Assembly: GCF_002154695.1 (NCBI RefSeq)
Contig: NZ_MTAV01000086.1
Span: forward strand, 1 to 64,000
Direction of reading: 5' to 3'
Length of the DNA: 64,000 bases
DNA from: Nostoc sp. T09
Lineage (GTDB): Bacteria > Cyanobacteriota > Cyanobacteriia > Cyanobacteriales > Nostocaceae
Shown: piece by piece, positions 1-64,000 of the stretch
Layout of the letters: each line of letters opens with the position of its first letter
Numbering within the stretch: the stretch's first letter is position 1
Notes under the pieces: model-generated
Databases searched by the model: none
What the model saw: the letters and a program-made list of their open reading frames with translations, nothing else
What the model was told of the DNA's origin: nothing
Made by a program: the position numbers and the translations under genes

Positions 1-1601
1 AGATCCTAGAATCAAGCAACGGAGTAATGAGGGTTTCGGGTTATCCCGAACTCAGGTTAATTACCCACTGGAAGAAAGTTGAAAAGCTTCTGCTTTCTTG
101 CACTAGTACAGTACTGCGGAAATAAACCTAACCTCTCAAAAGCGTAGACATCTATAAAAATAGGTAAGTAATTTGAAATTTAGAATTTTGCGTAGCGGTA
201 TTAACTTCTTGCTTCCAAGATAGTGTAATGCACCTAGCCAAACAACAATACAGTTAGACGATGAGAATCGGTTAATAAAATATATAAACATTAATTACAA
301 AGATAATAAACTTCTTTCCTGGATTAAATGCATATAAGTTATTTTTTGTCAAGTTAAGTCTTTCATTTTAAGTGATTAAGCATTGGTGAGTTTGCTAACT
401 TCACCGGATATTTCAGTTAAGTAAAGTCCAAAAACTACACTTGATGAATACCAGTAAATTTTGTTTACGATCTTGAAATGTATTTGTTATCCTTAAATAG
501 CAAAGCTCAATCTCATCTACTAAGTGAGATATGCTAAGTAACTTGAGAATGAATTGTTAAAAATATAGCTAATAAATTTCTACGCTAATGAGTATTAAAA
601 TTTACAATTATTTTACTTAAAGCGAATCTTCAAGTAGGTGCCCAACCCACTATTTAAATTTTTTAGCTTGACTAGACAAAATAATTAATCGTCTGTAATG
701 TCAAATCCTTTATGAATTGATTAAAATATCGTTGTATACAATAAGAAAAGTTTGTCAAGTTTCATAGGGCTGAAATCGCAACAGTGCGCTAACGTGTGAA
801 TAAGACCAAATTAGTTGCATCTAAATTGATCTGCTATCAGGCTGATTCCAACATTACCTCGACTCCTTAGTTTAGGTAACGAATGCACACAATTGTAGAG
901 CGTCCCAAGACAAACACCATCATATTTGCTGTATCTACCTAGTGAGAACCTTGCTTTAGCTTCACGAACTGAGTACTTTATGAAGGAAATGTAAAAATAC
1001 GTGCGCTATTGCTTCTCGCTTGAGTTAATATAAAATGCGCTGTTTCTAAGTAATTAATGTTGTGCATTGTACTTAGAATAGTTCATAAAGAGGTGTACTT
1101 ACCTTTTAATGTAATGACAATGCCACTGCAATTCTAAAAAGTTTCAAACAAGATTTAAGGGCATGGCTACCATTTTGAAGTTCTTTTTGATAATAGTGGC
1201 TTTACTTCCCTTAAAGACTACAAGATTAAGACACAAAAAGAGTGCAATTTCTGTGAAACAGGCTACAATCGGAACAGTCTTTACGGAAAAAATCTACCAA
1301 CAGTTATGTTTATTTGACTGTAGTGGTAAATTTTTTTCTCAAGACATGTCTTTTTTTAGACAAGTCAGTTAAAGGTAGTATGCGAGCACAATACGCATAG
1401 CCTTTACTAAGGTGAGTAAGTCAGCTACAACAGCGATTTCCACACTTAGTAATAAACTCCTCCAAAGGAGACGCAAAGTTTCCGAAAATATCTTAGGCAA
1501 CCCAGCCAAAAAAATATTTTCGGTATCAAACTAGCTCGCTTAAAAAGAGCAGTAAACACATCTTGAGTAATTGATTCTGCAAGGAGCATGAGGAACGCGG
1601 C
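1..1601. other. Long non-coding region upstream of sigA
   Basis: This AT-rich 1.6 kb stretch holds no ORF that I can support. A 69-codon frame at 1163-1372 has no recognisable family features and lies in the leader region. The only clear structure is the hairpin at 1482-1523 close to the sigma factor start. The long non-coding DNA may contain several sigA promoters, but I cannot place any with confidence. Confidence 0.6.
1482..1523 (+). promoter_or_regulatory. Inverted repeat in the sigA 5' leader
   Basis: A perfect 10-bp inverted repeat (CCGAAAATAT at 1482-1491, ATATTTTCGG at 1514-1523) encloses a 22-nt loop, ending about 78 nt before the sigA ATG. There is no U-run after it, so it is not an ordinary terminator. 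It could be an mRNA leader structure or a dyad binding site. The role is inference. Confidence 0.45.
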
Positions 1602-2780
1602 ATGAACCAGGCTAACAACGTACTCGAAAGCATATATCAGCCTGACCTAGAAATGATAAATCAGCCTGAGCTCGAGTTAGATCCACTCTTAATCGACGAT
1701 GAAGTCGATGAGGACTTACTGATCAACGATGAAGGCGAAATTGATGAGTTTTTAGAGCCTCAGTCTGATGAGGACGACGCAAAGTCTGGAAAAGCCGCTA
1801 AATCGCGTCGTCGGACACAAAGCAAGAAAAAGCACTATACCGAAGATTCAATTCGCCTTTACTTGCAAGAGATTGGCCGAATTCGTCTGTTGCGGGCAGA
1901 CGAAGAAATTGAATTAGCGCGAAAAATCGCTGAATTGCTGGAATTAGAGAGGATAAGGGAAAAGCTTTCCGAACAGTTGGAACGCGATCCTAAAGATAGC
2001 GAATGGGCAGAAGCTGTGCAATTACCATTGTCAGCGTTTCGCTACAAACTGCATATTGGTCGCAGGGCAAAAGACAAAATGGTGCAATCAAACCTGCGCC
2101 TAGTAGTTTCAATTGCCAAAAAATATATGAATCGTGGCTTGTCCTTCCAAGATTTAATTCAAGAAGGTAGTCTTGGCCTGATTCGTGCCGCAGAAAAGTT
2201 TGACCATGAAAAAGGTTATAAGTTTTCTACCTACGCTACATGGTGGATTCGTCAAGCAATTACCAGAGCGATCGCAGACCAATCTCGCACTATCCGACTT
2301 CCAGTTCACCTATACGAAACCATCTCTCGGATTAAGAAAACCACCAAGCTACTTTCTCAAGAAATGGGTCGTAAACCCACTGAAGAGGAAATTGCTACTC
2401 GGATGGAAATGACAATTGAAAAGTTGCGGTTTATTGCTAAATCTGCCCAATTGCCTATTTCCCTAGAAACACCTATTGGAAAAGAAGAAGATTCCCGATT
2501 GGGCGATTTTATTGAATCCGATGGTGAGACTCCAGAAGACCAAGTTTCCAAAAATCTGTTGCGCGAAGACTTAGAAAAAGTACTTGACAGTCTCAGCCCC
2601 CGCGAAAGAGATGTACTCAGATTGCGCTATGGTTTGGATGATGGTCGCATGAAAACCCTAGAGGAAATTGGCCAGATTTTTAACGTAACTCGTGAACGCA
2701 TTCGCCAAATTGAGGCAAAAGCACTCCGCAAGTTACGCCACCCAAATCGCAACAGTGTTCTCAAGGAATATATCCGTTAG
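1602..2780 (+). CDS. sigA: Primary (group 1) RNA polymerase sigma factor SigA/RpoD
   Basis: This is the housekeeping sigma-70 subunit that directs RNA polymerase to -10/-35 promoters. The 392-residue protein has the acidic N-terminal tract typical of cyanobacterial SigA (many D/E in residues 15-65), then region 1.2 ([16 protein letters not shown]), region 2 with [18 protein letters not shown] and [15 protein letters not shown], region 3, and a C-terminal helix-turn-helix of region 4.2 ([20 protein letters not shown]). Length and acidic extension favour the essential group 1 factor over the shorter group 2 paralogs SigB-E. The ATG is preceded by AGGAG/GAGGAA. It is monocistronic and followed by a strong terminator. 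Confidence 0.95.
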
Positions 2781-2853
2781 TAATTAGTCAGTAGTTATTA
2801 GTCATTTGTTTGAGACAATTGACTAATAATTAAAAAAAATTATAAAAATAAAG

Positions 2854-2884
2854 AACCTGGAGATGTTTTCATCTCCAGGTTTTT
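2854..2884 (+). terminator. Rho-independent terminator of sigA
   Basis: A perfect 12-bp stem (AACCTGGAGATG / CATCTCCAGGTT) with a TTTT loop is followed by a T run, 74 nt after the sigA stop codon. The strong GC core and U-tract make this a convincing intrinsic terminator. Confidence 0.9.
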
Positions 2885-3050
2885 CATTTGTAGCTAATTT
2901 TGTATTTTAATACTTAAAGCAAATACTGGATAGGTAGTATCGTTTGAAATTAGTGAAACAGTCTGATGGTAAAAGCTTTTAATTTAAAATTGCCAAGTAC
3001 TATAAGCGTTACCGCAGGATAGCTCGACAACCTCAAATTTAAACTTGGTA

Positions 3051-3233
3051 TTAAAGAATGCCCCAAAAATGTAAAAAGCCTTTACCAGAAAACAGTTCAA
3101 TCAAAGCCGCTGCCAAAAAGCCAATCATTGCTAAGCGACCGTTCCAAATTTCTGCTTGTGGGGTAAAACCCCAGCGCCAAGCGTTACGATCTTCAACTAT
3201 AGGAGCAGTAACTACTTTTGTTGCATTTGTCAT
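3051..3233 (-). CDS. High-light-inducible protein (HLIP / small CAB-like protein)
   Basis: This 60-residue, single-helix thylakoid protein carries the chlorophyll a/b-binding signature, seen as [20 protein letters not shown] at about residues 28-47. HLIPs bind chlorophyll and carotenoid, protect newly made photosystem II and are induced by high light and other stress. The N-terminal half ([20 protein letters not shown]) is the usual hydrophilic leader of the family. The gene stands alone, divergent from nothing nearby. A half-match to a TTACA-type light-response element lies upstream but is too weak to call. Confidence 0.9.
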
Positions 3234-3394
3234 GTTGGCACTCCAAACTGAGTTTACTAAGGGTTATTGCCTTATGTAAACTAATATAACAACTATTATC
3301 ATAATTGCAACAAATTGTTTGTATTTTTGTTGCCAAAGCTTGACTAAGATAGTAGTAACTGATAATCAAGAAGCCTAAGATATCTATTTTTAAC

Positions 3395-3763
3395 TTTTAA
3401 AAATAGATTTAGCTGTGTGAGACGTTGAGCGACAACCTGCAATATTTTATCTCCAATGGTATGGCTTAATGTATCGTTAATGGTTTTGAAACGGTCTAAG
3501 TCCAAAAAACATACAGCTGGGAAAGCCGCTCATTGAAGAGTAATCGATTAGGTAGATTGGTTAAAAGGTCGTGTAAGGCTTAATGGCGGATTTTGGCTTC
3601 TGCTAACTTGTGGGCAGTAACATCCCGAAAACTCCACACTCTACCAACGATTTTGCCCCCGATACGTTGCGGTTGAGAATAATGCTCGAAAACCCTGCCA
3701 TCCTTAAATGCGATCGCATCATAAATCTGAATGTCTGGGTTCAAGTGTAATTCTCTAATAGTC
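3395..3763 (-). pseudogene. Decayed PAS-GGDEF (diguanylate cyclase) gene fragment
   Basis: The minus strand translates into the end of a PAS/PAC domain (IGGKIVGRVWSFRDVTAHK, then LAEAKIRH), an in-frame stop, the GGDEF N-terminus ([20 protein letters not shown]), and after a deletion and frame change [17 protein letters not shown] followed by [11 protein letters not shown]. These are standard signatures of cyclic-di-GMP synthases. The GG(D/E)EF catalytic motif and everything past it are missing, and at least one nonsense codon and one frameshift are present. It is therefore a dead remnant. The bounds are where recognisable similarity fades. Confidence 0.85.
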
Positions 3764-4392
3764 TTAACTTAGATTTATAAACATAATATTTTTCTTCTTG
3801 CCTTATATATAGCAGTTATTACAAGCCTTTCTCAGTAGACTCATCCTGAATCTCAGACAATAATATTTGTTCTTATTTAATATTAAATTGGGTATGTAAA
3901 TTCAAATGAGATACAGCAGAATTCAGGAGTTAGAATTCAGAAGTAAAACAGTCTTTATGCTTGGGTTTGGGGCTTAGGATCTGTACTTCACTAACTTGAA
4001 ATTTGCTGTAAGGTTTCTCTGGCTTAACCTTCAATACTGACAAAGGCTAAATATTTACTGATACTAATTCTCCTGTACTTTCTGATTGCTTATTAGTGAC
4101 AACTTGAAAGCGAAAAAGTATCAGTATTTACAGCAGAATGACGTAACTTCAGAATTAACAGTATTTCTCATCTATTTAAACCACAATCTTGCCTTCTTCT
4201 CTGCGCCTCAAGTATGTTTATGAGAAATAAAACATCTGTTTGATTTCTTTGAAATTAGCTGTAATCGTGGTAAGTATCCCAAAAAATGCAAATATCAAAA
4301 ATATGCCTACAATTTTTAATTTTGGTAGGTCAATCCTATAAATTCGGACTATTGTGCTAGAGGCTACTTTTGTTGCTCGTTAACGAATGACG
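3764..4392. other. Intergenic region between the PAS-GGDEF remnant and sbcC
   Basis: I see no ORF, RNA gene or convincing repeat here. It is AT-rich and lies downstream of sbcC. It may be further decayed sequence from the adjacent pseudogene, but nothing is recognisable. Confidence 0.5.
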
Positions 4393-7300
4393 TTAAATTA
4401 ACAACTGTATGTGCGAGCCTTGTTGATTTTTATTGACTTCAATGCGGGCTTGAAATGCTTCTTTGAGGTGGGGCATGTGGGTAACTGTGAGGATGCAAGC
4501 AAAATCAGATGCGATCGCATTAATCGCTGCAATCAAGCGATCGCATCCTTCTGCATCTTGAGTACCAAAACCTTCATCGATAATCAATAACTGCAACGCC
4601 GCCCCCGCGCGCTGCGCTAATAATTTCGCTAGGGCTAAGCGAATGGCAAAGTTAATTCTAAAAGCTTCCCCACCAGAGTAAGTTTCATAGGCTCTTGTCC
4701 CTCTAGCATCGGCAATCAAAATATCTAGAGTATCTATCAGCTTGACATTTTTCTTCGTTGATTTACCATTGCGTCCAGCTTTTTGAGTAATAAATTGTAC
4801 ATGAAGCTGATTAGCGCTGAGTCGTGAAAGAAGTTGATTTGTCTCGGCTTCCAGTTGGGGCAACACATTTTCAATCATCAGCGCTTGGATACCATTTTTA
4901 CCAAACGCCTGCACTAATTCCTGATAAACGCGGTGTTGTTGCTTGCACGCTTGCAATTGCTGTTGCTGTTGTTCGTATTGAATTTGTAATGCTTCCAGTT
5001 GTACCGCTAACTGTTCTAAACGCCCTAACTTGGCTATTTGTTCATCTAGCTGTCGTCTGCGTAGTTGAAGTTGCTGCTCTAAGGCTTGAATTTGAGCAGT
5101 TGGGTTAGCAGTTTCTTCTAACTGCTCCTTAATACTTTCCATTTGGCTAGCGAGGGTTTGCCGTTCAGCCAATCTCGCAGTTTTGGCAGCCTCTAACTCT
5201 TGCGATCGCGCTTGAAGTTGAGGGTAATGCTGCTGGGCTGACAACATCTGTTGATAGCGCAACTGCCAAGATTGATTTTGCCTCACAGCCATCCGCAACT
5301 GATTGTGTTGCTCTGAACTGTAGCCGAGTTCTGTAATGTAGCGATCAAGGGCGGCAATTTGTTGGGCACAGTCAGAGTCTATTTGCTCTTTTTGGATTCT
5401 AGTTTGTAGTTGAGCAATAGCGCCTTGTAATTCTGGCTTGCGTGCTGCTAGTTGGGTTTGGCGCTTGATTGCGTCTTTAATCTGCCCTTGTTTAATTTCT
5501 GCCCACCGCCAGCGCTCAACTTCGCTCCGCGCTAGGGCGTGATCTTGATCATTGTAATTGAGTTGTTGCAGATATTGGTCTAGTTGCCGTAGTTCGGCTT
5601 GCTTGTCGGGAGCGTAATCACCTAATTGTAGCGATCGCTCTAAATGTTGTTTTTCCGCAGCAATTTGTTGTAGCTGTTGTTGAACATCGCTGGTAGCTTC
5701 CAACTGGGCGGCTAACTGTCCCCTTTGTTCGCGTAAAGTATCATAAGTTGCTAATTGCTGGGATATATCTCGATATTCCTTCCTAAGTACCTGAATTTCT
5801 TTGTCTGAGACAGCCATCTGTTCCCGGACTACCCAAAATTGACCCTGTGTATCTTTTAACTCTTCTTCAGTTTTTTCCACCACTCGATTCCAGTGATGTT
5901 CATCAAGGGGACGTTCACATAATGGACAAAGCGCATTCGGATTCTGGAGCATTTGCAGTTTTTGCTCTAGTTCTCCTAAGAGTTTTTCATAATCTCGTTG
6001 GTGCGCTTGTAGCCGTTCGATAAAGTGTCGTCTTTCCTGTCCTTTCTCCTGCACTCGTTGCAAATAAACCCGCTTTTTCTCCAATTCTTCAATTTGGATA
6101 GCCACATCCATAACTGCTTGTTGCAGTTGCGGTTGGCGATGTTGCTGGCGTTGTAGTTGGTTTTCTGTAGTTTCTAGCTGTTCGATACGCGCTGCCAAAC
6201 TAGCATGAAACCGATCGAGTTGGCTTTGTAATATTGTCCGTTGTTGCAACAAGGGAGACACTTGCATTTGCAACTGATCCAGATGCGCCACCCGTTGACG
6301 CGCTGCGGCTAATTGTGCCAAACCAGCTTCTACTTCCCCAGATTTGGTCAGAGTTTGCTGAATTTCTCGCTCTTGTTGCTGCAATGCTTCTAATTGTGCT
6401 TGGGCTTGTTGCAGTTGTCGTTCAATTTCGTGAATTTGTTTGGTAAGCTGCTGTTGCTTTTGTTGACGATTTTGTTGAGCGCGGGTAAATTCTTCAAATT
6501 TGGTAGCAAAAGCTTCTTCTTGAGATTGCAGATTTTGATATTGAAGATATCCGGCTTTGATCTGGGCTTCTTGACTTAATATCTTTTCTAATTCTGCAAT
6601 TTGACTTCTCACTGCTAACTGCTCTTGTTGGAGGCGATCGCAGTCTTGGGTAAGATTTTGGTATTGCTGCCTTACAAAATTCAGTTGTTCTACTTTTGTT
6701 TGGCGTTGGTGCTGCACAACTTGCAAACTTTGTAATTGAATCGTCTCAAAAGCTTGCACCTGTTGCAGTTGATTGAGTTCTGCTTCTAACTCTGCTGTTT
6801 GCGCCTGAGTAGTCTCACGTTGTTGTAGCTGAATTTTAATCGACTCTAAAGAACGCTCCAATTCCTCTGCCCGTGCTTTAAACTGACGAGACGATTCCTT
6901 TGCCCGTTCTTCCAAATCATCGTACTGATTGAGTTTCAATAACTCTGCTAAAATTTCTTTGCGTTCAGTAGGACGCTTGAGCATGAATTCATCTGCACGA
7001 CCTTGACGCAGGTAGGCAGAGTTAATAAATGTATCGTAATCCAGCTTGATATGTTCTAAAATCAAATCTTGTGTTGCTCTGACACCTTTGCCAGTCAGAG
7101 GGCGAAAACCAGAGGGAGTTTCAATTTGAAATTCTAAGACACTAGTTCCACTCCGCACACGAGTGCGAATTACTCGGTATTTTTGCTGGTTACTTTGGAA
7201 AGTGAAATCAACCCGAACTTCTTTAGAGCCTGTATGAATTACATCATCTTCAGCAGCGGCACGGCTTTCACCCCAAATTGCCCAAGTGATCGCTTCGAGA

Positions 7301-7419
7301 AGGGAAGATTTACCCGCACCATTGGAACCACAAATACAAGCTGTATGCAAACCACGAAAATCTAAAGTTGCCTCACGGTAACTGAGGAAATTTTTAAGAA
7401 TTAGTTGTACTGGGATCAT
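4393..7419 (-). CDS. sbcC: SbcC-type SMC nuclease ATPase subunit
   Basis: SbcC is the Rad50-like ATPase of the SbcCD complex, which opens and degrades hairpin and blocked DNA ends during replication and repair. The 1008-residue protein has an N-terminal Walker A (CGSNGAGKSSLLEA, about residues 30-43), two very long glutamine-rich coiled-coil arms, a central zinc hook CPLCERPL near residue 498, the ABC signature YSGGEAFRINFAIRLALA near residue 913, and Walker B LLIIDEGFGTQD near residue 946. All ATPase parts are present and the length is normal. The partner nuclease gene sbcD is not in the window. The start MIPVQLILKNF fits the family N-terminus exactly. Confidence 0.93.
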   Translation of the reverse strand: MIPVQLILKNFLSYREATLDFRGLHTACICGSNGAGKSSLLEAITWAIWGESRAAAEDDVIHTGSKEVRVDFTFQSNQQKYRVIRTRVRSGTSVLEFQIETPSGFRPLTGKGVRATQDLILEHIKLDYDTFINSAYLRQGRADEFMLKRPTERKEILAELLKLNQYDDLEERAKESSRQFKARAEELERSLESIKIQLQQRETTQAQTAELEAELNQLQQVQAFETIQLQSLQVVQHQRQTKVEQLNFVRQQYQNLTQDCDRLQQEQLAVRSQIAELEKILSQEAQIKAGYLQYQNLQSQEEAFATKFEEFTRAQQNRQQKQQQLTKQIHEIERQLQQAQAQLEALQQQEREIQQTLTKSGEVEAGLAQLAAARQRVAHLDQLQMQVSPLLQQRTILQSQLDRFHASLAARIEQLETTENQLQRQQHRQPQLQQAVMDVAIQIEELEKKRVYLQRVQEKGQERRHFIERLQAHQRDYEKLLGELEQKLQMLQNPNALCPLCERPLDEHHWNRVVEKTEEELKDTQGQFWVVREQMAVSDKEIQVLRKEYRDISQQLATYDTLREQRGQLAAQLEATSDVQQQLQQIAAEKQHLERSLQLGDYAPDKQAELRQLDQYLQQLNYNDQDHALARSEVERWRWAEIKQGQIKDAIKRQTQLAARKPELQGAIAQLQTRIQKEQIDSDCAQQIAALDRYITELGYSSEQHNQLRMAVRQNQSWQLRYQQMLSAQQHYPQLQARSQELEAAKTARLAERQTLASQMESIKEQLEETANPTAQIQALEQQLQLRRRQLDEQIAKLGRLEQLAVQLEALQIQYEQQQQQLQACKQQHRVYQELVQAFGKNGIQALMIENVLPQLEAETNQLLSRLSANQLHVQFITQKAGRNGKSTKKNVKLIDTLDILIADARGTRAYETYSGGEAFRINFAIRLALAKLLAQRAGAALQLLIIDEGFGTQDAEGCDRLIAAINAIASDFACILTVTHMPHLKEAFQARIEVNKNQQGSHIQLLI

Positions 7420-8059
7420 TGAGGCTATTGCGCCACATTAACTTTTAATGATTAACAGTAAGGATGTACTTCTTGTTAGTTTAGCTATCTACATATCAGT
7501 ATTCTAGTCTTGAAGACTTCAATTTTACAAAATTTAACAATATAATGAGCCGTTTTTTCTTGTTGACTGAAAGATTTTTGTCAAACTCAAAGAAAAATGA
7601 AACTTTACCTCGGTTGACTGAGGAGAAGATTGGCTAGTAGGGAAGGAGGAGATTTTTGATTGTTAACTTCTTTATCTGTCAAAGAAGCAGAGGGTAAAGA
7701 GGAATTCTTTTCCCCTAAGTCGTCTAGAGATAACTGGCTAAAGCTTTTGTCATTCACCACGAAAAATCAAATAAACCTCTGCTTGAGCCGCATAGACAGG
7801 AGTAGGAGAGGAAGCGTAACTGCAAATTCGATTTACCTTGGCTGTCTGCTGAGAGTTGACTAAAGTTTTTTCTCTTTACCACAAAAAAATTAAAATTCCC
7901 CAGATTAACCTCCAAAACTTGCCAAGTTGTCAACTGAGTTCATGGGGGATATAGAGGAATTTTCTGTACCAAGCTTTTCTTCCAAGAGTGGGAGCATTCG
8001 ATTTTGTGATTAATCTTCAAAAATTTCAACCCCCACCAATCACTAAAACAGATGTGGCG
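7420..8059. other. Intergenic region upstream of sbcC
   Basis: There is no gene I can support. A minus-strand frame around 7749-7860 gives a protein-like tail ending PTPVYAAQAEVYLIFRGE and a stop, but it has no start codon after the preceding in-frame stop. It could be the end of a decayed gene. A plus-strand frame at 7660-7863 overlaps it and has no family features. Confidence 0.4.
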
Positions 8060-8254
8060 CTAATTGCGATCGCTCTCTTTTAACCTAGACCGAGGTATTA
8101 ACATACCTACGTATGTACCTACCGCAAATTTTGTCAGATCCAGAAATTGAGGACGACTTTTCTCGTCAATAATGGCGAGAGTCAGAGAACCAATCACCAT
8201 AATTAGAGTTACGACAGCCAGCACTTCATCTCTGGAAGGAAATTTCTTGAACAT
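8060..8254 (-). CDS. Small hypothetical membrane protein
   Basis: A 64-residue protein with one clear hydrophobic segment (VLAVVTLIMVIGSLTLAII, about residues 11-29) and a second weaker one (FAVGTYVGMLIP) before a basic end. An AGGAG ribosome-binding site sits 7 nt before the ATG, which supports translation. No family is recognised. It is divergent from the NACHT gene with 159 nt between the starts, so the two could share a promoter region. Whether they are functionally linked is unknown. Confidence 0.65.
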   Translation of the reverse strand: MFKKFPSRDEVLAVVTLIMVIGSLTLAIIDEKSRPQFLDLTKFAVGTYVGMLIPRSRLKESDRN

Positions 8255-8413
8255 GATTTACTCCTAAATCAGTTGATTGACTAAATCTAATGTCTCAACT
8301 AGTTATGGGAGATTTTGCTCAAACTTGGGCTGACATAGCCTAACATTTCCTTACATACGTATAATCTTTAATCTTTAGTTAGACTGGCTTTTAGAGGATA
8401 GTGAGATTAGCCA

Positions 8414-10765
8414 ATGCAAGCATTACCGGGTGACTTTTTGACTCAAATGGCTCGCAAGTATGAGCTTTCGCCAGAGCAAGAGCAAGCTTTTGTTGAACTG
8501 TATAGTAGGGAAAATGAAGACGAACTAGAAGTTGCCGAAGCACTTCATATTTCTCCTACTGCCTTCCGTACTCGAATGACTGGGGTTTACAGTAAGTTCA
8601 GTATTAGTGGTAAAGGCCCAGGTAAATTTTATAGGCTGCACAATTTCTTGTTCAAGGAGTATCAGAAGTCTAATTCTTCTCAAGTTTCAGATATTCTCAA
8701 AAATGACATAGACATAAACGCCGTTGTGCAAGAGGTGCGCGAAAAGTTAAGACCTACTATCCAAGAACGCTGCGGCACAATGCGTGTGCTGGATATGACT
8801 CAGCCAATAACGTTAAATGATATCTACACCAGCGTCAATATATTAGAGAAAATCATTGGAAGACTACGGTTAGGAAGTGATGAATTATTGCAAGATTATA
8901 CAAAAGAGGATTTTGAGCGCTTTGGTCTAAGCAAAATTACTCAAGAACGAGTGCCTGGTCTGAAAGCAGTTAATAAACATTCCAAGCTGATGATTTTGGG
9001 AAAACCAGGAGCAGGTAAAACTACATTTTTGAAGTATTTAGCAATTCAGTGTATTGAAGGTGAGTTTCAGGCTGAACGTGTACCAATTTTTGTCACCCTT
9101 AAACACTTTGCAGAAGCTGGAAACAAATTGGAATTACTTCAATACATTCATAGAGAAGCGATAAATAATATTTTTATAAGAAACAGCATTTTAGAGGCAC
9201 AATTTATTTCAGATATTCAAGATGTAATAATTCATGGACAAGCATTATTTTTATTTGATGGATTGGATGAGGTTAGAGAAGAAGATAACAACCGTATCTT
9301 AAAGGAAATTCGTGAGTTTTCTGATAGGTTCCAAAATAATCATTTCGTGATGACTTGCCGTATTGCAGCGCGAGAATATACCTTTGAGAAGTTTACAGAA
9401 GTAGAAGTTGCAGATTTTGATGATGAACAAATTAATAGTTTTGCAACTAAGTGGTTTCAGAGTAAAGCTGTCAAACCGGAGACTTTTATCAAACTCCTTG
9501 ATGATAATAACCGCATCAAACAACTAGCCGCAAGTCCTCTGCTGCTAACACTCCTGTGTTTGGCCTTTGAAGAGTCAGGTGATTTTCCTGCAAATCGGTC
9601 TGAATTATATAAAGAAGGATTAGATGCTTTATTAAAAAAATGGGATGCCAAGCGAGGAATTCAGCGCGAACAAATTTACAAAAAGTTATCAGTCCAACGC
9701 AAAGAAGATTTACTTAGCAAAATTGCCTTAACTACCTTTGACAACGGGGATTATTTCTTCAAACAGAAAATAGCAGAACAATATATTACAGATTATATTC
9801 GCAACTTACCAGGTGCTAATACTGATGAGGAAGCATTACAACTTGACAGTGAAGAAGTTTTGCGTTCAATTGAACATCATCATGGGTTAGTAGTTGCAAG
9901 AGCAAAAGGAATTTATTCATTTTCACATCTGACATTTCATGAGTATTTTACCGCTAGAGAATTTGTAGTTGTCAGACAGTCATCAGAAGAGGCGTTGCAA
10001 ACTCTGGTTACCCACATTACCGAAAAACGCTGGCGGGAAGGATTTTTGCTAGCAGTTGGAATGTCACCAAATGCAGACAGGTTATTGCTTTTAATGAAAG
10101 AGAAAATTGATGTGCTTGTGGCTAGCGATCAGAGGTTACAACAGTTTCTTATGTGGGTTAAGGAAAAATCTCTTTCCCTTGAGTTTCCTGACAAAATACC
10201 AGCAATTAGAGCTTTTTACTTAGTCCTCGACCGCTCCCTAGATCGCTCCCTCGACCTATCTCTCGACCTCGGCCTCTCCCTCTCCCTCGACCGCGATCTC
10301 TCCCGCTCCCTCGAACTCGACCGCTCCCTCGATGGCTCCTTCGCAATAGCCTGCGCCCTCTCCCGTTCCCTCGCCCTCTCTCGCTCCCTTGATCTCGACC
10401 GCTCTCTTGGCCGCTCCTGCTCCCTCTCTCGCTCCCTCGATCCAGAACTTACGCATTCGCTACAACTACTTAGAGAACAACTTCCAGGCACAAAAGATGA
10501 GAAAAAGTATAAGACATGGTGGTCAATTAATGGTCAGAAGTGGAGAGAGCAATTAAAAAAAGTGATGATTAAATATCGCAATATTGGCCATGATTGGCAG
10601 TTCACTAATGAGCAAAATGAATTACTTCAGCAGTATCATGATGCCAATAAGTTGCTAGTAGATTGCTTAAATAGTGATTGTTATGTCAGCCGTGAAGTTC
10701 GACAGCATATAGAAGCTACCTTACTACTACCCATCGATGATCTTAAGAAGGACCAGCAGCAATAG
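8414..10765 (+). CDS. NACHT-domain STAND NTPase with N-terminal winged-helix-like module and dipeptide-repeat region
   Basis: The 783-residue protein begins with a helix-turn-helix-like module (residues about 1-85: YELSPEQEQAFVELY, VAEALHISPTAFRTRMTGVY) that is common at the N-terminus of cyanobacterial STAND proteins. A linker leads to the NACHT NTPase: Walker A GKPGAGKTT at 196-204, Walker B LFLFDGLDE at 278-286, a TCRIA sensor region and the C-terminal NACHT motif FSHLTFHEYFTA. Residues 605-676 form a 36-unit dipeptide repeat (L/R followed by D/S). A helical tail follows (ending LLLPIDDLKKDQQQ). Bacterial NACHT proteins include anti-phage sensors; a defence role here is inference. It appears monocistronic. 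The ATG follows a weak GAGATT context. Confidence 0.88.
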   Translation: MQALPGDFLTQMARKYELSPEQEQAFVELYSRENEDELEVAEALHISPTAFRTRMTGVYSKFSISGKGPGKFYRLHNFLFKEYQKSNSSQVSDILKNDIDINAVVQEVREKLRPTIQERCGTMRVLDMTQPITLNDIYTSVNILEKIIGRLRLGSDELLQDYTKEDFERFGLSKITQERVPGLKAVNKHSKLMILGKPGAGKTTFLKYLAIQCIEGEFQAERVPIFVTLKHFAEAGNKLELLQYIHREAINNIFIRNSILEAQFISDIQDVIIHGQALFLFDGLDEVREEDNNRILKEIREFSDRFQNNHFVMTCRIAAREYTFEKFTEVEVADFDDEQINSFATKWFQSKAVKPETFIKLLDDNNRIKQLAASPLLLTLLCLAFEESGDFPANRSELYKEGLDALLKKWDAKRGIQREQIYKKLSVQRKEDLLSKIALTTFDNGDYFFKQKIAEQYITDYIRNLPGANTDEEALQLDSEEVLRSIEHHHGLVVARAKGIYSFSHLTFHEYFTAREFVVVRQSSEEALQTLVTHITEKRWREGFLLAVGMSPNADRLLLLMKEKIDVLVASDQRLQQFLMWVKEKSLSLEFPDKIPAIRAFYLVLDRSLDRSLDLSLDLGLSLSLDRDLSRSLELDRSLDGSFAIACALSRSLALSRSLDLDRSLGRSCSLSRSLDPELTHSLQLLREQLPGTKDEKKYKTWWSINGQKWREQLKKVMIKYRNIGHDWQFTNEQNELLQQYHDANKLLVDCLNSDCYVSREVRQHIEATLLLPIDDLKKDQQQ
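10226..10441 (+). repeat. Degenerate hexanucleotide tandem repeat inside the NACHT gene
   Basis: Thirty-six consecutive in-frame 6-nt units of the type (C T/G C)(G A C or T C C) encode alternating Leu/Arg and Asp/Ser pairs: LD, RS, LS and so on, residues 605-676. The tract is C-rich on the plus strand with almost no A, in sharp contrast to the AT-rich flanks. The antisense strand is also open and gives R/E/S-rich shadow frames. Confidence 0.93.
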
Positions 10766-10892
10766 TGAACGTTGAATTAATAAATATTTAGTGTTTTAGT
10801 CCTACAGTTAACTCAAATTTTCTATCTATTACCTATCCATTGCTAACAATTTTAATTTAAGATTATGCTTCCACTTAATCTTTATTTAATGG

Positions 10893-11144
10893 CTAGTTCT
10901 CAGGCACCTTCCAAGAACGCCCTTGACAATAGACATAACCATTTTTAATAGAGATACCAAACATTTGACGCATGATTTTGGCTGCTTCTTTCCTCTCTTC
11001 ATCTGTCAAGTAATCTTCACCCTTAAAACCTGCGCGATAACGTTGAGGATTACCACCAGCATCCACATAACGCTGTTTACCTACTTCTAAAATTTCTTGG
11101 AACCTTGCATACTTTCGTTTTTGTTCTTCAGTCCAGTTCGCCAT
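10893..11144 (-). CDS. Small hypothetical protein, second gene of a two-gene unit
   Basis: Eighty-three residues, soluble and charged (MANWTEEQKRKYARFQEIL at the start, ending GRSWKVPEN). I do not recognise the family. The ATG at 11144 lies two bases after the stop of the upstream small gene, which suggests translational coupling. An alternative TTG at 11159 would overlap that stop and is less likely. The gene is convergent with the NACHT gene, 127 nt away. Confidence 0.6.
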   Translation of the reverse strand: MANWTEEQKRKYARFQEILEVGKQRYVDAGGNPQRYRAGFKGEDYLTDEERKEAAKIMRQMFGISIKNGYVYCQGRSWKVPEN

Positions 11145-11146
11145 AA

Positions 11147-11326
11147 TTACCAGTCCCAACTTGTTGGAACAATATCACCATTTTGCAAAATCATAGCAAT
11201 TGGCAAGACTTGACTGGGAGTATTTATATACCAATTGCCACTCTCTTCATCATAGAAGGTATTCCCGAGTAAATCCAGAGTAGTAAGTGCGTTGACAATC
11301 AGGTATTGTGATTCGCTCGGTTCCAT
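11147..11326 (-). CDS. Small hypothetical protein, first gene of a two-gene unit
   Basis: A 59-codon ORF reading MEPSESQYLIVNALTTLDLL through to DIVPTSWDW, stop TAA, two bases before the ATG of the 83-residue gene. Composition looks coding (few rare residues, a plausible mixed alpha/beta pattern) and the tight junction supports a real pair. No family is recognised. A weak AGGT lies before the ATG. The pair could be a small two-component module such as a toxin-antitoxin set, but nothing in the residues proves that. Confidence 0.6.
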   Translation of the reverse strand: MEPSESQYLIVNALTTLDLLGNTFYDEESGNWYINTPSQVLPIAMILQNGDIVPTSWDW

Positions 11327-11707
11327 CTGTACCTATTCTATAAAATTGATTTGAGTAATTCTAAAGGTAAGAGAAAGCATTTCTTAACTCCTAGCAAATA
11401 AACATACAATATAAGTAAGAGTTCGCTACCAGTCTATTCCCTTCTATTTATGCGAACACAAAGTTGAGGAACAATATCGCTAACCTGAGCGTCACAACAT
11501 ATATAAATACTATTTACAAATTTATACCAACAGCATATTACCTGTATAAATCAGTAGCAAAACCTTAAGGAACAATCGTAAATACTCAGCGTCTTAACAG
11601 TACTTCACCTTCGGAATATCCCTATAGATAGTTCTAAAAATAGCCAGAAACAATCTCAGTAAATTTGCGTCATTAAATATCTCTCAGACATAAACGGAAA
11701 CCCTACT
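11327..11707. other. Intergenic region between divergent genes
   Basis: It separates the minus-strand small pair from the plus-strand secreted-protein gene and must hold both promoters. No repeat, RNA gene or clear operator is visible. Confidence 0.5.
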
Positions 11708-12402
11708 ATGACACGCCTTTATCGTTGGAAATCTGGAACTGCTGCACTGATGGCAATGGCAATTACCACAGGTGCTATTACCCCTCTATTTACCTCTGCT
11801 CCGGCTAGTGCCCAATACAATATTAACCAACCTCGAACAATTACTATTCCGTATAATGTAACGTTGCCTGTTACCTATGAGAAAGAGAAAGTGATTGTGA
11901 ACCCAGGGGAAACTTACCTCTTACCCTGAAAATAGAAAGCGATATTATCGATAGAAACAGACAGGTATTGATTCCTCGTGGAACTGACGTTGTTGGTAGG
12001 CTAGAACCTGTAAACCTAGATGGAAGATATTCTAGCGATAGGAATAATAACAATAATAATAAAGGTGTGCGGTTCGTAGCCCAAGAATTAGTATTTGCCT
12101 CTGGTAAGCGTCAGACAATTAATGCAAGTTCTCGAACAGTTACACAAACTGAAAGAATCTCCAAGGGAACTGATACGGGAAGTATATTAACAGATGCAGC
12201 TATTGGTGCAGGTGCGGCCTCTGTAATTTCGCTAATTACAGGTAACCGCAAAATTGAAGTTTTAGAACCTATTATTGGTGCGGCGGCTGGTGCTGGAGCA
12301 AGTATACTGTTGCGTAAAAAACAAGCTGATGTCTTCGTCTTACGGCCTGAACAGGATTTAGATATTACTTTAAACTCTAGTTTGGTACTATCCCGCTACT
12401 AG
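11708..12402 (+). pseudogene. Frameshifted secreted protein, paralog of the SLH protein downstream
   Basis: The first frame (11708-11929) encodes a signal peptide ending APASAQ and the start of the mature domain, then stops. The second frame (to 12402) continues the same protein: IPRGTDVVGRLEP, KGTDTGSILTDAAIGAG and a C-terminus matching the paralog at 12769-14010 along its length. Near 11917-11920 one C is missing: adding it would read ETYPLTLKIE in line with ETVPLTLTVS of the paralog. This form lacks the SLH repeats. The domain has two glycine-zipper stretches and an IP-G-T / IP-G-S pattern reminiscent of VirB10/TrbI. It is a recent pseudogene or an assembly error. Confidence 0.82.
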
Positions 12403-12768
12403 ACTTAACTCAATTTAAGTCGTGACTTTAATCATCCCCAATCTGCGATCGCCACCTTATTATATGTGTGCGATCGCTTAATTTTTGGCACGTTAAACAG
12501 TCTTATTCTTCAGCAACTATTTTATTCCTGTCTCGTCTTAATTATTCACTGAACTTTGGGCATACTAATTTAGAAGCAGAGTAGATAATAACTCAGGGGC
12601 GAATTACATGATTATCTATTCCCTTTTTTATTTTTATCAATGTTTTTAGTTGAATATATGACTTAAGTAATGGTTTATAAAAACACAGGATAATTGGGAA
12701 CATCTTACTTGATAAATTGTCTAAGTAATTAACAGTAAAACAAATAATTGTATAGGAATTAAAATTCA
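12403..12768. other. Intergenic region between the two secreted-protein paralogs
   Basis: Two GCGATCGC octamers occur near 12446 and 12471. No terminator or promoter is clear and no gene is visible. Confidence 0.5.
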
Positions 12769-14010
12769 ATGTTTGCTTTAAATCGTTGGCAATCTGGAAC
12801 AGCTACACTAATGGCATTGAGCGTCACAGTAGGTACTGTAGCACCCTTCATTACAGCTGCACCTTCTTTTGCTCAAACTACATTTTCTGACGTTTCATCT
12901 AATTATTGGGCAGCACAATTTATTCAACAGTTGTCACAGCGTGGTGTAATTGCAGGATTTCCTGATGGTAGTTTCCGCCCTGAAGAAGCGGTGACACGCG
13001 CTCAATTTGCCGCTATGGTCAACAAAGCTTTTCAAAAATCACAGCAACGGCAAGCAATCAATTTTACTGATGTACCAAGCAACTATTGGGCATACAATGC
13101 CATCCAGCAAGCCTATACCATCGGTTTCTTAGCCGGATACCCTGGTAATCGCTTTGAACCAAATCAAGTGATTCCCCGCCAGCAGGTTTTGGTTTCTCTC
13201 GCTAACGGTTTGGAATATAGTCCAAATAGTACTGTCGAAAGCACTCTGCAATATTTCAATGATGCTTCTAATATTGCTGACTATGCCCGTAGCCCTATTG
13301 CTGCTGCTACTGAAAAGCAAATTGTGGTCAACTATCCTAATGTGAAGTTTCTCAATCCTACAGCAACCGCTACGCGGGCACAGGTAGCTGCTTTTATCTA
13401 TCAGGCTTTAGTTAGTTCCAATCAAGCCTCAGCAATTAACTCTCCCTATGTTGTGTCTGTTCAACCTACCACACCCACACCTGTGGCGGTAACAATTCCT
13501 CAAGGAACTGCTATCCCTGTGAAGTACGATAAGGCTGAAAAAATTCTTGTCACTAAGGATGAAACAGTGCCTTTGACACTGACAGTATCGCAAAATGTGG
13601 TTACGCAAGAAGGATCTGTAGTAATTCCTGCTGGTAGTCAAGTGATTGGTCAACTTAAACCCGCTCAAGGTGGTTCTCAATTTATTGCCCAAAAATTAGT
13701 TTTGACCACAGGTCAGGAATATCAAATTAACGCTACTTCTGAAGTTATTACCAAAAAAGAAACCGTTAATAAAGGTACAAGTACTGGTGCCATTATTCAG
13801 AATACTGTATTGGGCGCAGGAGCTGCGGCTGCGGTATCTGCGGTTACAGGCGATCGCGCTATTGCAACAGAAGAAGTATTGGGTGGCGCTGGGGTTGGCG
13901 CATTGATTGGGTTGTTCTTTGGGAAGAAGAGTGTTGACCTAATTGCAATCGATCCAAACACCGATTTGCAAATGACAATCAATCAAAACTTGTTGGTTTC
14001 GCTCAAGTAA
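12769..14010 (+). CDS. Secreted SLH-domain protein with VirB10/TrbI-like C-terminal domain
   Basis: A 413-residue exported protein. Residues 1-36 are a signal peptide ending APSFAQ. Three S-layer homology motifs follow (FSDVSSNYWAAQFIQQLSQR, FTDVPSNYWAYNAIQQA, and a more diverged YFNDASNIADYARSPIAAA), which normally bind cell-wall polymer. Residues about 250-413 repeat the domain of the upstream paralog: IPQGTAIPVKYD, VVIPAGSQVIGQL, a glycine zipper (VLGAGAAAAVSAVTG; GGAGVGALIGLFFGKK) and a final conserved strand. The IP-G-T ... IPAGS pattern resembles the VirB10/TrbI barrel; this is inference. It probably acts at the cell wall or outer membrane. Confidence 0.85.
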   Translation: MFALNRWQSGTATLMALSVTVGTVAPFITAAPSFAQTTFSDVSSNYWAAQFIQQLSQRGVIAGFPDGSFRPEEAVTRAQFAAMVNKAFQKSQQRQAINFTDVPSNYWAYNAIQQAYTIGFLAGYPGNRFEPNQVIPRQQVLVSLANGLEYSPNSTVESTLQYFNDASNIADYARSPIAAATEKQIVVNYPNVKFLNPTATATRAQVAAFIYQALVSSNQASAINSPYVVSVQPTTPTPVAVTIPQGTAIPVKYDKAEKILVTKDETVPLTLTVSQNVVTQEGSVVIPAGSQVIGQLKPAQGGSQFIAQKLVLTTGQEYQINATSEVITKKETVNKGTSTGAIIQNTVLGAGAAAAVSAVTGDRAIATEEVLGGAGVGALIGLFFGKKSVDLIAIDPNTDLQMTINQNLLVSLK

Positions 14011-14032
14011 TCATTAGCCAATGGAGTCTGGA

Positions 14033-15364
14033 CTAATTATTTACTTCTGGCAACCAAATAATAAACGTTGTTCCCGGTGAGTTCGGCGATCCGATTATGG
14101 AATTAATTGCAGGGCTAAAAACTTCAATATTGCCCTGCATTTGCTCTATTAACTGTTTGGCGATCGCTAACCCCAAACCTGTGCCAGGAATCTGTGTTTG
14201 CGCTTGTACACCCCGATAATGGCGTTCTCCAATATGTTCTAAATCTTCTGGAGGAATCCCGGGGCCTGTGTCACTAATAGCTATTCCCTGTAAATTATCT
14301 TTTTCTTGCCCCACCTGAATCAAAATCTTGCCACCAGCAGGAGTATATTTCAAGGCATTATCGATAATATTGCTTAATACCTCCCGTAACGCTTTGACGT
14401 TAGCGTGAACCAAGGGAAGGTTTCGAGGAATTTTAGTTATTAGTTGCAGATTGCGTTCTTGGGCAATTGCCTGAGCAGATCCTAATAATGGTGCTAATAA
14501 ATCTGCTAAAGAACAGTCAGCTGCTTTTTCTCCTGTTCCTGGCAATAAAAGGGCTGGCTTTGGTTCTTTTTGGATAGTTGCTTCTACAACTACTTCGTTT
14601 TCTGGAAGTGAAAGAGGTGCTAAATCTGCTTCTGTTAACTCAATTACCTGATCGAACTGTTGCAGTAATTCTTGTAGGCGATCGCTTTCTCGAATTATAT
14701 TGCCAGCCACATCTCGGTTAGGATCGCCCGAGCGTAATCGTTTGATCAGCAGTTTACCAAAGGTTCTGATTGCCGTTAGCGGGTTGCGAAACTGGTGCAA
14801 GAGGTTATCTAGCAAATCACGTTGCTGTTCTTGCAGAATTTGTTGTTGATGCAATTGCTGCTGCAACCAGGCTCGACGCTGATCTAAAATACAGGCGATC
14901 GCTAGGGTTTGGGCTATCCTCTGAATCTCGCTTTGTTCCTGTTCATTCCATGCCCGATCTTCCCTACCTGTCACTAGTAACCCCATCATTACACCCTCAT
15001 GGATTAGGGGTAAAACAATTTGGTTTTCACTGAGTAAGTATTCTTCTGATGTCTCTGGCTCCTGTGATGAATTGGCAGTTTCTGCCCTGGCTGTCAATAA
15101 TTTTCCTTGATGCTGGGGTAATGCCAAAACATTCCGCACCTTAAGTTGATTAGGTGTTTTTACCTCAGCAGTCCCCTCAAGTTGCCGTAATACTGCCGTC
15201 TCTGGATATACCACGACAGGAATCAGTTTTGCCTCCCCTGTTGGAGCCTCTACCAATTCTTGTGTTAAGTAGACAACACTTAACGATGCTCCTAGCCCTT
15301 GGGTTAACAGTGCTATTTGCTCTCGGCATAGAGCTACAAAATCAGAGCTGGCAGACATTAACAT
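14033..15364 (-). CDS. GAF-domain sensor histidine kinase
   Basis: A 443-residue cytoplasmic kinase with no membrane segment. Residues about 10-160 are a GAF-like sensor domain. A helical linker leads to the H-box with phosphoacceptor His190 (LLHQFRNPLTAIR). The ATPase part has the N-box SNIIDNALKYTP (332-342), G1 SDTGPGIPPED and G2 GTGLGLAIAKQLIEQM (394-409). It would phosphorylate an unlinked response regulator; none is adjacent. It is convergent with the SLH-protein gene with only 22 nt between stops. ATG at 15364; the ATG two codons later is an alternative. Confidence 0.9.
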   Translation of the reverse strand: MLMSASSDFVALCREQIALLTQGLGASLSVVYLTQELVEAPTGEAKLIPVVVYPETAVLRQLEGTAEVKTPNQLKVRNVLALPQHQGKLLTARAETANSSQEPETSEEYLLSENQIVLPLIHEGVMMGLLVTGREDRAWNEQEQSEIQRIAQTLAIACILDQRRAWLQQQLHQQQILQEQQRDLLDNLLHQFRNPLTAIRTFGKLLIKRLRSGDPNRDVAGNIIRESDRLQELLQQFDQVIELTEADLAPLSLPENEVVVEATIQKEPKPALLLPGTGEKAADCSLADLLAPLLGSAQAIAQERNLQLITKIPRNLPLVHANVKALREVLSNIIDNALKYTPAGGKILIQVGQEKDNLQGIAISDTGPGIPPEDLEHIGERHYRGVQAQTQIPGTGLGLAIAKQLIEQMQGNIEVFSPAINSIIGSPNSPGTTFIIWLPEVNN

Positions 15365-15643
15365 TTTTCAGATTTTGCTCAAGATATAGAATTTGAGGGT
15401 AGATTAAAGAAGAGGCTAATTTTTTCCTCGTTTATTTAATAAAGCTTAACTAAATCTTCTTAGTAATGGTTTGCCCCAGGGAATTATACATTCCCTAATT
15501 TTTATTTCTTTACTTTTAAAGATATTATTGGGGTTGTATCAAAAGCTTAAAAACAGTTGATTTTTTGAACTAGAACTTATATAATTACGACGGATTTTGT
15601 AGCTATCACTACAATCTATAGCTTGAAAGAGGAGGAAAATAGG

Positions 15644-15961
15644 TTGGCAAGGAGACGGAAACGGAAAAGTCGTCGTCGCCAAGAAGGGCGTCGAATCCTG
15701 GAGCACGTGCCTCAATATAGCATCGAAAGTGGCGAGGAAAAACCTGTTACAGCAGCAAGAAAATTTATTCAAGCTGAAGGAATCGCACCACCTGCATTGC
15801 TACTTGTAAAGCGGAACGAACACACCACAGACCGTTATTTCTGGGCAGAAAAGGGACTGTTTGGTGCTCAATACGTAGAAGAGAACCATTTCTTGTTTCC
15901 TAGCCTCAGGATCTTAGAAGCTCCTACTGGTCAGGAAACCCTAGCTTTAGCTGCTCGCTGA
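15644..15961 (+). CDS. DUF3155-type cyanobacterial protein (TTG start)
   Basis: A 105-residue basic protein beginning with a run of Arg/Lys (ARRRKRKSRRRQEGRRILEH) and ending with a conserved domain containing DRYFWAEKGLFGAQYVEENH. I recognise this as the cyanobacterial DUF3155 family; function unknown. The start is TTG at 15644, because a strong GGAGG sits at 15631-15635, 8 nt upstream. An earlier in-frame TTG at 15623 would place that ribosome-binding site inside the gene. The basic N-terminus suggests nucleic-acid or ribosome contact, which is inference. Confidence 0.78.
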   Translation: MARRRKRKSRRRQEGRRILEHVPQYSIESGEEKPVTAARKFIQAEGIAPPALLLVKRNEHTTDRYFWAEKGLFGAQYVEENHFLFPSLRILEAPTGQETLALAAR

Positions 15962-16388
15962 ACTATAAGTGGTTATCTTACGCATTTATGTGGCTTCTGA
16001 CAATCATTTAACTGGCAAAATTGCGTATCTTATGCGAAATTCCATTTTTTTTAGTTTGTAGCTGATTTGCCAGTAGAGCTAGTCCAGGTAATTGGACAAT
16101 CAACTTGTTTTAAACCAAGCTTGTTTGCATGGGTTGATTTATAGTCTCATAATGCAGAAGGAAGTCAGCATAAAGCGAACAGTGTCTCAAAGCGGGAGCG
16201 ACGTTGCACGTTCCTTCGGTAGATTGCTCAAGACGCTCTGTCAACAGCTATAGTTTTTCCCTACGATTTACCTCGTAGGGAAAATCAATATATTCTAGGT
16301 TGTATCTTCAGATCCCTAATATCTGTTTCCGGAAAATTTAGACAGAAGTCTGCATCTCATACTCAGGGATGTACAAAAAATTCAAAAT
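15962..16388. other. Intergenic region between convergent genes, with a perfect hairpin
   Basis: No gene is visible. It contains the 12-bp inverted repeat described separately at 16255-16284. The rest is unremarkable. Confidence 0.5.
16255..16284. repeat. Perfect 12-bp inverted repeat between convergent genes
   Basis: TTTTCCCTACGA and TCGTAGGGAAAA flank a 6-nt loop. Either strand would form a stable hairpin, preceded by T and followed by A, so U-tracts arise within the stem itself. It lies between the convergent DUF3155 and CCB-like genes and may terminate transcription from both sides. Confidence 0.55.
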
Positions 16389-16919
16389 TTATGCAATGGG
16401 TTTTAACTGTAGTGCCCTCTGCAACTCAATGAGTTCATCTCGATGGGCAATTACAGTAATTTTACTTGAGGAGTGTTGCTGATTCGGGGTTGCCTCCAGT
16501 TTGAGCGACACTTTCTCGAGCCTTCCAGCTTTTTTCCAATAAAAAATACCACTCAGGGGGGAGAGCAGTAGTATCCCTAAAAAAAGGTTACTAAGACTCG
16601 GAAAAAGCATTGACAAAACCAGTAATAGACAAACCAAACCAGCAAATGCCAGCAGTGTTAAGAACACAGCTAAAAACCAGCTTGGTTTAACAAACCCTTC
16701 AAAAGTCACTTGGTTTTGTGCTCGGTCTACCGCTGCCACTCGATAAGACCGGGAGCGAAAATACTCCTGTAGTTGAGGCATCAAAGTGGCTTCGTCTTGC
16801 TCAGATATCAGTTGTGCTGTCTGTGTGCGCTCTTTAGTTGAGGCACGAATAAAGAAAAACAGCCCAACCGACAATAACAAGGTTAGTAGCAATGTAGATG
16901 GCAGAATAGCAGTATCCAT
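16389..16919 (-). CDS. Cofactor assembly of complex C subunit B (CCB2/CCB4-like) membrane protein
   Basis: A 176-residue membrane protein with an N-terminal anchor (LPSTLLLTLLLSVGLFFFI), a soluble loop (QEYFRSRSYRVAAVDRAQNQ) and a pair of hydrophobic helices near residues 80-125, then a hydrophilic C-terminal tail. This matches the CCB2/CCB4 family, which in chloroplasts helps attach haem c(i) to cytochrome b6 of the b6f complex. The same task is inferred here. The gene follows padR by 59 nt on the same strand and may be cotranscribed with it. Confidence 0.78.
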   Translation of the reverse strand: MDTAILPSTLLLTLLLSVGLFFFIRASTKERTQTAQLISEQDEATLMPQLQEYFRSRSYRVAAVDRAQNQVTFEGFVKPSWFLAVFLTLLAFAGLVCLLLVLSMLFPSLSNLFLGILLLSPLSGIFYWKKAGRLEKVSLKLEATPNQQHSSSKITVIAHRDELIELQRALQLKPIA

Positions 16920-16978
16920 AACTAAAATAGTGACTATTTGATTGGAGGGGACTTATTCATTTCATTATCAATTATTCG

Positions 16979-17326
16979 TTAATTTGTTCTTTGATTGATG
17001 TACTCTAGCCAAAGCTGAGCCAAATCCTGCGATTGAACTTGCCATTCTGGAGAAACTTGGTACATCCGCCTGGGGCGTCCCCGCCCTTCGAGTTTCTTCC
17101 AGTACCCATTTATTGCCCTTTGGTCTTCGAGAAATTTGATCGCACTATACAGTACGGTATCCGAAAGCCGATAGGTTGGATATTCCGTCTCCAGTCGCTG
17201 GATCAACTCGGTTCCGTAAGATTCACCTTGTAGTAAAACATACAGAATGTAACAAACTGCTAGTTCCTGACAGAGGTAAGTTGGCGGAGGATTCTCAAAG
17301 AATTGATATATATCCTCAAGTTTCAT
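16979..17326 (-). CDS. PadR-family transcriptional regulator
   Basis: A 115-residue protein with the PadR winged-helix: CYILYVLLQGESYGTELIQR, then YRLSDTVLYSAIKFLEDQ and the wing GYWKKLEGRGRPRRMY. PadR proteins are usually autoregulatory repressors that sense small ligands or stress. It has only a short C-terminal part (a helix ending LWLEYINQRTN), so dimerisation must rely on that helix. A repeated palindromic motif sits 55-102 nt upstream of its ATG and is a good operator candidate. The likely target is its own gene and the CCB-like gene downstream. Confidence 0.9.
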   Translation of the reverse strand: MKLEDIYQFFENPPPTYLCQELAVCYILYVLLQGESYGTELIQRLETEYPTYRLSDTVLYSAIKFLEDQRAINGYWKKLEGRGRPRRMYQVSPEWQVQSQDLAQLWLEYINQRTN

Positions 17327-17380
17327 GGTTAGTGAATGGCTAAAAAATGCCTTAGGGTGAGATCTACAATGCTTGTAGTC

Positions 17381-17428
17381 AGTATATAAAGATACTTATA
17401 CCTAAGTAAGTATATAACGCTACTTAGG
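17381..17428 (-). promoter_or_regulatory. Two-site palindromic operator candidate upstream of padR
   Basis: The motif AGTATATAA-NNN-TACTT occurs twice as a direct repeat, at 17381-17397 and 17409-17425, with start points 28 bp apart. The second copy lies within a perfect 8-bp inverted repeat (CCTAAGTA at 17401-17408, TACTTAGG at 17421-17428). Direct spacing of dyads before a PadR gene suggests binding of two dimers and autoregulation. Confidence 0.6.
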
Positions 17429-17876
17429 CATAATTTACAAAGCGTAGACATCCTAAAGATGTCCCACGCTAGTTGAAGTTGTAGGACGAGTGTGTGAGTT
17501 TCAGGGAAACAGAACATGCATCCCTGCCCAAGCTCAAGACGGTGTGGTGAGGAGCGATTTAAGATATTGGCAAAGCCAATGCCTTAGTGTCAAGTGATGC
17601 CGAGCTGGTTAGAACTGCTTAAGCATAAGATGCCATCGAAGAAATTTTACAGGTAAAATGCGATTTTGTCTGTAAAAGTTAATAAACACTTTTTTTACAA
17701 TGATTATCCCAGTGCAAACCGTAGAATATGGGGTGCAGGGGAGATAAGCCAGAGAAGGAGACACTGGGACTGCGGGAAAATAATAAATTACTTATACCAA
17801 ATTTCCCATGTCCTATGCCCCATACTCTATGCCTAATCTCTTTTGAAGCGCCTAGCATAATTATTGGTGATTTAGT
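17429..17876. other. Intergenic region between divergent padR and the DUF3611 gene
   Basis: It includes a small hairpin (17441-17470: AGCGT-GACAT paired with ATGTC-ACGCT) and CATGTCC/CCCATAC-type low-complexity text common between cyanobacterial genes. No gene is supported. Confidence 0.5.
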
Positions 17877-18455
17877 ATGTCACAAAACCCCGACATCACA
17901 TCGTCTTCCTCTACTCTTCGGGCAATTGGCCAGAAGTTTCGCCTTATAGGTTGGATTAGTTTTTGGATTCAATTAGTACTGGGCGTAGTTTCTACTGTGA
18001 TTCTGTTGTTATTTGCCATCTCCAGCCAAAGACCTGGCAGTGCAGGTAATAATGCGGGAGCAGGATTTGGCATTTTTTTAGCAATTTGTGGACTTGTAGC
18101 CTTAGGTGTAGGTATTTATTTGGCTTTCCGTTACACCAGATTAGGCGCTCAACTACTATCTGCTAATCCCAACAACCGACCGCGTAAAAGCGAAACTGTA
18201 CAAGTATTGCGCTTAGGAGTGATAGTAAATTTGCTAGGAATATTATTGACTCTTTTAGGGGCACAGGCGATCGTTGGGACTCTAGCCGCAAGGGCTATTA
18301 CCCAAACTCAAATTTTCTTTTCTCCTCAAGGTAACCAACCATTCATTAGTGGCTTAGATATGTTTGTAGTGCAGGCAAATACCAATACTGTAATGGCTCA
18401 CTTTGGTGGGCTAATTGCCTCTCTTTGGCTCCTTAATCGAATTACTAAACCTTAA
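17877..18455 (+). CDS. DUF3611 membrane protein (Tic21/PIC1-like)
   Basis: A 192-residue protein with four hydrophobic segments: IGWISFWIQLVLGVVSTVIL, FGIFLAICGLVALGVGIYLA, VIVNLLGILLTLLGAQAIVG and a C-terminal one (VMAHFGGLIASLWLLNRI). This is the DUF3611 family, whose plant relative PIC1/Tic21 lies in the chloroplast inner envelope and is linked to iron transport or protein import. The cyanobacterial role is probably metal transport at the plasma membrane, but this is inference. The ATG at 17877 begins MSQNPDITSS. Confidence 0.8.
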   Translation: MSQNPDITSSSSTLRAIGQKFRLIGWISFWIQLVLGVVSTVILLLFAISSQRPGSAGNNAGAGFGIFLAICGLVALGVGIYLAFRYTRLGAQLLSANPNNRPRKSETVQVLRLGVIVNLLGILLTLLGAQAIVGTLAARAITQTQIFFSPQGNQPFISGLDMFVVQANTNTVMAHFGGLIASLWLLNRITKP

Positions 18456-18472
18456 AACTTTAACCAAAGAAG

Positions 18473-18616
18473 ATGTGGCAAGTGCCCGCAGGAACGCCAA
18501 CAGGTTGCAGACAATTTTTTCAGTGTTCTTGTGTGGAATTTTTAGAGCATCATCGGTTTGATAACCTAGAGCATTTGTTAGGGCTGATGCAATATTTCAA
18601 AGAATCAGGAACATAA
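18473..18616 (+). CDS. Candidate small ORF or gene remnant before serS
   Basis: A 47-residue frame starting [20 protein letters not shown] and ending [10 protein letters not shown] with TAA. Codon composition looks protein-like and cysteine and histidine are frequent. I cannot assign it. It could be a small gene or the tail of a decayed one. There is no strong ribosome-binding site. It lies 17 nt after the DUF3611 stop, so it might be cotranscribed. Confidence 0.3.
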
Positions 18617-18756
18617 AAAGAAATTTGTTGTATCCTAACATTGGCAAGATTTGCAGAGCGAAATTTTTGTATTGCAATTCCTGTCATGACACGCCAAAAT
18701 CAGTATATGCTGATGTGTTGGCAGGAAATACTAGGCAAAAGATCAAAGAAAAATCT

Positions 18757-20037
18757 GTGCTGGATATTAAGCAAATAAGAGAAAATCCCCAATTAGTTCA
18801 GGAGCGCTTGAATAGCCGTAGTGGTAAATACGATATTCAACCAATATTAGAGTTAGATCAAAAGCAACGAGAATTGGAGGCTACACGCAATCAACTCCAA
18901 GCTCGAAGCAATGAAATTGGTAAAATCGTTGGGCAAAAGATTAAATCTGGAATCAATCCTCAGTCCCCAGAAATTCAGTCGTTGCGAGATGAGGGTAACT
19001 CCATCAAAATTCAATTGGGCGAACTGGAACCACAAGAAAAAGCGTTCAAAGCTGAAATTGAACAACTGGTGCTTGCACTCCCCAACTTACCTAGCGACTT
19101 TACACCCATTGGCAAAAGTGAAGAAGAGAATGTAGAAGTCCGACGGTGGGGTGATGAATATATTCCTCAGAACCAGAATATTCTCCCCCATTGGGAAATT
19201 GGCGAAAAGCTGGGTATTCTGAATGTGGCACGGGCTGTCAAAATTGCTCAAAGTCGCTTTGTGAACCTCATCGGTGCTGGTGCGGCGTTGGAGAGGGCCT
19301 TAATTCAATTTATGCTGGCGCGTCAAATTGAAGCTGGTTATTTAGAAGTCAGTCCGCCGATTTTGGTAAATAGCGAATCCTTGACAGCAACCGGTCAATT
19401 ACCCAAGTTTGCTGAAGACAGCTTTAAATGTGCTGATGATGATTTGTGGTTAATTCCGACAGCAGAAGTTCCGGTTACCAACCTCTACCGGGGAGAGATT
19501 CTCACTGCGGAAGATTTACCTATTTACCATTGCGCTTACACTCCCTGTTTTCGCCGCGAAGCTGGTAGTTATGGGCGAGATATGCGGGGATTAATTCGCT
19601 TGCATCAATTCAATAAAGTAGAATTGGTGAAATTTGTCCATCCCAGCACTTCTTTTGAAGAACTAGAAAAACTCGTGGGGAATGCAGAAGCTATTTTACA
19701 AGCGTTGCAATTACCTTACCGAGTCATCAACTTATGCACTGGGGATTTGGGATTTTCTTCTACCAAAACCTATGATTTAGAGGTTTGGCTACCCTCTTCT
19801 GGAAAATATCGGGAGATTTCCAGCTGTTCCAATTTTATAGACTTCCAAGCACGAAGGGCTGACATTCGCTTTAAGGAAGCAGGGAAAAAAGGTACACAGT
19901 TTGTGCATACCCTAAATGGTTCAGGCTTGGCTGTGGGACGCACAATGGCGGCAATTCTGGAGAATTATCAACAACCGGATGGAACAGTGCGGATACCAGA
20001 AGCACTGCAACCTTATTTAGGGCGTGAAGTATTGTAA
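18757..20037 (+). CDS. serS: Seryl-tRNA synthetase
   Basis: SerRS charges tRNA-Ser with serine. The 426-residue protein has the N-terminal coiled-coil arm that grips the long variable arm of tRNA-Ser (residues about 30-105), then class II motif 2 ([21 protein letters not shown] region) and motif 3 ([18 protein letters not shown]). I chose GTG at 18757, giving [17 protein letters not shown], because family members start there; the open frame runs 44 codons further upstream without similarity. It is likely monocistronic. Confidence 0.93.
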
Positions 20038-20216
20038 TCCTTTGAAAAGGGAATAGATAACAGGCGTCAGTCTTTGACTAATGACTTATAACCAATGACT
20101 AGTGAATATTTACCTCAAGAGGGAAAATATCCTATTCAGGCAAATCAAGGCCAATGCTAGCCAATGACGCATTTTAGAATAGAGATAGGTATATAGCTTA
20201 ATATCTTTTTTGATCT

Positions 20217-21314
20217 ATGTCAGTTTTAGCAGCGATCGCAGTCTTGGCTGTTTTGATCTTGGTACACGAACTAGGACATTTCATTGCAGCACGTTCTCAG
20301 GGCATTCATGTTAATCGGTTTTCTCTAGGTTTTGGCCCGGTTCTTTGGAAATACCAAGGTCCAGAAACCGAATACGCTATCCGCGCTTTTCCTTTAGGGG
20401 GCTTTGTTGGTTTTCCCGATGATGACCCAGATAGCGATATTCCCCCCAATGACCCAAATCTGCTGCGTAACCGTCCCATATTAGACCGGGCGATCGTTAT
20501 TAGTGCGGGTGTGATTGCAAATTTAATATTTGCTTATTTGTTGCTGGTAGGACAGGTCAGTGTTGTTGGTGTCGGACAAGCCAGCCAACCCGGAGTCTTA
20601 ATCCAACAGTTAGCACCAGAAGTTAGTTCTGTAGCAGCTAACGCTGGCATTAAGCCAGGAGATGTCATTGTAGGGGCTAATCAAAGAGAATTTGGTACTT
20701 CTCTGCAAGAGATAGAGGCTTTTAGAGAGTTAATTAAAACTAGTGCAGGTAAGCCAGTTCAACTGGAAATTGCCCGTGGTGACCAAAAGCTATCTTTAAA
20801 CGTGGTTCCGGATGCCAAATCCAATGGAGGTACGATTGGGATTGGACTTTCTCCCAACGGCAAAGTTGAGCGTCGTCGCATTGCTAATCCTGTAGAAGCA
20901 TTGTCAGTTGGTGCTACAGAATTTCAGCGCATTGTACTGATGACATTTAAAGGTTTTGGGCAACTAATTACTAACTTTGGTGAAACCGCTAGCCAAGTAG
21001 CTGGCCCAATTAAAATTGTGGAAATTGGTGCTAACATTGCCCAAAATGATACAGGCAGTTTGTTCTTCTTTGCCGCACTAATCAGTATTAACTTGGCCAT
21101 CATCAACATTTTGCCTCTACCCGCTTTAGATGGAGGACAACTGGCTTTTCTGTTGATTGAAGGTTTACGCGGTAAGCCCTTACCTACCAGAATTCAAGAA
21201 AGTGTCATGCAAACTGGTTTGGTGCTACTGTTAGGGCTAGGAATTTTTCTGATTGTTAAAGAAACTACTCAGTTAACAACACAGTTGGAGTGGGTACAAA
21301 AATTGTTCCAGTGA
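20217..21314 (+). CDS. rseP: Site-2 protease RseP (S2P zinc metalloprotease)
   Basis: A 365-residue intramembrane metalloprotease. The zinc motif HELGH lies in the first membrane helix (VLAVLILVHELGHFIAARS), a PDZ domain occupies about residues 120-200 (PGDVIVGANQREFG), and the second catalytic motif LPALDGGQL is near residue 300, with a C-terminal helix. RseP-type proteases release membrane-tethered regulators such as anti-sigma factors. The ATG at 20217 begins MSVLAAIAVL. The stop overlaps the nth start (GTGA), so rseP and nth are translationally coupled. Confidence 0.92.
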   Translation: MSVLAAIAVLAVLILVHELGHFIAARSQGIHVNRFSLGFGPVLWKYQGPETEYAIRAFPLGGFVGFPDDDPDSDIPPNDPNLLRNRPILDRAIVISAGVIANLIFAYLLLVGQVSVVGVGQASQPGVLIQQLAPEVSSVAANAGIKPGDVIVGANQREFGTSLQEIEAFRELIKTSAGKPVQLEIARGDQKLSLNVVPDAKSNGGTIGIGLSPNGKVERRRIANPVEALSVGATEFQRIVLMTFKGFGQLITNFGETASQVAGPIKIVEIGANIAQNDTGSLFFFAALISINLAIINILPLPALDGGQLAFLLIEGLRGKPLPTRIQESVMQTGLVLLLGLGIFLIVKETTQLTTQLEWVQKLFQ

Positions 21315-21979
21315 CCATTACTCGCAAACCGTCATCTAAAAAGCAACGGGCGCTAGAGATTCTTAATCGTTTGAAGCGACTTTATCCAGACGCAACTTGC
21401 TCTTTGAACTACTCAACACCCGTGCAGCTTTTGGTGGCAACAATTCTATCAGCACAGTGTACTGATGAACGAGTGAATAAAGTCACGCCAGCTTTATTTA
21501 CTCGCTTTCCCGATGCCGCGAGTTTGGCAAATGCTGACTTAGCAGAGTTAGAAGAGTTGGTGCGTTCTACAGGGTTTTATCGCAATAAAGCCAAAAATAT
21601 TCAAGCTGCTTGTCGGATGATTGTCACCGAGTTTGATTCTGTAGTTCCCAAAGAAATGGCCCAACTGTTACGGCTTCCGGGTGTAGCGCGCAAGACAGCT
21701 AATGTAGTTTTGGCTCATGCTTATGGGATTAATGCTGGAGTGACAGTTGATACTCATGTAAAACGCCTCAGCAATCACTTAGGTTTAACAAAACATACAG
21801 ACCCCGTTCAAATTGAGCAAGATTTAATGAAGTTATTGCCACAAGCAGATTGGGAAAATTGGTCAATTCGATTGATTTATCACGGGCGTGCCATCTGTAA
21901 AGCCCGTTCTCCCTTATGTGTCGCTTGTGAATTGGCAGATTTGTGCCCAGATGCTAATAAGCCAACGGCGGTAGGCTAA
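21311..21979 (+). CDS. nth: Endonuclease III (DNA glycosylase/AP lyase)
   Basis: Nth removes oxidised pyrimidines and cuts the abasic site in base-excision repair. The 222-residue protein has the helix-hairpin-helix LPGVARKTANVV with catalytic Lys, the catalytic Asp in VDTHVKRLSN, and the [4Fe-4S] cluster ligands C-x6-C-x2-C-x5-C (CKARSPLCVACELADLC) near the C-terminus. The GTG at 21311 overlaps the rseP TGA by 4 nt; an in-frame GTG at 21290 lies further inside rseP. I prefer 21311 because family proteins begin close to TITRKPSSKKQRALEIL. Confidence 0.93.
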   Translation: MTITRKPSSKKQRALEILNRLKRLYPDATCSLNYSTPVQLLVATILSAQCTDERVNKVTPALFTRFPDAASLANADLAELEELVRSTGFYRNKAKNIQAACRMIVTEFDSVVPKEMAQLLRLPGVARKTANVVLAHAYGINAGVTVDTHVKRLSNHLGLTKHTDPVQIEQDLMKLLPQADWENWSIRLIYHGRAICKARSPLCVACELADLCPDANKPTAVG

Positions 21980-22076
21980 GCTATATTAGCAGCCCTAGAA
22001 TTGTTAGGAATAAAGGCTAAACACTTGTCCTAACTGTAGAATGGAAAATGCTGTCTTTAAATAAATTAGAGAATGT

Positions 22077-22379
22077 ATGGCCAAAAAGAGCATGATTGAG
22101 CGCGAGAAAAAACGCGCCAAAATGGTAGAAAAGTATGCTGAGAAGCGAGAATCGTTGCAGATAGACTTCCAAAACGCCGAATCGCCCCTTGACAAGCTAG
22201 AAATTCACCGGAAAATTCAACAACTACCCCGTAACAGCGCACCTAGCCGTCGCCGTAACCGTTGCTGGGTAACCGGTCGTCCTAGAGGTGTTTATCGTGA
22301 CTTTGGGCTGTCTCGGAACGTTTTGCGGGAATGGGCACACGAAGGACTTTTGCCTGGAGTGGTTAAGTCTAGCTGGTAG
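22077..22379 (+). CDS. rpsN: 30S ribosomal protein S14 (uS14)
   Basis: A 100-residue basic protein of the long, zinc-free (C-minus) S14 class, with the conserved [20 protein letters not shown] segment and the C-terminal SW. It assembles into the head of the 30S subunit. Like most cyanobacterial rpsN genes it stands apart from the main ribosomal operon. A short heptanucleotide repeat begins just after its stop codon. Confidence 0.95.
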
Positions 22380-22380
22380 T

Positions 22381-22408
22381 CATTAGTCATTGGTCATTGG
22401 TCATTAGT
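22381..22408 (+). repeat. Heptanucleotide short tandem repeat (STRR)
   Basis: Four heptamers in a row: CATTAGT, CATTGGT, CATTGGT, CATTAGT, directly after the rpsN stop. Short tandemly repeated heptamers of this kind are characteristic of heterocystous cyanobacteria. Confidence 0.8.
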
Positions 22409-22440
22409 TATTCACTAAGGACAAAGGACAAAGCGCAAAG

Positions 22441-22467
22441 TCTGAGCGGAGGCGTCCTCCGATCAGA
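22441..22467. repeat. Inverted repeat downstream of rpsN
   Basis: The sequence forms a hairpin: outer arms TCTGA / TCAGA and inner arms CGGAGG / CCTCCG around CGT. No T-run follows, so it is more likely a palindromic repeat element than a terminator, though it lies between convergent genes. Confidence 0.5.
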
Positions 22468-22496
22468 ACTTTGTAAGAGAGGACAAATGACAAATA

Positions 22497-22826
22497 TTAT
22501 TGACCGCAACACCGATCAATTCCCAGACTTTCTAAGAGTAGATCGCTGACAGCGTTAGCGATCGCAAACTCTCCATAAAAGCTTTTGGAAAAATCAAAGG
22601 CCTGCATCTCTGTAACAATAGCAATTACCAGAGAGCCGAGGTCGTTTTCTCCTTCCATGCGTTGGCGCATAAAAATCTGGGCGGCGCGTTGGGCAATTTT
22701 TTGATTGACTATTTCTGGGAGAAATTCTGCATCCAGCCACCGCAGCAGGCGTTGTTGCAGCCATTCGCCTTCAAGCTGGGGATTTTTAGATGGTGGTAGG
22801 GTGATGGGTGGAATTGGTTCTGTCAT
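22497..22826 (-). CDS. Conserved hypothetical protein
   Basis: With the ATG at 22826 the protein is 109 residues, mostly helical (WLQQRLLRWLDAEFLPEI, then FLPEIVNQKIAQRAAQIFMR), after a proline-rich start (MTEPIPPITLPPSK). The longer open frame upstream lacks plausible coding sequence. I do not recognise a domain. It is divergent from aat, with 101 nt between this ATG and the aat start. Confidence 0.65.
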   Translation of the reverse strand: MTEPIPPITLPPSKNPQLEGEWLQQRLLRWLDAEFLPEIVNQKIAQRAAQIFMRQRMEGENDLGSLVIAIVTEMQAFDFSKSFYGEFAIANAVSDLLLESLGIDRCCGQ

Positions 22827-22927
22827 CTGTTTGATTTGAAACGCTGAGGAACGCAAAGAGAAATCGTGAGGAACGCAGAGGATGACTGTTAACATCGAAT
22901 TGCGTTTTCAATAAGGCTTTTTTAATT

Positions 22928-23515
22928 GTGATCTTCACTATGGAATATGATACCGCTGCTATTATTCAGGGTTATGCTCAAGGCTATTTTCTTATGGCTG
23001 ACGACAGCGAGGGCTTGGGCTGGTATGGTAGTCGCGATCGCACATTAATTCCGTTAGATGAAAGATTTCGCTATCCTAAATCCTTGCGGCGTATCCTGAA
23101 CCAAGAGCGGTTTACAGTTGCAATTAACCGTGATTTTAAAGCAGTGGTGGCTGGGTGTGCCAACCGTGACACAACTTGGATTTCACCAGAATTACAAAAG
23201 ATTTATTGGTTACTCTACCAGAGAGGTTATGCTCATAGTTTTGAAACTTGGCAAGGTGACGAACTCGCTGGGGGAATTTTAGGGATTGCGATCGGCGGTG
23301 CTTTCATTGGTGAATCAATGTTTTACCGAATCCCCGAAGGCTCCAAAGTAGCAATGGTGAAATTGGTAGAGAGATTGCGACAAAAGCAATTTGTACTGTT
23401 TGACGCGCAAATGATGAATCCGCATTTAGAAAGATTTGGTGCTTATCGTGTTAGCGATCAAGAATATCAAGCCCTACTCAATAAAGCATTGCAACGCAAC
23501 TGTTATTTAGTATAA
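22928..23515 (+). CDS. aat: Leucyl/phenylalanyl-tRNA-protein transferase
   Basis: Aat adds Leu or Phe to proteins with N-terminal Arg or Lys, making them N-end-rule substrates for ClpS/ClpAP. The 195-residue protein has family motifs [46 protein letters not shown] and [19 protein letters not shown] at 22928 gives the longest form; the ATG four codons later ([15 protein letters not shown]) is also plausible. It is a short but complete family member. Confidence 0.92.
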
Positions 23516-23676
23516 AAACTAATAACTTCTTTAAAGTACTTTTTCTCTGTTGTGTCAGAATAGTGCTTTAGTTAAATTACTTAGCACACTTAATCTACAA
23601 GCTTATTCCAATATTTTTCTATACAAGTATTATTAGAGTCATATGTATATAATCAAATCTGGCATTACTTCTATAG

Positions 23677-24090
23677 ATGCTACCCTTTGAGTTCATCGTG
23701 GAAGGTACTCCCCTCTCACACCAGACGCAGAATCGAAACCGCTTACGTGCTTGGCAACAAACAGTACGAGACGCAGCTATTAAATATATTTCTCAAAATG
23801 CTCAACCTGTAAAATGTCAGCTTCAAATTACAGTTGTCTATTATCATAACGGCATAACTGTGAGAATGGATAATGACAACATGGTTAAGCCTATTCAGGA
23901 TGCTTTAATCGGTCTAGTTTACATAGATGATAGACAAATTACAGATACTAGAGTTCGTAAAACAGATCTCAACGGTACTTTCAGGGTGAAGGGTATGTCC
24001 TCAGTTCTTGCTGAAGGTTTTTGCAAAGGAACGGAGTTTCTTCATATTAAAATTGTAGAAGCACCCGATCACACGGAGATTTTGCAATGA
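23677..24090 (+). CDS. RusA-family Holliday junction resolvase
   Basis: RusA enzymes cut four-way DNA junctions and are often phage-derived. The 137-residue protein has the catalytic acidic residues Asp65, Asp67 and Asp84/85 and Lys71 in VRMDNDNMVKPIQDALIG followed by VYIDDRQITDTRV. The N-terminal strand EFIVEGTPLSHQ is also typical. It overlaps the next gene by 4 nt (ATGA), so the two are made together. No other phage genes are close by. Confidence 0.88.
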   Translation: MLPFEFIVEGTPLSHQTQNRNRLRAWQQTVRDAAIKYISQNAQPVKCQLQITVVYYHNGITVRMDNDNMVKPIQDALIGLVYIDDRQITDTRVRKTDLNGTFRVKGMSSVLAEGFCKGTEFLHIKIVEAPDHTEILQ

Positions 24091-24758
24091 GTAAGACTGC
24101 TGAAGCTCTAGAGGAAAAGCGTCTTCAGAGCATTGCACGAGAATATAAAAAGAAGGGGTATCAAGTTTTACTCCACCCTTCTAGAAGCGAACTACCGGAT
24201 TTTCTATCAAGCTTCTCACTAGACATGATTGCTATTTGCGATCACGAAAATGTAGTTGTAGAGGTCAAATCTAAGCCCACACTTACTAAATCCAGTTATC
24301 TTACAGCTTTGGCTAAAGCGGTAAATAATCAGCCTGGGTGGCGTTTTGAGTTGGTAGTTACAAACCCTGTAAAATCTGCTGTTGTCGAAGGGAATGCCCA
24401 GATTTTGCTTATTTCAGAAATTAAGGAACGTATTCGACTAGTTCGTGAACTTTCAGGTAAAGAGCAAGCAGCAGCATTAATTTTAGCTTGGTCAGCAATA
24501 GAAGCTGCTTTGCGCTTGGTTGGGCAGGAACAAGGACTTGAGTTAGCCAAGAAACCTTCGCTTTTAATCATCAAGGAACTTTACTCATTAGGTGTGATTA
24601 GTCAAGAAGATTATCAGATTCTAGACGAGGGTTTGCAATCTAGAAACTTAATAGTTCATGGCTTTCGAGAAACTAAGCCGACACCAACATTAGTAAATGA
24701 CTTGATAGGAACAATTGAGAAACTTCTTAACATTAGCAATGCTAATTCACCCGCCTAA
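24087..24758 (+). CDS. PD-(D/E)XK nuclease-like protein fused to a HEPN-like domain
   Basis: A 223-residue protein. Residues 1-110 look like a restriction-nuclease/archaeal resolvase fold: Asp46 and Glu59-x-Lys61 (DMIAI ... VVVEVKSK). I associate this with the AHJR-like nuclease family. Residues about 125-215 are helical and carry RNLIVH (Arg186 to His191), the R-x4-H motif of HEPN domains, which are often RNases in defence and toxin systems. Coupled to RusA by an ATGA overlap. The domain assignments are by motif only; the combination is unusual and the role is unknown. Confidence 0.7.
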   Translation: MSKTAEALEEKRLQSIAREYKKKGYQVLLHPSRSELPDFLSSFSLDMIAICDHENVVVEVKSKPTLTKSSYLTALAKAVNNQPGWRFELVVTNPVKSAVVEGNAQILLISEIKERIRLVRELSGKEQAAALILAWSAIEAALRLVGQEQGLELAKKPSLLIIKELYSLGVISQEDYQILDEGLQSRNLIVHGFRETKPTPTLVNDLIGTIEKLLNISNANSPA

Positions 24759-24929
24759 CACTTTGTCATCTCATCTCACTAAATGCCTGATAAAAATGAT
24801 TTGTCTCTAATTCTATCCTCCTGCTCCCTCCTTTGCTGCAAAAAGAGTGATGACGTTAAAGTCTCAATATTCTGAGACGAGGCTATCTATGGGGCGGTAC
24901 TGTGAGATGTCACGAAGCAATGATAGCTC

Positions 24930-25487
24930 CTAGCCTCTAGTTCCTAGTCCCTCTTCATCCCTTCGCTCCTCCTCTACTAGCCATTGCGGTTTTTGCATAA
25001 TAAATGGGAGTTCTGCTCCTACAAGACCTCGTTGTATGCGTTCTGAAGTTTCACTAAACACTACAAACAAAGGATACACAGTATTAGCGCCTTCACTTAA
25101 AATATGATTGTGGCGGTCAGGCATCAGCCACTCATAATCTTTGTCTAAAAAAAATTGAGTTTGTCGCCAGCGTCTTAACAAATCAGAAAAGTCTTCATGG
25201 GGACGATGAATAAAAATTAAAATCTCAGATCCAGTTTTAACTTTCCACTCTGGATCGCACATTAATATTGCTACATCGCAGGGTAGAGAAGTTGTTTGGG
25301 GAGCTGTTGTCTCAGTTTGGCGAAGACGTACAATCGGCAAAGGGATGGCGATCACACTTTCATCAGGACGGCGCAGACTGGGAATCATTTCCAAGTAAGG
25401 TCGATGCTGTTTTAATAAAGCGATCGCCGCCAGATGATGGCTATACTCAGCTAAACTAGCTTCGTAATCAGATTTTTGCACAGGCAT
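24930..25487 (-). CDS. Hypothetical protein
   Basis: With ATG at 25487 the protein has 185 residues (MPVQKSDYEASLAEYSHHLA). The 30 extra upstream codons are AT-rich and hydrophobic by chance, so they are excluded. The core has strands such as CDVAILMCDPEWKVKTGSEI and ends in a charged tail. There is no membrane segment or known motif. It is downstream of pilC on the same strand, 110 nt after the pilC stop, so it may be read with the pilus genes, but no pilus feature is seen. Confidence 0.6.
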   Translation of the reverse strand: MPVQKSDYEASLAEYSHHLAAIALLKQHRPYLEMIPSLRRPDESVIAIPLPIVRLRQTETTAPQTTSLPCDVAILMCDPEWKVKTGSEILIFIHRPHEDFSDLLRRWRQTQFFLDKDYEWLMPDRHNHILSEGANTVYPLFVVFSETSERIQRGLVGAELPFIMQKPQWLVEEERRDEEGLGTRG

Positions 25488-25597
25488 TTTTCTGCAAAGG
25501 ATGAAGTATAAACTCTGAAATATAAAGTAGAAAATTTTAATTCTAAGGATGAAATACAACTTATTAGATATTTTCATCCTTTATCCTTTAGCCTTTT

Positions 25598-26818
25598 TTA
25601 GCCCAGCTTTTCAAATACTTTAAACATAGGCAGATACATCGCTAACAAAATCGTACCAACCATGCCCCCCAAGACCACTATCATCAGTGGTTCTAAAATA
25701 CTGGTTAATGCTTTCACTGCCTGCTCAACTTCATCTTCATAAAAATCGGCAACTTTCATTAACATCGCATCTAATTCTCCAGTTTCTTCGCCAATACTCA
25801 TCATCTGAATTGCCATAGCAGGAAAAACTTCCTCTTTTTGCAAAGCAACACTAATCATACCCCCTTGCTGAATCTCTATACGGGCCGCGTCTATGGCATT
25901 AGCAATCACTTGGTTACCTGATGTATCTCGGACAATTTCCAAACAAGTCAGAATGGGCACACCAGAACGAGTTAATGCACCGAAAGTACGGCTAAAGCGG
26001 GCAACTGCGGATTTTTGAATCAAGTCACCAAACAAAGGCATTTTCAGGGAAAGGCGATCAATAGTTTCTTTACCAACACGAGTTTTGTAATACTGCTTAT
26101 AGGCATACATAAATGCCATAATTCCAGCAATAATTACTAAAGACCAGTAACTGCGTAATATTTCACTACAAGTCATCAAGAATTGTGTTAAGGCAGGTAA
26201 TTCTATTCCTAAATCTTTAAAAATGTTGGCAAAAATGGGGATGAGAAAAACAGTCATACCTACAAAGATCGCGGTTGCTAAAAAACCCACAACCATAGGA
26301 TAGGACAATGCAGCTTTGATTTGGTTTTGTAAGCGTGCAACATCTTCTAACAACTTAGCTAAGCGATTTAATACTTCGTCGAGAACACCACCAATTTCGC
26401 CAGCTTGAACCATACTTACATACAAATTATCAAAGCATTGAGGATGCTTCCGCATTGAATCTGAAAGGTTTGTGCCGGTTTGAACATCATTACCAATATC
26501 AATCAGCGCTGCTTTTAATTTAGGATTACTACACTGTTCAGACAGTACTCCCAAACTTCTGACGATGGCTACGCCTGCATTCGTTAATGCGGCAAATTGA
26601 CGAGAGAAGACAGCTTTATCTTTAACGGAAACCTTGACCATTGATGTCTGGAATTTTTTAAAATCAAAGCTTAGTGCGCCTTGAGATTCCTTCAATTCTT
26701 GGACAACAAGACCTTGATCTCTAAGATTTGTACGGGCTTGCGCTAGAGATTCAGCAGCAAATTTTTCTGTTCTGGATCTTCCTTGTGAGTCCCGAACACG
26801 GGCAACATAGGTAGGCAT
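25598..26818 (-). CDS. pilC: Type IV pilus inner-membrane platform protein PilC
   Basis: PilC (GspF family) is the membrane core around which the pilus is assembled. The 406-residue protein has two tandem GspF domains (FSRQFAALTNAGVAIVRSLG and FSRTFGALTRSGVPILTCLE) and three membrane helices, with the last near residues 375-395 (LMIVVLGGMVGTILLAMYLP). It is the third gene of pilB-pilT-pilC, 176 nt after pilT. These pili drive twitching motility, DNA uptake and, in Nostoc, hormogonium movement. Confidence 0.94.
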   Translation of the reverse strand: MPTYVARVRDSQGRSRTEKFAAESLAQARTNLRDQGLVVQELKESQGALSFDFKKFQTSMVKVSVKDKAVFSRQFAALTNAGVAIVRSLGVLSEQCSNPKLKAALIDIGNDVQTGTNLSDSMRKHPQCFDNLYVSMVQAGEIGGVLDEVLNRLAKLLEDVARLQNQIKAALSYPMVVGFLATAIFVGMTVFLIPIFANIFKDLGIELPALTQFLMTCSEILRSYWSLVIIAGIMAFMYAYKQYYKTRVGKETIDRLSLKMPLFGDLIQKSAVARFSRTFGALTRSGVPILTCLEIVRDTSGNQVIANAIDAARIEIQQGGMISVALQKEEVFPAMAIQMMSIGEETGELDAMLMKVADFYEDEVEQAVKALTSILEPLMIVVLGGMVGTILLAMYLPMFKVFEKLG

Positions 26819-26994
26819 AGTTTATAAATTCAAAATTGAAAATTTGACTTGAAAAGTTTGCTACGAAGGGAAAACCTCCTGGCAACTTCTCACAAAATTA
26901 AAAATGAGTAAATTAGTAATTTGGTTAATAGTCCATAGCTGATAGCCATTAATCATTGCTATTAACCATTACCAATTCTCTGTAGGGTAAAAGT

Positions 26995-28122
26995 TTAATG
27001 CGTTTTAGCAACACCGTTTGCGCCAGGTTTTGCACCTGCTGTTGGCGGTGCGCCACCGATTAAACGTTGAATTTCATCGGGCTTAGAAGTCTTAGACATA
27101 GCCGCTTCAAAGGAGATAGTTCCAGCTTTATATAAATCGGCTAAAACTCTTTCCAAGGTTTGCATACCCAATTTACCGCCAGTCTGAATAGCCGAGTAAA
27201 TTTGGGATGTTTTACCCTCTCGAATCAAGTTAGAAATAGCAGGAGTGATAACCATGATTTCTTGCGCCATCACCCGACCATATTCACCTGGTTTAGGGTT
27301 TTTCTTTGGTACCAAAGTTTGGCTAAACACTGCCACTAGAGAGTTAGATAACTGCACCCGCACCTGGGTTTGTTTTTCATGAGGGAAAACGTCGATGATC
27401 CGGTCAACCGTCTGTGCAGCAGAACTAGTGTGCAAAGTACCAAATACCAAATGTCCTGTTTCCGCAGCGGAGATAGCCAAAGAAATCGTTTCCAAATCGC
27501 GCATTTCTCCTACCAGAATAATATCTGGGTCTTCCCGTAGAGCAGCTTTCAAAGCATTAGCAAAACTTTTGGTATCTTCACCAAGTTGCCGTTGGTGAAC
27601 CAAGCTTTTAATTGGTTCATAAACGAATTCTATAGGGTCTTCCACTGTCAAAATATGCTCTGCCCTGGTGCGATTAATTAAGTCAATCATTGCTGCCAGG
27701 GTAGTTGTCTTACCAGAACCAGTGGGTCCTGTGACCAAAATTAGCCCTCTGGGCTTTTCTGTCATTTCCCGCACCACATCTGGCAGACCCAATTTGTCAA
27801 AGTTGGGAATTTTAGAACTTAAAGCACGCAAGCAAGCAGCATAAGCACCACGATCCTTATAGACATTGACGCGGAAACGAGCTAATCCTTTCACACCATA
27901 GGAACAATCAAGCTCCCAGGTCTGCTCTAAAGTTTTACGCTGAGTATTGTTGAGCATACTAAAGATCAGTCTTTGACACTGATCGGCAGTCAATACCTGA
28001 TCGCCTATAGGGGTAAGTTTGCCACTGATACGGAAATAAGGAGGTAAGCCAGCGGATAAATGTAGATCCGAACCTCCCATTTCAATCAGCTGTTCCATCA
28101 AGTCTTCAATCATCATTTCCAT
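26995..28122 (-). CDS. pilT: Type IV pilus retraction ATPase PilT
   Basis: PilT is the hexameric ATPase that retracts the pilus. The 375-residue protein has the SDLHLSAG N-terminus, Walker A GPTGSGKTT (132-140), the Asp box, Walker B with ILVGEMRD, a His box and the PilT-specific motif AISNLIREGKTSQIYSAIQT. An extended low-complexity tail (PPTAGAKPGANGVAKTH) ends the protein. It follows pilB by 65 nt. Confidence 0.95.
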   Translation of the reverse strand: MEMMIEDLMEQLIEMGGSDLHLSAGLPPYFRISGKLTPIGDQVLTADQCQRLIFSMLNNTQRKTLEQTWELDCSYGVKGLARFRVNVYKDRGAYAACLRALSSKIPNFDKLGLPDVVREMTEKPRGLILVTGPTGSGKTTTLAAMIDLINRTRAEHILTVEDPIEFVYEPIKSLVHQRQLGEDTKSFANALKAALREDPDIILVGEMRDLETISLAISAAETGHLVFGTLHTSSAAQTVDRIIDVFPHEKQTQVRVQLSNSLVAVFSQTLVPKKNPKPGEYGRVMAQEIMVITPAISNLIREGKTSQIYSAIQTGGKLGMQTLERVLADLYKAGTISFEAAMSKTSKPDEIQRLIGGAPPTAGAKPGANGVAKTH

Positions 28123-28187
28123 AGTTTTGCTTCCCTAGTCATTTGTTATTTGTTTAGTCGTATGTACCCTTGACTGTTGACGCTTGA

Positions 28188-30200
28188 CTAATCAGAAAAG
28201 CGCGGTGTCATACAGTAGGGGCAATCTAGCCATTCCGGTTGTAATGTGGCATCACAAGTACGGCAAGTTAGACCACTCTTGCGTTTAGCTTTTAATTCAG
28301 CTTCTAAACCGGTATCAGTAAATGTCACCCGTTCTACTTCTTCCAAAGTCGTGGAACCTTGACGTACTAAATCCAAGCTATAAGCCAGCAAGGTTTTCAT
28401 ACCTTCTTCTACCGCTACTTCTTTAATGCGTTCTGTGGGTGCTTCTTCGTTGATTAGGGTTTGCAAGTTCTCGGTAACGCGCATGACCTCGTAAACACCA
28501 CAACGTCCTTTGTAGCCAACACCATTACACTTTGGACAAACTTGACCTTTGCCTTTAGCGTCTGATTGAGAATCGGCGGGCACGCTGTTAGCTTTGTAGA
28601 AAGTTACATTCACTTCTTGTGAAGCCGATAGACCGTAACGGGCAAGTTCTTCAGTTGTGGGAGTATAGGGAATCCTACAATCAGAACAAACACGCCGTAC
28701 CAAGCGTTGTGCTAAAACGCCAATCAAAGAACTAGAAACCATGAAAGGCTCAATGCCCATTTCTCCCAAACGGGCGATCGCTCCTGGGGCATCATTGGTA
28801 TGTAAGGTGGTTAATACTAAGTGACCTGTTAAGGCAGCTTCAATCGCAGTTTTGGCGGTTTCCTTATCTCGGGTTTCACCCACCAGTAGCACGTCTGGAT
28901 CTTGCCGTAGAAAAGCGCGCAACGCTGTAGCAAAATCTAGCCCTTTTTCCCGAATCACCTGTACTTGAGTAATCCCTGGCAAGCTGTATTCAATTGGGTC
29001 TTCGACTGTACTAATGTTGATTCCGGGATCGTTCTTTTCTGCTAGTGCGGAATACAGCGAAGTCGTTTTACCAGAACCAGTCGGTCCGGTAACCAAAATC
29101 AAACCAAAGGGACGACTGACCATGTCCTTAACAATATCTAAGGTTTCCTGGTCGGTAATCAACTTATTCAATCCGAGTTGGGTGGAGGAGTTATCCAAAA
29201 TCCGCAGACAAACCTTTTCCCCGTAGCGACTGGGTAAGGTATTCACACGGAAATCCACTTTGCGTCCCTCAAACATTCGCCTGATACGTCCGTCTTGAGG
29301 TAAACGCCTCTCAGCAATGTCTAGGCTGGAGATGATTTTAAACCGAGCTGTCACCGCAGGAATGATTTTTTTCGGTAGGGGGTCGAAAGCTTCACGCAAA
29401 ACCCCATCCTTGCGAAACCGAATGCGGAGATTTTCTTCTTGCGGTTCGATATGAATATCAGAAACACTTTCATGTAAGGCTTTAGCAAGAATTCTATTGA
29501 CGAGATTGATGACTGGAGCATCTTCTGCACCCTTCATCGCTGCTCCCAAGTCAGCCTCCATATCATCGGGGGCGTCATCTATATCAAGATTGCCAAGATT
29601 CTCTAAATCCTGATTGATGTCTGTAAACTTTTCTTGTTCTAGATGTTTTTGCCGAATGGCTAGTTCATCTAGGTATTGATTTATGAGCTGTTGGTAGTCC
29701 TCTTGGGTAATTACCATGCGCTGCAAAGCTAATCCTTGGGGGCGTAAGATGCGGTTAAGGTCATCCGAAGCCTCTAGATTATCTGGATCGACCATCGCCA
29801 CTAAAACGCAGGGTGGGGTTTGGTCTTCATGTTTTGATAGTGGGATCAAACGATGGCGACGACAAATATCTACTGGGATCAGGGTTTCAATCAGCCTCCC
29901 CACCATCGTATTGCCAAGCTGGTTGACTTCCGGATCGAGGAATTCAACACCGTATAGTATTTTAAGTTCAAATAACTGCTGTTTCTTGTATTGCCTAAGT
30001 AATTCAGGTGATAGTTGTCGCCCGGTGATTGACTCTAGCATCTCTGTTAATGGGATGCCAGACTTGCGGCTTTCAATCAGCGCCTGCCTCATCTGTTCGC
30101 TATTAACAAAGCCAGCCTGCACTAGCTTATTGCCAAATGGCGAAAACTCTGTTTTTGTGGTAAGAGCGGTACTGCGCCGTTGCGGTGACGAGTAAGTCAT
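28188..30200 (-). CDS. pilB: Type IV pilus assembly ATPase PilB
   Basis: PilB extends the pilus by ATP hydrolysis. With ATG at 30200 (MTYSSPQRRS) it has 670 residues: a GspE N-terminal domain (about 40-200), the hexameric ATPase with Walker A GPTGSGKTTS near residue 370-380, Walker B LLVGETRDKETAKTA, and a tetracysteine zinc motif (CSDCR ... CPKCNGVGYKGRCG). An extra zinc ribbon at the very end (CRTCDATLQPEWLDCPYC) is added to the usual family length. The frame is open 22 codons further upstream, without similarity. First gene of the pilB-pilT-pilC cluster. Confidence 0.94.
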   Translation of the reverse strand: MTYSSPQRRSTALTTKTEFSPFGNKLVQAGFVNSEQMRQALIESRKSGIPLTEMLESITGRQLSPELLRQYKKQQLFELKILYGVEFLDPEVNQLGNTMVGRLIETLIPVDICRRHRLIPLSKHEDQTPPCVLVAMVDPDNLEASDDLNRILRPQGLALQRMVITQEDYQQLINQYLDELAIRQKHLEQEKFTDINQDLENLGNLDIDDAPDDMEADLGAAMKGAEDAPVINLVNRILAKALHESVSDIHIEPQEENLRIRFRKDGVLREAFDPLPKKIIPAVTARFKIISSLDIAERRLPQDGRIRRMFEGRKVDFRVNTLPSRYGEKVCLRILDNSSTQLGLNKLITDQETLDIVKDMVSRPFGLILVTGPTGSGKTTSLYSALAEKNDPGINISTVEDPIEYSLPGITQVQVIREKGLDFATALRAFLRQDPDVLLVGETRDKETAKTAIEAALTGHLVLTTLHTNDAPGAIARLGEMGIEPFMVSSSLIGVLAQRLVRRVCSDCRIPYTPTTEELARYGLSASQEVNVTFYKANSVPADSQSDAKGKGQVCPKCNGVGYKGRCGVYEVMRVTENLQTLINEEAPTERIKEVAVEEGMKTLLAYSLDLVRQGSTTLEEVERVTFTDTGLEAELKAKRKSGLTCRTCDATLQPEWLDCPYCMTPRFSD

Positions 30201-30688
30201 AATTGAGCAATGGGTAGGGAAAACCTCTGAGTAAAGTATTCCCAGGCTGTGGCATAGAATTCTCATTTAAATTGAGTAAATTCCAGCCAAAAATTTTCAC
30301 TGCTGACGAAAAAATAAAAAACTACAGAGGAACACGAATACTCTGTACTGCATTCGCAAGAGAACCGCTAGTTTTTCCGAAAATGCAATGTTTAAATTTT
30401 AAGTAGTATTTAGTAAAAAAAAAGACTTATAACTAATGATTAGGGACAAATCATATTGATTGCCGCTCATCCCTAAGATGTAGTGTTAAAGTCACAATCC
30501 CCGTTCGGGTTACCGCCCTAGAAGCGTCTACGCTAACGCTTTCACCATTTGTCACAATAAGAGGGCAGTGACAATCACTTCCAGGAAAATATTGGCAAAA
30601 AAACCAACCTCTTTTACCAGCCGTCAAAAGCAACGGTTGCTAGAGGTGGTGAAAAAATGCCGTAAATAGTATCTGGGATGAGTGGACA
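30201..30688. other. Divergent promoter region between pilB and grpE
   Basis: This stretch must contain the promoters for the pilus cluster and the chaperone cluster. No CIRCE (HrcA) operator is visible. A short palindromic text (GCGTCTACGCTAACGC) occurs near 30525-30540. Confidence 0.5.
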
Positions 30689-31414
30689 ATGATAGACGAA
30701 AATAAACAGGTAAACAATACAAGCCAGCAATTGGGTGAACCAATAGAGGTAAAGCAAGCAATGAAGAGCGACTCCCCAGCCCAAATTAACTCTAACGAAT
30801 CTGGCAGCGAGGTGACTGAGCCAGTGGCAGCACAAACTAATGTATCTGGAGATACTGCGTTTACACCTGAAAATGGTGTCGTAGCGGCTGAGAGAACTGA
30901 AGAAGGAACGACAGCTTTGGCAGATTTGACTCAACAAATCGAGTCCCTCAAAGGGCAACTAGAAGAGCGCAACACTCAATATCTGCGAATTGCGGCAGAT
31001 TTTGAGAATTACCGCAAACGTAACCAAAAAGAAAAAGAAGATTTAGAAACGCAGGTGAAGCGCAACACGATTACAGAATTGTTGCCAGTAGTCGATAACT
31101 TTGAGCGGGCGCGATCGCACCTCAAACCGCAAGGTGACGGTGAAATGACAATTCATAAAAGCTACCAAGGCGTTTACAAACAATTAGTAGATTCGTTGAA
31201 ACGTTTGGGTGTATCACCAATGCGTCCTGAAGGTCAGGAATTCGATCCCAACCTGCATGAAGCTGTAATGCGGGAACCTACGGATGAACATCCTGAAGGA
31301 ACAGTGTTAGAAGAGTTAGTACGTGGATATTACTTGGGTGAACGCGTACTGCGCCATGCAATGGTGAAGGTGGCTGCTCCCAAAGAAGATTCACCTGCAC
31401 AAGATAATCAGTAG
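30689..31414 (+). CDS. grpE: Nucleotide exchange factor GrpE
   Basis: GrpE releases ADP from DnaK in the Hsp70 cycle. The 241-residue protein has a long disordered acidic N-terminal tail, a coiled coil ([19 protein letters not shown]), the core [20 protein letters not shown] and a C-terminal wing ending with [17 protein letters not shown]. It starts the cluster grpE-dnaK-dnaJ-tusA-rsgA. Confidence 0.95.
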
Positions 31415-31766
31415 AGTCCAGTCAACTATTAAGCTGTAGTTGCTCGCTCCACTGACCAAAAGTGCCTTGGTTTTTGTAAGGGCGAGCATCACAGATCTCA
31501 GTTAGGACAGATCTGGTGACGGTTAGTCGAAGTTCAGCAGCGCGTCTTCTGCTGGTAGCTCTCATTTGGGGTGCGACTCTCAAACAAGAAGCCGCCCACT
31601 AGTGAAAGCAGCTCCTTTGCCAACCCGATGCTTTAACTTCTTACTTACCCTCAGGAACAGGGTTTCCACAGAACATTTCCGTGAGTATTGGTCTGTAGCA
31701 AAAAAATCAAATAAGATAGTCCGCAAAGCCTCACGGCCAAAGAAATCCGTAAAAATACTGAACAGT
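31415..31766. other. Intergenic region between grpE and dnaK
   Basis: A 352-nt gap in which the dnaK reading frame stays open from 31566, but without family similarity. A separate dnaK promoter is likely here. I see no named operator. Confidence 0.5.
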
Positions 31767-33725
31767 ATGGGAAAAGTTATTGGAATCGACTTAGGCACTA
31801 CTAACAGTTGCGTCGCAGTTTTAGAAGGCGGTCAACCAGTTGTGATCGCTAATTCTGAGGGTGGACGCACAACTCCTAGTATTGTGGGATTTGGAAAGGG
31901 GGGCGATCGCTTGGTTGGTCAGCTGGCTAAGCGACAAGCCGTCACTAATGCTGAAAACACAGTTTTCAGCATCAAAAGATTTATCGGTCGTCGTTGGGAA
32001 GAAACAGCAACAGAACGCGATCGCTCACCCTATACCTGTGTCAAAGGTCGAGACGATACTGTTGATGTGCAAATTCGTGGACGTAACTATACACCACAAG
32101 AAATATCTTCGATGATCCTGCAAAAGCTCAAACAGGATGCAGAAAATTTCTTGGGTGAAGCTGTTACTCAGGCAGTAATTACCGTACCAGCATATTTCAC
32201 AGACGCCCAAAGACAAGCTACGAAAGACGCAGGTACAATTGCTGGGCTAGAAGTATTACGGATCATTAATGAACCAACTGCGGCAGCTTTAGCCTTTGGT
32301 TTAGATAAGCAAGACCAAGAGCAGCTAATCTTAGTCTTTGACTTGGGAGGCGGCACCTTTGACGTATCCATCCTCCAACTGGGAGATGGAGTGTTTGAAG
32401 TCAAGGCAACCAATGGTAATAATCAATTGGGTGGTGACGACTTTGATGATTGTATTTTGCGCTGGATCATTGAGCGCTTCCAACAACAAGAGAATATAGA
32501 CCTGTCTCAAGATAAGATGGCACTGCAACGCCTGCGGGAAGCAGCAGAAAAGGCAAAAATCGAACTTTCTAGTATGCTCAGTACCTCGATTAACTTGCCT
32601 TTTATTACCGCGGATGATACAGGACCGAAGCATCTGGAGCTAGAACTTAGCCGCTCGAAATTTGAAGAACTGACAGGGCATTTAATTGCAGCTACCATTG
32701 AACCGATGATCCAAGCGCTCAAAGATGGCGATCGCAAAGCACAAGACATAGATCGGATCATTTTGGTGGGTGGTTCCACTCGCATTCCCGCAGTCCAAAA
32801 CGCTCTCATCAAGTTTTTCAATGGCAAAACTCCCGATCGCTCTATTAACCCTGATGAAGCAGTTGCACTAGGTGCCGCTATCCAAGCTGGGGTAATGGGT
32901 GGAGAAGTCGATAATCTCTTGCTATTGGATGTCATTCCTCTATCTTTGGGAATTGAAACCTTGGGAGAAGTTTTTACCAAAATCATCGAACGTAACACCA
33001 CAATTCCCACCAGTAGATCGCAAATTTTTTCCACCGCAGTTGATGGACAAACCTCAGTAGAAATTCATGTCCTGCAAGGTGAACGGGCAATGGCACGAGA
33101 TAACAAAAGTCTCGGCAAGTTTCTGTTGGCAGGAATTCCTCCAGCTCCGCGTGGTGTGCCGCAAATTGAAGTATCTTTTGAAATCGATGTCAATGGTATC
33201 CTCAAGGTTGGTGCTCAAGACAAAGGCACGGGTAGAGAGCAGAGTATTCGCATTACCAATACAGGTGGCTTAAGTACTCAAGAAGTAGAAAAGATGCGGC
33301 AAGCAGCTGAAGTGTTTGCTGAAGAAGATAAAAGGCGTAAAGAACTGGTTGAACTGAAAAACCAGGCTGAGAATCTATTTTTTAGTTACGAATCGACTCT
33401 CAAAGATAACAGCAACTTAATTGGCGAGGACATAAAAGCTTTGGCAAATGAGAAAGGCAAACAACTCCAAGCAGCCATGACTAACTCTCAAATTTCTTTA
33501 CAAGAATTTCAGCAAAACTTGGACGAGTTTCAAAAAACTCTATTTGCCATCGGTGCTAACGTGTACAACCGAGCTAATGGTCAACCGGATGAAGCGCCTG
33601 AAGTCTCGGAGGAGTTGTTTACTTCACAACCAGAGCAACCAGTGGGTGGAACACTGATACCGCAATTTAACTTTGATTTTGATGATGAAGGCACCGCACA
33701 GGCTGATTACGAAGCGATAGATTAA
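31767..33725 (+). CDS. dnaK: Chaperone DnaK (Hsp70)
   Basis: A 652-residue Hsp70. I chose ATG at 31767 ([20 protein letters not shown]), the invariant start of the family; 67 open upstream codons are ignored. The ATPase signatures [15 protein letters not shown] and [16 protein letters not shown] and the substrate domain ([17 protein letters not shown]) are present. The C-terminus ends DYEAID rather than the usual EEVD-like or VDADFEVVD tail, and has an acidic [10 protein letters not shown] linker. Cyanobacteria have several DnaKs with separate roles; I cannot tell from this which paralog it is. Confidence 0.95.
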
Positions 33726-34128
33726 GGACTGGGCGTCCCATTGCCTAGTCCCCAGTCTCCAAGTTTGCTAGATTGTAGAAGCGAATTACCGTGGGCTAGA
33801 CGTATCCCAGCACAGATGCCAAAACGCATTTGGGGGGTTTTCCACACCTAATGGTGCGGCTAGCCCCTCTGGTAGATGGGCAGAGTTTGCCCCGCCTAGG
33901 TAGCACAATTGTAAAAGAGACAGCCTCAGACATTGAGAAGTCCGAGCAGAGGTTTGCTTTGCTTGTCATTTCCTGAGCTTTGGTCGTCTCCCACGAGGAA
34001 AGCGCCTGTTGCTCGATACTTGCTGGTGATTTTTGTAAAGAGGAAAAGGTAAAATCAATTATTAATAAAAATTAACTTCTACCTTTCACCCTCTCTGTTC
34101 TGCCCTGATGGTGACGGTCTCGCTACCA

Positions 34129-34365
34129 CTAGGGCTAATGCCAATCACCTGGGTTGGGAAAACGTCACTTGCGACCCGGCGATTTCTCTAAAAGAGTACA
34201 AGCTGGGAAACTCTCAAGACCCTTACGGGTGAAGCTGGGCCCTTGTTAACGCTAGGGCTAATGCTAGCCACCTGGGTCAGGAAAACGCCAATTGCTACTC
34301 TACGGTTTCTCGAAGGGGTACAATTCTGGCGAATAAACGTAGTGGCTCCCAAGATCCTTATGGGT
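34129..34365 (+). repeat. Diverged tandem duplication, about 120 bp per unit
   Basis: Unit 1 (34129-34230) and unit 2 (34251-34365) share GGGCTAATG, CACCTGGGT, GGAAAACG, TTTCTC and CAAGA(C/T)CCTTA(C/T)GGGT in the same order, with scattered substitutions and an about 13-nt length difference. In one frame the two copies translate to similar strings (RANANHLGWEN / RANASHLGQEN and SQDPYG in both). I cannot identify a protein family. Confidence 0.6.
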
Positions 34366-34424
34366 ACTCTTCTCCTATCGGAGATGCTGCGCGGTAAGCG
34401 GAGCTATGCCCGAAGGGCTTTACG

Positions 34425-34600
34425 AGAACTCCTTTGGGGAGCGGCAGTTGCTTGAAGTCGGAGAAATCGGCGACAGTTGCTACAACGGAGGTTTCCTCCC
34501 TTCGGGTTCACCAGTCGCCTGCGCAGGGAAACCCTACCAAGAGCGCTGGATTCACCGCAACGCACTGTCTCTCCAAGGCACTGCTTCACCTCGCTGGCTC
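34425..34600 (+). repeat. Interspersed GC-rich repeat, copy A
   Basis: It contains GGGAAACCCTACCAAGAGCG, then TTCACCGCAACGCACTG, plus CCCTTCGGGTTC. The same core appears in copies B, C and D elsewhere in the window. It lies just upstream of dnaJ. Confidence 0.65.
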
Positions 34601-34639
34601 ACCTTCTGCTTTCTTCCTTCTAACTTTTACCTTTGCTAT

Positions 34640-35770
34640 ATGGCCCGCGACTATTATGAAATTCTGGGTGTCTCTCGTGACGCCGACAAAGAAGAAATCA
34701 AACAAGCTTACCGCCGCCTAGCCCGGAAGTATCACCCAGACGTGAACAAAGAACCGGGAGCAGAGGAGCGGTTTAAGGAAATTAACCGTGCTTACGAAGT
34801 GCTTTCCGAGCCGGAAATCAGAGAGCGTTATAACCGTTTTGGTGAGGCTGGTGTCTCTGGTGCGGCTGCGGCTGGCTTCCAAGATATGAGTGATATGGGC
34901 GGCTTTGCCGATATCTTTGAAAGCATTTTCAGTGGTTTTGCTGGTGGAATGGGTGGTCCAACGACGCAAAGAAGGCGCAGTGGGCCTGTACGGGGTGATG
35001 ACCTGCGATTAGACTTGAAGTTAGATTTTCGGGAAGCGGTATTTGGTGGTGAAAAAGAAATTCGCATTTCTCATTTAGAAACCTGTGATATTTGTAGCGG
35101 CTCTGGAGCAAAACCAGGAACTCGCCCTCGGACTTGTTCGACTTGTAGCGGTTCAGGTCAAGTACGCCGTGTCACGAGAACGCCCTTTGGCAGTTTCACC
35201 CAAGTTTCAACTTGTCCTACCTGCAATGGTACGGGAACGGTGATTGAAGATAAATGTGATGCTTGCGACGGTAAAGGCACAAATCAAATCACCAAGAAAC
35301 TCAAAATTACTATTCCTGCTGGTGTGGATAATGGCACGCGCCTGCGAATTTCCCAAGAAGGCGATGCGGGACAAAGAGGTGGCCCTCCGGGAGATTTATA
35401 CGTTTACTTGTTCGTAAATGAGGACGAGGAATTTCACCGGGATGGCATTAACATTCTCTCAGAAATCAAAATTAGTTACCTGCAAGCAATTTTAGGCTGT
35501 CGTTTGGAGGTAGATACGGTTGATGGACCAGTGGAATTAATAATTCCGGCTGGAACCCAACCGAATACCGTGATGAAGCTAGAAAATCGTGGTGTACCAC
35601 GCTTGGGAAATCCTGTCAGTCGGGGTGACCATATGCTGACGATACTGATTGATATTCCCACCAAGGTAACTCCAGAGGAGAGGGAATTGTTAGAGAAGCT
35701 GGCTAAAATTAAGGGAGAGCGCACTGGTAAAGGCGGTCTAGAAGGATTCTTGGGTAATCTGTTTAAGTAA
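34640..35770 (+). CDS. dnaJ: Chaperone DnaJ (type I Hsp40)
   Basis: DnaJ stimulates DnaK ATPase and delivers substrate. The 376-residue protein is full type I: J domain [20 protein letters not shown] with HPD (YHPDVNKEP), a Gly/Phe-rich segment ([19 protein letters not shown]), four zinc motifs [24 protein letters not shown] and CDACDGKG, and the C-terminal substrate domain. ATG at 34640 gives the invariant N-terminus. The stop overlaps the next start by one base (TAATG). Confidence 0.95.
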
Positions 35771-36027
35771 TGAGTTTATCTTCTCTATCATCTCCTGATG
35801 CTCAACTGGACTTGCGCGGCACTCCTTGCCCGATTAATTTTGTCCGGACAAAACTACTTCTGGAAAAAATGCCCCCAGGGGGTTTACTAGAAGTTTGGCT
35901 AGACCCTGGGGAGCCAATTGAGCAGGTTCCTGATAGCTTGGCAATGGCTGGCTATCAGGTAGAACAAATTGCAGATTGCATGGGTTATTTTTCCTTGTTA
36001 GTACGCCGTCCTGCGATCGCCCAATGA
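35770..36027 (+). CDS. tusA: TusA-family sulfurtransferase
   Basis: TusA-like proteins carry sulfur as a persulfide for tRNA thiolation and other pathways. The 85-residue protein has the CPxP-type motif in LDLRGTPCPINFVRTKLLLE with the acceptor Cys near residue 20. It overlaps dnaJ by one base and rsgA by four, so it belongs to one transcript with both. It may support general sulfur relay rather than chaperone function; the link is inference. Confidence 0.85.
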   Translation: MSLSSLSSPDAQLDLRGTPCPINFVRTKLLLEKMPPGGLLEVWLDPGEPIEQVPDSLAMAGYQVEQIADCMGYFSLLVRRPAIAQ

Positions 36028-37145
36028 CAGGAGAAGTTGATTTGGCTACTGGACAGTTACTGGGTACAGTGCTAGCTGTACAAGCGAATTTTTACCAGGT
36101 CCAGCTAGATGTAGAAAACAAGGAAATAAAGGGACACGGGGATGCGGGGAATTTATCACAAACACTCTCCGCGTCTTCCACTCCCCCAATGCTCCTCTGT
36201 ACTCGCAGAACACGCTTGAAAAAAATTGGGCAACAGGTGATGGTGGGCGATCGCGTGGTGATCGAAGAACCCGATTGGGCTGGGGGACGAGGCGCGATCT
36301 CTGATGTGCTACCCCGTCAAACTCAGTTAGATCGTCCACCAATTGCCAATGTCAACCAGATCATGCTGGTATTTGCTGTGGCAGATCCGCCTCTGGAACC
36401 TTACCAGTTAAGTCGCTTTCTGGTGAAGGCTGAATCTACTAGCTTGGATGTGATTTTATGCCTGAATAAAAGTGATTTAGTTTCACCACAGGTACAGCAG
36501 CAAATTAGCGATCGCCTTGTTGCTTGGGGTTATCAACCGCTATTCATTAGTATCAAAAATTGTATAAATATTGACCAGTTATCTGGCTATCTCAATCATA
36601 AAATTACTGTAATCGCCGGACCTTCTGGTGTTGGCAAATCAAGTTTAATAAATGCACTGGTTCCTAATGTAAATTTGCGCGTCGGTGAAGTCTCTGGCAA
36701 ATTAGCTCGTGGTCGCCACACTACCCGTCATGTAGAATTATTTGAACTACCTAGCAAAGGTTTACTAGCAGATACTCCCGGCTTTAATCAACCTGACCTC
36801 GATTGTACTCCAGACGAATTAGTATATTATTTCCCCGAAGCGAGAGAGCGCTTAGCTGTGGCTAGCTGTCGGTTTAGTGATTGTCTGCATCGAGATGAGC
36901 CTGACTGTGCCGTGCGGGGAAATTGGGAACGCTATCCACATTATCTAGAATTTTTAGACGACGCGATCGCCTATCAGACTCAGCGAAACCAGCAAGCAGA
37001 CCCCGAATCTACTCTGAAGCTAAAAACTAAAGGCAAAGGTCAGAGTCAATACGAACCAAAGTTAGAAAGTAAAAAATATCGTCGTGTTTCTCGCAAGACG
37101 CAAATGCAAGCTTTGCAAGATTTATATCAAGATAGTGAGGAATGA
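36024..37145 (+). CDS. rsgA: Ribosome small-subunit-dependent GTPase A
   Basis: RsgA checks 30S subunit maturation. The 373-residue protein (ATG at 36024, overlapping tusA by ATGA) has an OB fold and a circularly permuted GTPase: NKSD first, then GPSGVGKSSLINAL, then DTPGFNQPD, and a zinc site CRFSDCLHRDEPDC. Residues about 31-58 (from NKEIKGHGDAGNLS on) look like an extra in-frame insert within the OB fold, encoded by GGGACACGGGGATGCGGGG-type DNA. A further 16 upstream codons are open in frame but belong to tusA. Confidence 0.92.
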   Translation: MTGEVDLATGQLLGTVLAVQANFYQVQLDVENKEIKGHGDAGNLSQTLSASSTPPMLLCTRRTRLKKIGQQVMVGDRVVIEEPDWAGGRGAISDVLPRQTQLDRPPIANVNQIMLVFAVADPPLEPYQLSRFLVKAESTSLDVILCLNKSDLVSPQVQQQISDRLVAWGYQPLFISIKNCINIDQLSGYLNHKITVIAGPSGVGKSSLINALVPNVNLRVGEVSGKLARGRHTTRHVELFELPSKGLLADTPGFNQPDLDCTPDELVYYFPEARERLAVASCRFSDCLHRDEPDCAVRGNWERYPHYLEFLDDAIAYQTQRNQQADPESTLKLKTKGKGQSQYEPKLESKKYRRVSRKTQMQALQDLYQDSEE

Positions 37146-37586
37146 GGAAATCTCAAAGCTGGTAACGCTAACATAGATACTAAATAGTTGCAGTCGCAGT
37201 AAGTTAACCAACAACTAAAAAAACAACGCCAACGACCTGAAAGATTGGCGTAACCCTTGCAATATACAGGTATTGACCCATAAGCAAGTTCTTTAAAAAT
37301 TGAACTTTTATATTTATCAGCTCTCATTAAGTGTTGGAAAATATTGCTATGAATCAAACAATCTCTAAACCAGATTTTTAACATAGCGATCGCCTAGGAA
37401 ATGCAACGGTAAAAAAATTAAATCTAGAGTCTCCGTAAAAAAATCAGCTCGGAATTCCCGCTGAATCAGGAGATAAATAGGAAAAAATTATTAATTAATC
37501 TCACGATCCCAATAAAGTCTTAAAATATTGTTAATTTCTGCCAAACCTCTCGACCTTCAACTTACACGTATCACCCCTAAATAACT
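37146..37586. other. Intergenic region between rsgA and the GH57 gene
   Basis: No gene or repeat is recognised. It holds the promoter of the GH57 gene, whose ATG follows TATCACCCCTAAATAACT. Confidence 0.5.
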
Positions 37587-39176
37587 ATGGCTATAGGCTA
37601 CGTCGCGCTTGTACTCCACGCACATCTGCCCTTCGTTCGTCACCCAGAAAGTGATTATGTGTTGGAGGAAGAATGGCTATATGAAGCCATTACTGAAACT
37701 TATATTCCCTTATTGAAAGTATTTGAAGGACTAAAGCGAGACGGCATCGATTTTAAAATTACGATGAGCATGACCCCACCTTTGGTGTCAATGCTCCGCG
37801 ATCCGCTGTTGCAAGAACGCTATGATGCACACTTAGCCCAACTAGAAGAACTCATAGAACTAGAAGCTGAGCGTAATATCCATAATGGGCATCTTCGCTA
37901 TTTAGCCGAACATTACGCCACTGAGTTTAACGAAGCGCGTCAGATATGGGAACGCTACAAAGGTGATTTGGTAACAGCTTTTAAGGAGTACCAAGACAGT
38001 AACAACCTGGAAATTATTACTTGTGGTGCTACCCACGGCTACCTACCATTGATGAAAATGTATCCGCAAGCTGTGTGGGCACAAATTCAGGTAGCTTGCG
38101 AACATTACGAAGAAACCTTTGGGCAAGCACCTAGAGGCATTTGGTTGCCGGAGTGCGCCTACTATGAAGGTGTAGAGCGAATGCTGGCAGATGCAGGGTT
38201 GCGCTACTTCCTCACCGACGGACATGGTATTCTTTACGCCCGTCCTCGTCCGCGATTTGGCACCTATGCCCCGATTTATACAGAAACTGGTGTTGCTGTC
38301 TTTGGACGAGATCATGAATCTTCTCAACAGGTATGGTCTTCTGAGGTGGGCTATCCTGGAGCAGCAGAATACCGCGAGTTTTATAAAGATTTGGGCTGGG
38401 AAGCAGAATATGAGTACATCAAGCCCTACATCATGCCCAATGGTCAGCGTAAAAATACGGGTATTAAATATCATAAAATTACTGGTCGTGGCTTAGGACT
38501 TTCAGATAAAGCCCTCTATGATCCCTACTGGGCAAAAGAAAAAGCGGCAGAACATGCTGCTAACTTCATGTATAACCGCGAACGGCAAGCTGAACATCTA
38601 CATGGGATAATGCAGCGCCCGCCGATTATCGTGTCGCCCTATGATGCAGAGTTATTTGGACATTGGTGGTATGAAGGTCCTTGGTTTATTGATTACCTGT
38701 TCCGCAAATCCTGGTATGACCAAAAAACCTATGCCATGACTCACTTAGCAGATTATTTACGGGCAGAACCGACTCAGCAAGTTTGTCGTCCTTCGCAGTC
38801 GAGTTGGGGTTTTAAGGGATTCCATGAGTATTGGTTAAACGATACAAATGCCTGGATTTATCCGCATTTGCATAAAGCAGCCGAACGCATGATTGAAATC
38901 TCGCATCTAGAACCCGAGGATGAATTGCAATGGAAAGCGTTAAACCAAGCAGCGCGAGAGTTACTATTAGCACAATCTTCCGATTGGGCGTTTATCATGC
39001 GGACAGGAACAATGGTACCCTATGCCGTGAGAAGAACGCGATCGCACCTGATGCGATTTAATAAGCTCTACGAAGATGTGAAAATAGGCAAAGTTGATAG
39101 CGGTTGGCTGGAGAAAGTCGAGTTGATGGATAATATTTTCCCAAGTATTAACTATCGTGTTTATCGTCCATTGTAA
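37587..39176 (+). CDS. GH57 1,4-alpha-glucan branching enzyme
   Basis: A 529-residue glycoside hydrolase family 57 protein that would make alpha-1,6 branches in glycogen. The N-terminal HAHLPFVRHPE motif, nucleophile Glu189 in GIWLPECAYYEG and the acid Asp353 in SPYDAELFGHWW match the family, in the same spacing as the characterised Thermus thermophilus branching enzyme. A C-terminal helical part follows. It is a stand-alone gene; a GH13 branching enzyme would be expected elsewhere. Confidence 0.88.
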   Translation: MAIGYVALVLHAHLPFVRHPESDYVLEEEWLYEAITETYIPLLKVFEGLKRDGIDFKITMSMTPPLVSMLRDPLLQERYDAHLAQLEELIELEAERNIHNGHLRYLAEHYATEFNEARQIWERYKGDLVTAFKEYQDSNNLEIITCGATHGYLPLMKMYPQAVWAQIQVACEHYEETFGQAPRGIWLPECAYYEGVERMLADAGLRYFLTDGHGILYARPRPRFGTYAPIYTETGVAVFGRDHESSQQVWSSEVGYPGAAEYREFYKDLGWEAEYEYIKPYIMPNGQRKNTGIKYHKITGRGLGLSDKALYDPYWAKEKAAEHAANFMYNRERQAEHLHGIMQRPPIIVSPYDAELFGHWWYEGPWFIDYLFRKSWYDQKTYAMTHLADYLRAEPTQQVCRPSQSSWGFKGFHEYWLNDTNAWIYPHLHKAAERMIEISHLEPEDELQWKALNQAARELLLAQSSDWAFIMRTGTMVPYAVRRTRSHLMRFNKLYEDVKIGKVDSGWLEKVELMDNIFPSINYRVYRPL

Positions 39177-40003
39177 GATTTCGGACACAAACACATAGAT
39201 CTAAGAACTAGTAGGGTGGGCATTGCCCACCCCGAACGCATATTGAGAATAAATATAATTCTAAAGTTTGTAGTTTAAAACTTTTATTAATCATTGCCAA
39301 AATAATTGAGATAATTAATTGCATCTGAGAAAATCTTCAATCCTCTTACCAAAGGTATAGATAGCTGTTAAATAAATTTATTATTCAAAACCTAAGAAAT
39401 GTTTGATAAATTAAAAAAATATATTAATTAAGTACAATTAAATTTAATCCTCATCTCTTACTTATAGCGATTCCTGCATTGGTGAGGTACAGCAAGAAAG
39501 AATTAACTGCCGATACAAGACAATGGATGCAGATAAATTTGTACCTCAACAGGCTAGGAAACGCTATAACTTATAAAACTAATAAAAGAAGTAGGAGAAC
39601 TTTTATTACTTAACTTGTATTTAAGAGCAAGTTAAACTCTGGCTACAGATATAGACTAAATATAAGCTCTTCAAACCTTTTGGTAGAAGGTGAGACACTG
39701 AGTTAGAAATTAATATTGGTTTTAATAGTATGATTTGCAGAAGCTCTAAATAAGGAGACTCATCCGTATGGGCTTTTTATCACTTATTTAACTTGAAACA
39801 AGTGTCAGGCATCTAGTTATGGTCTAGATTGATATTGCCAACGTGAGTTAAATGTTTTAAGAAAATTTTCTCTAAACCTCTTTCCGATATAGAGAAAGGT
39901 TTAAAAGATTTATTTACCTTTATCCTTAGCTTCAATATGTATAGCGGCTAAGGAATAGATTTCTGTTTTCTACACATATTTTATATCACCAAAGGAGAAA
40001 GAT
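39177..40003. other. Intergenic region with a palindromic repeat
   Basis: AT-rich, 827 bp. The only structure is the palindrome at 39214-39232. A good AAAGGAGAAAG ribosome-binding site ends the region before the next gene. Confidence 0.5.
39214..39232. repeat. GGTGGGCAWTGCCCACC palindrome, copy 1
   Basis: GGGTGGGCATTGCCCACCC is a near-perfect hairpin 37 nt after the GH57 stop codon. The same core recurs at 49634-49656. This palindrome is very common in cyanobacterial spacers and may end transcripts. Confidence 0.7.
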
Positions 40004-40564
40004 ATGCCAGAGATCGTTAATACTCAAAATCAACGTGCTGTTGGAGTATTTGTAAGTCGAAAACAAGCTGAGGAAGCACTAAATGAATTAAAAAATTCTG
40101 GGTTTTCAATGGATAAAATTTCAATTATTGCTAAGGATGTAGAACAAGGAGAAACTGTCAGCAATGTAGAGATAAACTCACACATCGGTAGCCAAGATGT
40201 AAATACAGCAGGAGCGGTGGGAGATGCTATTAGTGCTAGTACATGGGGAAGTTTGTTAGTTGGTTTTGGAAGTCTAGCACTTCCTGGTATTGGAGCTATC
40301 ATAGCAGCGGGTTCTGTTGGCGTAGCATTAGTTTCTAGCCTAGCGGGTGTTGCTGTGAGTGCTACTGCAAGTAATAACTTAGTGCAAGCACTAGTTAGTT
40401 TAGGTATTCCTGAAGAACGCGCTAGATTTTATAGCGATCGCTTGCAAATGGGTCAGTACTTGATATTCTTAGATGGTACTGGAGATGAAATTAACCAGGC
40501 GGAATCAATTTTAAAGAAGCGCCAGATTGACTACTGGGGCATTTATAATGCTCCTTCAAATTAA
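40004..40564 (+). CDS. General stress protein with YflT-like N-terminal domain
   Basis: A 186-residue protein: an N-terminal YflT/ferredoxin-like domain (AVGVFVSRKQAEEALNELKN), a glycine/alanine-rich pair of hydrophobic segments (GSLLVGFGSLALPGIGAII; VGVALVSSLAGVAVSA) and a second domain (GIPEERARFYSDRLQMGQYL) like the first. The family is linked to general stress in other bacteria. Strong ribosome-binding site GGAG. A hairpin terminator follows. The protein at 42170 has a similar architecture. Confidence 0.75.
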   Translation: MPEIVNTQNQRAVGVFVSRKQAEEALNELKNSGFSMDKISIIAKDVEQGETVSNVEINSHIGSQDVNTAGAVGDAISASTWGSLLVGFGSLALPGIGAIIAAGSVGVALVSSLAGVAVSATASNNLVQALVSLGIPEERARFYSDRLQMGQYLIFLDGTGDEINQAESILKKRQIDYWGIYNAPSN

Positions 40565-40577
40565 AAAGATAGAGAAT

Positions 40578-40611
40578 AGAACAGAAAAGTTTTTCTCTTC
40601 TGTTCTTTCTT
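40578..40611 (+). terminator. Terminator after the YflT-like gene
   Basis: AGAACAGAA (40578-40586) pairs with TTCTGTTCT (40598-40606), loop 11 nt, followed by TTCTTTG. Moderate strength, 13 nt after the stop codon. Confidence 0.6.
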
Positions 40612-40790
40612 TGTATGATTAATTAAATTATGCATTTTACAGCAGATATAGCTGTGGCTGAAAGTATTCCAAAACTATATTAAAATTAATAAAAAATCAC
40701 TTTGGCTCAATAAGTTGAAAGCTGTGATCGCTCCACTTCACCGTGCAAGCATTAAGGGGTTTAGCTTTATCAGTTCGCAAAATATCATAG

Positions 40791-40889
40791 GCGAGACTGA
40801 CCAAGACCGCACAAACTGGTATGCTTCACCATGTCACATAGTTCTTGTAAAAGTTCTAAGTCAGCCATTGAAGCTTTCCCTTCTACCAC
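40791..40889 (-). pseudogene. HoxF/NuoF-like C-terminal fragment
   Basis: The minus strand reads EGKASMADLELLQELCDMV then KHTSLCGLGQS, the conserved end of the iron-sulfur region of diaphorase subunits HoxF/NuoF, where the last cluster cysteine lies in TSLCGLGQ. The frame breaks right after this. In a shifted frame a further 31 codons give a protein-like tail ending SDHSFQLIEPK and a stop, which I cannot assign. No upstream part of the gene is present. Confidence 0.7.
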
Positions 40890-40995
40890 GCCACTTGCTT
40901 CAAGCCGGGAAACCCTTTCGGCAGTTCCTCTTTGGGGAAACCACCAAGACCGGACTGCCTCACCAACGCAGTGGCTCCTCTGCCTTCCTTGGCAA
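40889..40995 (+). repeat. Interspersed GC-rich repeat, copy B
   Basis: It contains CGGGAAACC, TGGGGAAACCACCAAGACCG and GCCTCACCAACGCAGTGGCTC. It matches the core of copy A and lies directly against the HoxF/NuoF fragment. Confidence 0.7.
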
Positions 40996-41227
40996 ATATA
41001 TAGAAATGTTGATTAAGATTTATAAAATTAAGATTTCCTCACAAGTTCCTCAAATTGTTTTCTTAACTTAAAACTAAAGCCAATATTGGCTCACCCTCTT
41101 ACCTACGCTTAAAGCAGAAATTTAACATTAAAAAGGCTAAACACATAAACTTTGAATTAGAGCGTAGCAAGTGGTTTTTATTACCAATTGTTAAATAACA
41201 ATTTTGATTGATTTAGGAGAAAAATTT

Positions 41228-41407
41228 ATGTCTTTTAAAACCAAAATGAGGCAAACTCTACGGTCAATTTTAGAAGTTTTAGAGCGGGTGATTCACCCTA
41301 TTTATAGCTCAGCCACGAGAGCTTTTAGCCCCAATGACGATAACTATCCAGAGTCAGGAGTACAACCATACGAAGGCGACCCTCCTGCTAAAAATAGACG
41401 TTATTGA
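41228..41407 (+). CDS. Small hypothetical protein
   Basis: Fifty-nine residues: a basic amphipathic N-terminus (MSFKTKMRQTLRSILEVLER), then VIHPIYSSATRAFSPNDDN and a proline-rich end (GVQPYEGDPPAKNRRY). A good AGGAG ribosome-binding site lies 9 nt before the ATG at 41228. The longer frame starting at TTG 41204 contains that site and is rejected. No family is recognised. Confidence 0.65.
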   Translation: MSFKTKMRQTLRSILEVLERVIHPIYSSATRAFSPNDDNYPESGVQPYEGDPPAKNRRY

Positions 41408-41548
41408 TTCTTAGTGAGTTGGATTAAAGAAGAATATTATGTCTTTAAAATTTACAGCCAAATATTATCTATTTGTTGCTTAGAAATAATCTCAAGGACA
41501 TAATATAAATTCTTTAATTCGTTACTCACAATTTGGGAGGAGGGAGGG

Positions 41549-41956
41549 ATGCATACCATCAAGAAAATTAACAATGATTTGTCTATTTGCGGACAAATTG
41601 ATCCAGAAGAATTAAAACAACTGGCTGATGAGGGATATAAATCTGTACTTAACTTGCGATCGCCTGATGAACAAGGTTTTCAAGACAGCGAGGAGCTTGA
41701 TATTCAACTGCTTGGATTGCAATATGCTCATCTGCCTACCAAAATTACAGAAATTAATCCTCAAATTGCACTCCAAATCTTTCAAAAAATTACCGAACTT
41801 CCCAAACCCACTTTGATCCATTGTGATAGTGCAGTGCGGGCGATCGCAATGGTATTAATGTATATCGCTACCAAACAAGGTATGTGTTTAGAAGAGGCAT
41901 TTAAGCAAGCGGAAAACTTGGGTTTATTAGAGAATTTTGTAAATGTGAAATCGTGA
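41549..41956 (+). CDS. DSP/BLH-type phosphatase-like protein (DUF442-like)
   Basis: A 135-residue protein similar to the beta-lactamase-hydrolase-like phosphatase domain: DLSICGQIDPEELKQLADEG, then VLNLRSPDEQG and the P-loop TLIHCDSAVRAIA near residues 90-102. The loop has the C-x4-R spacing of this subfamily (Cys-Asp-Ser-Ala-Val-Arg), but lacks the usual glycine (CxSGxR), so activity may be altered. A very strong GGAGGAGGGAGGG sequence precedes the ATG. Confidence 0.78.
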   Translation: MHTIKKINNDLSICGQIDPEELKQLADEGYKSVLNLRSPDEQGFQDSEELDIQLLGLQYAHLPTKITEINPQIALQIFQKITELPKPTLIHCDSAVRAIAMVLMYIATKQGMCLEEAFKQAENLGLLENFVNVKS

Positions 41957-42169
41957 AGAGGAAAGGTAGGAGGCAGAGGGCAGAAGGTAAGATATATTTT
42001 TCATGCATTTTTATCGACTACATTCTTCAATTAAGCGAAAAGCAGTAATAAAGATAACTATTTAAAGACAGATGAAACAGGGTAAAACTACTTTTCCTCC
42101 TGGCATCTGCCTTCTCCTAAAAACATTTTCTTGAACCTCTTGCCCCGTCGCCTCCTTGTTCCTCTTACT

Positions 42170-42685
42170 TCACGCACCTGTTGGTTCTGTATAGCCTTGA
42201 AGATTTTCAGGCTCAAACTGGCGCAGCACGCGAGTTGCTTGACGAGTTAATTCTTCCGTACCCTTTACCACAATCAAATATTTCCCAGCATTGAGACGAT
42301 TGCGATAAGGTAAAGCATCTCCACTGCCTTCAGTTAGACCAACAGCACCACCAACAAAGTAGGCACCTAAAGCACCAGAGATGGCTCCTAAAAGTCCACC
42401 AATAATGTGATTACCAAAAGCACCAACTGCCGATAAGATTTCAATCCCGGTTAAAAAGTTGAAAGTATAACCTGCAAGAAATCCTAAAGGTATAAGCCAG
42501 TAAATTAGGCGTTTTGCTCCTTTACGAGCTTGTTTATTAGGATCAATTAACCCATACTCATCAGCGCTTTTATAGCCATTGCCTAAAATGTCAATTTGGT
42601 TATCTGGTAAGCCTTCTTTTTCTAGAGCAGAGTAAGCTGCTTCGGCTTGCATCCGATCTGGTAAAACTGCAACAACGTAATTCAT
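42170..42685 (-). CDS. Hypothetical stress-type membrane protein with glycine-rich core
   Basis: With ATG at 42685 (MNYVVAVLPDRMQAEAAYSA) it has 171 residues. The N-terminal part is a ferredoxin-like domain, the middle a hydrophobic glycine-rich region (IIGGLLGAISGALGAYFVGG), and the C-terminus another small domain (GKYLIVVKGTEELTRQATRV). The layout mirrors the YflT-like protein at 40004. A TTG four codons upstream lies over the preceding small ORF and is rejected. Confidence 0.7.
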   Translation of the reverse strand: MNYVVAVLPDRMQAEAAYSALEKEGLPDNQIDILGNGYKSADEYGLIDPNKQARKGAKRLIYWLIPLGFLAGYTFNFLTGIEILSAVGAFGNHIIGGLLGAISGALGAYFVGGAVGLTEGSGDALPYRNRLNAGKYLIVVKGTEELTRQATRVLRQFEPENLQGYTEPTGA

Positions 42686-42693
42686 AAACTGCC

Positions 42694-42801
42694 TCAACTT
42701 ATTGATGAATGAAAATCTATTGCGGGTTGGAGGAGTAGCATAAGCAATCCTACAGCTACGAACGATAAGCTAACCCAAAACAAAACTAAATTCGGTCGCA
42801 T
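42694..42801 (-). CDS. Candidate very small membrane protein
   Basis: A 35-residue ORF (MRPNLVLFWVSLSFVAVGLL, then MLLLQPAIDFHSSIS) that is one hydrophobic helix. Its stop is 8 nt before the start of the 171-residue gene, with TGAGGCAG between them serving as a possible ribosome-binding site. It may be a genuine leader or partner gene, or chance. Confidence 0.4.
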   Translation of the reverse strand: MRPNLVLFWVSLSFVAVGLLMLLLQPAIDFHSSIS

Positions 42802-43311
42802 TTTAATTTCCCATTTAACTTAGACTATGGCATAATTGCTGCTTCACAGCTTCCAGCATAAAAACTGTATAGCTGCGATTGAGTAAACTCAAGAACACGG
42901 TATTTATTGCAGATTAAACAATGCAATCTATCAAAACCTCTTCCTCAAGGCTCAATACTTATTTCTAGCTGTTCACTTTCGGTAGAAAAGCATCTATAAA
43001 CCTTATTGTTAAGTACTTTCGTAACCCAGAAATTTAAAAAAAGATATTAATCTATTAAAGAAGTTACTACCAAAGGTAGACTTGTACAATTAATCCCTAT
43101 ATCTGTAGTTTAAGATAGATATATATTTTTCTCGTTTGTCTTCAGTCCAAAGATAATTTATTTATAAAATCAAAGGTAGTGTAGGGTGAATATTACCTGC
43201 ATCTTCAGTTTATAGTGAGCTACCTTTATTTCAAAATTAAAATATGAATCCTATATTAGGGAATAAAAAGTATGATGGATTGGAGTTAATTAATTTGGAG
43301 GTTGATTAACT
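42802..43311. other. Divergent intergenic region
   Basis: AT-rich, 510 bp, no gene or repeat seen. It holds promoters for genes on both sides. Confidence 0.5.
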
Positions 43312-43785
43312 GTGTGGTTTTGGGAAGAAGACTCAATTGAATCCGAGATATTGAAGAAATACGAACGAGCATTAGTAGCTATTGGTGTAAATTTGTCCCA
43401 AGAGGAAGTTCAAAATGCATTGGAAATTTGTACGTCTGGTTTAGAAGATGCATTAAGAAGAACGATTGAGTATGTGCTGTGGCTGCATGAAAATAATAGA
43501 GATATTTTTCCTAATGCAATTTTAATTCGAGCTTTGCAAGAGCAATGGCAGCCTGTAGCGTGGCGTGATGAATACCTTGAACTGCCAATGTTGCAATCGC
43601 CAGGGCAAAGGTGGTGGAATGCGGCTGCGAAAATGTGGGGAGATGATTTACGTAATCGTCTGGTTGCTGATGTATTTTATGATAACGGTCAAGAATTTAT
43701 TAAATTCAGCAACGGCAAAGAATTAGTAGTAGAGACTGCATGGCGTTGGGAATGGGAACGAGTACTGAAATATGCAACTATTTAG
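43312..43785 (+). CDS. Hypothetical protein (GTG start)
   Basis: A 157-residue acidic, tryptophan-rich protein (MWFWEEDSIESEIL; ending AWRWEWERVLKYATI). No domain is recognised. The GTG start is backed by GGAGG about 11 nt upstream. The helical first half has the pattern LKKYERALVAIGVNLSQEEV. Confidence 0.6.
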   Translation: MWFWEEDSIESEILKKYERALVAIGVNLSQEEVQNALEICTSGLEDALRRTIEYVLWLHENNRDIFPNAILIRALQEQWQPVAWRDEYLELPMLQSPGQRWWNAAAKMWGDDLRNRLVADVFYDNGQEFIKFSNGKELVVETAWRWEWERVLKYATI

Positions 43786-44415
43786 TAGTTTTTATGCGTA
43801 GTAAGCACTAAAGTGCTTAAAAATACAGGGCTAAAGTTCGGGTACATCCACTTTCGACAAATAGCCCCTCAGACTAGAAGTCTTGTCATTAACCACATTT
43901 TTTTCTAACTGGCGATCGCCTTAAAATGGGATTTTGTAACCCTGATTCTTGCGTTAACATTCTCAATAAATATTGATAAATGAGAATCAATTTAACCCTT
44001 CAAACCCTGACCCAATAAGCCTTTCAGAGATGTGGGTAATGACAAGGACTAGAAGTCCAGACGGCAGTTGCTTAAAGTCGGGAAACCCGCCCAACGCACT
44101 GCCTCGGCTAAATAAACATAGACGCGTAGCGGTGAAGCAGCGCGGTCTTGGGGGTTTCCCCCATGAGCGACTGCTGAACCCGGAGGGCTTCCCCTAGGGT
44201 AGCCTGCCTCCATAGGCTGAATATAATCCACGCAGGTGGATTTTGTTTTTATAGCCGCGATTTCTAATCGCCTGCTATTTCTTTTAAAAGTGGATGCTCC
44301 CTAAAGTTCTGGCTACGAACTTATTCTTTATTGAGGAAAATTAAACCACAGATGCACACCGATAAACACAGATATTTATTGGTGTGCATCAATGTTTATC
44401 TGTAGTTTCAAATTA
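43786..44415. other. Spacer with repeat copy C
   Basis: It contains repeat copy C (44058-44205), a GCGATCGC octamer near 43912, and near 44343-44405 the inverted text ACCACAGATGCACACC / GGTGTGCATC downstream of the Hsp70-like gene that could fold as a terminator. No gene is supported. Confidence 0.55.
44058..44205. repeat. Interspersed GC-rich repeat, copy C (composite)
   Basis: Two arms in opposite orientation: GCAGTTGCTTAAAGTCGGGA with CAACGCACTGCCTC on the plus strand, then GGTGAAGCAGCGCGGTCTTG followed by GGGGGTTTCCCCC, which is the reverse complement of the core of copies A and B. CCCGGAGGGCTTCCCC ends the element. Confidence 0.7.
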
Positions 44416-46014
44416 TCAACTCAATTGTGCGACAAGTTGATTTTCTAATACCGTGTCATTGGTTAATAAGTCCTCAACTGTGATACGCAAAAAGCGTTGA
44501 TCGTCAACTTGAAACTGGATTTTGATCCGATCGCTTCCAGGAAATCCTGGTGGTGTGAGTTGGGCAATTGTTCTCGCACCTTCTTTATCGTTGAGGGGTT
44601 TGACAGTGGTTGCACCACTATCCAGACGACGGGTAATTAAGCGATCGCCATCAAAGTAAACTTCTGTAGCGCCTGTGTCTGCACCCAATTCTCCCATGAT
44701 TAACTCAATGCTGGGCTGATTTTCTAAAGATGCGCCCAGAACTAATTCTACTGGTTGAGTCATTGGGTAAGCTTGTCCCTCTCGAATAATTGGATGCCAA
44801 CTGTGGCGCTGGTTACGCCGATCCCAATAACGGACACCATAACTATGGTAGAGAAAATCTTTGATTTCCACACCTTGAGTTATTTGTAACGCACCTTGAG
44901 CGATCGCTTCAAAGGGACGTTCACAACGGATTTTTTCTGGCTCAAAATACTGTTTTACCCATGTCTGCACTGCTGGCAATTGCACTGTACCACCAACTAA
45001 CAATACTGCACTAATATCTGCAAGTTCTATTCCTTGGCGTCGTGCTTGCTGTAACAGACTTGTCATCGAATCATCAAGGCGCTCAAAAAATGCGTGTTCT
45101 TTGAGAATATTCTCTAAAGTGTCGCGGTTGAGTTCGAGTTCGTAACTTTCAAAATTTTCATCATCAAAATAAACTTCGCTGGCTTGGTTCTGAGTTGAGA
45201 GTTGAATTTTGACTCGTTCTGCTAGTCGGGTTGTTAAAGGGCTAACGGCCAAATCTTGAGTTTTGGCAAAGTAATCTACTATCCAAGTATCAATATCAGT
45301 ACCACCCAAATTTTGTCCGGCTTTCGCCAGAACGCGGGCGGTTTTGACTTTTTGCTTGGAGTCTTCCGCTAAGGATTTATTACCCCACTTCAGCAAAAAT
45401 CCTACAGGCTTGGTGTTTGCTTGCACGCTTCTATCTAAGCGCACGAGAGATAAATCCAAAGTTCCGCCACCAAAGTCAATCACCAAGAGAATTTCTTGAT
45501 CTGCTAAACCATAGCCCAAAGCTGCGGCTGTAGGTTCATCCAGCATCCGCACTTGTTCGACGGGAAGGGCTTGGCAAACTTGTCCTAACCAGTGACGGTA
45601 AGTTTCAAAGCTGTCTACAGGTACGGTTAAAACTAAAGAATCTAACCCGCCTTGTAGGGGTGCTAATTCTTCAATCACCTGAGTGAGGAACCATTTACCT
45701 ACTTTTTCAAAGGTGACTATTTGCCCATCTATTTCGGGTAAGAAACCTTGAATATCCGCGCCAATACCCCGTTTGAAGCTGCGGAAAAATCGCGCTTCGC
45801 CTTTAAGATCGAGGCCGCGATCGCGCACTTGTTGCCCTACTAAAACTTTATCTTGGGTTGCGTCTTCAACATAAACCAAGCTGGGAATTAGTGGCGGATT
45901 CAGACTTTGTTGAATTGATAAACCTGGGAGATTAAGGGTTTCTGGCTGCTGGGTGACAGGGTTCCAACGAGCAATGACTGTGTTGCTAGTACCAAAATCG
46001 ATTGCGATCGCCAT
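44416..46014 (-). CDS. Hsp70-family protein (DnaK-like, short C-terminal part)
   Basis: A 532-residue Hsp70 relative: N-terminus MAIAIDFGTSNTVIARWNP, phosphate 2 motif LVIDFGGGTLDLSLVRLD, and adenosine motif VLLVGGTVQLPAVQTW. The ATPase half is intact, but the substrate domain is short and lacks the lid. Such non-canonical Hsp70s are common in cyanobacteria and their substrates are unknown. It is followed downstream by a spacer and preceded by uvsE 87 nt upstream on the same strand. Confidence 0.85.
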   Translation of the reverse strand: MAIAIDFGTSNTVIARWNPVTQQPETLNLPGLSIQQSLNPPLIPSLVYVEDATQDKVLVGQQVRDRGLDLKGEARFFRSFKRGIGADIQGFLPEIDGQIVTFEKVGKWFLTQVIEELAPLQGGLDSLVLTVPVDSFETYRHWLGQVCQALPVEQVRMLDEPTAAALGYGLADQEILLVIDFGGGTLDLSLVRLDRSVQANTKPVGFLLKWGNKSLAEDSKQKVKTARVLAKAGQNLGGTDIDTWIVDYFAKTQDLAVSPLTTRLAERVKIQLSTQNQASEVYFDDENFESYELELNRDTLENILKEHAFFERLDDSMTSLLQQARRQGIELADISAVLLVGGTVQLPAVQTWVKQYFEPEKIRCERPFEAIAQGALQITQGVEIKDFLYHSYGVRYWDRRNQRHSWHPIIREGQAYPMTQPVELVLGASLENQPSIELIMGELGADTGATEVYFDGDRLITRRLDSGATTVKPLNDKEGARTIAQLTPPGFPGSDRIKIQFQVDDQRFLRITVEDLLTNDTVLENQLVAQLS

Positions 46015-46101
46015 ATCTTAATTTATTATTTCGCGCCAAGACCAGGACAATTCCTGGCAAAGCTTTCCAACCTTGAGGAAATGTCCATCACAACAAACTA
46101 C

Positions 46102-47055
46102 TCATTTGTGATTATTCTCTATTAACCACCAAGAGCGCAAATGCGCGATCGCCTCTTCTTTGCGTTTGGCTTCGACTTCTATCCAGGGTGCTTCATAATA
46201 AACACTGGGCATGGCGCTAATTAAATCACTGTGTTTTCTGTCATTGAAAGCAGTTTCACCATTGGAAATATGGACTAATTGCCAATCTGGGTTTTCCCAG
46301 GTTTCCCGCGCTGCGTAAAACATCTCAGCTACACTCGGATCGTCGTAACTGTCTAAATTTTCGTGACAAATATGGTGATGGGCATCAAATACCATTGGCA
46401 CGCCAGCCTGCTGACACACTGCTAAAATTTCACTGGCGCTATAGGCGTATTCGTCGTTCTCAAAGGTTAAACGGCTTTTAATTGCTTCGGGTAGTTGCGA
46501 GATTACCTTTACCAGTTGTTCAGGACGTTGGGATTTACCGCCGTGAATATTCATCAATGACCAAGGCGATCGCGGTAAACCCAATAAATCAAATGTCCGG
46601 GCTTGTCGTTCTAAAATTTTGATACTTGATTGTAATACTTGAGGCGAATCAGAACTCAGCACCACAAATTGATCGGGATGCAGCACAATTCTGATACCTA
46701 AGGCTTGCGATCGCTGTCCGATTTTAGCTAAATCAGCGCTCATTTCTTCTAAAATATTTGCGCCAATCTCGTCTTCCATATCACTCAGAGGAAACAAAGA
46801 CGAAGGCATCCGATACAGCCGAAGCTTGTTTTCCTGACAAAAAGATAATCCTCCATCCAAGCGCTGCAAGTTACTTTGATAAAGTTCTCTCAGGGCGCTT
46901 TGGCGTTGTTCAGGCGTGAGTTGTAAATAGCGCGTGCGCGTCATTGTCCGAAAACGCACTTGTTTGTCAAAGGTAATGCAAACCAGCCCTAACTCTGGTA
47001 GAAAACCTTTTAACCGCTGTAGATTAGGTAGATTTTGGAACTGGATTGCAGTCAT
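46102..47055 (-). CDS. uvsE: UV DNA damage endonuclease UvsE
   Basis: UvsE nicks 5' to UV photoproducts, an alternative to UvrABC excision. The 317-residue TIM-barrel protein has the family segments LGLVCITF, RLYRMPSSLFPLSDME, IRIVLHPDQFVVLSS, LMNIHGGKSQR, LTFENDEYAYS and MVFDAHHHICHE, which hold the metal-binding His/Glu/Asp residues. It starts at ATG 47055. It is likely cotranscribed with the Hsp70-like gene that follows 87 nt later. Confidence 0.92.
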   Translation of the reverse strand: MTAIQFQNLPNLQRLKGFLPELGLVCITFDKQVRFRTMTRTRYLQLTPEQRQSALRELYQSNLQRLDGGLSFCQENKLRLYRMPSSLFPLSDMEDEIGANILEEMSADLAKIGQRSQALGIRIVLHPDQFVVLSSDSPQVLQSSIKILERQARTFDLLGLPRSPWSLMNIHGGKSQRPEQLVKVISQLPEAIKSRLTFENDEYAYSASEILAVCQQAGVPMVFDAHHHICHENLDSYDDPSVAEMFYAARETWENPDWQLVHISNGETAFNDRKHSDLISAMPSVYYEAPWIEVEAKRKEEAIAHLRSWWLIENNHK

Positions 47056-47524
47056 TAACTAAAATTGCTCAAGTTTTGGCGCTTCTTTGATTTAACTAAG
47101 TTCTGTCTTGGGGAGATGAGTATCTAAAGGCAGAACTCTGAAGGTTGAGGGATGGAGACAAGACATACCAGATATCTAGATCCTGATTTTTTCTTCTTTA
47201 TTAACAATTTTGAGATATACATCTATCTTTTTAGGTATTTTTTAAATTAAAAAATAAATTTTTCTGTAGTTTTTGTATTGATTCTATAAGAAGTTAATAC
47301 AGATTTTAAGCTGACAAGCTTCCTAACTCAAGCTATTGCCGTTCATCCGAGATAACAGATCCAAAGGAGGAATGTCATAAAACGGAGATGTATCTTTTGA
47401 CAGTTTAGTCAATAGCCCGAAATATTTATTAATATAGATATATATTCAGCGTTCAGAGTGAAAAAGCTCTGACGGGGATTTTGTATCAATGCAATGAATT
47501 ACTTCACCCACGGAGTAGAAGATC
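47056..47524. other. Divergent intergenic region
   Basis: AT-rich, 469 bp. At 47363-47379 an AAAGGAGGAATGTCATAA stretch forms a perfect ribosome-binding site followed by a two-codon frame; I take this as chance. Nothing else is seen. Confidence 0.5.
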
Positions 47525-47743
47525 ATGGACGACCAGAAACCATCAGACTCTAAAGATGTTCTGGGCAATCTGAAGAATGGGATTTGGCTATTTGGCCTCT
47601 CATCTTGGTTGTTTGGCATTACAGATCGCAGTATTGCCTCTTTTGCAGATGGTTATCTATCTGCTTTGGATTTGACGCAACTATTTACAGCCACTACATT
47701 TTTGGTGGCATGGCTATTTTTGAAGCCAGTATCTAGAGCATAA
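47525..47743 (+). CDS. Small hypothetical membrane protein
   Basis: Seventy-two residues with two hydrophobic stretches (GIWLFGLSSWLFGITD and LTQLFTATTFLVAWLFLK). The ATG follows GGAGTAGAAGATC. I do not recognise the family. Confidence 0.6.
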   Translation: MDDQKPSDSKDVLGNLKNGIWLFGLSSWLFGITDRSIASFADGYLSALDLTQLFTATTFLVAWLFLKPVSRA

Positions 47744-47863
47744 TTATCGGATCTACTAGTAAGTTTGTAGTAAGACTTTAACTCTGACTACAAAATCAAA
47801 CTTATCTTGGTGAATTAGTAGATCAAGTTTCAAGGATTGCAAAAGATTGAGAAGGTGCATTAT

Positions 47864-48028
47864 GTGAGAGAGAACAATTTTTTACGTCATAGGAGTTTAA
47901 GTCAAAGATTGCAGATAGTGCAAAAAAGCAGCGGGGAAGAAAGGTTATTTGATCGGAATTTCAACCTTTTTAAACTGGAGCGTAATTTCCGCCAAGCTGC
48001 ACTAAGTAATTTAGATTTACAACTGTAG
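47864..48028 (+). CDS. Candidate small protein (GTG start) before a strong terminator
   Basis: With GTG at 47864, a 54-residue basic, helical protein (RENNFLRHRSLSQRLQIVQK, ending ALSNLDLQL). GAGAAGG lies 9 nt upstream. The stop is directly followed by a perfect terminator, which shows that this stretch is transcribed. Earlier in-frame TTG (47837) and GTG (47855) are alternatives. No family is recognised. Confidence 0.5.
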   Translation: MRENNFLRHRSLSQRLQIVQKSSGEERLFDRNFNLFKLERNFRQAALSNLDLQL

Positions 48029-48065
48029 GGGTAATTCTGGATTTTTCAGAATTACCCCGATTTTT
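48028..48065 (+). terminator. Rho-independent terminator
   Basis: A perfect 12-bp stem (GGGGTAATTCTG / CAGAATTACCCC) with a 7-nt loop is followed by GATTTTTAATG. It begins at the last base of the preceding stop codon. Confidence 0.88.
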
Positions 48066-48185
48066 AATGTTAGTTGTGCTGCTTCCGCAAATAATTTAGT
48101 TAATTTCTATAAAGCTACTATATTTGCCAGAAACTTTTGTCACAATACATCGGTCTGGTTGTTCAAAGTATCCAAATACCCATCA

Positions 48186-49577
48186 ATGAATGCTTCTGCT
48201 CAAGGTATTCCCGGATTGCCAGATCTGACCCATCCTCATGAGTTAGTGCAATTTGGCACTCAAGTACTTAAAGGTTCACTATTAATTGTATTTTTAGTTA
48301 TAGCTTTAGGAATAGCGATCGCTTTAGTAAGTTTTTCGCTACGGCGAAATTCGTTAGAACAGTCAGTTTTCTTTGGCGAGTGGGCGATTCATTACTCTCA
48401 AATTTTAAAGGGACTACAGCATTTAGCTTTAATATTAGTGCTATTAGTCACAGGTTTTTTTCTATGTTCAACTTTGAGCAATCGCTACCACTACTGGGAA
48501 CAAGCCAGGGTAGCGCAAGTAGCTGAAACTGTTGCTGGTGATAAGCTAGAACAAACTGCGCCTCAAGTCCGCTACGTAGCTCAAGAACCATACACCTATA
48601 CAACTAGAGTTAAAGACAAGATAGTTAAAGTTAATGATACGCAACAGGTCAATCGTTTCTTAACGCTAGCTGGTTCGCAAATTCAAGTAAAACTTAAGCA
48701 AAGCGTAGATGTTAAAGGTCGCAGTTCTATTTATCTTGTAGATTACGCTGCTGAATACAAAGTTATTAACCAACTCAAAGATATTAATAGTTTTTTCTTT
48801 GAAGCACCGCCACCCAACGGTTACTCATTGCTAGCTAGATATAAAGTAGAGCGAGATCGGACTCAGTTACAGCAAACGAATCCAGGTGATTATGGTTTTC
48901 CTTTCCGTTTAGAACCAGGCGCAGAAACCACCTTTAGAGTAACTTATGAAGCGCAAGGTGGGCCGCGTTGGGTTTATAACGCAGCCGGACAGTTGCTCTC
49001 TAAATTCCGCTTAACTGCAATTGCCAACTTTAGTCCAGTTGATTTTGCTAGCGGCATTGTACCTATTAATATTAAAAATGACAGAGGCAGCACCGAATTT
49101 ACTTGGATATTTGATGACAATGTTTCTGTAAAAAATCCTTTTGGTGTGTTCACTAACACTGCACCAATTCGGAATACTGGGATTATTCCCCGCTTATTAT
49201 TGTTAGCACCAGCTATATTTTTGTGGTGGATATTATTACTATATTTATCGCTGCAAATGAATTTAAAAAATATAGCGATCGCAGGCGGCATTTTCTTCGC
49301 TTGTCTGTTGACTTTAACCTATTTAGGGAGATTAATCAGCCCTCAATTAGTTTGGACAATGATTTCTCTTGTCTTACTAACCTTAATGTGGGGATTGGGG
49401 TCCAATCGTCGTGCTTCCTTAGCTGCGATCGTTTGCACTATTGCCGGTGCAGTACTACCTGTATTTGGATTATTAGTACCATACAGCGGCCTTACCCTCA
49501 GCCTAGCGGGTTTACTTTCAGCCGTTTGGCTAGCAGTGCGCCACTGGTATGGCTGGCAAACTTCCCCAGCAGAGTGA
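48186..49577 (+). CDS. Hypothetical polytopic membrane protein
   Basis: With ATG at 48186 (MNASAQGIPGLPDLTHP) it has 463 residues: two N-terminal helices (LLIVFLVIALGIAIALVSFS; LALILVLLVTGFFL), a large non-membrane domain (about residues 100-330) and four or five C-terminal helices. The layout resembles CreD-type inner-membrane proteins, but I see no diagnostic motif, so the name is withheld. The TTG at 48159 is a less likely start. Confidence 0.65.
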   Translation: MNASAQGIPGLPDLTHPHELVQFGTQVLKGSLLIVFLVIALGIAIALVSFSLRRNSLEQSVFFGEWAIHYSQILKGLQHLALILVLLVTGFFLCSTLSNRYHYWEQARVAQVAETVAGDKLEQTAPQVRYVAQEPYTYTTRVKDKIVKVNDTQQVNRFLTLAGSQIQVKLKQSVDVKGRSSIYLVDYAAEYKVINQLKDINSFFFEAPPPNGYSLLARYKVERDRTQLQQTNPGDYGFPFRLEPGAETTFRVTYEAQGGPRWVYNAAGQLLSKFRLTAIANFSPVDFASGIVPINIKNDRGSTEFTWIFDDNVSVKNPFGVFTNTAPIRNTGIIPRLLLLAPAIFLWWILLLYLSLQMNLKNIAIAGGIFFACLLTLTYLGRLISPQLVWTMISLVLLTLMWGLGSNRRASLAAIVCTIAGAVLPVFGLLVPYSGLTLSLAGLLSAVWLAVRHWYGWQTSPAE

Positions 49578-49633
49578 TAGGGCGATCGCTTAATTTAACA
49601 ATTTATTCAAAATAAAATGCGATTTTAGAAGTG

Positions 49634-49656
49634 TATGGTGGGCAATGCCCACCATA
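49634..49656. repeat. GGTGGGCAWTGCCCACC palindrome, copy 2
   Basis: TATGGTGGGCA and TGCCCACCATA form a perfect 11-bp palindrome around one base, 57 nt after the preceding stop. Same family as 39214-39232. Confidence 0.75.
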
Positions 49657-49829
49657 TCCGGATTTTGGTGGATCTTTCATATATTACACTCAGTGGCAAA
49701 TCCCTATAATGCCATTTTAAGTAACAAAAAATTAAGCATTTTTATTCCTTATTTTTGATTTTGTCTGTATTCAGCACATTGTCCTTTACAATCAACTCAG
49801 ATTGAATTTTTATATATTAAAAACACAAG

Positions 49830-51071
49830 ATGCTTGCCAGAATTCGCCGCCTTTGGAATCAATTTTTTAGTAAAACAAGGAAAATCAACAACGAACCACT
49901 AAATACAGTGAGTTTGATTGTCATTATTTTGATTGATATTTTTATCTTAATTAATGTTTTTACGGGATTAGATGATATTAGCAGATGGCATCTCAGTCCT
50001 GCACAAGCTTATCCATGTTATTCCGAGTGGCAAAATTACCGAACAAAAACAACTAAAGATAAAGATTATGAAATTGTCAGTCTTGCATTGCCATACAACA
50101 TAAATAATCGACCTAGTTTTCAGGAAACTTATCAACAAGCTCAAACAGGACATCTAGGTAAAGTTGCCCCAACTTGTTTACAGTACGCTGATTCTAAAGA
50201 TAAAGTTAAAAACTCGGAAAATCAGCAAACGGTAAAAAGTATTGAGCAGAAACAAGCGAAAATCAGCACCCTTGAACAAGCCAATCGCAATATTCGCTCA
50301 CAATATGATTCAACAATTTTAGAAAAAATTGCCGGACAACCTCGTGAGCAATCAATTAATCAGGTTGCTGCTGAAAAAGCCAAAGAGAATTTAGAAAAAA
50401 ATAACAGCCAAATTTCTACCCTAAAAAATGAAATTTCCAATCTTAAAAGTGGATTGGTATCAAAACTAGAAAGTGTTAGTTTTCTAACCTTTATTAAAGA
50501 TGAGAATAAATTCAGCGAAGTTGAAAAAAGCTACAAACAAGCATCATTTTGGTATCCAAGTATCCAACTTGGTTTTCAATCCCTCTTTCTGATGCCGCTA
50601 ATTCTTATCGCCTTCTCCGTTCACAACTTTGCTCAACGCCGAAGATATGGGCTGATTTCGCTAATTAGCTGGCATTTACTAATCATTTTTTTTATACCGC
50701 TAATCTTAAAAATATTTGAATTCCTGCAAATCGGTGTAATATTCCAATTTCTCTTTGATATCATTAGCGCCATTTTTGGCGGGTTGCTATTTCTAATCAG
50801 TTATATTTATATCTTGCTAATTCCACTTGTGGGTTTTGGCATTATCAAGTTTTTTCAACAATTTGTTTTTAACGCTAAATTACAAGCAGCTAAGAGAGTT
50901 CAAAACTCCTGCTGCGTTAACTGTGCTAAGAGAATTCGGCAACAAGATAACCACTGCCCGCACTGCGGTTATTATCAATATATAGAGTGCCAAAACTGCC
51001 ATGAGCTTACTTACAAACATTTACCGTATTGTAAACATTGTGGAAATTTTCAAGATGCCAGTAATTTGTAA
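49830..51071 (+). CDS. Hypothetical membrane protein with C-terminal double zinc ribbon
   Basis: A 413-residue protein: one N-terminal helix (LIVIILIDIFILINVFTG), an exported or periplasmic domain with a coiled coil (about 130-215), further hydrophobic segments (LGFQSLFLMPLILIAFSV; LLIIFFIPLILKIF; a long one near 310-340), and a cytoplasmic tail with two zinc ribbons (CCVNCAKRIRQQDNHCPHCG and CQNCHELTYKHLPYCKHCG). Function is unknown; zinc ribbons suggest protein or nucleic-acid contact. Confidence 0.65.
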   Translation: MLARIRRLWNQFFSKTRKINNEPLNTVSLIVIILIDIFILINVFTGLDDISRWHLSPAQAYPCYSEWQNYRTKTTKDKDYEIVSLALPYNINNRPSFQETYQQAQTGHLGKVAPTCLQYADSKDKVKNSENQQTVKSIEQKQAKISTLEQANRNIRSQYDSTILEKIAGQPREQSINQVAAEKAKENLEKNNSQISTLKNEISNLKSGLVSKLESVSFLTFIKDENKFSEVEKSYKQASFWYPSIQLGFQSLFLMPLILIAFSVHNFAQRRRYGLISLISWHLLIIFFIPLILKIFEFLQIGVIFQFLFDIISAIFGGLLFLISYIYILLIPLVGFGIIKFFQQFVFNAKLQAAKRVQNSCCVNCAKRIRQQDNHCPHCGYYQYIECQNCHELTYKHLPYCKHCGNFQDASNL

Positions 51072-51160
51072 ATAGTCAAAAAAACTTCAGGTTTCTTGTT
51101 TTTTTAATAATCTATAGTTCCTATAGCAATCTGATTTGATTCTTGAAAAAATCTAAGTAT

Positions 51161-51225
51161 GTGTAGGGTGTGTTATGGCGTAGCCTAACGCACAAATCAA
51201 AGGTTTTGGTGCGTTAGTCTTTGGT
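51161..51225 (+). repeat. GTGCGTTAG-type repeat element, left copy
   Basis: GTGTAGGGTGTGTTATGGCG, then CCTAACGCAC and GTGCGTTAG. CTAACGCAC and GTGCGTTAG form a hairpin. A matching element lies in inverted orientation at 52249-52314. Confidence 0.75.
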
Positions 51226-51292
51226 TGCGATGTTAATATAAAAAAAGGTGTATGAGTCTCTATATATTGATTTAGAGAGTAAATTAACGCCT

Positions 51293-52189
51293 ATGAATCT
51301 ACAAATTCAGCCAGAACTAGAAGTAAGAAGGATAAACTTTGAGTTTCCTGAACAGATTGAAAGGTACTGGTTTGGGAAAAGTGCCTTTAAAACTCATTTA
51401 TTAAATAGTTTGACAATTCTGCTTCCTGATATTGAACAATACCTGATTCATAATATCAAAAACAGAATCAAGCAAATCGGCAATCCCCAACTAAAACAAC
51501 AAGCTCAAGCATTCATTGGACAGGAAGCACAGCATTCACAGCAGCACAGCAAGTTTTGGGATAATTTACACTTTTTTGGCTATAAATTTGATTCATATCT
51601 GCGCTCTCTGCGAGCGATTCTTTTTAAGGCTTTGGAATCTCGACTGAGTATTAGCTTAAATTTATCTATCAGTGCTGGTATTGAACATCTTACAACTTTG
51701 ATAGCTGAATATGCCTTAGAAAGTGATTTCATGGCAGAAGCAGAACCAAATTTAAAACAGCTTTTTGAGTGGCACGCTGTTGAGGAAATTGAGCATAAAA
51801 CTGTTGTATATGATGTCTTTCAAAATAGAACTAAGAATTACTTAATTCGCATTCTTGGTTTGTTCATATCCAACATTTTGGTTTTATTTTTCCTAATTTG
51901 GGGTTTGGTAATTCTTTTATACCAAGACAAAAAGCTGGTGGATAGAAAAGTTTGGCAAGAAAGTATTGATTTCTTCTTTACCAAAGATAAATTTTTCTAC
52001 AGAGTCTTATTAAACTCAATAGATTATTTTCGCAAAGGCTTTCATCCATCACAAACAGATAAACTATCTCTCTTTAAAATGCAACAAATGACTAGCCAGT
52101 GCGTTGAACGGTTTTCCAAGGCACTTCGTTCGGTCGCCAGACTTGTTCGCTGTACTGCAAAGCAGAACCCGAAGGGTAGAGTCGGGTAG
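51293..52189 (+). CDS. Metal-dependent hydrolase-like protein (PF10118 type) with repeat-derived C-terminus
   Basis: With ATG at 51293 (MNLQIQPELEVRRINFEFPE) it has 298 residues. EAQHSQQH and EEIEHKTVVYDV hold the E/H ligands of a diiron-like site, and SAGIEHLTTLIAEYAL matches the family core. A membrane helix lies near residues 198-220. The last 25-30 residues (after TSQCVERF) are arginine-rich and encoded by interspersed repeat copy D, so the native C-terminus has probably been replaced. GTG at 51248 is an alternative start. The gene is flanked by inverted repeat elements. Confidence 0.75.
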   Translation: MNLQIQPELEVRRINFEFPEQIERYWFGKSAFKTHLLNSLTILLPDIEQYLIHNIKNRIKQIGNPQLKQQAQAFIGQEAQHSQQHSKFWDNLHFFGYKFDSYLRSLRAILFKALESRLSISLNLSISAGIEHLTTLIAEYALESDFMAEAEPNLKQLFEWHAVEEIEHKTVVYDVFQNRTKNYLIRILGLFISNILVLFFLIWGLVILLYQDKKLVDRKVWQESIDFFFTKDKFFYRVLLNSIDYFRKGFHPSQTDKLSLFKMQQMTSQCVERFSKALRSVARLVRCTAKQNPKGRVG

Positions 52190-52232
52190 GAAGTGCTGGC
52201 TTGTACTCCTGCGGAGAACCCGCAGGGTAGCA
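52105..52232 (-). repeat. Interspersed GC-rich repeat, copy D
   Basis: On the minus strand it reads CCCTTCGGGTTC and CAACGCACTGG, as in copies A and B, plus CCCTGCGGGTTCTCCGCAGG. It overlaps the 3' end of the hydrolase gene. Confidence 0.6.
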
Positions 52233-52248
52233 ACTGGCATTATTTTGT

Positions 52249-52314
52249 CGCGTAGCGCAACGCACCATCAATGATTTTCGGTGCGTTAGGACTAACGTCC
52301 ATAACGCACCCTAC
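52249..52314 (-). repeat. GTGCGTTAG-type repeat element, right copy
   Basis: The reverse complement starts GGTAGGGTGCGTTATGGACG and contains CCTAACGCACCGAAAATC and GGTGCGTTG. It is an inverted counterpart of 51161-51225. Confidence 0.75.
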
Positions 52315-52343
52315 CAGATTCAAGCTAGTAGTAACGCTAACAT

Positions 52344-53000
52344 TTACATTAAAGCGTCTGGGTCTACACCAAGTTCGCGTAACCTTTGGGCTAGTATTTG
52401 TACACGTTCTTCTGGTGTGCGTAAACGCCGTTCTTGTTCGTTATACCAGAACAGCCACTCCCGTGTAATACCTTGGTAAATTCCCTGTTCGCTACCAATT
52501 CCTAAACCAACCTCTGGTAACCACACTGGGTTTCCTGAGAGCAACTGATATTCATTATTGACCAATTTATAAACTTCCAGACGTGACTTACGGCGACGCG
52601 TCGGATGATAAACCAGGTAGTACAATACTCCCAACTTTGCGTACTCATCTTTCTTAGTTGTATATTCTCCGCGATAAGTCTGAGATACAACTTCTAGAAC
52701 TAGTATTGGGACTTGTTCTTCTTCCCAAATGGCATAACTGCGGCGGAGGTTTTCATCAAAAAATCGCTCGACTCCTAGACTCAAAAATCCATCTGGTACT
52801 ATTGCTGGTAAATTTGGGTCATAGTAAACACCCATATCAGCCCCAAAAAACCAGTCCATTCGGTCTGCCCATGCGATCGCTAGAATAGCTTTGAGTAACC
52901 CAGGAATTAAATCTTGTAGTTCGTTATCCACAGGAGTATCATCTGAGTCAGGCAGTTCCTCAGAGGAGGGCAAGCAGGCTAATGGATTGTAATCTAACAT
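52344..53000 (-). CDS. Uma2-family (DUF820) putative endonuclease
   Basis: A 218-residue PD-(D/E)XK protein of the family that is greatly expanded in cyanobacteria. Catalytic-type residues are in AIVPDGFLSLG (Asp) and VPILVLEVVSQTYRGE (Glu), with K in EYTTKKDEYAKLG. The C-terminal helix (REWLFWYNEQERRLRTPEER) is typical of the family. The biological role of Uma2 proteins is unclear, though they are often seen near mobile DNA. Confidence 0.88.
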   Translation of the reverse strand: MLDYNPLACLPSSEELPDSDDTPVDNELQDLIPGLLKAILAIAWADRMDWFFGADMGVYYDPNLPAIVPDGFLSLGVERFFDENLRRSYAIWEEEQVPILVLEVVSQTYRGEYTTKKDEYAKLGVLYYLVYHPTRRRKSRLEVYKLVNNEYQLLSGNPVWLPEVGLGIGSEQGIYQGITREWLFWYNEQERRLRTPEERVQILAQRLRELGVDPDALM

Positions 53001-53157
53001 GATAGGGATGGCAATTTTTTAACAATCCAGTTTTCTTAAATTGTACCTGACTGGCTTTGACTATCTAGCTGCTTTGTATGTGGCACTATTAATTGAATAG
53101 AAGCTGAAACAGGTCACATAATGAACTTCAAAGAGTGACTAGAAGCTTAGTAATTTG

Positions 53158-54861
53158 TTATCGTACATAGGCTGTTACTTTCTGGAGAATTAGCTCTGCT
53201 CTAGAGGTTACAAAGTCTTCAAACTTGTCTTCTGTCCAGATGCTTTCATCTGGTGGAATTAAATGCTTTGTTATAAAAGCAGTTTTATCTACAACATATT
53301 TATCGTTAGAAATCCACTCTTTAAAGGACTTAGCATTCTTTTCTCCTCTATTTGTTTTAGGGTCTAAAAGTTGATAATTTTTGATGCTGTTTATTTTTTC
53401 CCAATCATATTTTTTATGTTGTAAAATTGATTTCGGCATAATATGATCAACGTCTTGAATATTGATAGTTTGTTTTCTGTCATACATCAGATAAAACATA
53501 AATGAACTTTCTAATCTATCTATATTTAGAGTGTCAAAAGTTTCTGTAAAATTTACACCATGTTCCTTATAGACATGAAAAAGTTTTGAAATTGGAAATT
53601 TGCTGTTTTTATGTAGTTTGATTTCATCCAGAAGTTTACGGATACCTGTTTTATATGGAATCCAACCAGCACCTTTGCTACGAAATACGCCATTAACTAA
53701 TGAATAATAAATCCATTTTTTTATTGTTGAAAAGTCAGGATTACCTGTGTCATAGTTATCAAAGAATTCTTCAACTTGTTTATCAGTAATATTCTTGTGG
53801 AAGATATGGTATGCAATGAAAAATAAGGGAATAAATGAACGATTACTATCTTTATAGTAATTATATAAATGAGAGTGAATCAGAAATTGCCTTATACAAG
53901 ACAGTGTATTTTTAATACGTTCTTTGTTATCAATTGCAAATTTTGCATCTGATGTTTCAATTTCAGTCATCTCTTTTTTATGGTTGTCTTGCAGCAGAAA
54001 TATAAGTTTAATCAAATTATCTTGCGTAAGCCCGATTTCATTGTATTGAGAAAGCATTTCGTCTAAAAAGCTTTCCATCTTCCATTCAAAACCTTTAAGA
54101 ACTGAAGCAACCAAGTCAAAAGCAGATAATTTTGTTCCTCCGTCATTTAATCGTCTGAAAAGTTCAACAATTCTTTGGCGATTAGCATTCTCATTAAAAG
54201 TTTTATCAATGATAACTTCAGAAATTCCTAAGCATTCAACTGCAAAAATACTCTGATGAAAAGCTATAATATTTTCTGATATGTGGTCTTTTTCATTATC
54301 GTTTGTAATACCGTCTGAAGCAATTATGCTTCTTACCACCGATTTAAACTTACCTGCTAATTTTAATTTTTTAAATAAATCATTTACAGAATACCATTTA
54401 TAGGCTTTTATTGTTTTATTAGAATCATCTTTTGCTTGTTTAGGTAATTTACTAAACTCGCTTTCAAATTTGAATTCAAACTCTGAATTATAGTTACTAA
54501 ATAAATCAAAATATAGAATTTTTCCCTTGATAGTTCCTGTTAAGCCTATATAGAATGACTGAAGTCTTTGCTGTCCGTCAATAACAAAACTTTGTGAGTG
54601 TGCAATTTTGTCTATCTCTATTGAATTAATGGATTCTCCGTCCTTAGTGAAGGGTCTAAAAGAAAAAAGAGGCTTACTATCTTTATCCTCTTTAATTACC
54701 ATTATGCCGCCAAAAGAATCTCCTTTGAGTAAAGTATCAAATAAAAGCTCCATTTTATCCTCGTCCCATACCAATCTCCTTTGAATAACTGGAAGAACAA
54801 ATCTTTTCTCATCTATATCGGTAATGATGTCTGAAATGCGGTAAGCTTCCCAATTAGCCAT
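53158..54861 (-). CDS. DUF262-HNH nuclease (GmrSD-like)
   Basis: A 567-residue protein (ATG at 54861, AAGGA 10 nt upstream; a TTG/ATG extension of 8 codons is rejected). The N-terminal DUF262 ParB/Srx-like domain has VLPVIQRRLVW and the DGQQR motif at residues 95-99. The C-terminus has an HNH motif (DVDHIMPKSIL at about 470-480, and QLLDPKTNRGEKN). This is the single-chain form of GmrSD/type IV restriction enzymes, which cut modified phage DNA. The gene is more AT-rich than its neighbours, suggesting transfer. It has no accompanying methylase. Confidence 0.85.
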   Translation of the reverse strand: MANWEAYRISDIITDIDEKRFVLPVIQRRLVWDEDKMELLFDTLLKGDSFGGIMVIKEDKDSKPLFSFRPFTKDGESINSIEIDKIAHSQSFVIDGQQRLQSFYIGLTGTIKGKILYFDLFSNYNSEFEFKFESEFSKLPKQAKDDSNKTIKAYKWYSVNDLFKKLKLAGKFKSVVRSIIASDGITNDNEKDHISENIIAFHQSIFAVECLGISEVIIDKTFNENANRQRIVELFRRLNDGGTKLSAFDLVASVLKGFEWKMESFLDEMLSQYNEIGLTQDNLIKLIFLLQDNHKKEMTEIETSDAKFAIDNKERIKNTLSCIRQFLIHSHLYNYYKDSNRSFIPLFFIAYHIFHKNITDKQVEEFFDNYDTGNPDFSTIKKWIYYSLVNGVFRSKGAGWIPYKTGIRKLLDEIKLHKNSKFPISKLFHVYKEHGVNFTETFDTLNIDRLESSFMFYLMYDRKQTINIQDVDHIMPKSILQHKKYDWEKINSIKNYQLLDPKTNRGEKNAKSFKEWISNDKYVVDKTAFITKHLIPPDESIWTEDKFEDFVTSRAELILQKVTAYVR

Positions 54862-55112
54862 ATTATTTTTTCCTTTAAGACACACCTAACTATTAATTTT
54901 CCCACTGTTGATCTATGCAACTTAGTGGTAAGTTGTATCAAGGATAACTTACCTTTTTTAATCTGAGTAGTCTAAAGTCTTAATAATTGGGCATTTCTTT
55001 TCAGCGATCATCAGTAGATACCACTGAATACTCACCTATTGACACATAACATTAGGGAAGTGACTATCCGTTGCACACTTAGTATAAATGGGTTTCCTTG
55101 GCTTGTTTATAA
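54862..55112. other. Intergenic region upstream of the DUF262-HNH gene
   Basis: AT-rich with no recognised repeats. It holds the promoter for the DUF262-HNH gene. Confidence 0.45.
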
Positions 55113-55150
55113 AAAAATTAGGGTAACCCTGGACTTTCCAGGATTACCCC
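55113..55150 (-). terminator. Rho-independent terminator of ftsH
   Basis: On the minus strand GGGGTAATCCTGG pairs with CCAGGGTTACCC around a short AAAGT loop, followed by TAATTTTTTTA. It lies 33 nt after the ftsH stop. Confidence 0.85.
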
Positions 55151-55182
55151 AAATTTAGATTTTAGATTTCAGTCAAAACTGC

Positions 55183-57021
55183 TTATGCAAAAGCGGCAGT
55201 TTTCACATCATTATTTGCCAGAATTTCTTGCAATTCATCGGCATCTACTGTTTCTTTATCAACCAGCATTTGCGCGATTTGATCGAGGATGTGACGGTTG
55301 TTTACTAACACTTCTTTAGCGCGAGTGTAAGCTACTTCTACTAGTTGGTGAACTTCTTCATCAATTGCCGCAGCAGTTTCTTCGGAGAAATCGCGCTCTG
55401 ACATGATATCCCGACCAAGGAACATATTGCCTTGCTGGCGACCGAGAGCGACAGGGCCGAGTTTGTCGCTCATACCAAAGCGTGTAACCATCTGACGGGC
55501 AACACGTGCTACCTGTTGCAGGTCGTTAGAAGCACCAGTGGTAACTTCTTCTTCACCAAAGATTATTTCTTCGGCCAACCGACCGCCTAAAGCTACTGCC
55601 ATCTGATTTTCCAGATAAGCGCGGCTGTACAAGCCAGTATCCATCCGGTCTTCGCTAGGGGTAAACCAAGTTAAACCACCAGCACGACCGCGAGGAATGA
55701 TGCTAATCTTTTGAACTGGGTCATAATCGGGCATCAAAGCACCAACTAAAGCGTGACCAGCTTCGTGATAAGCAACCAAGGTTTTGCGCTTTTCGCTCAT
55801 TACCCGGTCTTTCTTCTCTGGGCCAGCTAATACGCGATCGATCGCGTCGTTGATTTCATCCATCGAAATTTCGGTTAAATTCCGCCGTGCTGCCAAAATT
55901 GCGGCTTCATTCAACAGGTTGGATAAATCTGCACCAGTGAAACCAGGTGTACGACGAGCGATTTTATCTAAGTCCACATCTTTCGCCAAGGTCTTACCAC
56001 GGGCGTGAACTTTGAGAATTTCGCTACGTCCGGCATAGTCGGGACGGTCTACGACAACTTGACGGTCAAAGCGACCGGGACGCAACAAGGCTGCATCTAA
56101 TACATCAGGACGGTTGGTAGCAGCAATAATGATGATACCAGTATTACCTTCAAAGCCGTCCATTTCAGTGAGCAGCTGATTGAGGGTTTGTTCCCGTTCA
56201 TCGTTACCACCGCCTAAACCTGCACCCCGTTGACGACCGACAGCGTCAATTTCATCAATGAAGACGATACAAGGAGCATTAGACTTGGCTTGCTCGAACA
56301 AGTCACGGACGCGGGAAGCACCCACACCAACGAACATTTCGACAAACTCAGAACCAGAGATGGAGAAGAATGGTACGCCAGCTTCACCAGCCACAGCACG
56401 AGCTAGGAGAGTTTTACCTGTACCAGGAGGGCCAACGAGCAATACACCTTTAGGAATTTTTGCGCCAACTGCGGTAAAGCGATCGGCGTTTTTAAGAAAG
56501 TCTACAACTTCATTTAGTTCCAGCTTGGCTTGGTCAATACCCGCAACATCACCAAATGTCACCTGGGTTTGTGGTTCCATTTGCACTCTGGCTCTCGATT
56601 TACCAAAGTTCATCGCTTGGCTACCTGGGCCACTTTGAGCACGGCGTAGCAAGAAGAATAAGCCAACTAGAAGCAATACAGGGAAAAATAAGCTGCTGAG
56701 TGCCTTAAACCAAAAACCTTCGTCGGTTTGAGGCAATACAGAAATATCAACGCCTTTTGCAGTAAGAGTATTAATTAAGTCAGGGTCATTGACTAGTGTC
56801 ACTACCTTTTTATTACCGTCTCTGGATGTAACCAAAGCTGTAGAACGGTCTGCACTTAAACTGACTTTATCTATTCTGCCTTTTTCAACTTCTTGAATAA
56901 ACTGGCTGTAACGTAATGGCTCTCTGCTTTGAGGTTGCTTGTCAAAGAATGCTGTTCCTAAGGCAATGACAACTATAAAAAGCAGCGCGTACAGCCCCGC
57001 ATTTCTCCATCTTTTATTCAC
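55183..57021 (-). CDS. ftsH: ATP-dependent zinc metalloprotease FtsH
   Basis: FtsH is the membrane AAA+ protease; in cyanobacteria it repairs photosystem II by removing damaged D1. The 612-residue protein has two N-terminal helices (about 8-25 and 108-125), Walker A GPPGTGKT at 197-204, Walker B IVFIDE at 252-257, the second region of homology [18 protein letters not shown], and the zinc motif HEAGH at 419-423. All catalytic parts are intact. Cyanobacteria have four FtsH types; I cannot say which this is. Single gene with its own terminator. Confidence 0.95.
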
Positions 57022-57134
57022 TGAGGTGAATCCTCCTAATATTTTTCGTGCGATCGCGTAACTTCTCTGAGAAGAGAGGGCAATTTTAAGAATTATGTTA
57101 ACTTATCTTAACGTATATCAAAATGGTGACGTTG

Positions 57135-57923
57135 TCATGCTAAAAAACTCCGGATTATTTTAAAACTAGGATGGTGAGGATTATATTCTAACGAGCCTGC
57201 GGGCTGCTTAACGGTATGGATAGGGACGATTTCCACCACACTGTTGCTATAGGCGATCGCTTCAAATCTTTTAACTAAATTCATTGTCCAAGGTTCCTGC
57301 TTCACTTGTTGTTGCTGGTATTGCAGCCATTTGACAAGCTGCGATCGCATAATTCCTGGCAAAATCCCCACAGCTAAAGGCGGTGTCCACCAACAGCCAT
57401 CACACCATCCCCAAAGGTTACCTGTACTGGTTTCTAGCCAATTTCCCGCGCTATCTACTAAAATCGCTTCTTGGGCATTTAATTTTTGGCTAGTAGTCTT
57501 GGCTAACCAAGCACTCAGGTAGTTACCTGTTTTATGAGAAGGAAGACTGCGATTGTATTCCGCACTAGTAACAGCGCACACAACACCATTTGCTTGTTTT
57601 TCGGTCAAATCCTCTGGTAACAACCTACCCGTTATCCACTCCCGCCCATCGCAAAACAGGGTAATTCTGAGAACCGGGAAGTGAGTCAGGATAATTTCTG
57701 CACCTTGACGTAGACGGTTCCAATCTGGTTGCTGCCATGCAAAAGTTTTGAGTGATAGTAGCAAGCGATCGCAGTGTAAAAGCCAGTTAGTCAACCTACT
57801 ATCAAGCGAGTTCTCATAAACCCGCATGGTAGTAAAAATTGTCGCCCCGTAAAGCAACCCCGGATCGTTAATATCTAACTCTAGGGATTGGGACTGAATT
57901 AATTTACCGTTGTACCAATAAAT
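57135..57923 (-). CDS. Class IV aminotransferase / aminodeoxychorismate lyase-like, apparent ATT start
   Basis: A PLP-fold protein similar to PabC (4-amino-4-deoxychorismate lyase, folate synthesis). Motifs: DINDPGLLYGATIFTTMRVY, TGNYLSAWLAKTTSQ, AILVDSAGNWLETSTGNLW and GILPGIMRSQL. The catalytic Lys is likely in SHKTGNYLSAW. Similarity continues upstream of the first TTG (57857) for 22 codons with YWYNGKLIQSQSLEL, and no ATG, GTG or TTG lies in that part; the codon in the expected start place is ATT at 57923, with GAGG upstream. Length 262 from there. Confidence 0.8.
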   Translation of the reverse strand: MYWYNGKLIQSQSLELDINDPGLLYGATIFTTMRVYENSLDSRLTNWLLHCDRLLLSLKTFAWQQPDWNRLRQGAEIILTHFPVLRITLFCDGREWITGRLLPEDLTEKQANGVVCAVTSAEYNRSLPSHKTGNYLSAWLAKTTSQKLNAQEAILVDSAGNWLETSTGNLWGWCDGCWWTPPLAVGILPGIMRSQLVKWLQYQQQQVKQEPWTMNLVKRFEAIAYSNSVVEIVPIHTVKQPAGSLEYNPHHPSFKIIRSFLA

Positions 57924-58027
57924 AACACTAACCTCAAAAGGGGGATGGGGAAGCAGAGGGAGATGAGGGAGCAGAGGAGAAATAAATCTTGCCTTTTGAC
58001 TCTTGACTCTTGACCCTTGACCAATTA

Positions 58028-58813
58028 CTAATCTTTTCCCGGCATGATAATTTTGTTACCTTCAGGAGTAGAAACTACCTTAGCTCCTAATGCCTCGATT
58101 TCTCTAATTGCTCTTTTACGACTTTTTTCATCAATTACGTTATTCAATACCATTGCCCATGTAGAAATTCTAGCAATTTTACTATCAGGATTACGATTGA
58201 GGAATTCAGTAGTTTTCTGAGAAATATAAGCTATAAGCTTACTGTCTTCGTCTGAAGATTTGCTAGCCCAATCAGCAGTTTTGATAAAAGATTGCTTGGC
58301 AGCTTGAGAATCCCCTAAGAATAATAATTCATCTATGCCTTTGTAACGCCATGCATAATAAGATTTTTCTGGAACTTTAGGAGATAAGAATTGTAAACTT
58401 TGTTCCATCAAGTCTACAGAGCGTTCAGGTAGGCCAGCATAAAGAGAAGTACTGGTGGATAGACCCAGATAAGCTGCTAAAAATCGTGGATCGCGTCCGA
58501 GAATAACTTCAAAATATTCAGGGCTAAAACTGTAACCTGTTTTGCGGCGTGCTTCGTCATCGCCAAAGTATTGCAAAAAATTTATATATACCCAATCGGC
58601 AATCAAGTTATCGTATCCAAAACTGGGCATTTGTTTGAGAAGATTGAGCCGAACTTTTTCTGCTTTAATTTCTCCTTCTAGAGTTTCTAAAGAAGAAGTT
58701 TCTCGATTACTTAACAGCTTTTGCAGTTGAGGATATTGCATTAAGCCAACACCTAACATACACAAACAAACTGTCAAATATGCACCAATAGTTTGTCGGT
58801 ATAAAGCGAACAT
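58028..58813 (-). CDS. Hypothetical TPR-like protein with N-terminal anchor
   Basis: A 261-residue protein with one N-terminal hydrophobic segment (AYLTVCLCMLGVGLM) and helical repeats like a tetratricopeptide solenoid (PRFLAAYLGLSTSTSLYAGL; SYYAWRYKGIDELLFLGDSQ; AAKQSFIKTADWASKSSDED). It probably sits on the periplasmic or cytoplasmic face of a membrane and binds protein. No specific family is recognised. It follows ackA by 128 nt on the same strand. Confidence 0.65.
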   Translation of the reverse strand: MFALYRQTIGAYLTVCLCMLGVGLMQYPQLQKLLSNRETSSLETLEGEIKAEKVRLNLLKQMPSFGYDNLIADWVYINFLQYFGDDEARRKTGYSFSPEYFEVILGRDPRFLAAYLGLSTSTSLYAGLPERSVDLMEQSLQFLSPKVPEKSYYAWRYKGIDELLFLGDSQAAKQSFIKTADWASKSSDEDSKLIAYISQKTTEFLNRNPDSKIARISTWAMVLNNVIDEKSRKRAIREIEALGAKVVSTPEGNKIIMPGKD

Positions 58814-58941
58814 TTTACTTGACTGACCTTTTTGCTTTAGAGTTGTTTATATGTATATATAATTACAGCACACTCTAAATCAGCAGCCAAGGCTTATGCC
58901 AACCCAGAGAATGGGTAAACAAAGATTGTAAGTGCCATTTT

Positions 58942-60159
58942 TTACTTTTTCAAAATTTGCCAACATTGTTGAGCGATCGCCCAATCTTCCTGAGTATGGA
59001 TTACCAATACCCGCACGGCTGATTCTGGGGTGGCAATGTCAACATCGACAGGGTTTGTTTGATTCTGCTGTGGGTCGATTTTCAGCCCTAAGAACCCAAA
59101 AGCTTCCGAGACCGCTTGGCGAATTCCAGGAGATTTTTCACCAACACCTGCGGTAAATACTAAAGCATCTAATCCGCCCAAACTGGCAAGCATAGAACCA
59201 ATACTAGAACGCAAGCGATGTACGTAGATATCCCAAGCAAGTTGGGCGCGGTAGTTACCTTGGGCGATCGCCGCAATTACTTCCCGTAAATCGCTAGATA
59301 TCCCAGAAATACCACGTAACCCAGAAGCCTTATTGAGAACATAATCAAGACTTTCGGCGGAATAATTAGATTGTCGTAGCAGGTAAATTAGAATTCCCGG
59401 ATCGATGGAACCAGAACGACTACCCATCATCAGCCCATCTAAGGGTGTGAAGCCCATAGTAGTATCAATGCTGCGACCGTTTTTAATAGCTGCCAAAGAG
59501 CAACCGTTGCCTAAATGACAAGTAATTAATCGCAAGGACGCTAAATCTTTTCCGAGGATGTCGGCTGTACGTTGAGCGCAGTATTGGTGACTGATGCCAT
59601 GAAACCCATAGCGACGGATACCTTGTTCCACCCACTCATAAGGGCCGGGGTAGATAGCTGCGGCATCGGGGATAGTGGCATGAAATCCGGTATCAAAAAC
59701 TGCTACTTGTTTTACTGATCCTAAGCTTTTCTCTATCGCTTCTATCCCTTCTACAGCCGCCGGATTATGTGCTGGTGCTAAAGTCGCAAGTTGAGCGATC
59801 GCTTTTTTCACATCCTCAGTAATTACAGTACTATTACGGTAATCTTGTCCACCATGTACTACACGATGACCTACCACATCAATTTCTGATAGCTGACCAA
59901 TCACCTTAGTGGCACCGCGAGTCAGAGTATAAAGCATATAGGTGACGTGTGCTTGTCGAGAATCCGCATAGATTGATTCTTGCAGCTCTTCACCTGTAGC
60001 TGTTTTCACCTGAATTTCTGCCACACCTCGGTCTTGCGTCCAGTTGACTTTGCCTTCCCACAGAGGTTGAGGTGCTAGCTTGGGCAAAGCATCATCAGTT
60101 ATCTCATACAAACAACTTTTTTGACTACTAGATCCGGCATTCAGTACAAGGATTTTCAT
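58942..60159 (-). CDS. ackA: Acetate kinase
   Basis: AckA interconverts acetate + ATP and acetyl phosphate + ADP. The 405-residue protein starts MKILVLNAGSSSQKSCLYE and contains VGHRVVHGGQDYR, FDTGFHATIPDAAAIYPGP, RRYGFHGISHQYCA, LITCHLGNGCSLAAI and a C-terminal FTAGVGEKSPGIRQ. All family motifs are intact. Its ATG overlaps the nanE stop by four bases (ATGA), so the two are coupled. No phosphotransacetylase is in the window. Confidence 0.95.
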   Translation of the reverse strand: MKILVLNAGSSSQKSCLYEITDDALPKLAPQPLWEGKVNWTQDRGVAEIQVKTATGEELQESIYADSRQAHVTYMLYTLTRGATKVIGQLSEIDVVGHRVVHGGQDYRNSTVITEDVKKAIAQLATLAPAHNPAAVEGIEAIEKSLGSVKQVAVFDTGFHATIPDAAAIYPGPYEWVEQGIRRYGFHGISHQYCAQRTADILGKDLASLRLITCHLGNGCSLAAIKNGRSIDTTMGFTPLDGLMMGSRSGSIDPGILIYLLRQSNYSAESLDYVLNKASGLRGISGISSDLREVIAAIAQGNYRAQLAWDIYVHRLRSSIGSMLASLGGLDALVFTAGVGEKSPGIRQAVSEAFGFLGLKIDPQQNQTNPVDVDIATPESAVRVLVIHTQEDWAIAQQCWQILKK

Positions 60160-60833
60160 AATTCTTCAGAACTTAGTGCTGATCGATAGGCTCTAACTTG
60201 GATGTCAATACCAGTGATTGCAGTGCCAACTACAACAGCATCAGCCCCTAAACCTAAGGCTTTACAAGCCATTTGGGGTGAAGCAATACCACCTTCACAA
60301 ATCACGGGAATGTTTAACTGTTCTACCATCTGGCTCAGGAGTTCCCAACCTGGAGGCTGAAGATGCTTGGTTGAGGCAGTGTAACCAAAAAGAGTCGTTC
60401 CCACAATATCTGCTCCAGCATCCGCTGCTGCTTTTGCCGCCTCAATTGTATCGACATCTGCCATCACTGGCTTATTTAATTCCTGATGAATTCGGGCAAT
60501 CATCTGTGCTACTTTTTCATCACCAGGGCGGCTTCTGATCGTCGCATCTATGGCTACAATGTCTGCGCCAGCTTGCGCCACAGCCACAGCATGATGAAAC
60601 TGTGGCGTAATGTATACATCAAAGCCAGCTATTACTTGCTTCCATAACCCAATAATTGGCACTTTCACACTGGCACGCACAGCGCTAATGTGGTTTGGGG
60701 TATCTATGCGTACACCTACAGCACCATTATTTACAGCAGCTTGTGCCATTGCTGCAATCACTAGCGGTTGATGCAAGGGTGAATCAACAGGGGCTTGACA
60801 GGATACAATTAGTCCTTTTTTTAAGTTTGTCAT
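60156..60833 (-). CDS. nanE: Putative N-acetylmannosamine-6-phosphate 2-epimerase
   Basis: NanE turns ManNAc-6-P into GlcNAc-6-P in sialic-acid or aminosugar use. The 225-residue TIM-barrel has KGLIVSCQAPVDSPLH, VGVRIDTPNHISAVRA, IVAIDATIRSRP, PVMADVDTIEAAKAAADAG and PVICEGGIASPQMACKALGLGADAVVVG. It overlaps ackA by four bases. Other sialic-acid genes are not present here, so the physiological substrate may be a cell-wall or envelope aminosugar. The start codon lies inside a heptanucleotide repeat. Confidence 0.9.
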   Translation of the reverse strand: MTNLKKGLIVSCQAPVDSPLHQPLVIAAMAQAAVNNGAVGVRIDTPNHISAVRASVKVPIIGLWKQVIAGFDVYITPQFHHAVAVAQAGADIVAIDATIRSRPGDEKVAQMIARIHQELNKPVMADVDTIEAAKAAADAGADIVGTTLFGYTASTKHLQPPGWELLSQMVEQLNIPVICEGGIASPQMACKALGLGADAVVVGTAITGIDIQVRAYRSALSSEEL

Positions 60834-60863
60834 TTGTCATTTGTCATTTGTCATTTGTTATTT
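60829..60863 (-). repeat. Heptanucleotide STRR overlapping the nanE start
   Basis: Five heptamers of GTCATTT (last one GTTATTT) lie in a row on the plus strand; on the minus strand they read ATGACAA-type units. The first ATG of the array (60833) is the nanE start codon. Confidence 0.9.
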
Positions 60864-60887
60864 AAGCAATAACTCTTGACTATTGAC

Positions 60888-63014
60888 TCATCCCCTCACC
60901 ACCGTTATCGGCTGGGCTGGTATCCAGACAGTAAAAATTGAGCCAATGCCTACAGTAGACTCTACTTCAATTCGACCGCGATGAAGTTCCACAAGTTGTT
61001 TAGTTAACGCTAAACCAAGTCCTGTACCTTCGTAGCGGCGACGATAGGGTGTATCTAGTTGCTGAAATTTCTCAAACAATAATGGCAATTGTTCTTCAGG
61101 AATGCCAATACCAGTATCTTCTACTTGAAAGATAGCAGTGTCGTCTTCTACCCAAAGTCGCAAGGTGACATTGCCACCTTGAGGCGTAAATTTAATGGCA
61201 TTAGCTAATAAATTTGAAATAATTTGTTCTACTCTTGTAGCATCGGCAGTAAAGCGATCGCGTCTTGGGTCAATTTGCAAATCAACTGTGAGATGCAGCT
61301 GTTCGTTTGTAGCTTTGTCTTCTAGTGCTTTCACAGTATTTTCCGCCACATTCCTTAAGGAAAATTCCGTAATATTTAAAACTGTTTTGCCAGCCTCAAT
61401 TTGAGATAAATCAAGGATGTCATTAATCATTTCTAATAAATGTTCGCCACTGTCGTGGATTGTTTGTAGATAATCGCGTTGTCGTTGACTCAACTCACCC
61501 AAAGGCCAGCGTAACAGTGTAGAAGACATGCCAATGACATAAGTTAAAGGAGTCAGCAATTCATGGCTGATGGTGGCGAGAAATTCATTTCTGAGGCGGC
61601 TAGCGGCTTCGGCGGCAAGAAGGGCATCACGCAATGCCATTGTGCGTTCCACAACTCGTTGTTCGAGAGTGTGTTTTTCTTGAGTTAACGATCGCATTAA
61701 TTCTGATTGGTGAATTGCGATCGCTAATTGTTCGGCAATCGAAGTCAGCAAGTTCCTTTCACTTTCACTCCATTCTCGCGGACTATTGCATTGATGAGCA
61801 ATTAATAGTCCCCAAAGTTTTTCCTCAAACATAATTGGAGCAGCTAATTTTGCTCGTACCTTGACTTCCCTTAAAAAAGTTAACAAACACTCTTCTAGAG
61901 CATAAGTTTTTTCGACATCATCCACAGCCAAGGTAAAGCCTTGACGATACTTCTCCCAACATTGGGAAGTGTGCAGAAAGCACATTTCTTCCCTATAATT
62001 CAACACTGACGGAATTGTATCTGTTGCCCGGACTTCATAAACAATACAACCCCCATGCTGTTGATAGTCTTGTAGTGGGGGTTGGGGGTTGAGTGGCGTT
62101 TGTGGTGAGTATTGCCCGTTGAGTGACTGGGGAGGATCTCCTCGTTGAGCACCCAGCCTTGTACGAAGGTTCGTGCCATTTAAGGCAGCAGTGTCAAACG
62201 GATGTTGTAAACTTGTACCTCTAGAATCCTCAAATTTATAAATTACTAATCTGTCTAATTCTAGAAACTCACGCACTTGTGTAACTGCCGTCGCCATAAT
62301 TACTGATAAATCTAGGCTGCGGCGGATTTGGTTTGCCACCTGATTCAACAGTCGCTCTTGAGAAATCTGTTTTTTCAGAGCATCTTCCACAGGCTGACAG
62401 ATGTAAGTCATGGAATAGTCTGGAGCCGTTGCTACATCAACCTCCTGATTCATTTGCGGTAGAAGATATTCTAATAACAAGAGGCTAAATTCACCTTGAA
62501 GCGTACCATCATTAGTAGCGGGAATTTGACTATAACGTTCAAGATTTTGGTAAGTATAAGAATCAGACTCAAATAAATCTCGCAATTTTACGAGGAAGGA
62601 TGCGATCGCTTCTGAATTAAATGTCAAGCTAGTAGTTAGTTCTGCTGAGTTCTGATTACTGTAGACGCCTCTGCGGTGCCATGTAGAAGAAAGTTGCTGA
62701 GGTTGGTTAAGAGCGTTAAGCAAACTATTAGTTGGGCTTACACCCGTTGTAGAAACTGAGTTTGTGGTGCCAAACAGCAGTTGCTCCTGGACGCAATGCC
62801 CCACCAAAAGCGCACTAAACTCTTCAGAAACTAGTAATGTAAAACGTTGTTCCTGCCACTCAGCAGATACGCATATCCTTGCCAGCACAGCTTCTGTTAC
62901 CACCAAAGCCTCACTTTCCACTGCTTGAGCCATCTGCTGTAACAATTCCCCAAGCTGATTAAATGTATCTGAGGGTAAGGTTCGGGAGAAGCTCAAATCA
63001 GAAGAACTAAGCAT
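60888..63014 (-). CDS. Phytochrome/CikA-like GAF sensor histidine kinase
   Basis: A 708-residue soluble kinase (ATG at 63014). The first about 220 residues are an unassigned domain (MLSSSDLSFSRTLPSDTF on). A GAF domain of the phytochrome/CikA type follows, with the family signatures ARAKLAAPIMFEEKLWGLLI-like (here VRAKLAAPIMFEEKLWGLLI) and AHQCNSPREWSESERNLL. The chromophore-position Cys is kept (EEC, near residue 375) but the next residue is Leu, not His. A coiled linker precedes HisKA (FLATISHELLTPLTY, His near 482), and HATPase (LLANAIKFTPQGG; GTGLGLALTKQLVELHRGR). There is no receiver domain. An in-frame insert sits early in the GAF domain. Confidence 0.85.
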   Translation of the reverse strand: MLSSSDLSFSRTLPSDTFNQLGELLQQMAQAVESEALVVTEAVLARICVSAEWQEQRFTLLVSEEFSALLVGHCVQEQLLFGTTNSVSTTGVSPTNSLLNALNQPQQLSSTWHRRGVYSNQNSAELTTSLTFNSEAIASFLVKLRDLFESDSYTYQNLERYSQIPATNDGTLQGEFSLLLLEYLLPQMNQEVDVATAPDYSMTYICQPVEDALKKQISQERLLNQVANQIRRSLDLSVIMATAVTQVREFLELDRLVIYKFEDSRGTSLQHPFDTAALNGTNLRTRLGAQRGDPPQSLNGQYSPQTPLNPQPPLQDYQQHGGCIVYEVRATDTIPSVLNYREEMCFLHTSQCWEKYRQGFTLAVDDVEKTYALEECLLTFLREVKVRAKLAAPIMFEEKLWGLLIAHQCNSPREWSESERNLLTSIAEQLAIAIHQSELMRSLTQEKHTLEQRVVERTMALRDALLAAEAASRLRNEFLATISHELLTPLTYVIGMSSTLLRWPLGELSQRQRDYLQTIHDSGEHLLEMINDILDLSQIEAGKTVLNITEFSLRNVAENTVKALEDKATNEQLHLTVDLQIDPRRDRFTADATRVEQIISNLLANAIKFTPQGGNVTLRLWVEDDTAIFQVEDTGIGIPEEQLPLLFEKFQQLDTPYRRRYEGTGLGLALTKQLVELHRGRIEVESTVGIGSIFTVWIPAQPITVVRG

Positions 63015-63102
63015 GTTCAAGAATTTAGTGAGGGGCTGGCTGCTAGGCTAAAAGGTTGTTTCTTGTATTGTAATCAACAGTTTAAGACGGTAATACAGAA
63101 TT

Positions 63103-64000
63103 ATGCATCGTGTAAGTGCCACATCCGGAGGTTGGAATCAGTCAGAAGACCTGATTTTTATAGAACAAACTCCAGCTCCCTTTGTATTTATTACGGCTGC
63201 TGATACCGACATTCAAACTCTGGCAGCTGCGGTTCCCAAACTACCTGCGACATTCCCTGATTTAAGAGTCGCAAACTTATTGCAGTTACAGCAACAAATT
63301 AGTATTGACACTTACGGAGAGCAAGTTTTAGAACTTTCCCAGATTATAATTTTGCGCCTATTAGGAGGACGTTCTTACTGGGCTTATGGCTTAGAAGTAG
63401 TGCAAGAAATTGTTCAACGTAATAATATAACCCTCATTGTAATGCCAGGGGACGATGCTTTTGATCCCCATTTAATTTCTCAGTCTAACTTGCCTTTAGA
63501 TATTGTTAACCAAGTCTGGCAATACTTTAACCAAGGTGGTGTAGATAATTTTGTTAACGCACTCAAGTTTATTGCTGATACTTGTCTATCAACTTCTTTC
63601 AATCCTCCACCACCGCAGTTAGTTCCGCGTATGGGCTTGTATGAATGGGGACTGGGGAATTGGGATAAAAGGAAAGGGGGACAAGGGACTGTGGGGAGTG
63701 TGGGAGAGGGTGGGGAGAAATGGGCCAAGGGGGAAATAATCAATGCCCAATGCCCCATGCCCCTTGGGCTGAGCGAAGTCGAAGCCAAAGTCGGCATTCT
63801 CTTCTACCGCGCTCATTATCTGGCAGGAAATACCAAGGTAATTGATGCTTTATGCCAAGCCTTGGTAGAGAAAAATTTACAACCAGTGCCAGTGTTTGTT
63901 TCTTCATTGCGCGAACCGGATATCCAAGTTGAATTGAGCGAGTTTTTCCAGCCAAAAGACTCGGAACAAATTGCGCTGCTGCTCAATACCACCAGTTTTT
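63103..64000 (+). CDS. cobN: Cobaltochelatase subunit CobN, 5' part (runs off the window)
   Basis: The first 299 residues of a large CobN-type chelatase that inserts cobalt into hydrogenobyrinate diamide in cobalamin synthesis (or its magnesium-chelatase H relative). ATG at 63103 reads MHRVSATSGGWNQSEDLIFI, followed by FVFITAADTDIQTLAAAVP, ILRLLGGRSYWAYGLEV and VGILFYRAHYLAGNTKVIDA. Residues about 183-228 are a glycine/lysine-rich insert that looks like intergenic repeat DNA read in frame. Divergent from the GAF kinase, with 88 nt between starts; no cobalamin riboswitch fits in that gap. The 3' end is beyond the window. Confidence 0.9.
   Translation, partial: MHRVSATSGGWNQSEDLIFIEQTPAPFVFITAADTDIQTLAAAVPKLPATFPDLRVANLLQLQQQISIDTYGEQVLELSQIIILRLLGGRSYWAYGLEVVQEIVQRNNITLIVMPGDDAFDPHLISQSNLPLDIVNQVWQYFNQGGVDNFVNALKFIADTCLSTSFNPPPPQLVPRMGLYEWGLGNWDKRKGGQGTVGSVGEGGEKWAKGEIINAQCPMPLGLSEVEAKVGILFYRAHYLAGNTKVIDALCQALVEKNLQPVPVFVSSLREPDIQVELSEFFQPKDSEQIALLLNTTSF

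Follow-up and report, generated by a model that had tools for sequence, protein, structure and literature searches.

In a 64,000-nucleotide stretch of DNA from Nostoc sp. T09 (contig NZ_MTAV01000086.1, positions 1 to 64,000; here called the window), a gene for a NACHT-NCH2 NTPase carries a hypervariable segment between its helical region and NCH2, which originates at the DNA level in a hexanucleotide array, differs among orthologs mostly in steps of 6 nt and belongs to a family with two regimes of evolution, one variable and one conserved. On balance, we lean towards the reading that birth and decay of hexamer arrays diversifies the sensor region of an NLR-like NACHT receptor.

Domain layout of the window gene

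The features on which our analysis draws are as follows.

4393-7419, minus strand: SbcC-like gene beside the NACHT gene
8414..10765, plus strand: NACHT-NCH2 NTPase gene, 783 aa, holding the hexanucleotide tract (ORF and Pfam)
8414..8680, plus strand: N-terminal module, about aa 1-89, predicted helical, without a Pfam match (boundary estimated from the sequence)
8987..9463, plus strand: NACHT nucleoside-triphosphatase domain (Pfam match and invariant alignment columns)
10208..10219, plus strand: conserved RAFY anchor, aa 599-602, end of the conserved helical region (family alignment)
10216..10491, minus strand: antisense ORF, 91 aa, taken as a by-product and not a gene (ORF list and codon composition)
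10226..10441, plus strand: hexanucleotide tract of 36 units, aa 605-676, the hypervariable segment (ORF, repeat statistics and family comparison)
10448..10732, plus strand: NCH2 (NACHT C-terminal helical domain 2), aa 679-773 (Pfam)

Pfam assigns NACHT (PF05729, aa 192-350) at an E-value of 6.3e-15, above cut-off, and the C-terminal NCH2 (PF22727, aa 679-773) at 8.7e-40. In the family alignment, the P-loop and Walker B motifs, which we take to be GKPGAGKTT and LFDGLDEV in the window protein, show invariant G/K and D/E columns. Within the RAFY anchor that precedes the tract, Y602 is invariant and R599, A600 and F601 are nearly so. The Pfam scan of the window protein (E 0.1) gave neither an LRR family, leucines in the tract being spaced at every second residue, nor WD40, and the best PADLOC match is the candidate family PDC-S60 (1.9e-10). 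The genome as a whole has 33 NACHT matches at E 0.001.

The N-terminus of the window protein may, to judge by its sequence, be of HTH type. In this place, relatives have a trypsin-like peptidase, EAD1 or a weakly matched Cro/C1-type HTH. Such N-termini, as found in conflict systems, support reading the protein as an NLR-like receptor.

The window tract is a degenerate hexanucleotide array

As the preliminary description had it, 36 in-frame units of 6 nt fill 10226-10441: codon 605 of the ORF 8414-10765 starts at position 10226, and the 216 nt make up 36 hexamers and 72 aa (codons 605-676). The array is degenerate rather than strict, and the 'strict' two-residue period first ascribed to it was an overstatement. 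Leu or Arg occupies the odd slot in 31/36 units and Asp or Ser the even slot in 29/36, with both slots fitting in 27/36; Arg alone takes the hydrophobic slot in 10/36. There are 20 different hexamers (most often CGCTCC, 7; CTCGAC, 6; CTCTCC, 4) whose variable positions are mainly T/G, G/T and C/A, and Tandem Repeats Finder resolves the tract into three imperfect arrays with periods of 18-24.

Against a background formed by the 64-kb window and 30 stretches around NACHT genes of the same genome, DNA identity at lag 6 (0.534) is the highest of 10,312 windows of 180 nt (mean 0.274, sd 0.039, z 6.7). Similarly, residue identity at lag 2 tops 6,938 windows of 60 aa drawn from stop-to-stop frames of at least 200 aa, second rank going to the same segment of a paralog (L179) from the same genome. 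Lag-6 identity falls from 0.49 to 0.32 when codons are replaced by synonyms at the frequencies that the gene itself uses (z 6.3); with the outer boundaries used in our survey of 134 tracts (see below), the window tract scores modestly at the residue level (z 2.3).

GC content is 65% in the tract versus 37% in the remainder of the gene. Codons in the tract end in C, so that on the other strand each reads as a codon beginning with G, which no stop codon does. Both strands are open as observed, to which the antisense ORF attests, yet this frame (10216-10491) is explained by C-ending codons and we reject it as a gene. That the tract as a whole is an assembly artefact or a non-coding feature (collapsed repeat, antisense gene or RNA) seems to us scarcely credible. 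Although the antisense frame is open and low-complexity tracts are prone to misassembly, like tracts occur in independently assembled genomes, among them assemblies consisting of one or two contigs (G149, G187) and named complete plasmids, and on these grounds an artefact is rejected. An RNA element is rejected as well, Rfam having no match at gathering score in 7400-12700.

Related tracts in cyanobacterial NACHT genes

The window protein was matched in 35/39 genomes searched, its own included, and 65/217 family genomes match at E <=1e-205, with 4 candidates scored per genome. Eight loci come from contigs of GTDB species, of which Nostoc sp. 106C (75% identity) and Cylindrospermum sp. NIES-4074 (71%) are the closest. 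Scanning 158 family loci (L021-L178) with profile HMMs of both conserved sides, from the RAFY-like anchor to NCH2, gave 134 non-duplicate tracts with open frames, the open frame being a condition of selection and not a result. The 24 loci left out mostly repeat genes already counted; in addition, L047 and L050 have one anchor only, L170 holds a stop and L171-L178 were later additions. Tract length is divisible by 3 in 19/19 loci outside the selected set, most of which, L170 with its stop aside, repeat counted loci.

Many of the 134 tracts are striking dipeptide arrays, and others look like ordinary unique sequence. L120, for instance, is built almost wholly of CTCTCC, CTCGAC and CGAACC, and L137 and L169 are of Ala/Arg/Asp type. 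The preliminary description's lead, Asp/Leu/Ala/Arg-rich tracts at this place in related cyanobacterial NACHT proteins, is thereby supported. Such tracts are also found on plasmids of two Nostoc strains and on a plasmid of Allocoleopsis (order Coleofasciculales), the latter indicating that they are not confined to one order. Such genes are annotated, in the 40 plasmid records listed out of 86, as NACHT domain-containing protein, NACHT domain-containing NTPase, NACHT domain family protein, hypothetical protein or similar.

Used as a DNA query, part of L120 (some 209 nt of tract and 92 nt of NCH2) matched in 14/60 family genomes. Six of the loci were new, of which L171, L172, L174 and L175 lie in NACHT-NCH2 ORFs, L176 has another architecture and L173 has no ORF passing the filter. 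When L169, an Ala-type tract, was compared at the protein level with 60 genomes of the order, two matches were obtained at 1e-6: L177, a family member and the same gene as L027, and L178, a low-complexity frame overlapping a kinase gene on the opposite strand. The method is apparently insensitive for such tracts, and the result no measure of how widespread they are.

The idea that actinobacterial NACHT proteins have the same tract found no support in two Streptomyces plasmid proteins (L218, L219), the only ones at hand, where the best lag-2 identities over 60 aa are 0.19 and 0.24 in non-repetitive sequence. By eye, these two distant NACHT proteins end in apparent leucine-rich repeats.

A codon mark at the DNA level

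Residue identity at lag 2 reaches z >=3 in 35/134 tracts. In 30 of these 35 repetitive tracts, lag-6 DNA identity beats synonymous recoding at z >3 (mean 6.25), as it does in 18/80 tracts with a residue z <2 (mean 1.9). This is DNA periodicity beyond the demands of protein and codon usage. When synonymous codons are shuffled within the tract only, the mean lag-6 z of the 35 repetitive tracts falls to 1.13, and the small excess that is left implies that the DNA signal is mainly the tract's uniform codon choice, unlike that in the rest of the gene. Consistent with this, C takes 0.55-0.89 of third positions in 31/35 repetitive tracts (lower in L026, L056, L066 and L114) versus 0.11-0.25 outside.

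In repetitive tracts, pyrimidines fill 0.82 of third positions where 0.44 is expected; the corresponding figures are 0.75 and 0.43 for intermediate tracts, 0.70 and 0.49 for non-repetitive variable ones (28/41 above z 2), and 0.53 and 0.47 for conserved paralogs (6/28 above z 2; 28/33 conserved genes used, five outlying ones left out). The window gene L021 was placed by hand in the repetitive class (33 = 32 + L021) despite its residue z of 2.3. Over the same four classes, CTC and CTT together supply 83%, 75%, 60% and 22% of Leu codons, versus 18-19% in the rest of the genes (18% outside the tract in non-repetitive variable genes, 19% in conserved paralogs). Upstream flanks of these gene classes have no pyrimidine third-position excess; downstream flanks have at most a slight one, as in the repetitive class (0.51/0.46, 6/33 above z 2).

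We read the non-repetitive variable tracts as decayed hexamer arrays and their pyrimidine and CTY mark as a fossil of hexamer origin. Alternatively, codon selection confined to this segment could in principle account for both the uniform codon choice and the fossil. On the former reading, CTY leucine codons and pyrimidine third positions offer a measurable mark of hexamer-derived segments even after the repeats have decayed.

The tract changes mostly in units of 6 nt

Seven orthologs whose mutual flanking-DNA identity is 77-96% on one or both sides have tracts of 84 (L108, L109, L110), 26 (L112), 117 (L115), 112 (L127) and 96 aa (L130). Six of the seven lengths are even; in L115, whose length is odd, the phase of the array is displaced by one codon. 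The SbcC-like side is common to the window and to L022, L097, L108, L109, L115 and L130; L110, L112 and L127 match the window there only near the gene. Between species, then, the repeat array is rearranged, and unit number and sequence differ among orthologs, mostly in 6-nt steps, as had been surmised. The preliminary description was to be given up if the tract proved invariant or an artefact; orthologs vary, and independent assemblies carry like tracts.

G151 and G153 represent two species with an identity of about 96% around the gene; their tracts are set apart by a gap of exactly 174 nt, or 29 x 6. Over 8.5 kb, 26/34 bins of 250 nt are at 0.94-1.00 identity; the dips lie in the N-terminal module (0.73, 0.38, 0.78), in the tract (0.78, with the 174-nt gap) and elsewhere in the gene and on the 3' side of it (0.90, 0.93, 0.91, 0.91). 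In some other close pairs the tracts are unrelated (L169-L145: flank 0.865, tract 0.28; L025-L133: 0.865 and 0.26), which implies that replacement by recombination or very fast divergence acts too. Two Leptolyngbya boryana plasmids are identical over 3,814 bases, and since their tract is non-repetitive they provide no gauge of repeat instability.

Length parity gives a modest signal in the same direction. With lengths counted in residues from related and hence non-independent loci, the variable clade (see below) has 34 even and 13 odd tracts at lag-2 z >=2 and 17 even and 24 odd below, the 134-tract survey 25 even and 9 odd at z >=3 and 39 even and 34 odd at z <2; eight loci with uncertain anchors (L027, L038, L049, L055, L087-L090) are out of the survey counts and kept in those of the variable clade. 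Altogether, a DNA process behind the change of the tract is well supported.

Could such diversity instead come from a template, as with a diversity-generating retroelement (DGR)? We think this very improbable. Tandem 6-nt structure is not a known feature of DGRs, the variable positions of the hexamers (T/G, G/T and C/A mainly, see above) do not form a pattern of mutated adenines, and the only DNA match of the tract in its own genome is the tract itself. A Pfam scan of five neighbouring ORFs found no reverse transcriptase among these. With no second copy there to act as template, we reject the tract as a DGR target, even though passages of PMC10907252 describe NACHT-linked sensors diversified by DGRs in multicellular bacteria.

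Two regimes of evolution in one family

For 127 of the 134 members (flank identity to L021 >0.40, ORF >500 aa), a quick LG+G4 tree was made with the tract excluded, in which 37/124 inner branches are weakly supported, and was split by eye into clades of 88 variable, 33 conserved and 6 outlying genes. The genome of the window carries both kinds, the window gene itself (L021) being variable and L072 a conserved paralog. The segment evolves like its flanks in the 33 conserved paralogs and is hypervariable in the 88 variable genes: at flank identities of 0.96, 0.85 and 0.76 (14, 12 and 44 pairs), conserved tracts are 0.99, 0.83 and 0.72 identical, and at flank identities of 0.91, 0.83 and 0.74 (20, 87 and 524 pairs), variable tracts drop to 0.61, 0.30 and 0.23, the last close to the 0.22 of random variable pairs. 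With flanks at 0.8-0.9, tract identity ranges over 0.07-0.77 in variable (87 pairs) and 0.80-0.87 in conserved genes (12 pairs).

Purifying selection on the segment is strong in conserved pairs, with dN/dS values of 0.00 (L041-L075, L075-L076), 0.08 (L071-L072) and 0.20 (L072-L073). Of the 20 pairs compared, tract dN/dS exceeds 1 in only 3, two of them without a finite dS, and such estimates are unreliable in repeats. The label repetitive or non-repetitive switches at least 19 times on the 127-member tree. Segment length is 69 or 80 residues in 26/33 conserved genes and 20-179 in the variable clade (the longest, L038, has an uncertain anchor), and tracts as short as 20, 22 and 26 aa suggest that an intact ORF needs no minimum repeat number.

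The strongest rival to sensor diversification sees the segment as a neutral spacer, a linker tolerated in one clade where slippage runs free and neither length nor sequence matters. This is possible, though we consider it doubtful. Slippage alone does account for the DNA periodicity, and the broad length range of the variable clade suits a linker; a segment about as conserved as its flanks in 33 related genes does not, and nor do the predicted structure and leucine pattern described below.

Predicted structure and leucine spacing

The AlphaFold model of the conserved paralog L072 has a mean pLDDT of 83.3, and its segment (model aa 595-674) is confidently predicted as four helices (block mean pLDDT 81-92), which again is hard to square with a mere spacer. 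Foldseek relates this model to NLRC4 (2.7e-11), NOD2 (7.3e-11) and NLRP3 (1.5e-9) at TM-scores of at most 0.42, so that, on the model of L072, the predicted fold of the switch and helical domains is NLR-like. Judging by domain order, the segment would occupy the place that LRRs have in NLRs. The structure prediction proposed earlier for the window tract could be made yet gave no confident fold, block means being 26-40 over aa 611-670. Such low pLDDT fits a neutral spacer, and would be expected of a disordered linker as well as of a poorly aligned segment.

In each of the four classes, that of the conserved paralogs too, even spacings between leucines are favoured and odd ones avoided, a preference absent from the upstream region and NCH2 of the same genes. 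As it also holds in conserved paralogs that are nearly without the DNA mark, the pattern may predate and survive the repeats. Its retention in decayed tracts and under different codon choices argues against a neutral spacer. So does the comparison of slots in 46 non-independent pairs, where the Leu slot, set against the other, has less change at second positions (0.25 vs 0.40) and more at third positions (0.55 vs 0.44), which appears to favour a constrained scaffold.

Might the scaffold be an element for assembly or multimerisation, in which alternating Leu and polar residues form beta or helical stacks and unit number tunes a threshold rather than specificity? Hydrophobic/polar alternation would suit amphipathic strands, and length does vary mostly in unit steps. 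Wholesale sequence change at similar length and the frequent Arg in the hydrophobic slot of the window tract (see above) speak, however, for specificity rather than a fixed assembly geometry, the low-confidence model of the window tract favours neither view, and to our minds this option is rather improbable.

A proposed model for sensor diversification

In the reading we prefer, namely diversification of a sensor region through birth and decay of hexamer arrays, the N-terminal output module, NACHT NTPase, helical region, variable segment and NCH2 would together make an NLR-like switch, with the segment between helical region and NCH2 as its recognition region. In one large paralog group, this segment would be renewed by in-frame expansion, contraction and duplication of hexanucleotides, and point mutation would then let the array decay into unique sequence. 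Since the unit is two codons long, changes in unit number would keep both the frame and a Leu, other hydrophobic residue or Arg at every second position, leaving the intervening residues, the choice between Leu and Arg, and length free to vary. In this way, a switch that itself hardly changes would keep receiving new sensor surfaces. Presumably, renewal and decay form a cycle and diversity is selected for, and the segment may sense a phage or another non-self ligand.

A bolder version, which we put forward tentatively and regard as unlikely, is that filamentous cyanobacteria diversify their receptors continuously and without a template. Slippage of hexanucleotides would here create arrays again and again, with Leu fixed at every second residue and the residues between free to change, fast enough for the tract to vary within populations or even filaments, so that a colony might hold many specificities before infection.

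The family bears on how bacterial NLR-like proteins gain new recognition specificities, and hints at a simple means by which bacteria might go on altering what their receptors recognise. Its orthologs share a genomic location and much the same switch, and differ widely in their putative sensor segments. They amount to a natural experiment for which conserved paralogs in the same genomes are a built-in control.

Relation to known systems

Short-sequence-repeat contingency loci likewise consist of slippage-prone short tandem DNA. In place of the frame or promoter switching of a phase-variable contingency locus, a unit of 6 nt preserves the frame, so that sequence and length would vary rather than on/off expression.

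Preprints aside, we found no description of hexanucleotide-derived tracts in cyanobacterial NACHT proteins in the accessible, mostly open-access portions of the literature on bacterial or cyanobacterial NACHT proteins and on cyanobacterial repeats, passages of PMC4773052 and PMC8195603 included. What is already known is repeat-driven diversification of STAND proteins in fungi, variable and conserved NLR classes in plants and DGR-diversified putative sensors in multicellular bacteria. As to the last, parts of PMC10907252 and PMC7159879 report that DGRs diversify putative sensors of conflict systems in multicellular bacteria; there, mutagenesis proceeds from a template through reverse transcriptase, unlike in the window's genome, where a DNA search with the tract found no template copy.

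The introduction of PMC12169576 treats the C-terminus of STAND/bNACHT proteins as the sensor. Antiphage bNACHT proteins described in portions of that paper (bNACHT25 with NCH1, clade 14 with SNaCT) resemble ours in their NACHT module and in a C-terminal region taken as sensor; the window protein, whose antiphage role would be a prediction, differs in having NCH2 and a variable repeat segment. Two regimes in one family, with variability in the sensor region, are also described for plant hvNLRs and their conserved paralogs (in passages of PMC8226289 and PMC11093987), although plant diversity is found within species and in LRRs, that of the window family between species and in a hexanucleotide-derived segment.

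Close in kind, too, are the HNWD/NWD STAND receptors of the fungus Podospora anserina, in which, according to excerpts of PMC2873952, a WD-repeat domain sets specificity and is extremely polymorphic, unstable and subject to concerted evolution. Like these, the window protein would be a STAND-NTPase receptor with an unstable repeat array that is rearranged in orthologs. HNWD proteins, however, use WD40 repeats and have mutants of changed specificity, whereas the array described here has a two-residue unit, belongs to a bacterial host and has a putative part in specificity.

Variation beyond the tract

The receptor varies at both of its ends and keeps a more constant NACHT core when the loci L210 (G151:C166) and L211 (G153:C12) are compared, since between these otherwise near-identical copies it is also the N-terminal module that has diverged, falling to 0.38 identity in one 250-nt bin (the bin preceding the module stands at 0.96). 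The N-terminal part of the relatives L171 and L038 is either EAD1 or a trypsin-like peptidase.

A STAND-like protein that contains an FGE-sulfatase domain (L176, G008:C60:15500-19500) has a comparable tract rich in DL-x-R, after which comes a hydrophobic stretch; the phenomenon may be wider than NACHT-NCH2 proteins.

Genomic surroundings

The repeat gene is adjoined by

4393-7419, minus strand, SbcC/Rad50-like gene

and the same holds for several of its orthologs. Hairpins in repeats are a target of SbcCD; to our minds, this adjacency is probably a coincidence. Among plasmid copies with strong repeats, L213 adjoins the gene for a type I restriction R subunit, and L215 has two genes close by, a short one for an integrase and one for an IS5 transposase.

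Elsewhere in the window we find

11708-11929 and 11968-12402, two successive frames (span 11708-12402)
12769-14010, SLH-domain protein
22377-22412, 7-nt tandem array, unit TAGTCAT
60826-60863, 7-nt tandem array, unit TTTGTCA

By eye, the two frames look like the beginning and the end of the SLH-domain protein; they are possibly a single broken gene. Both arrays are similar to the known heptameric repeats of Nostoc.
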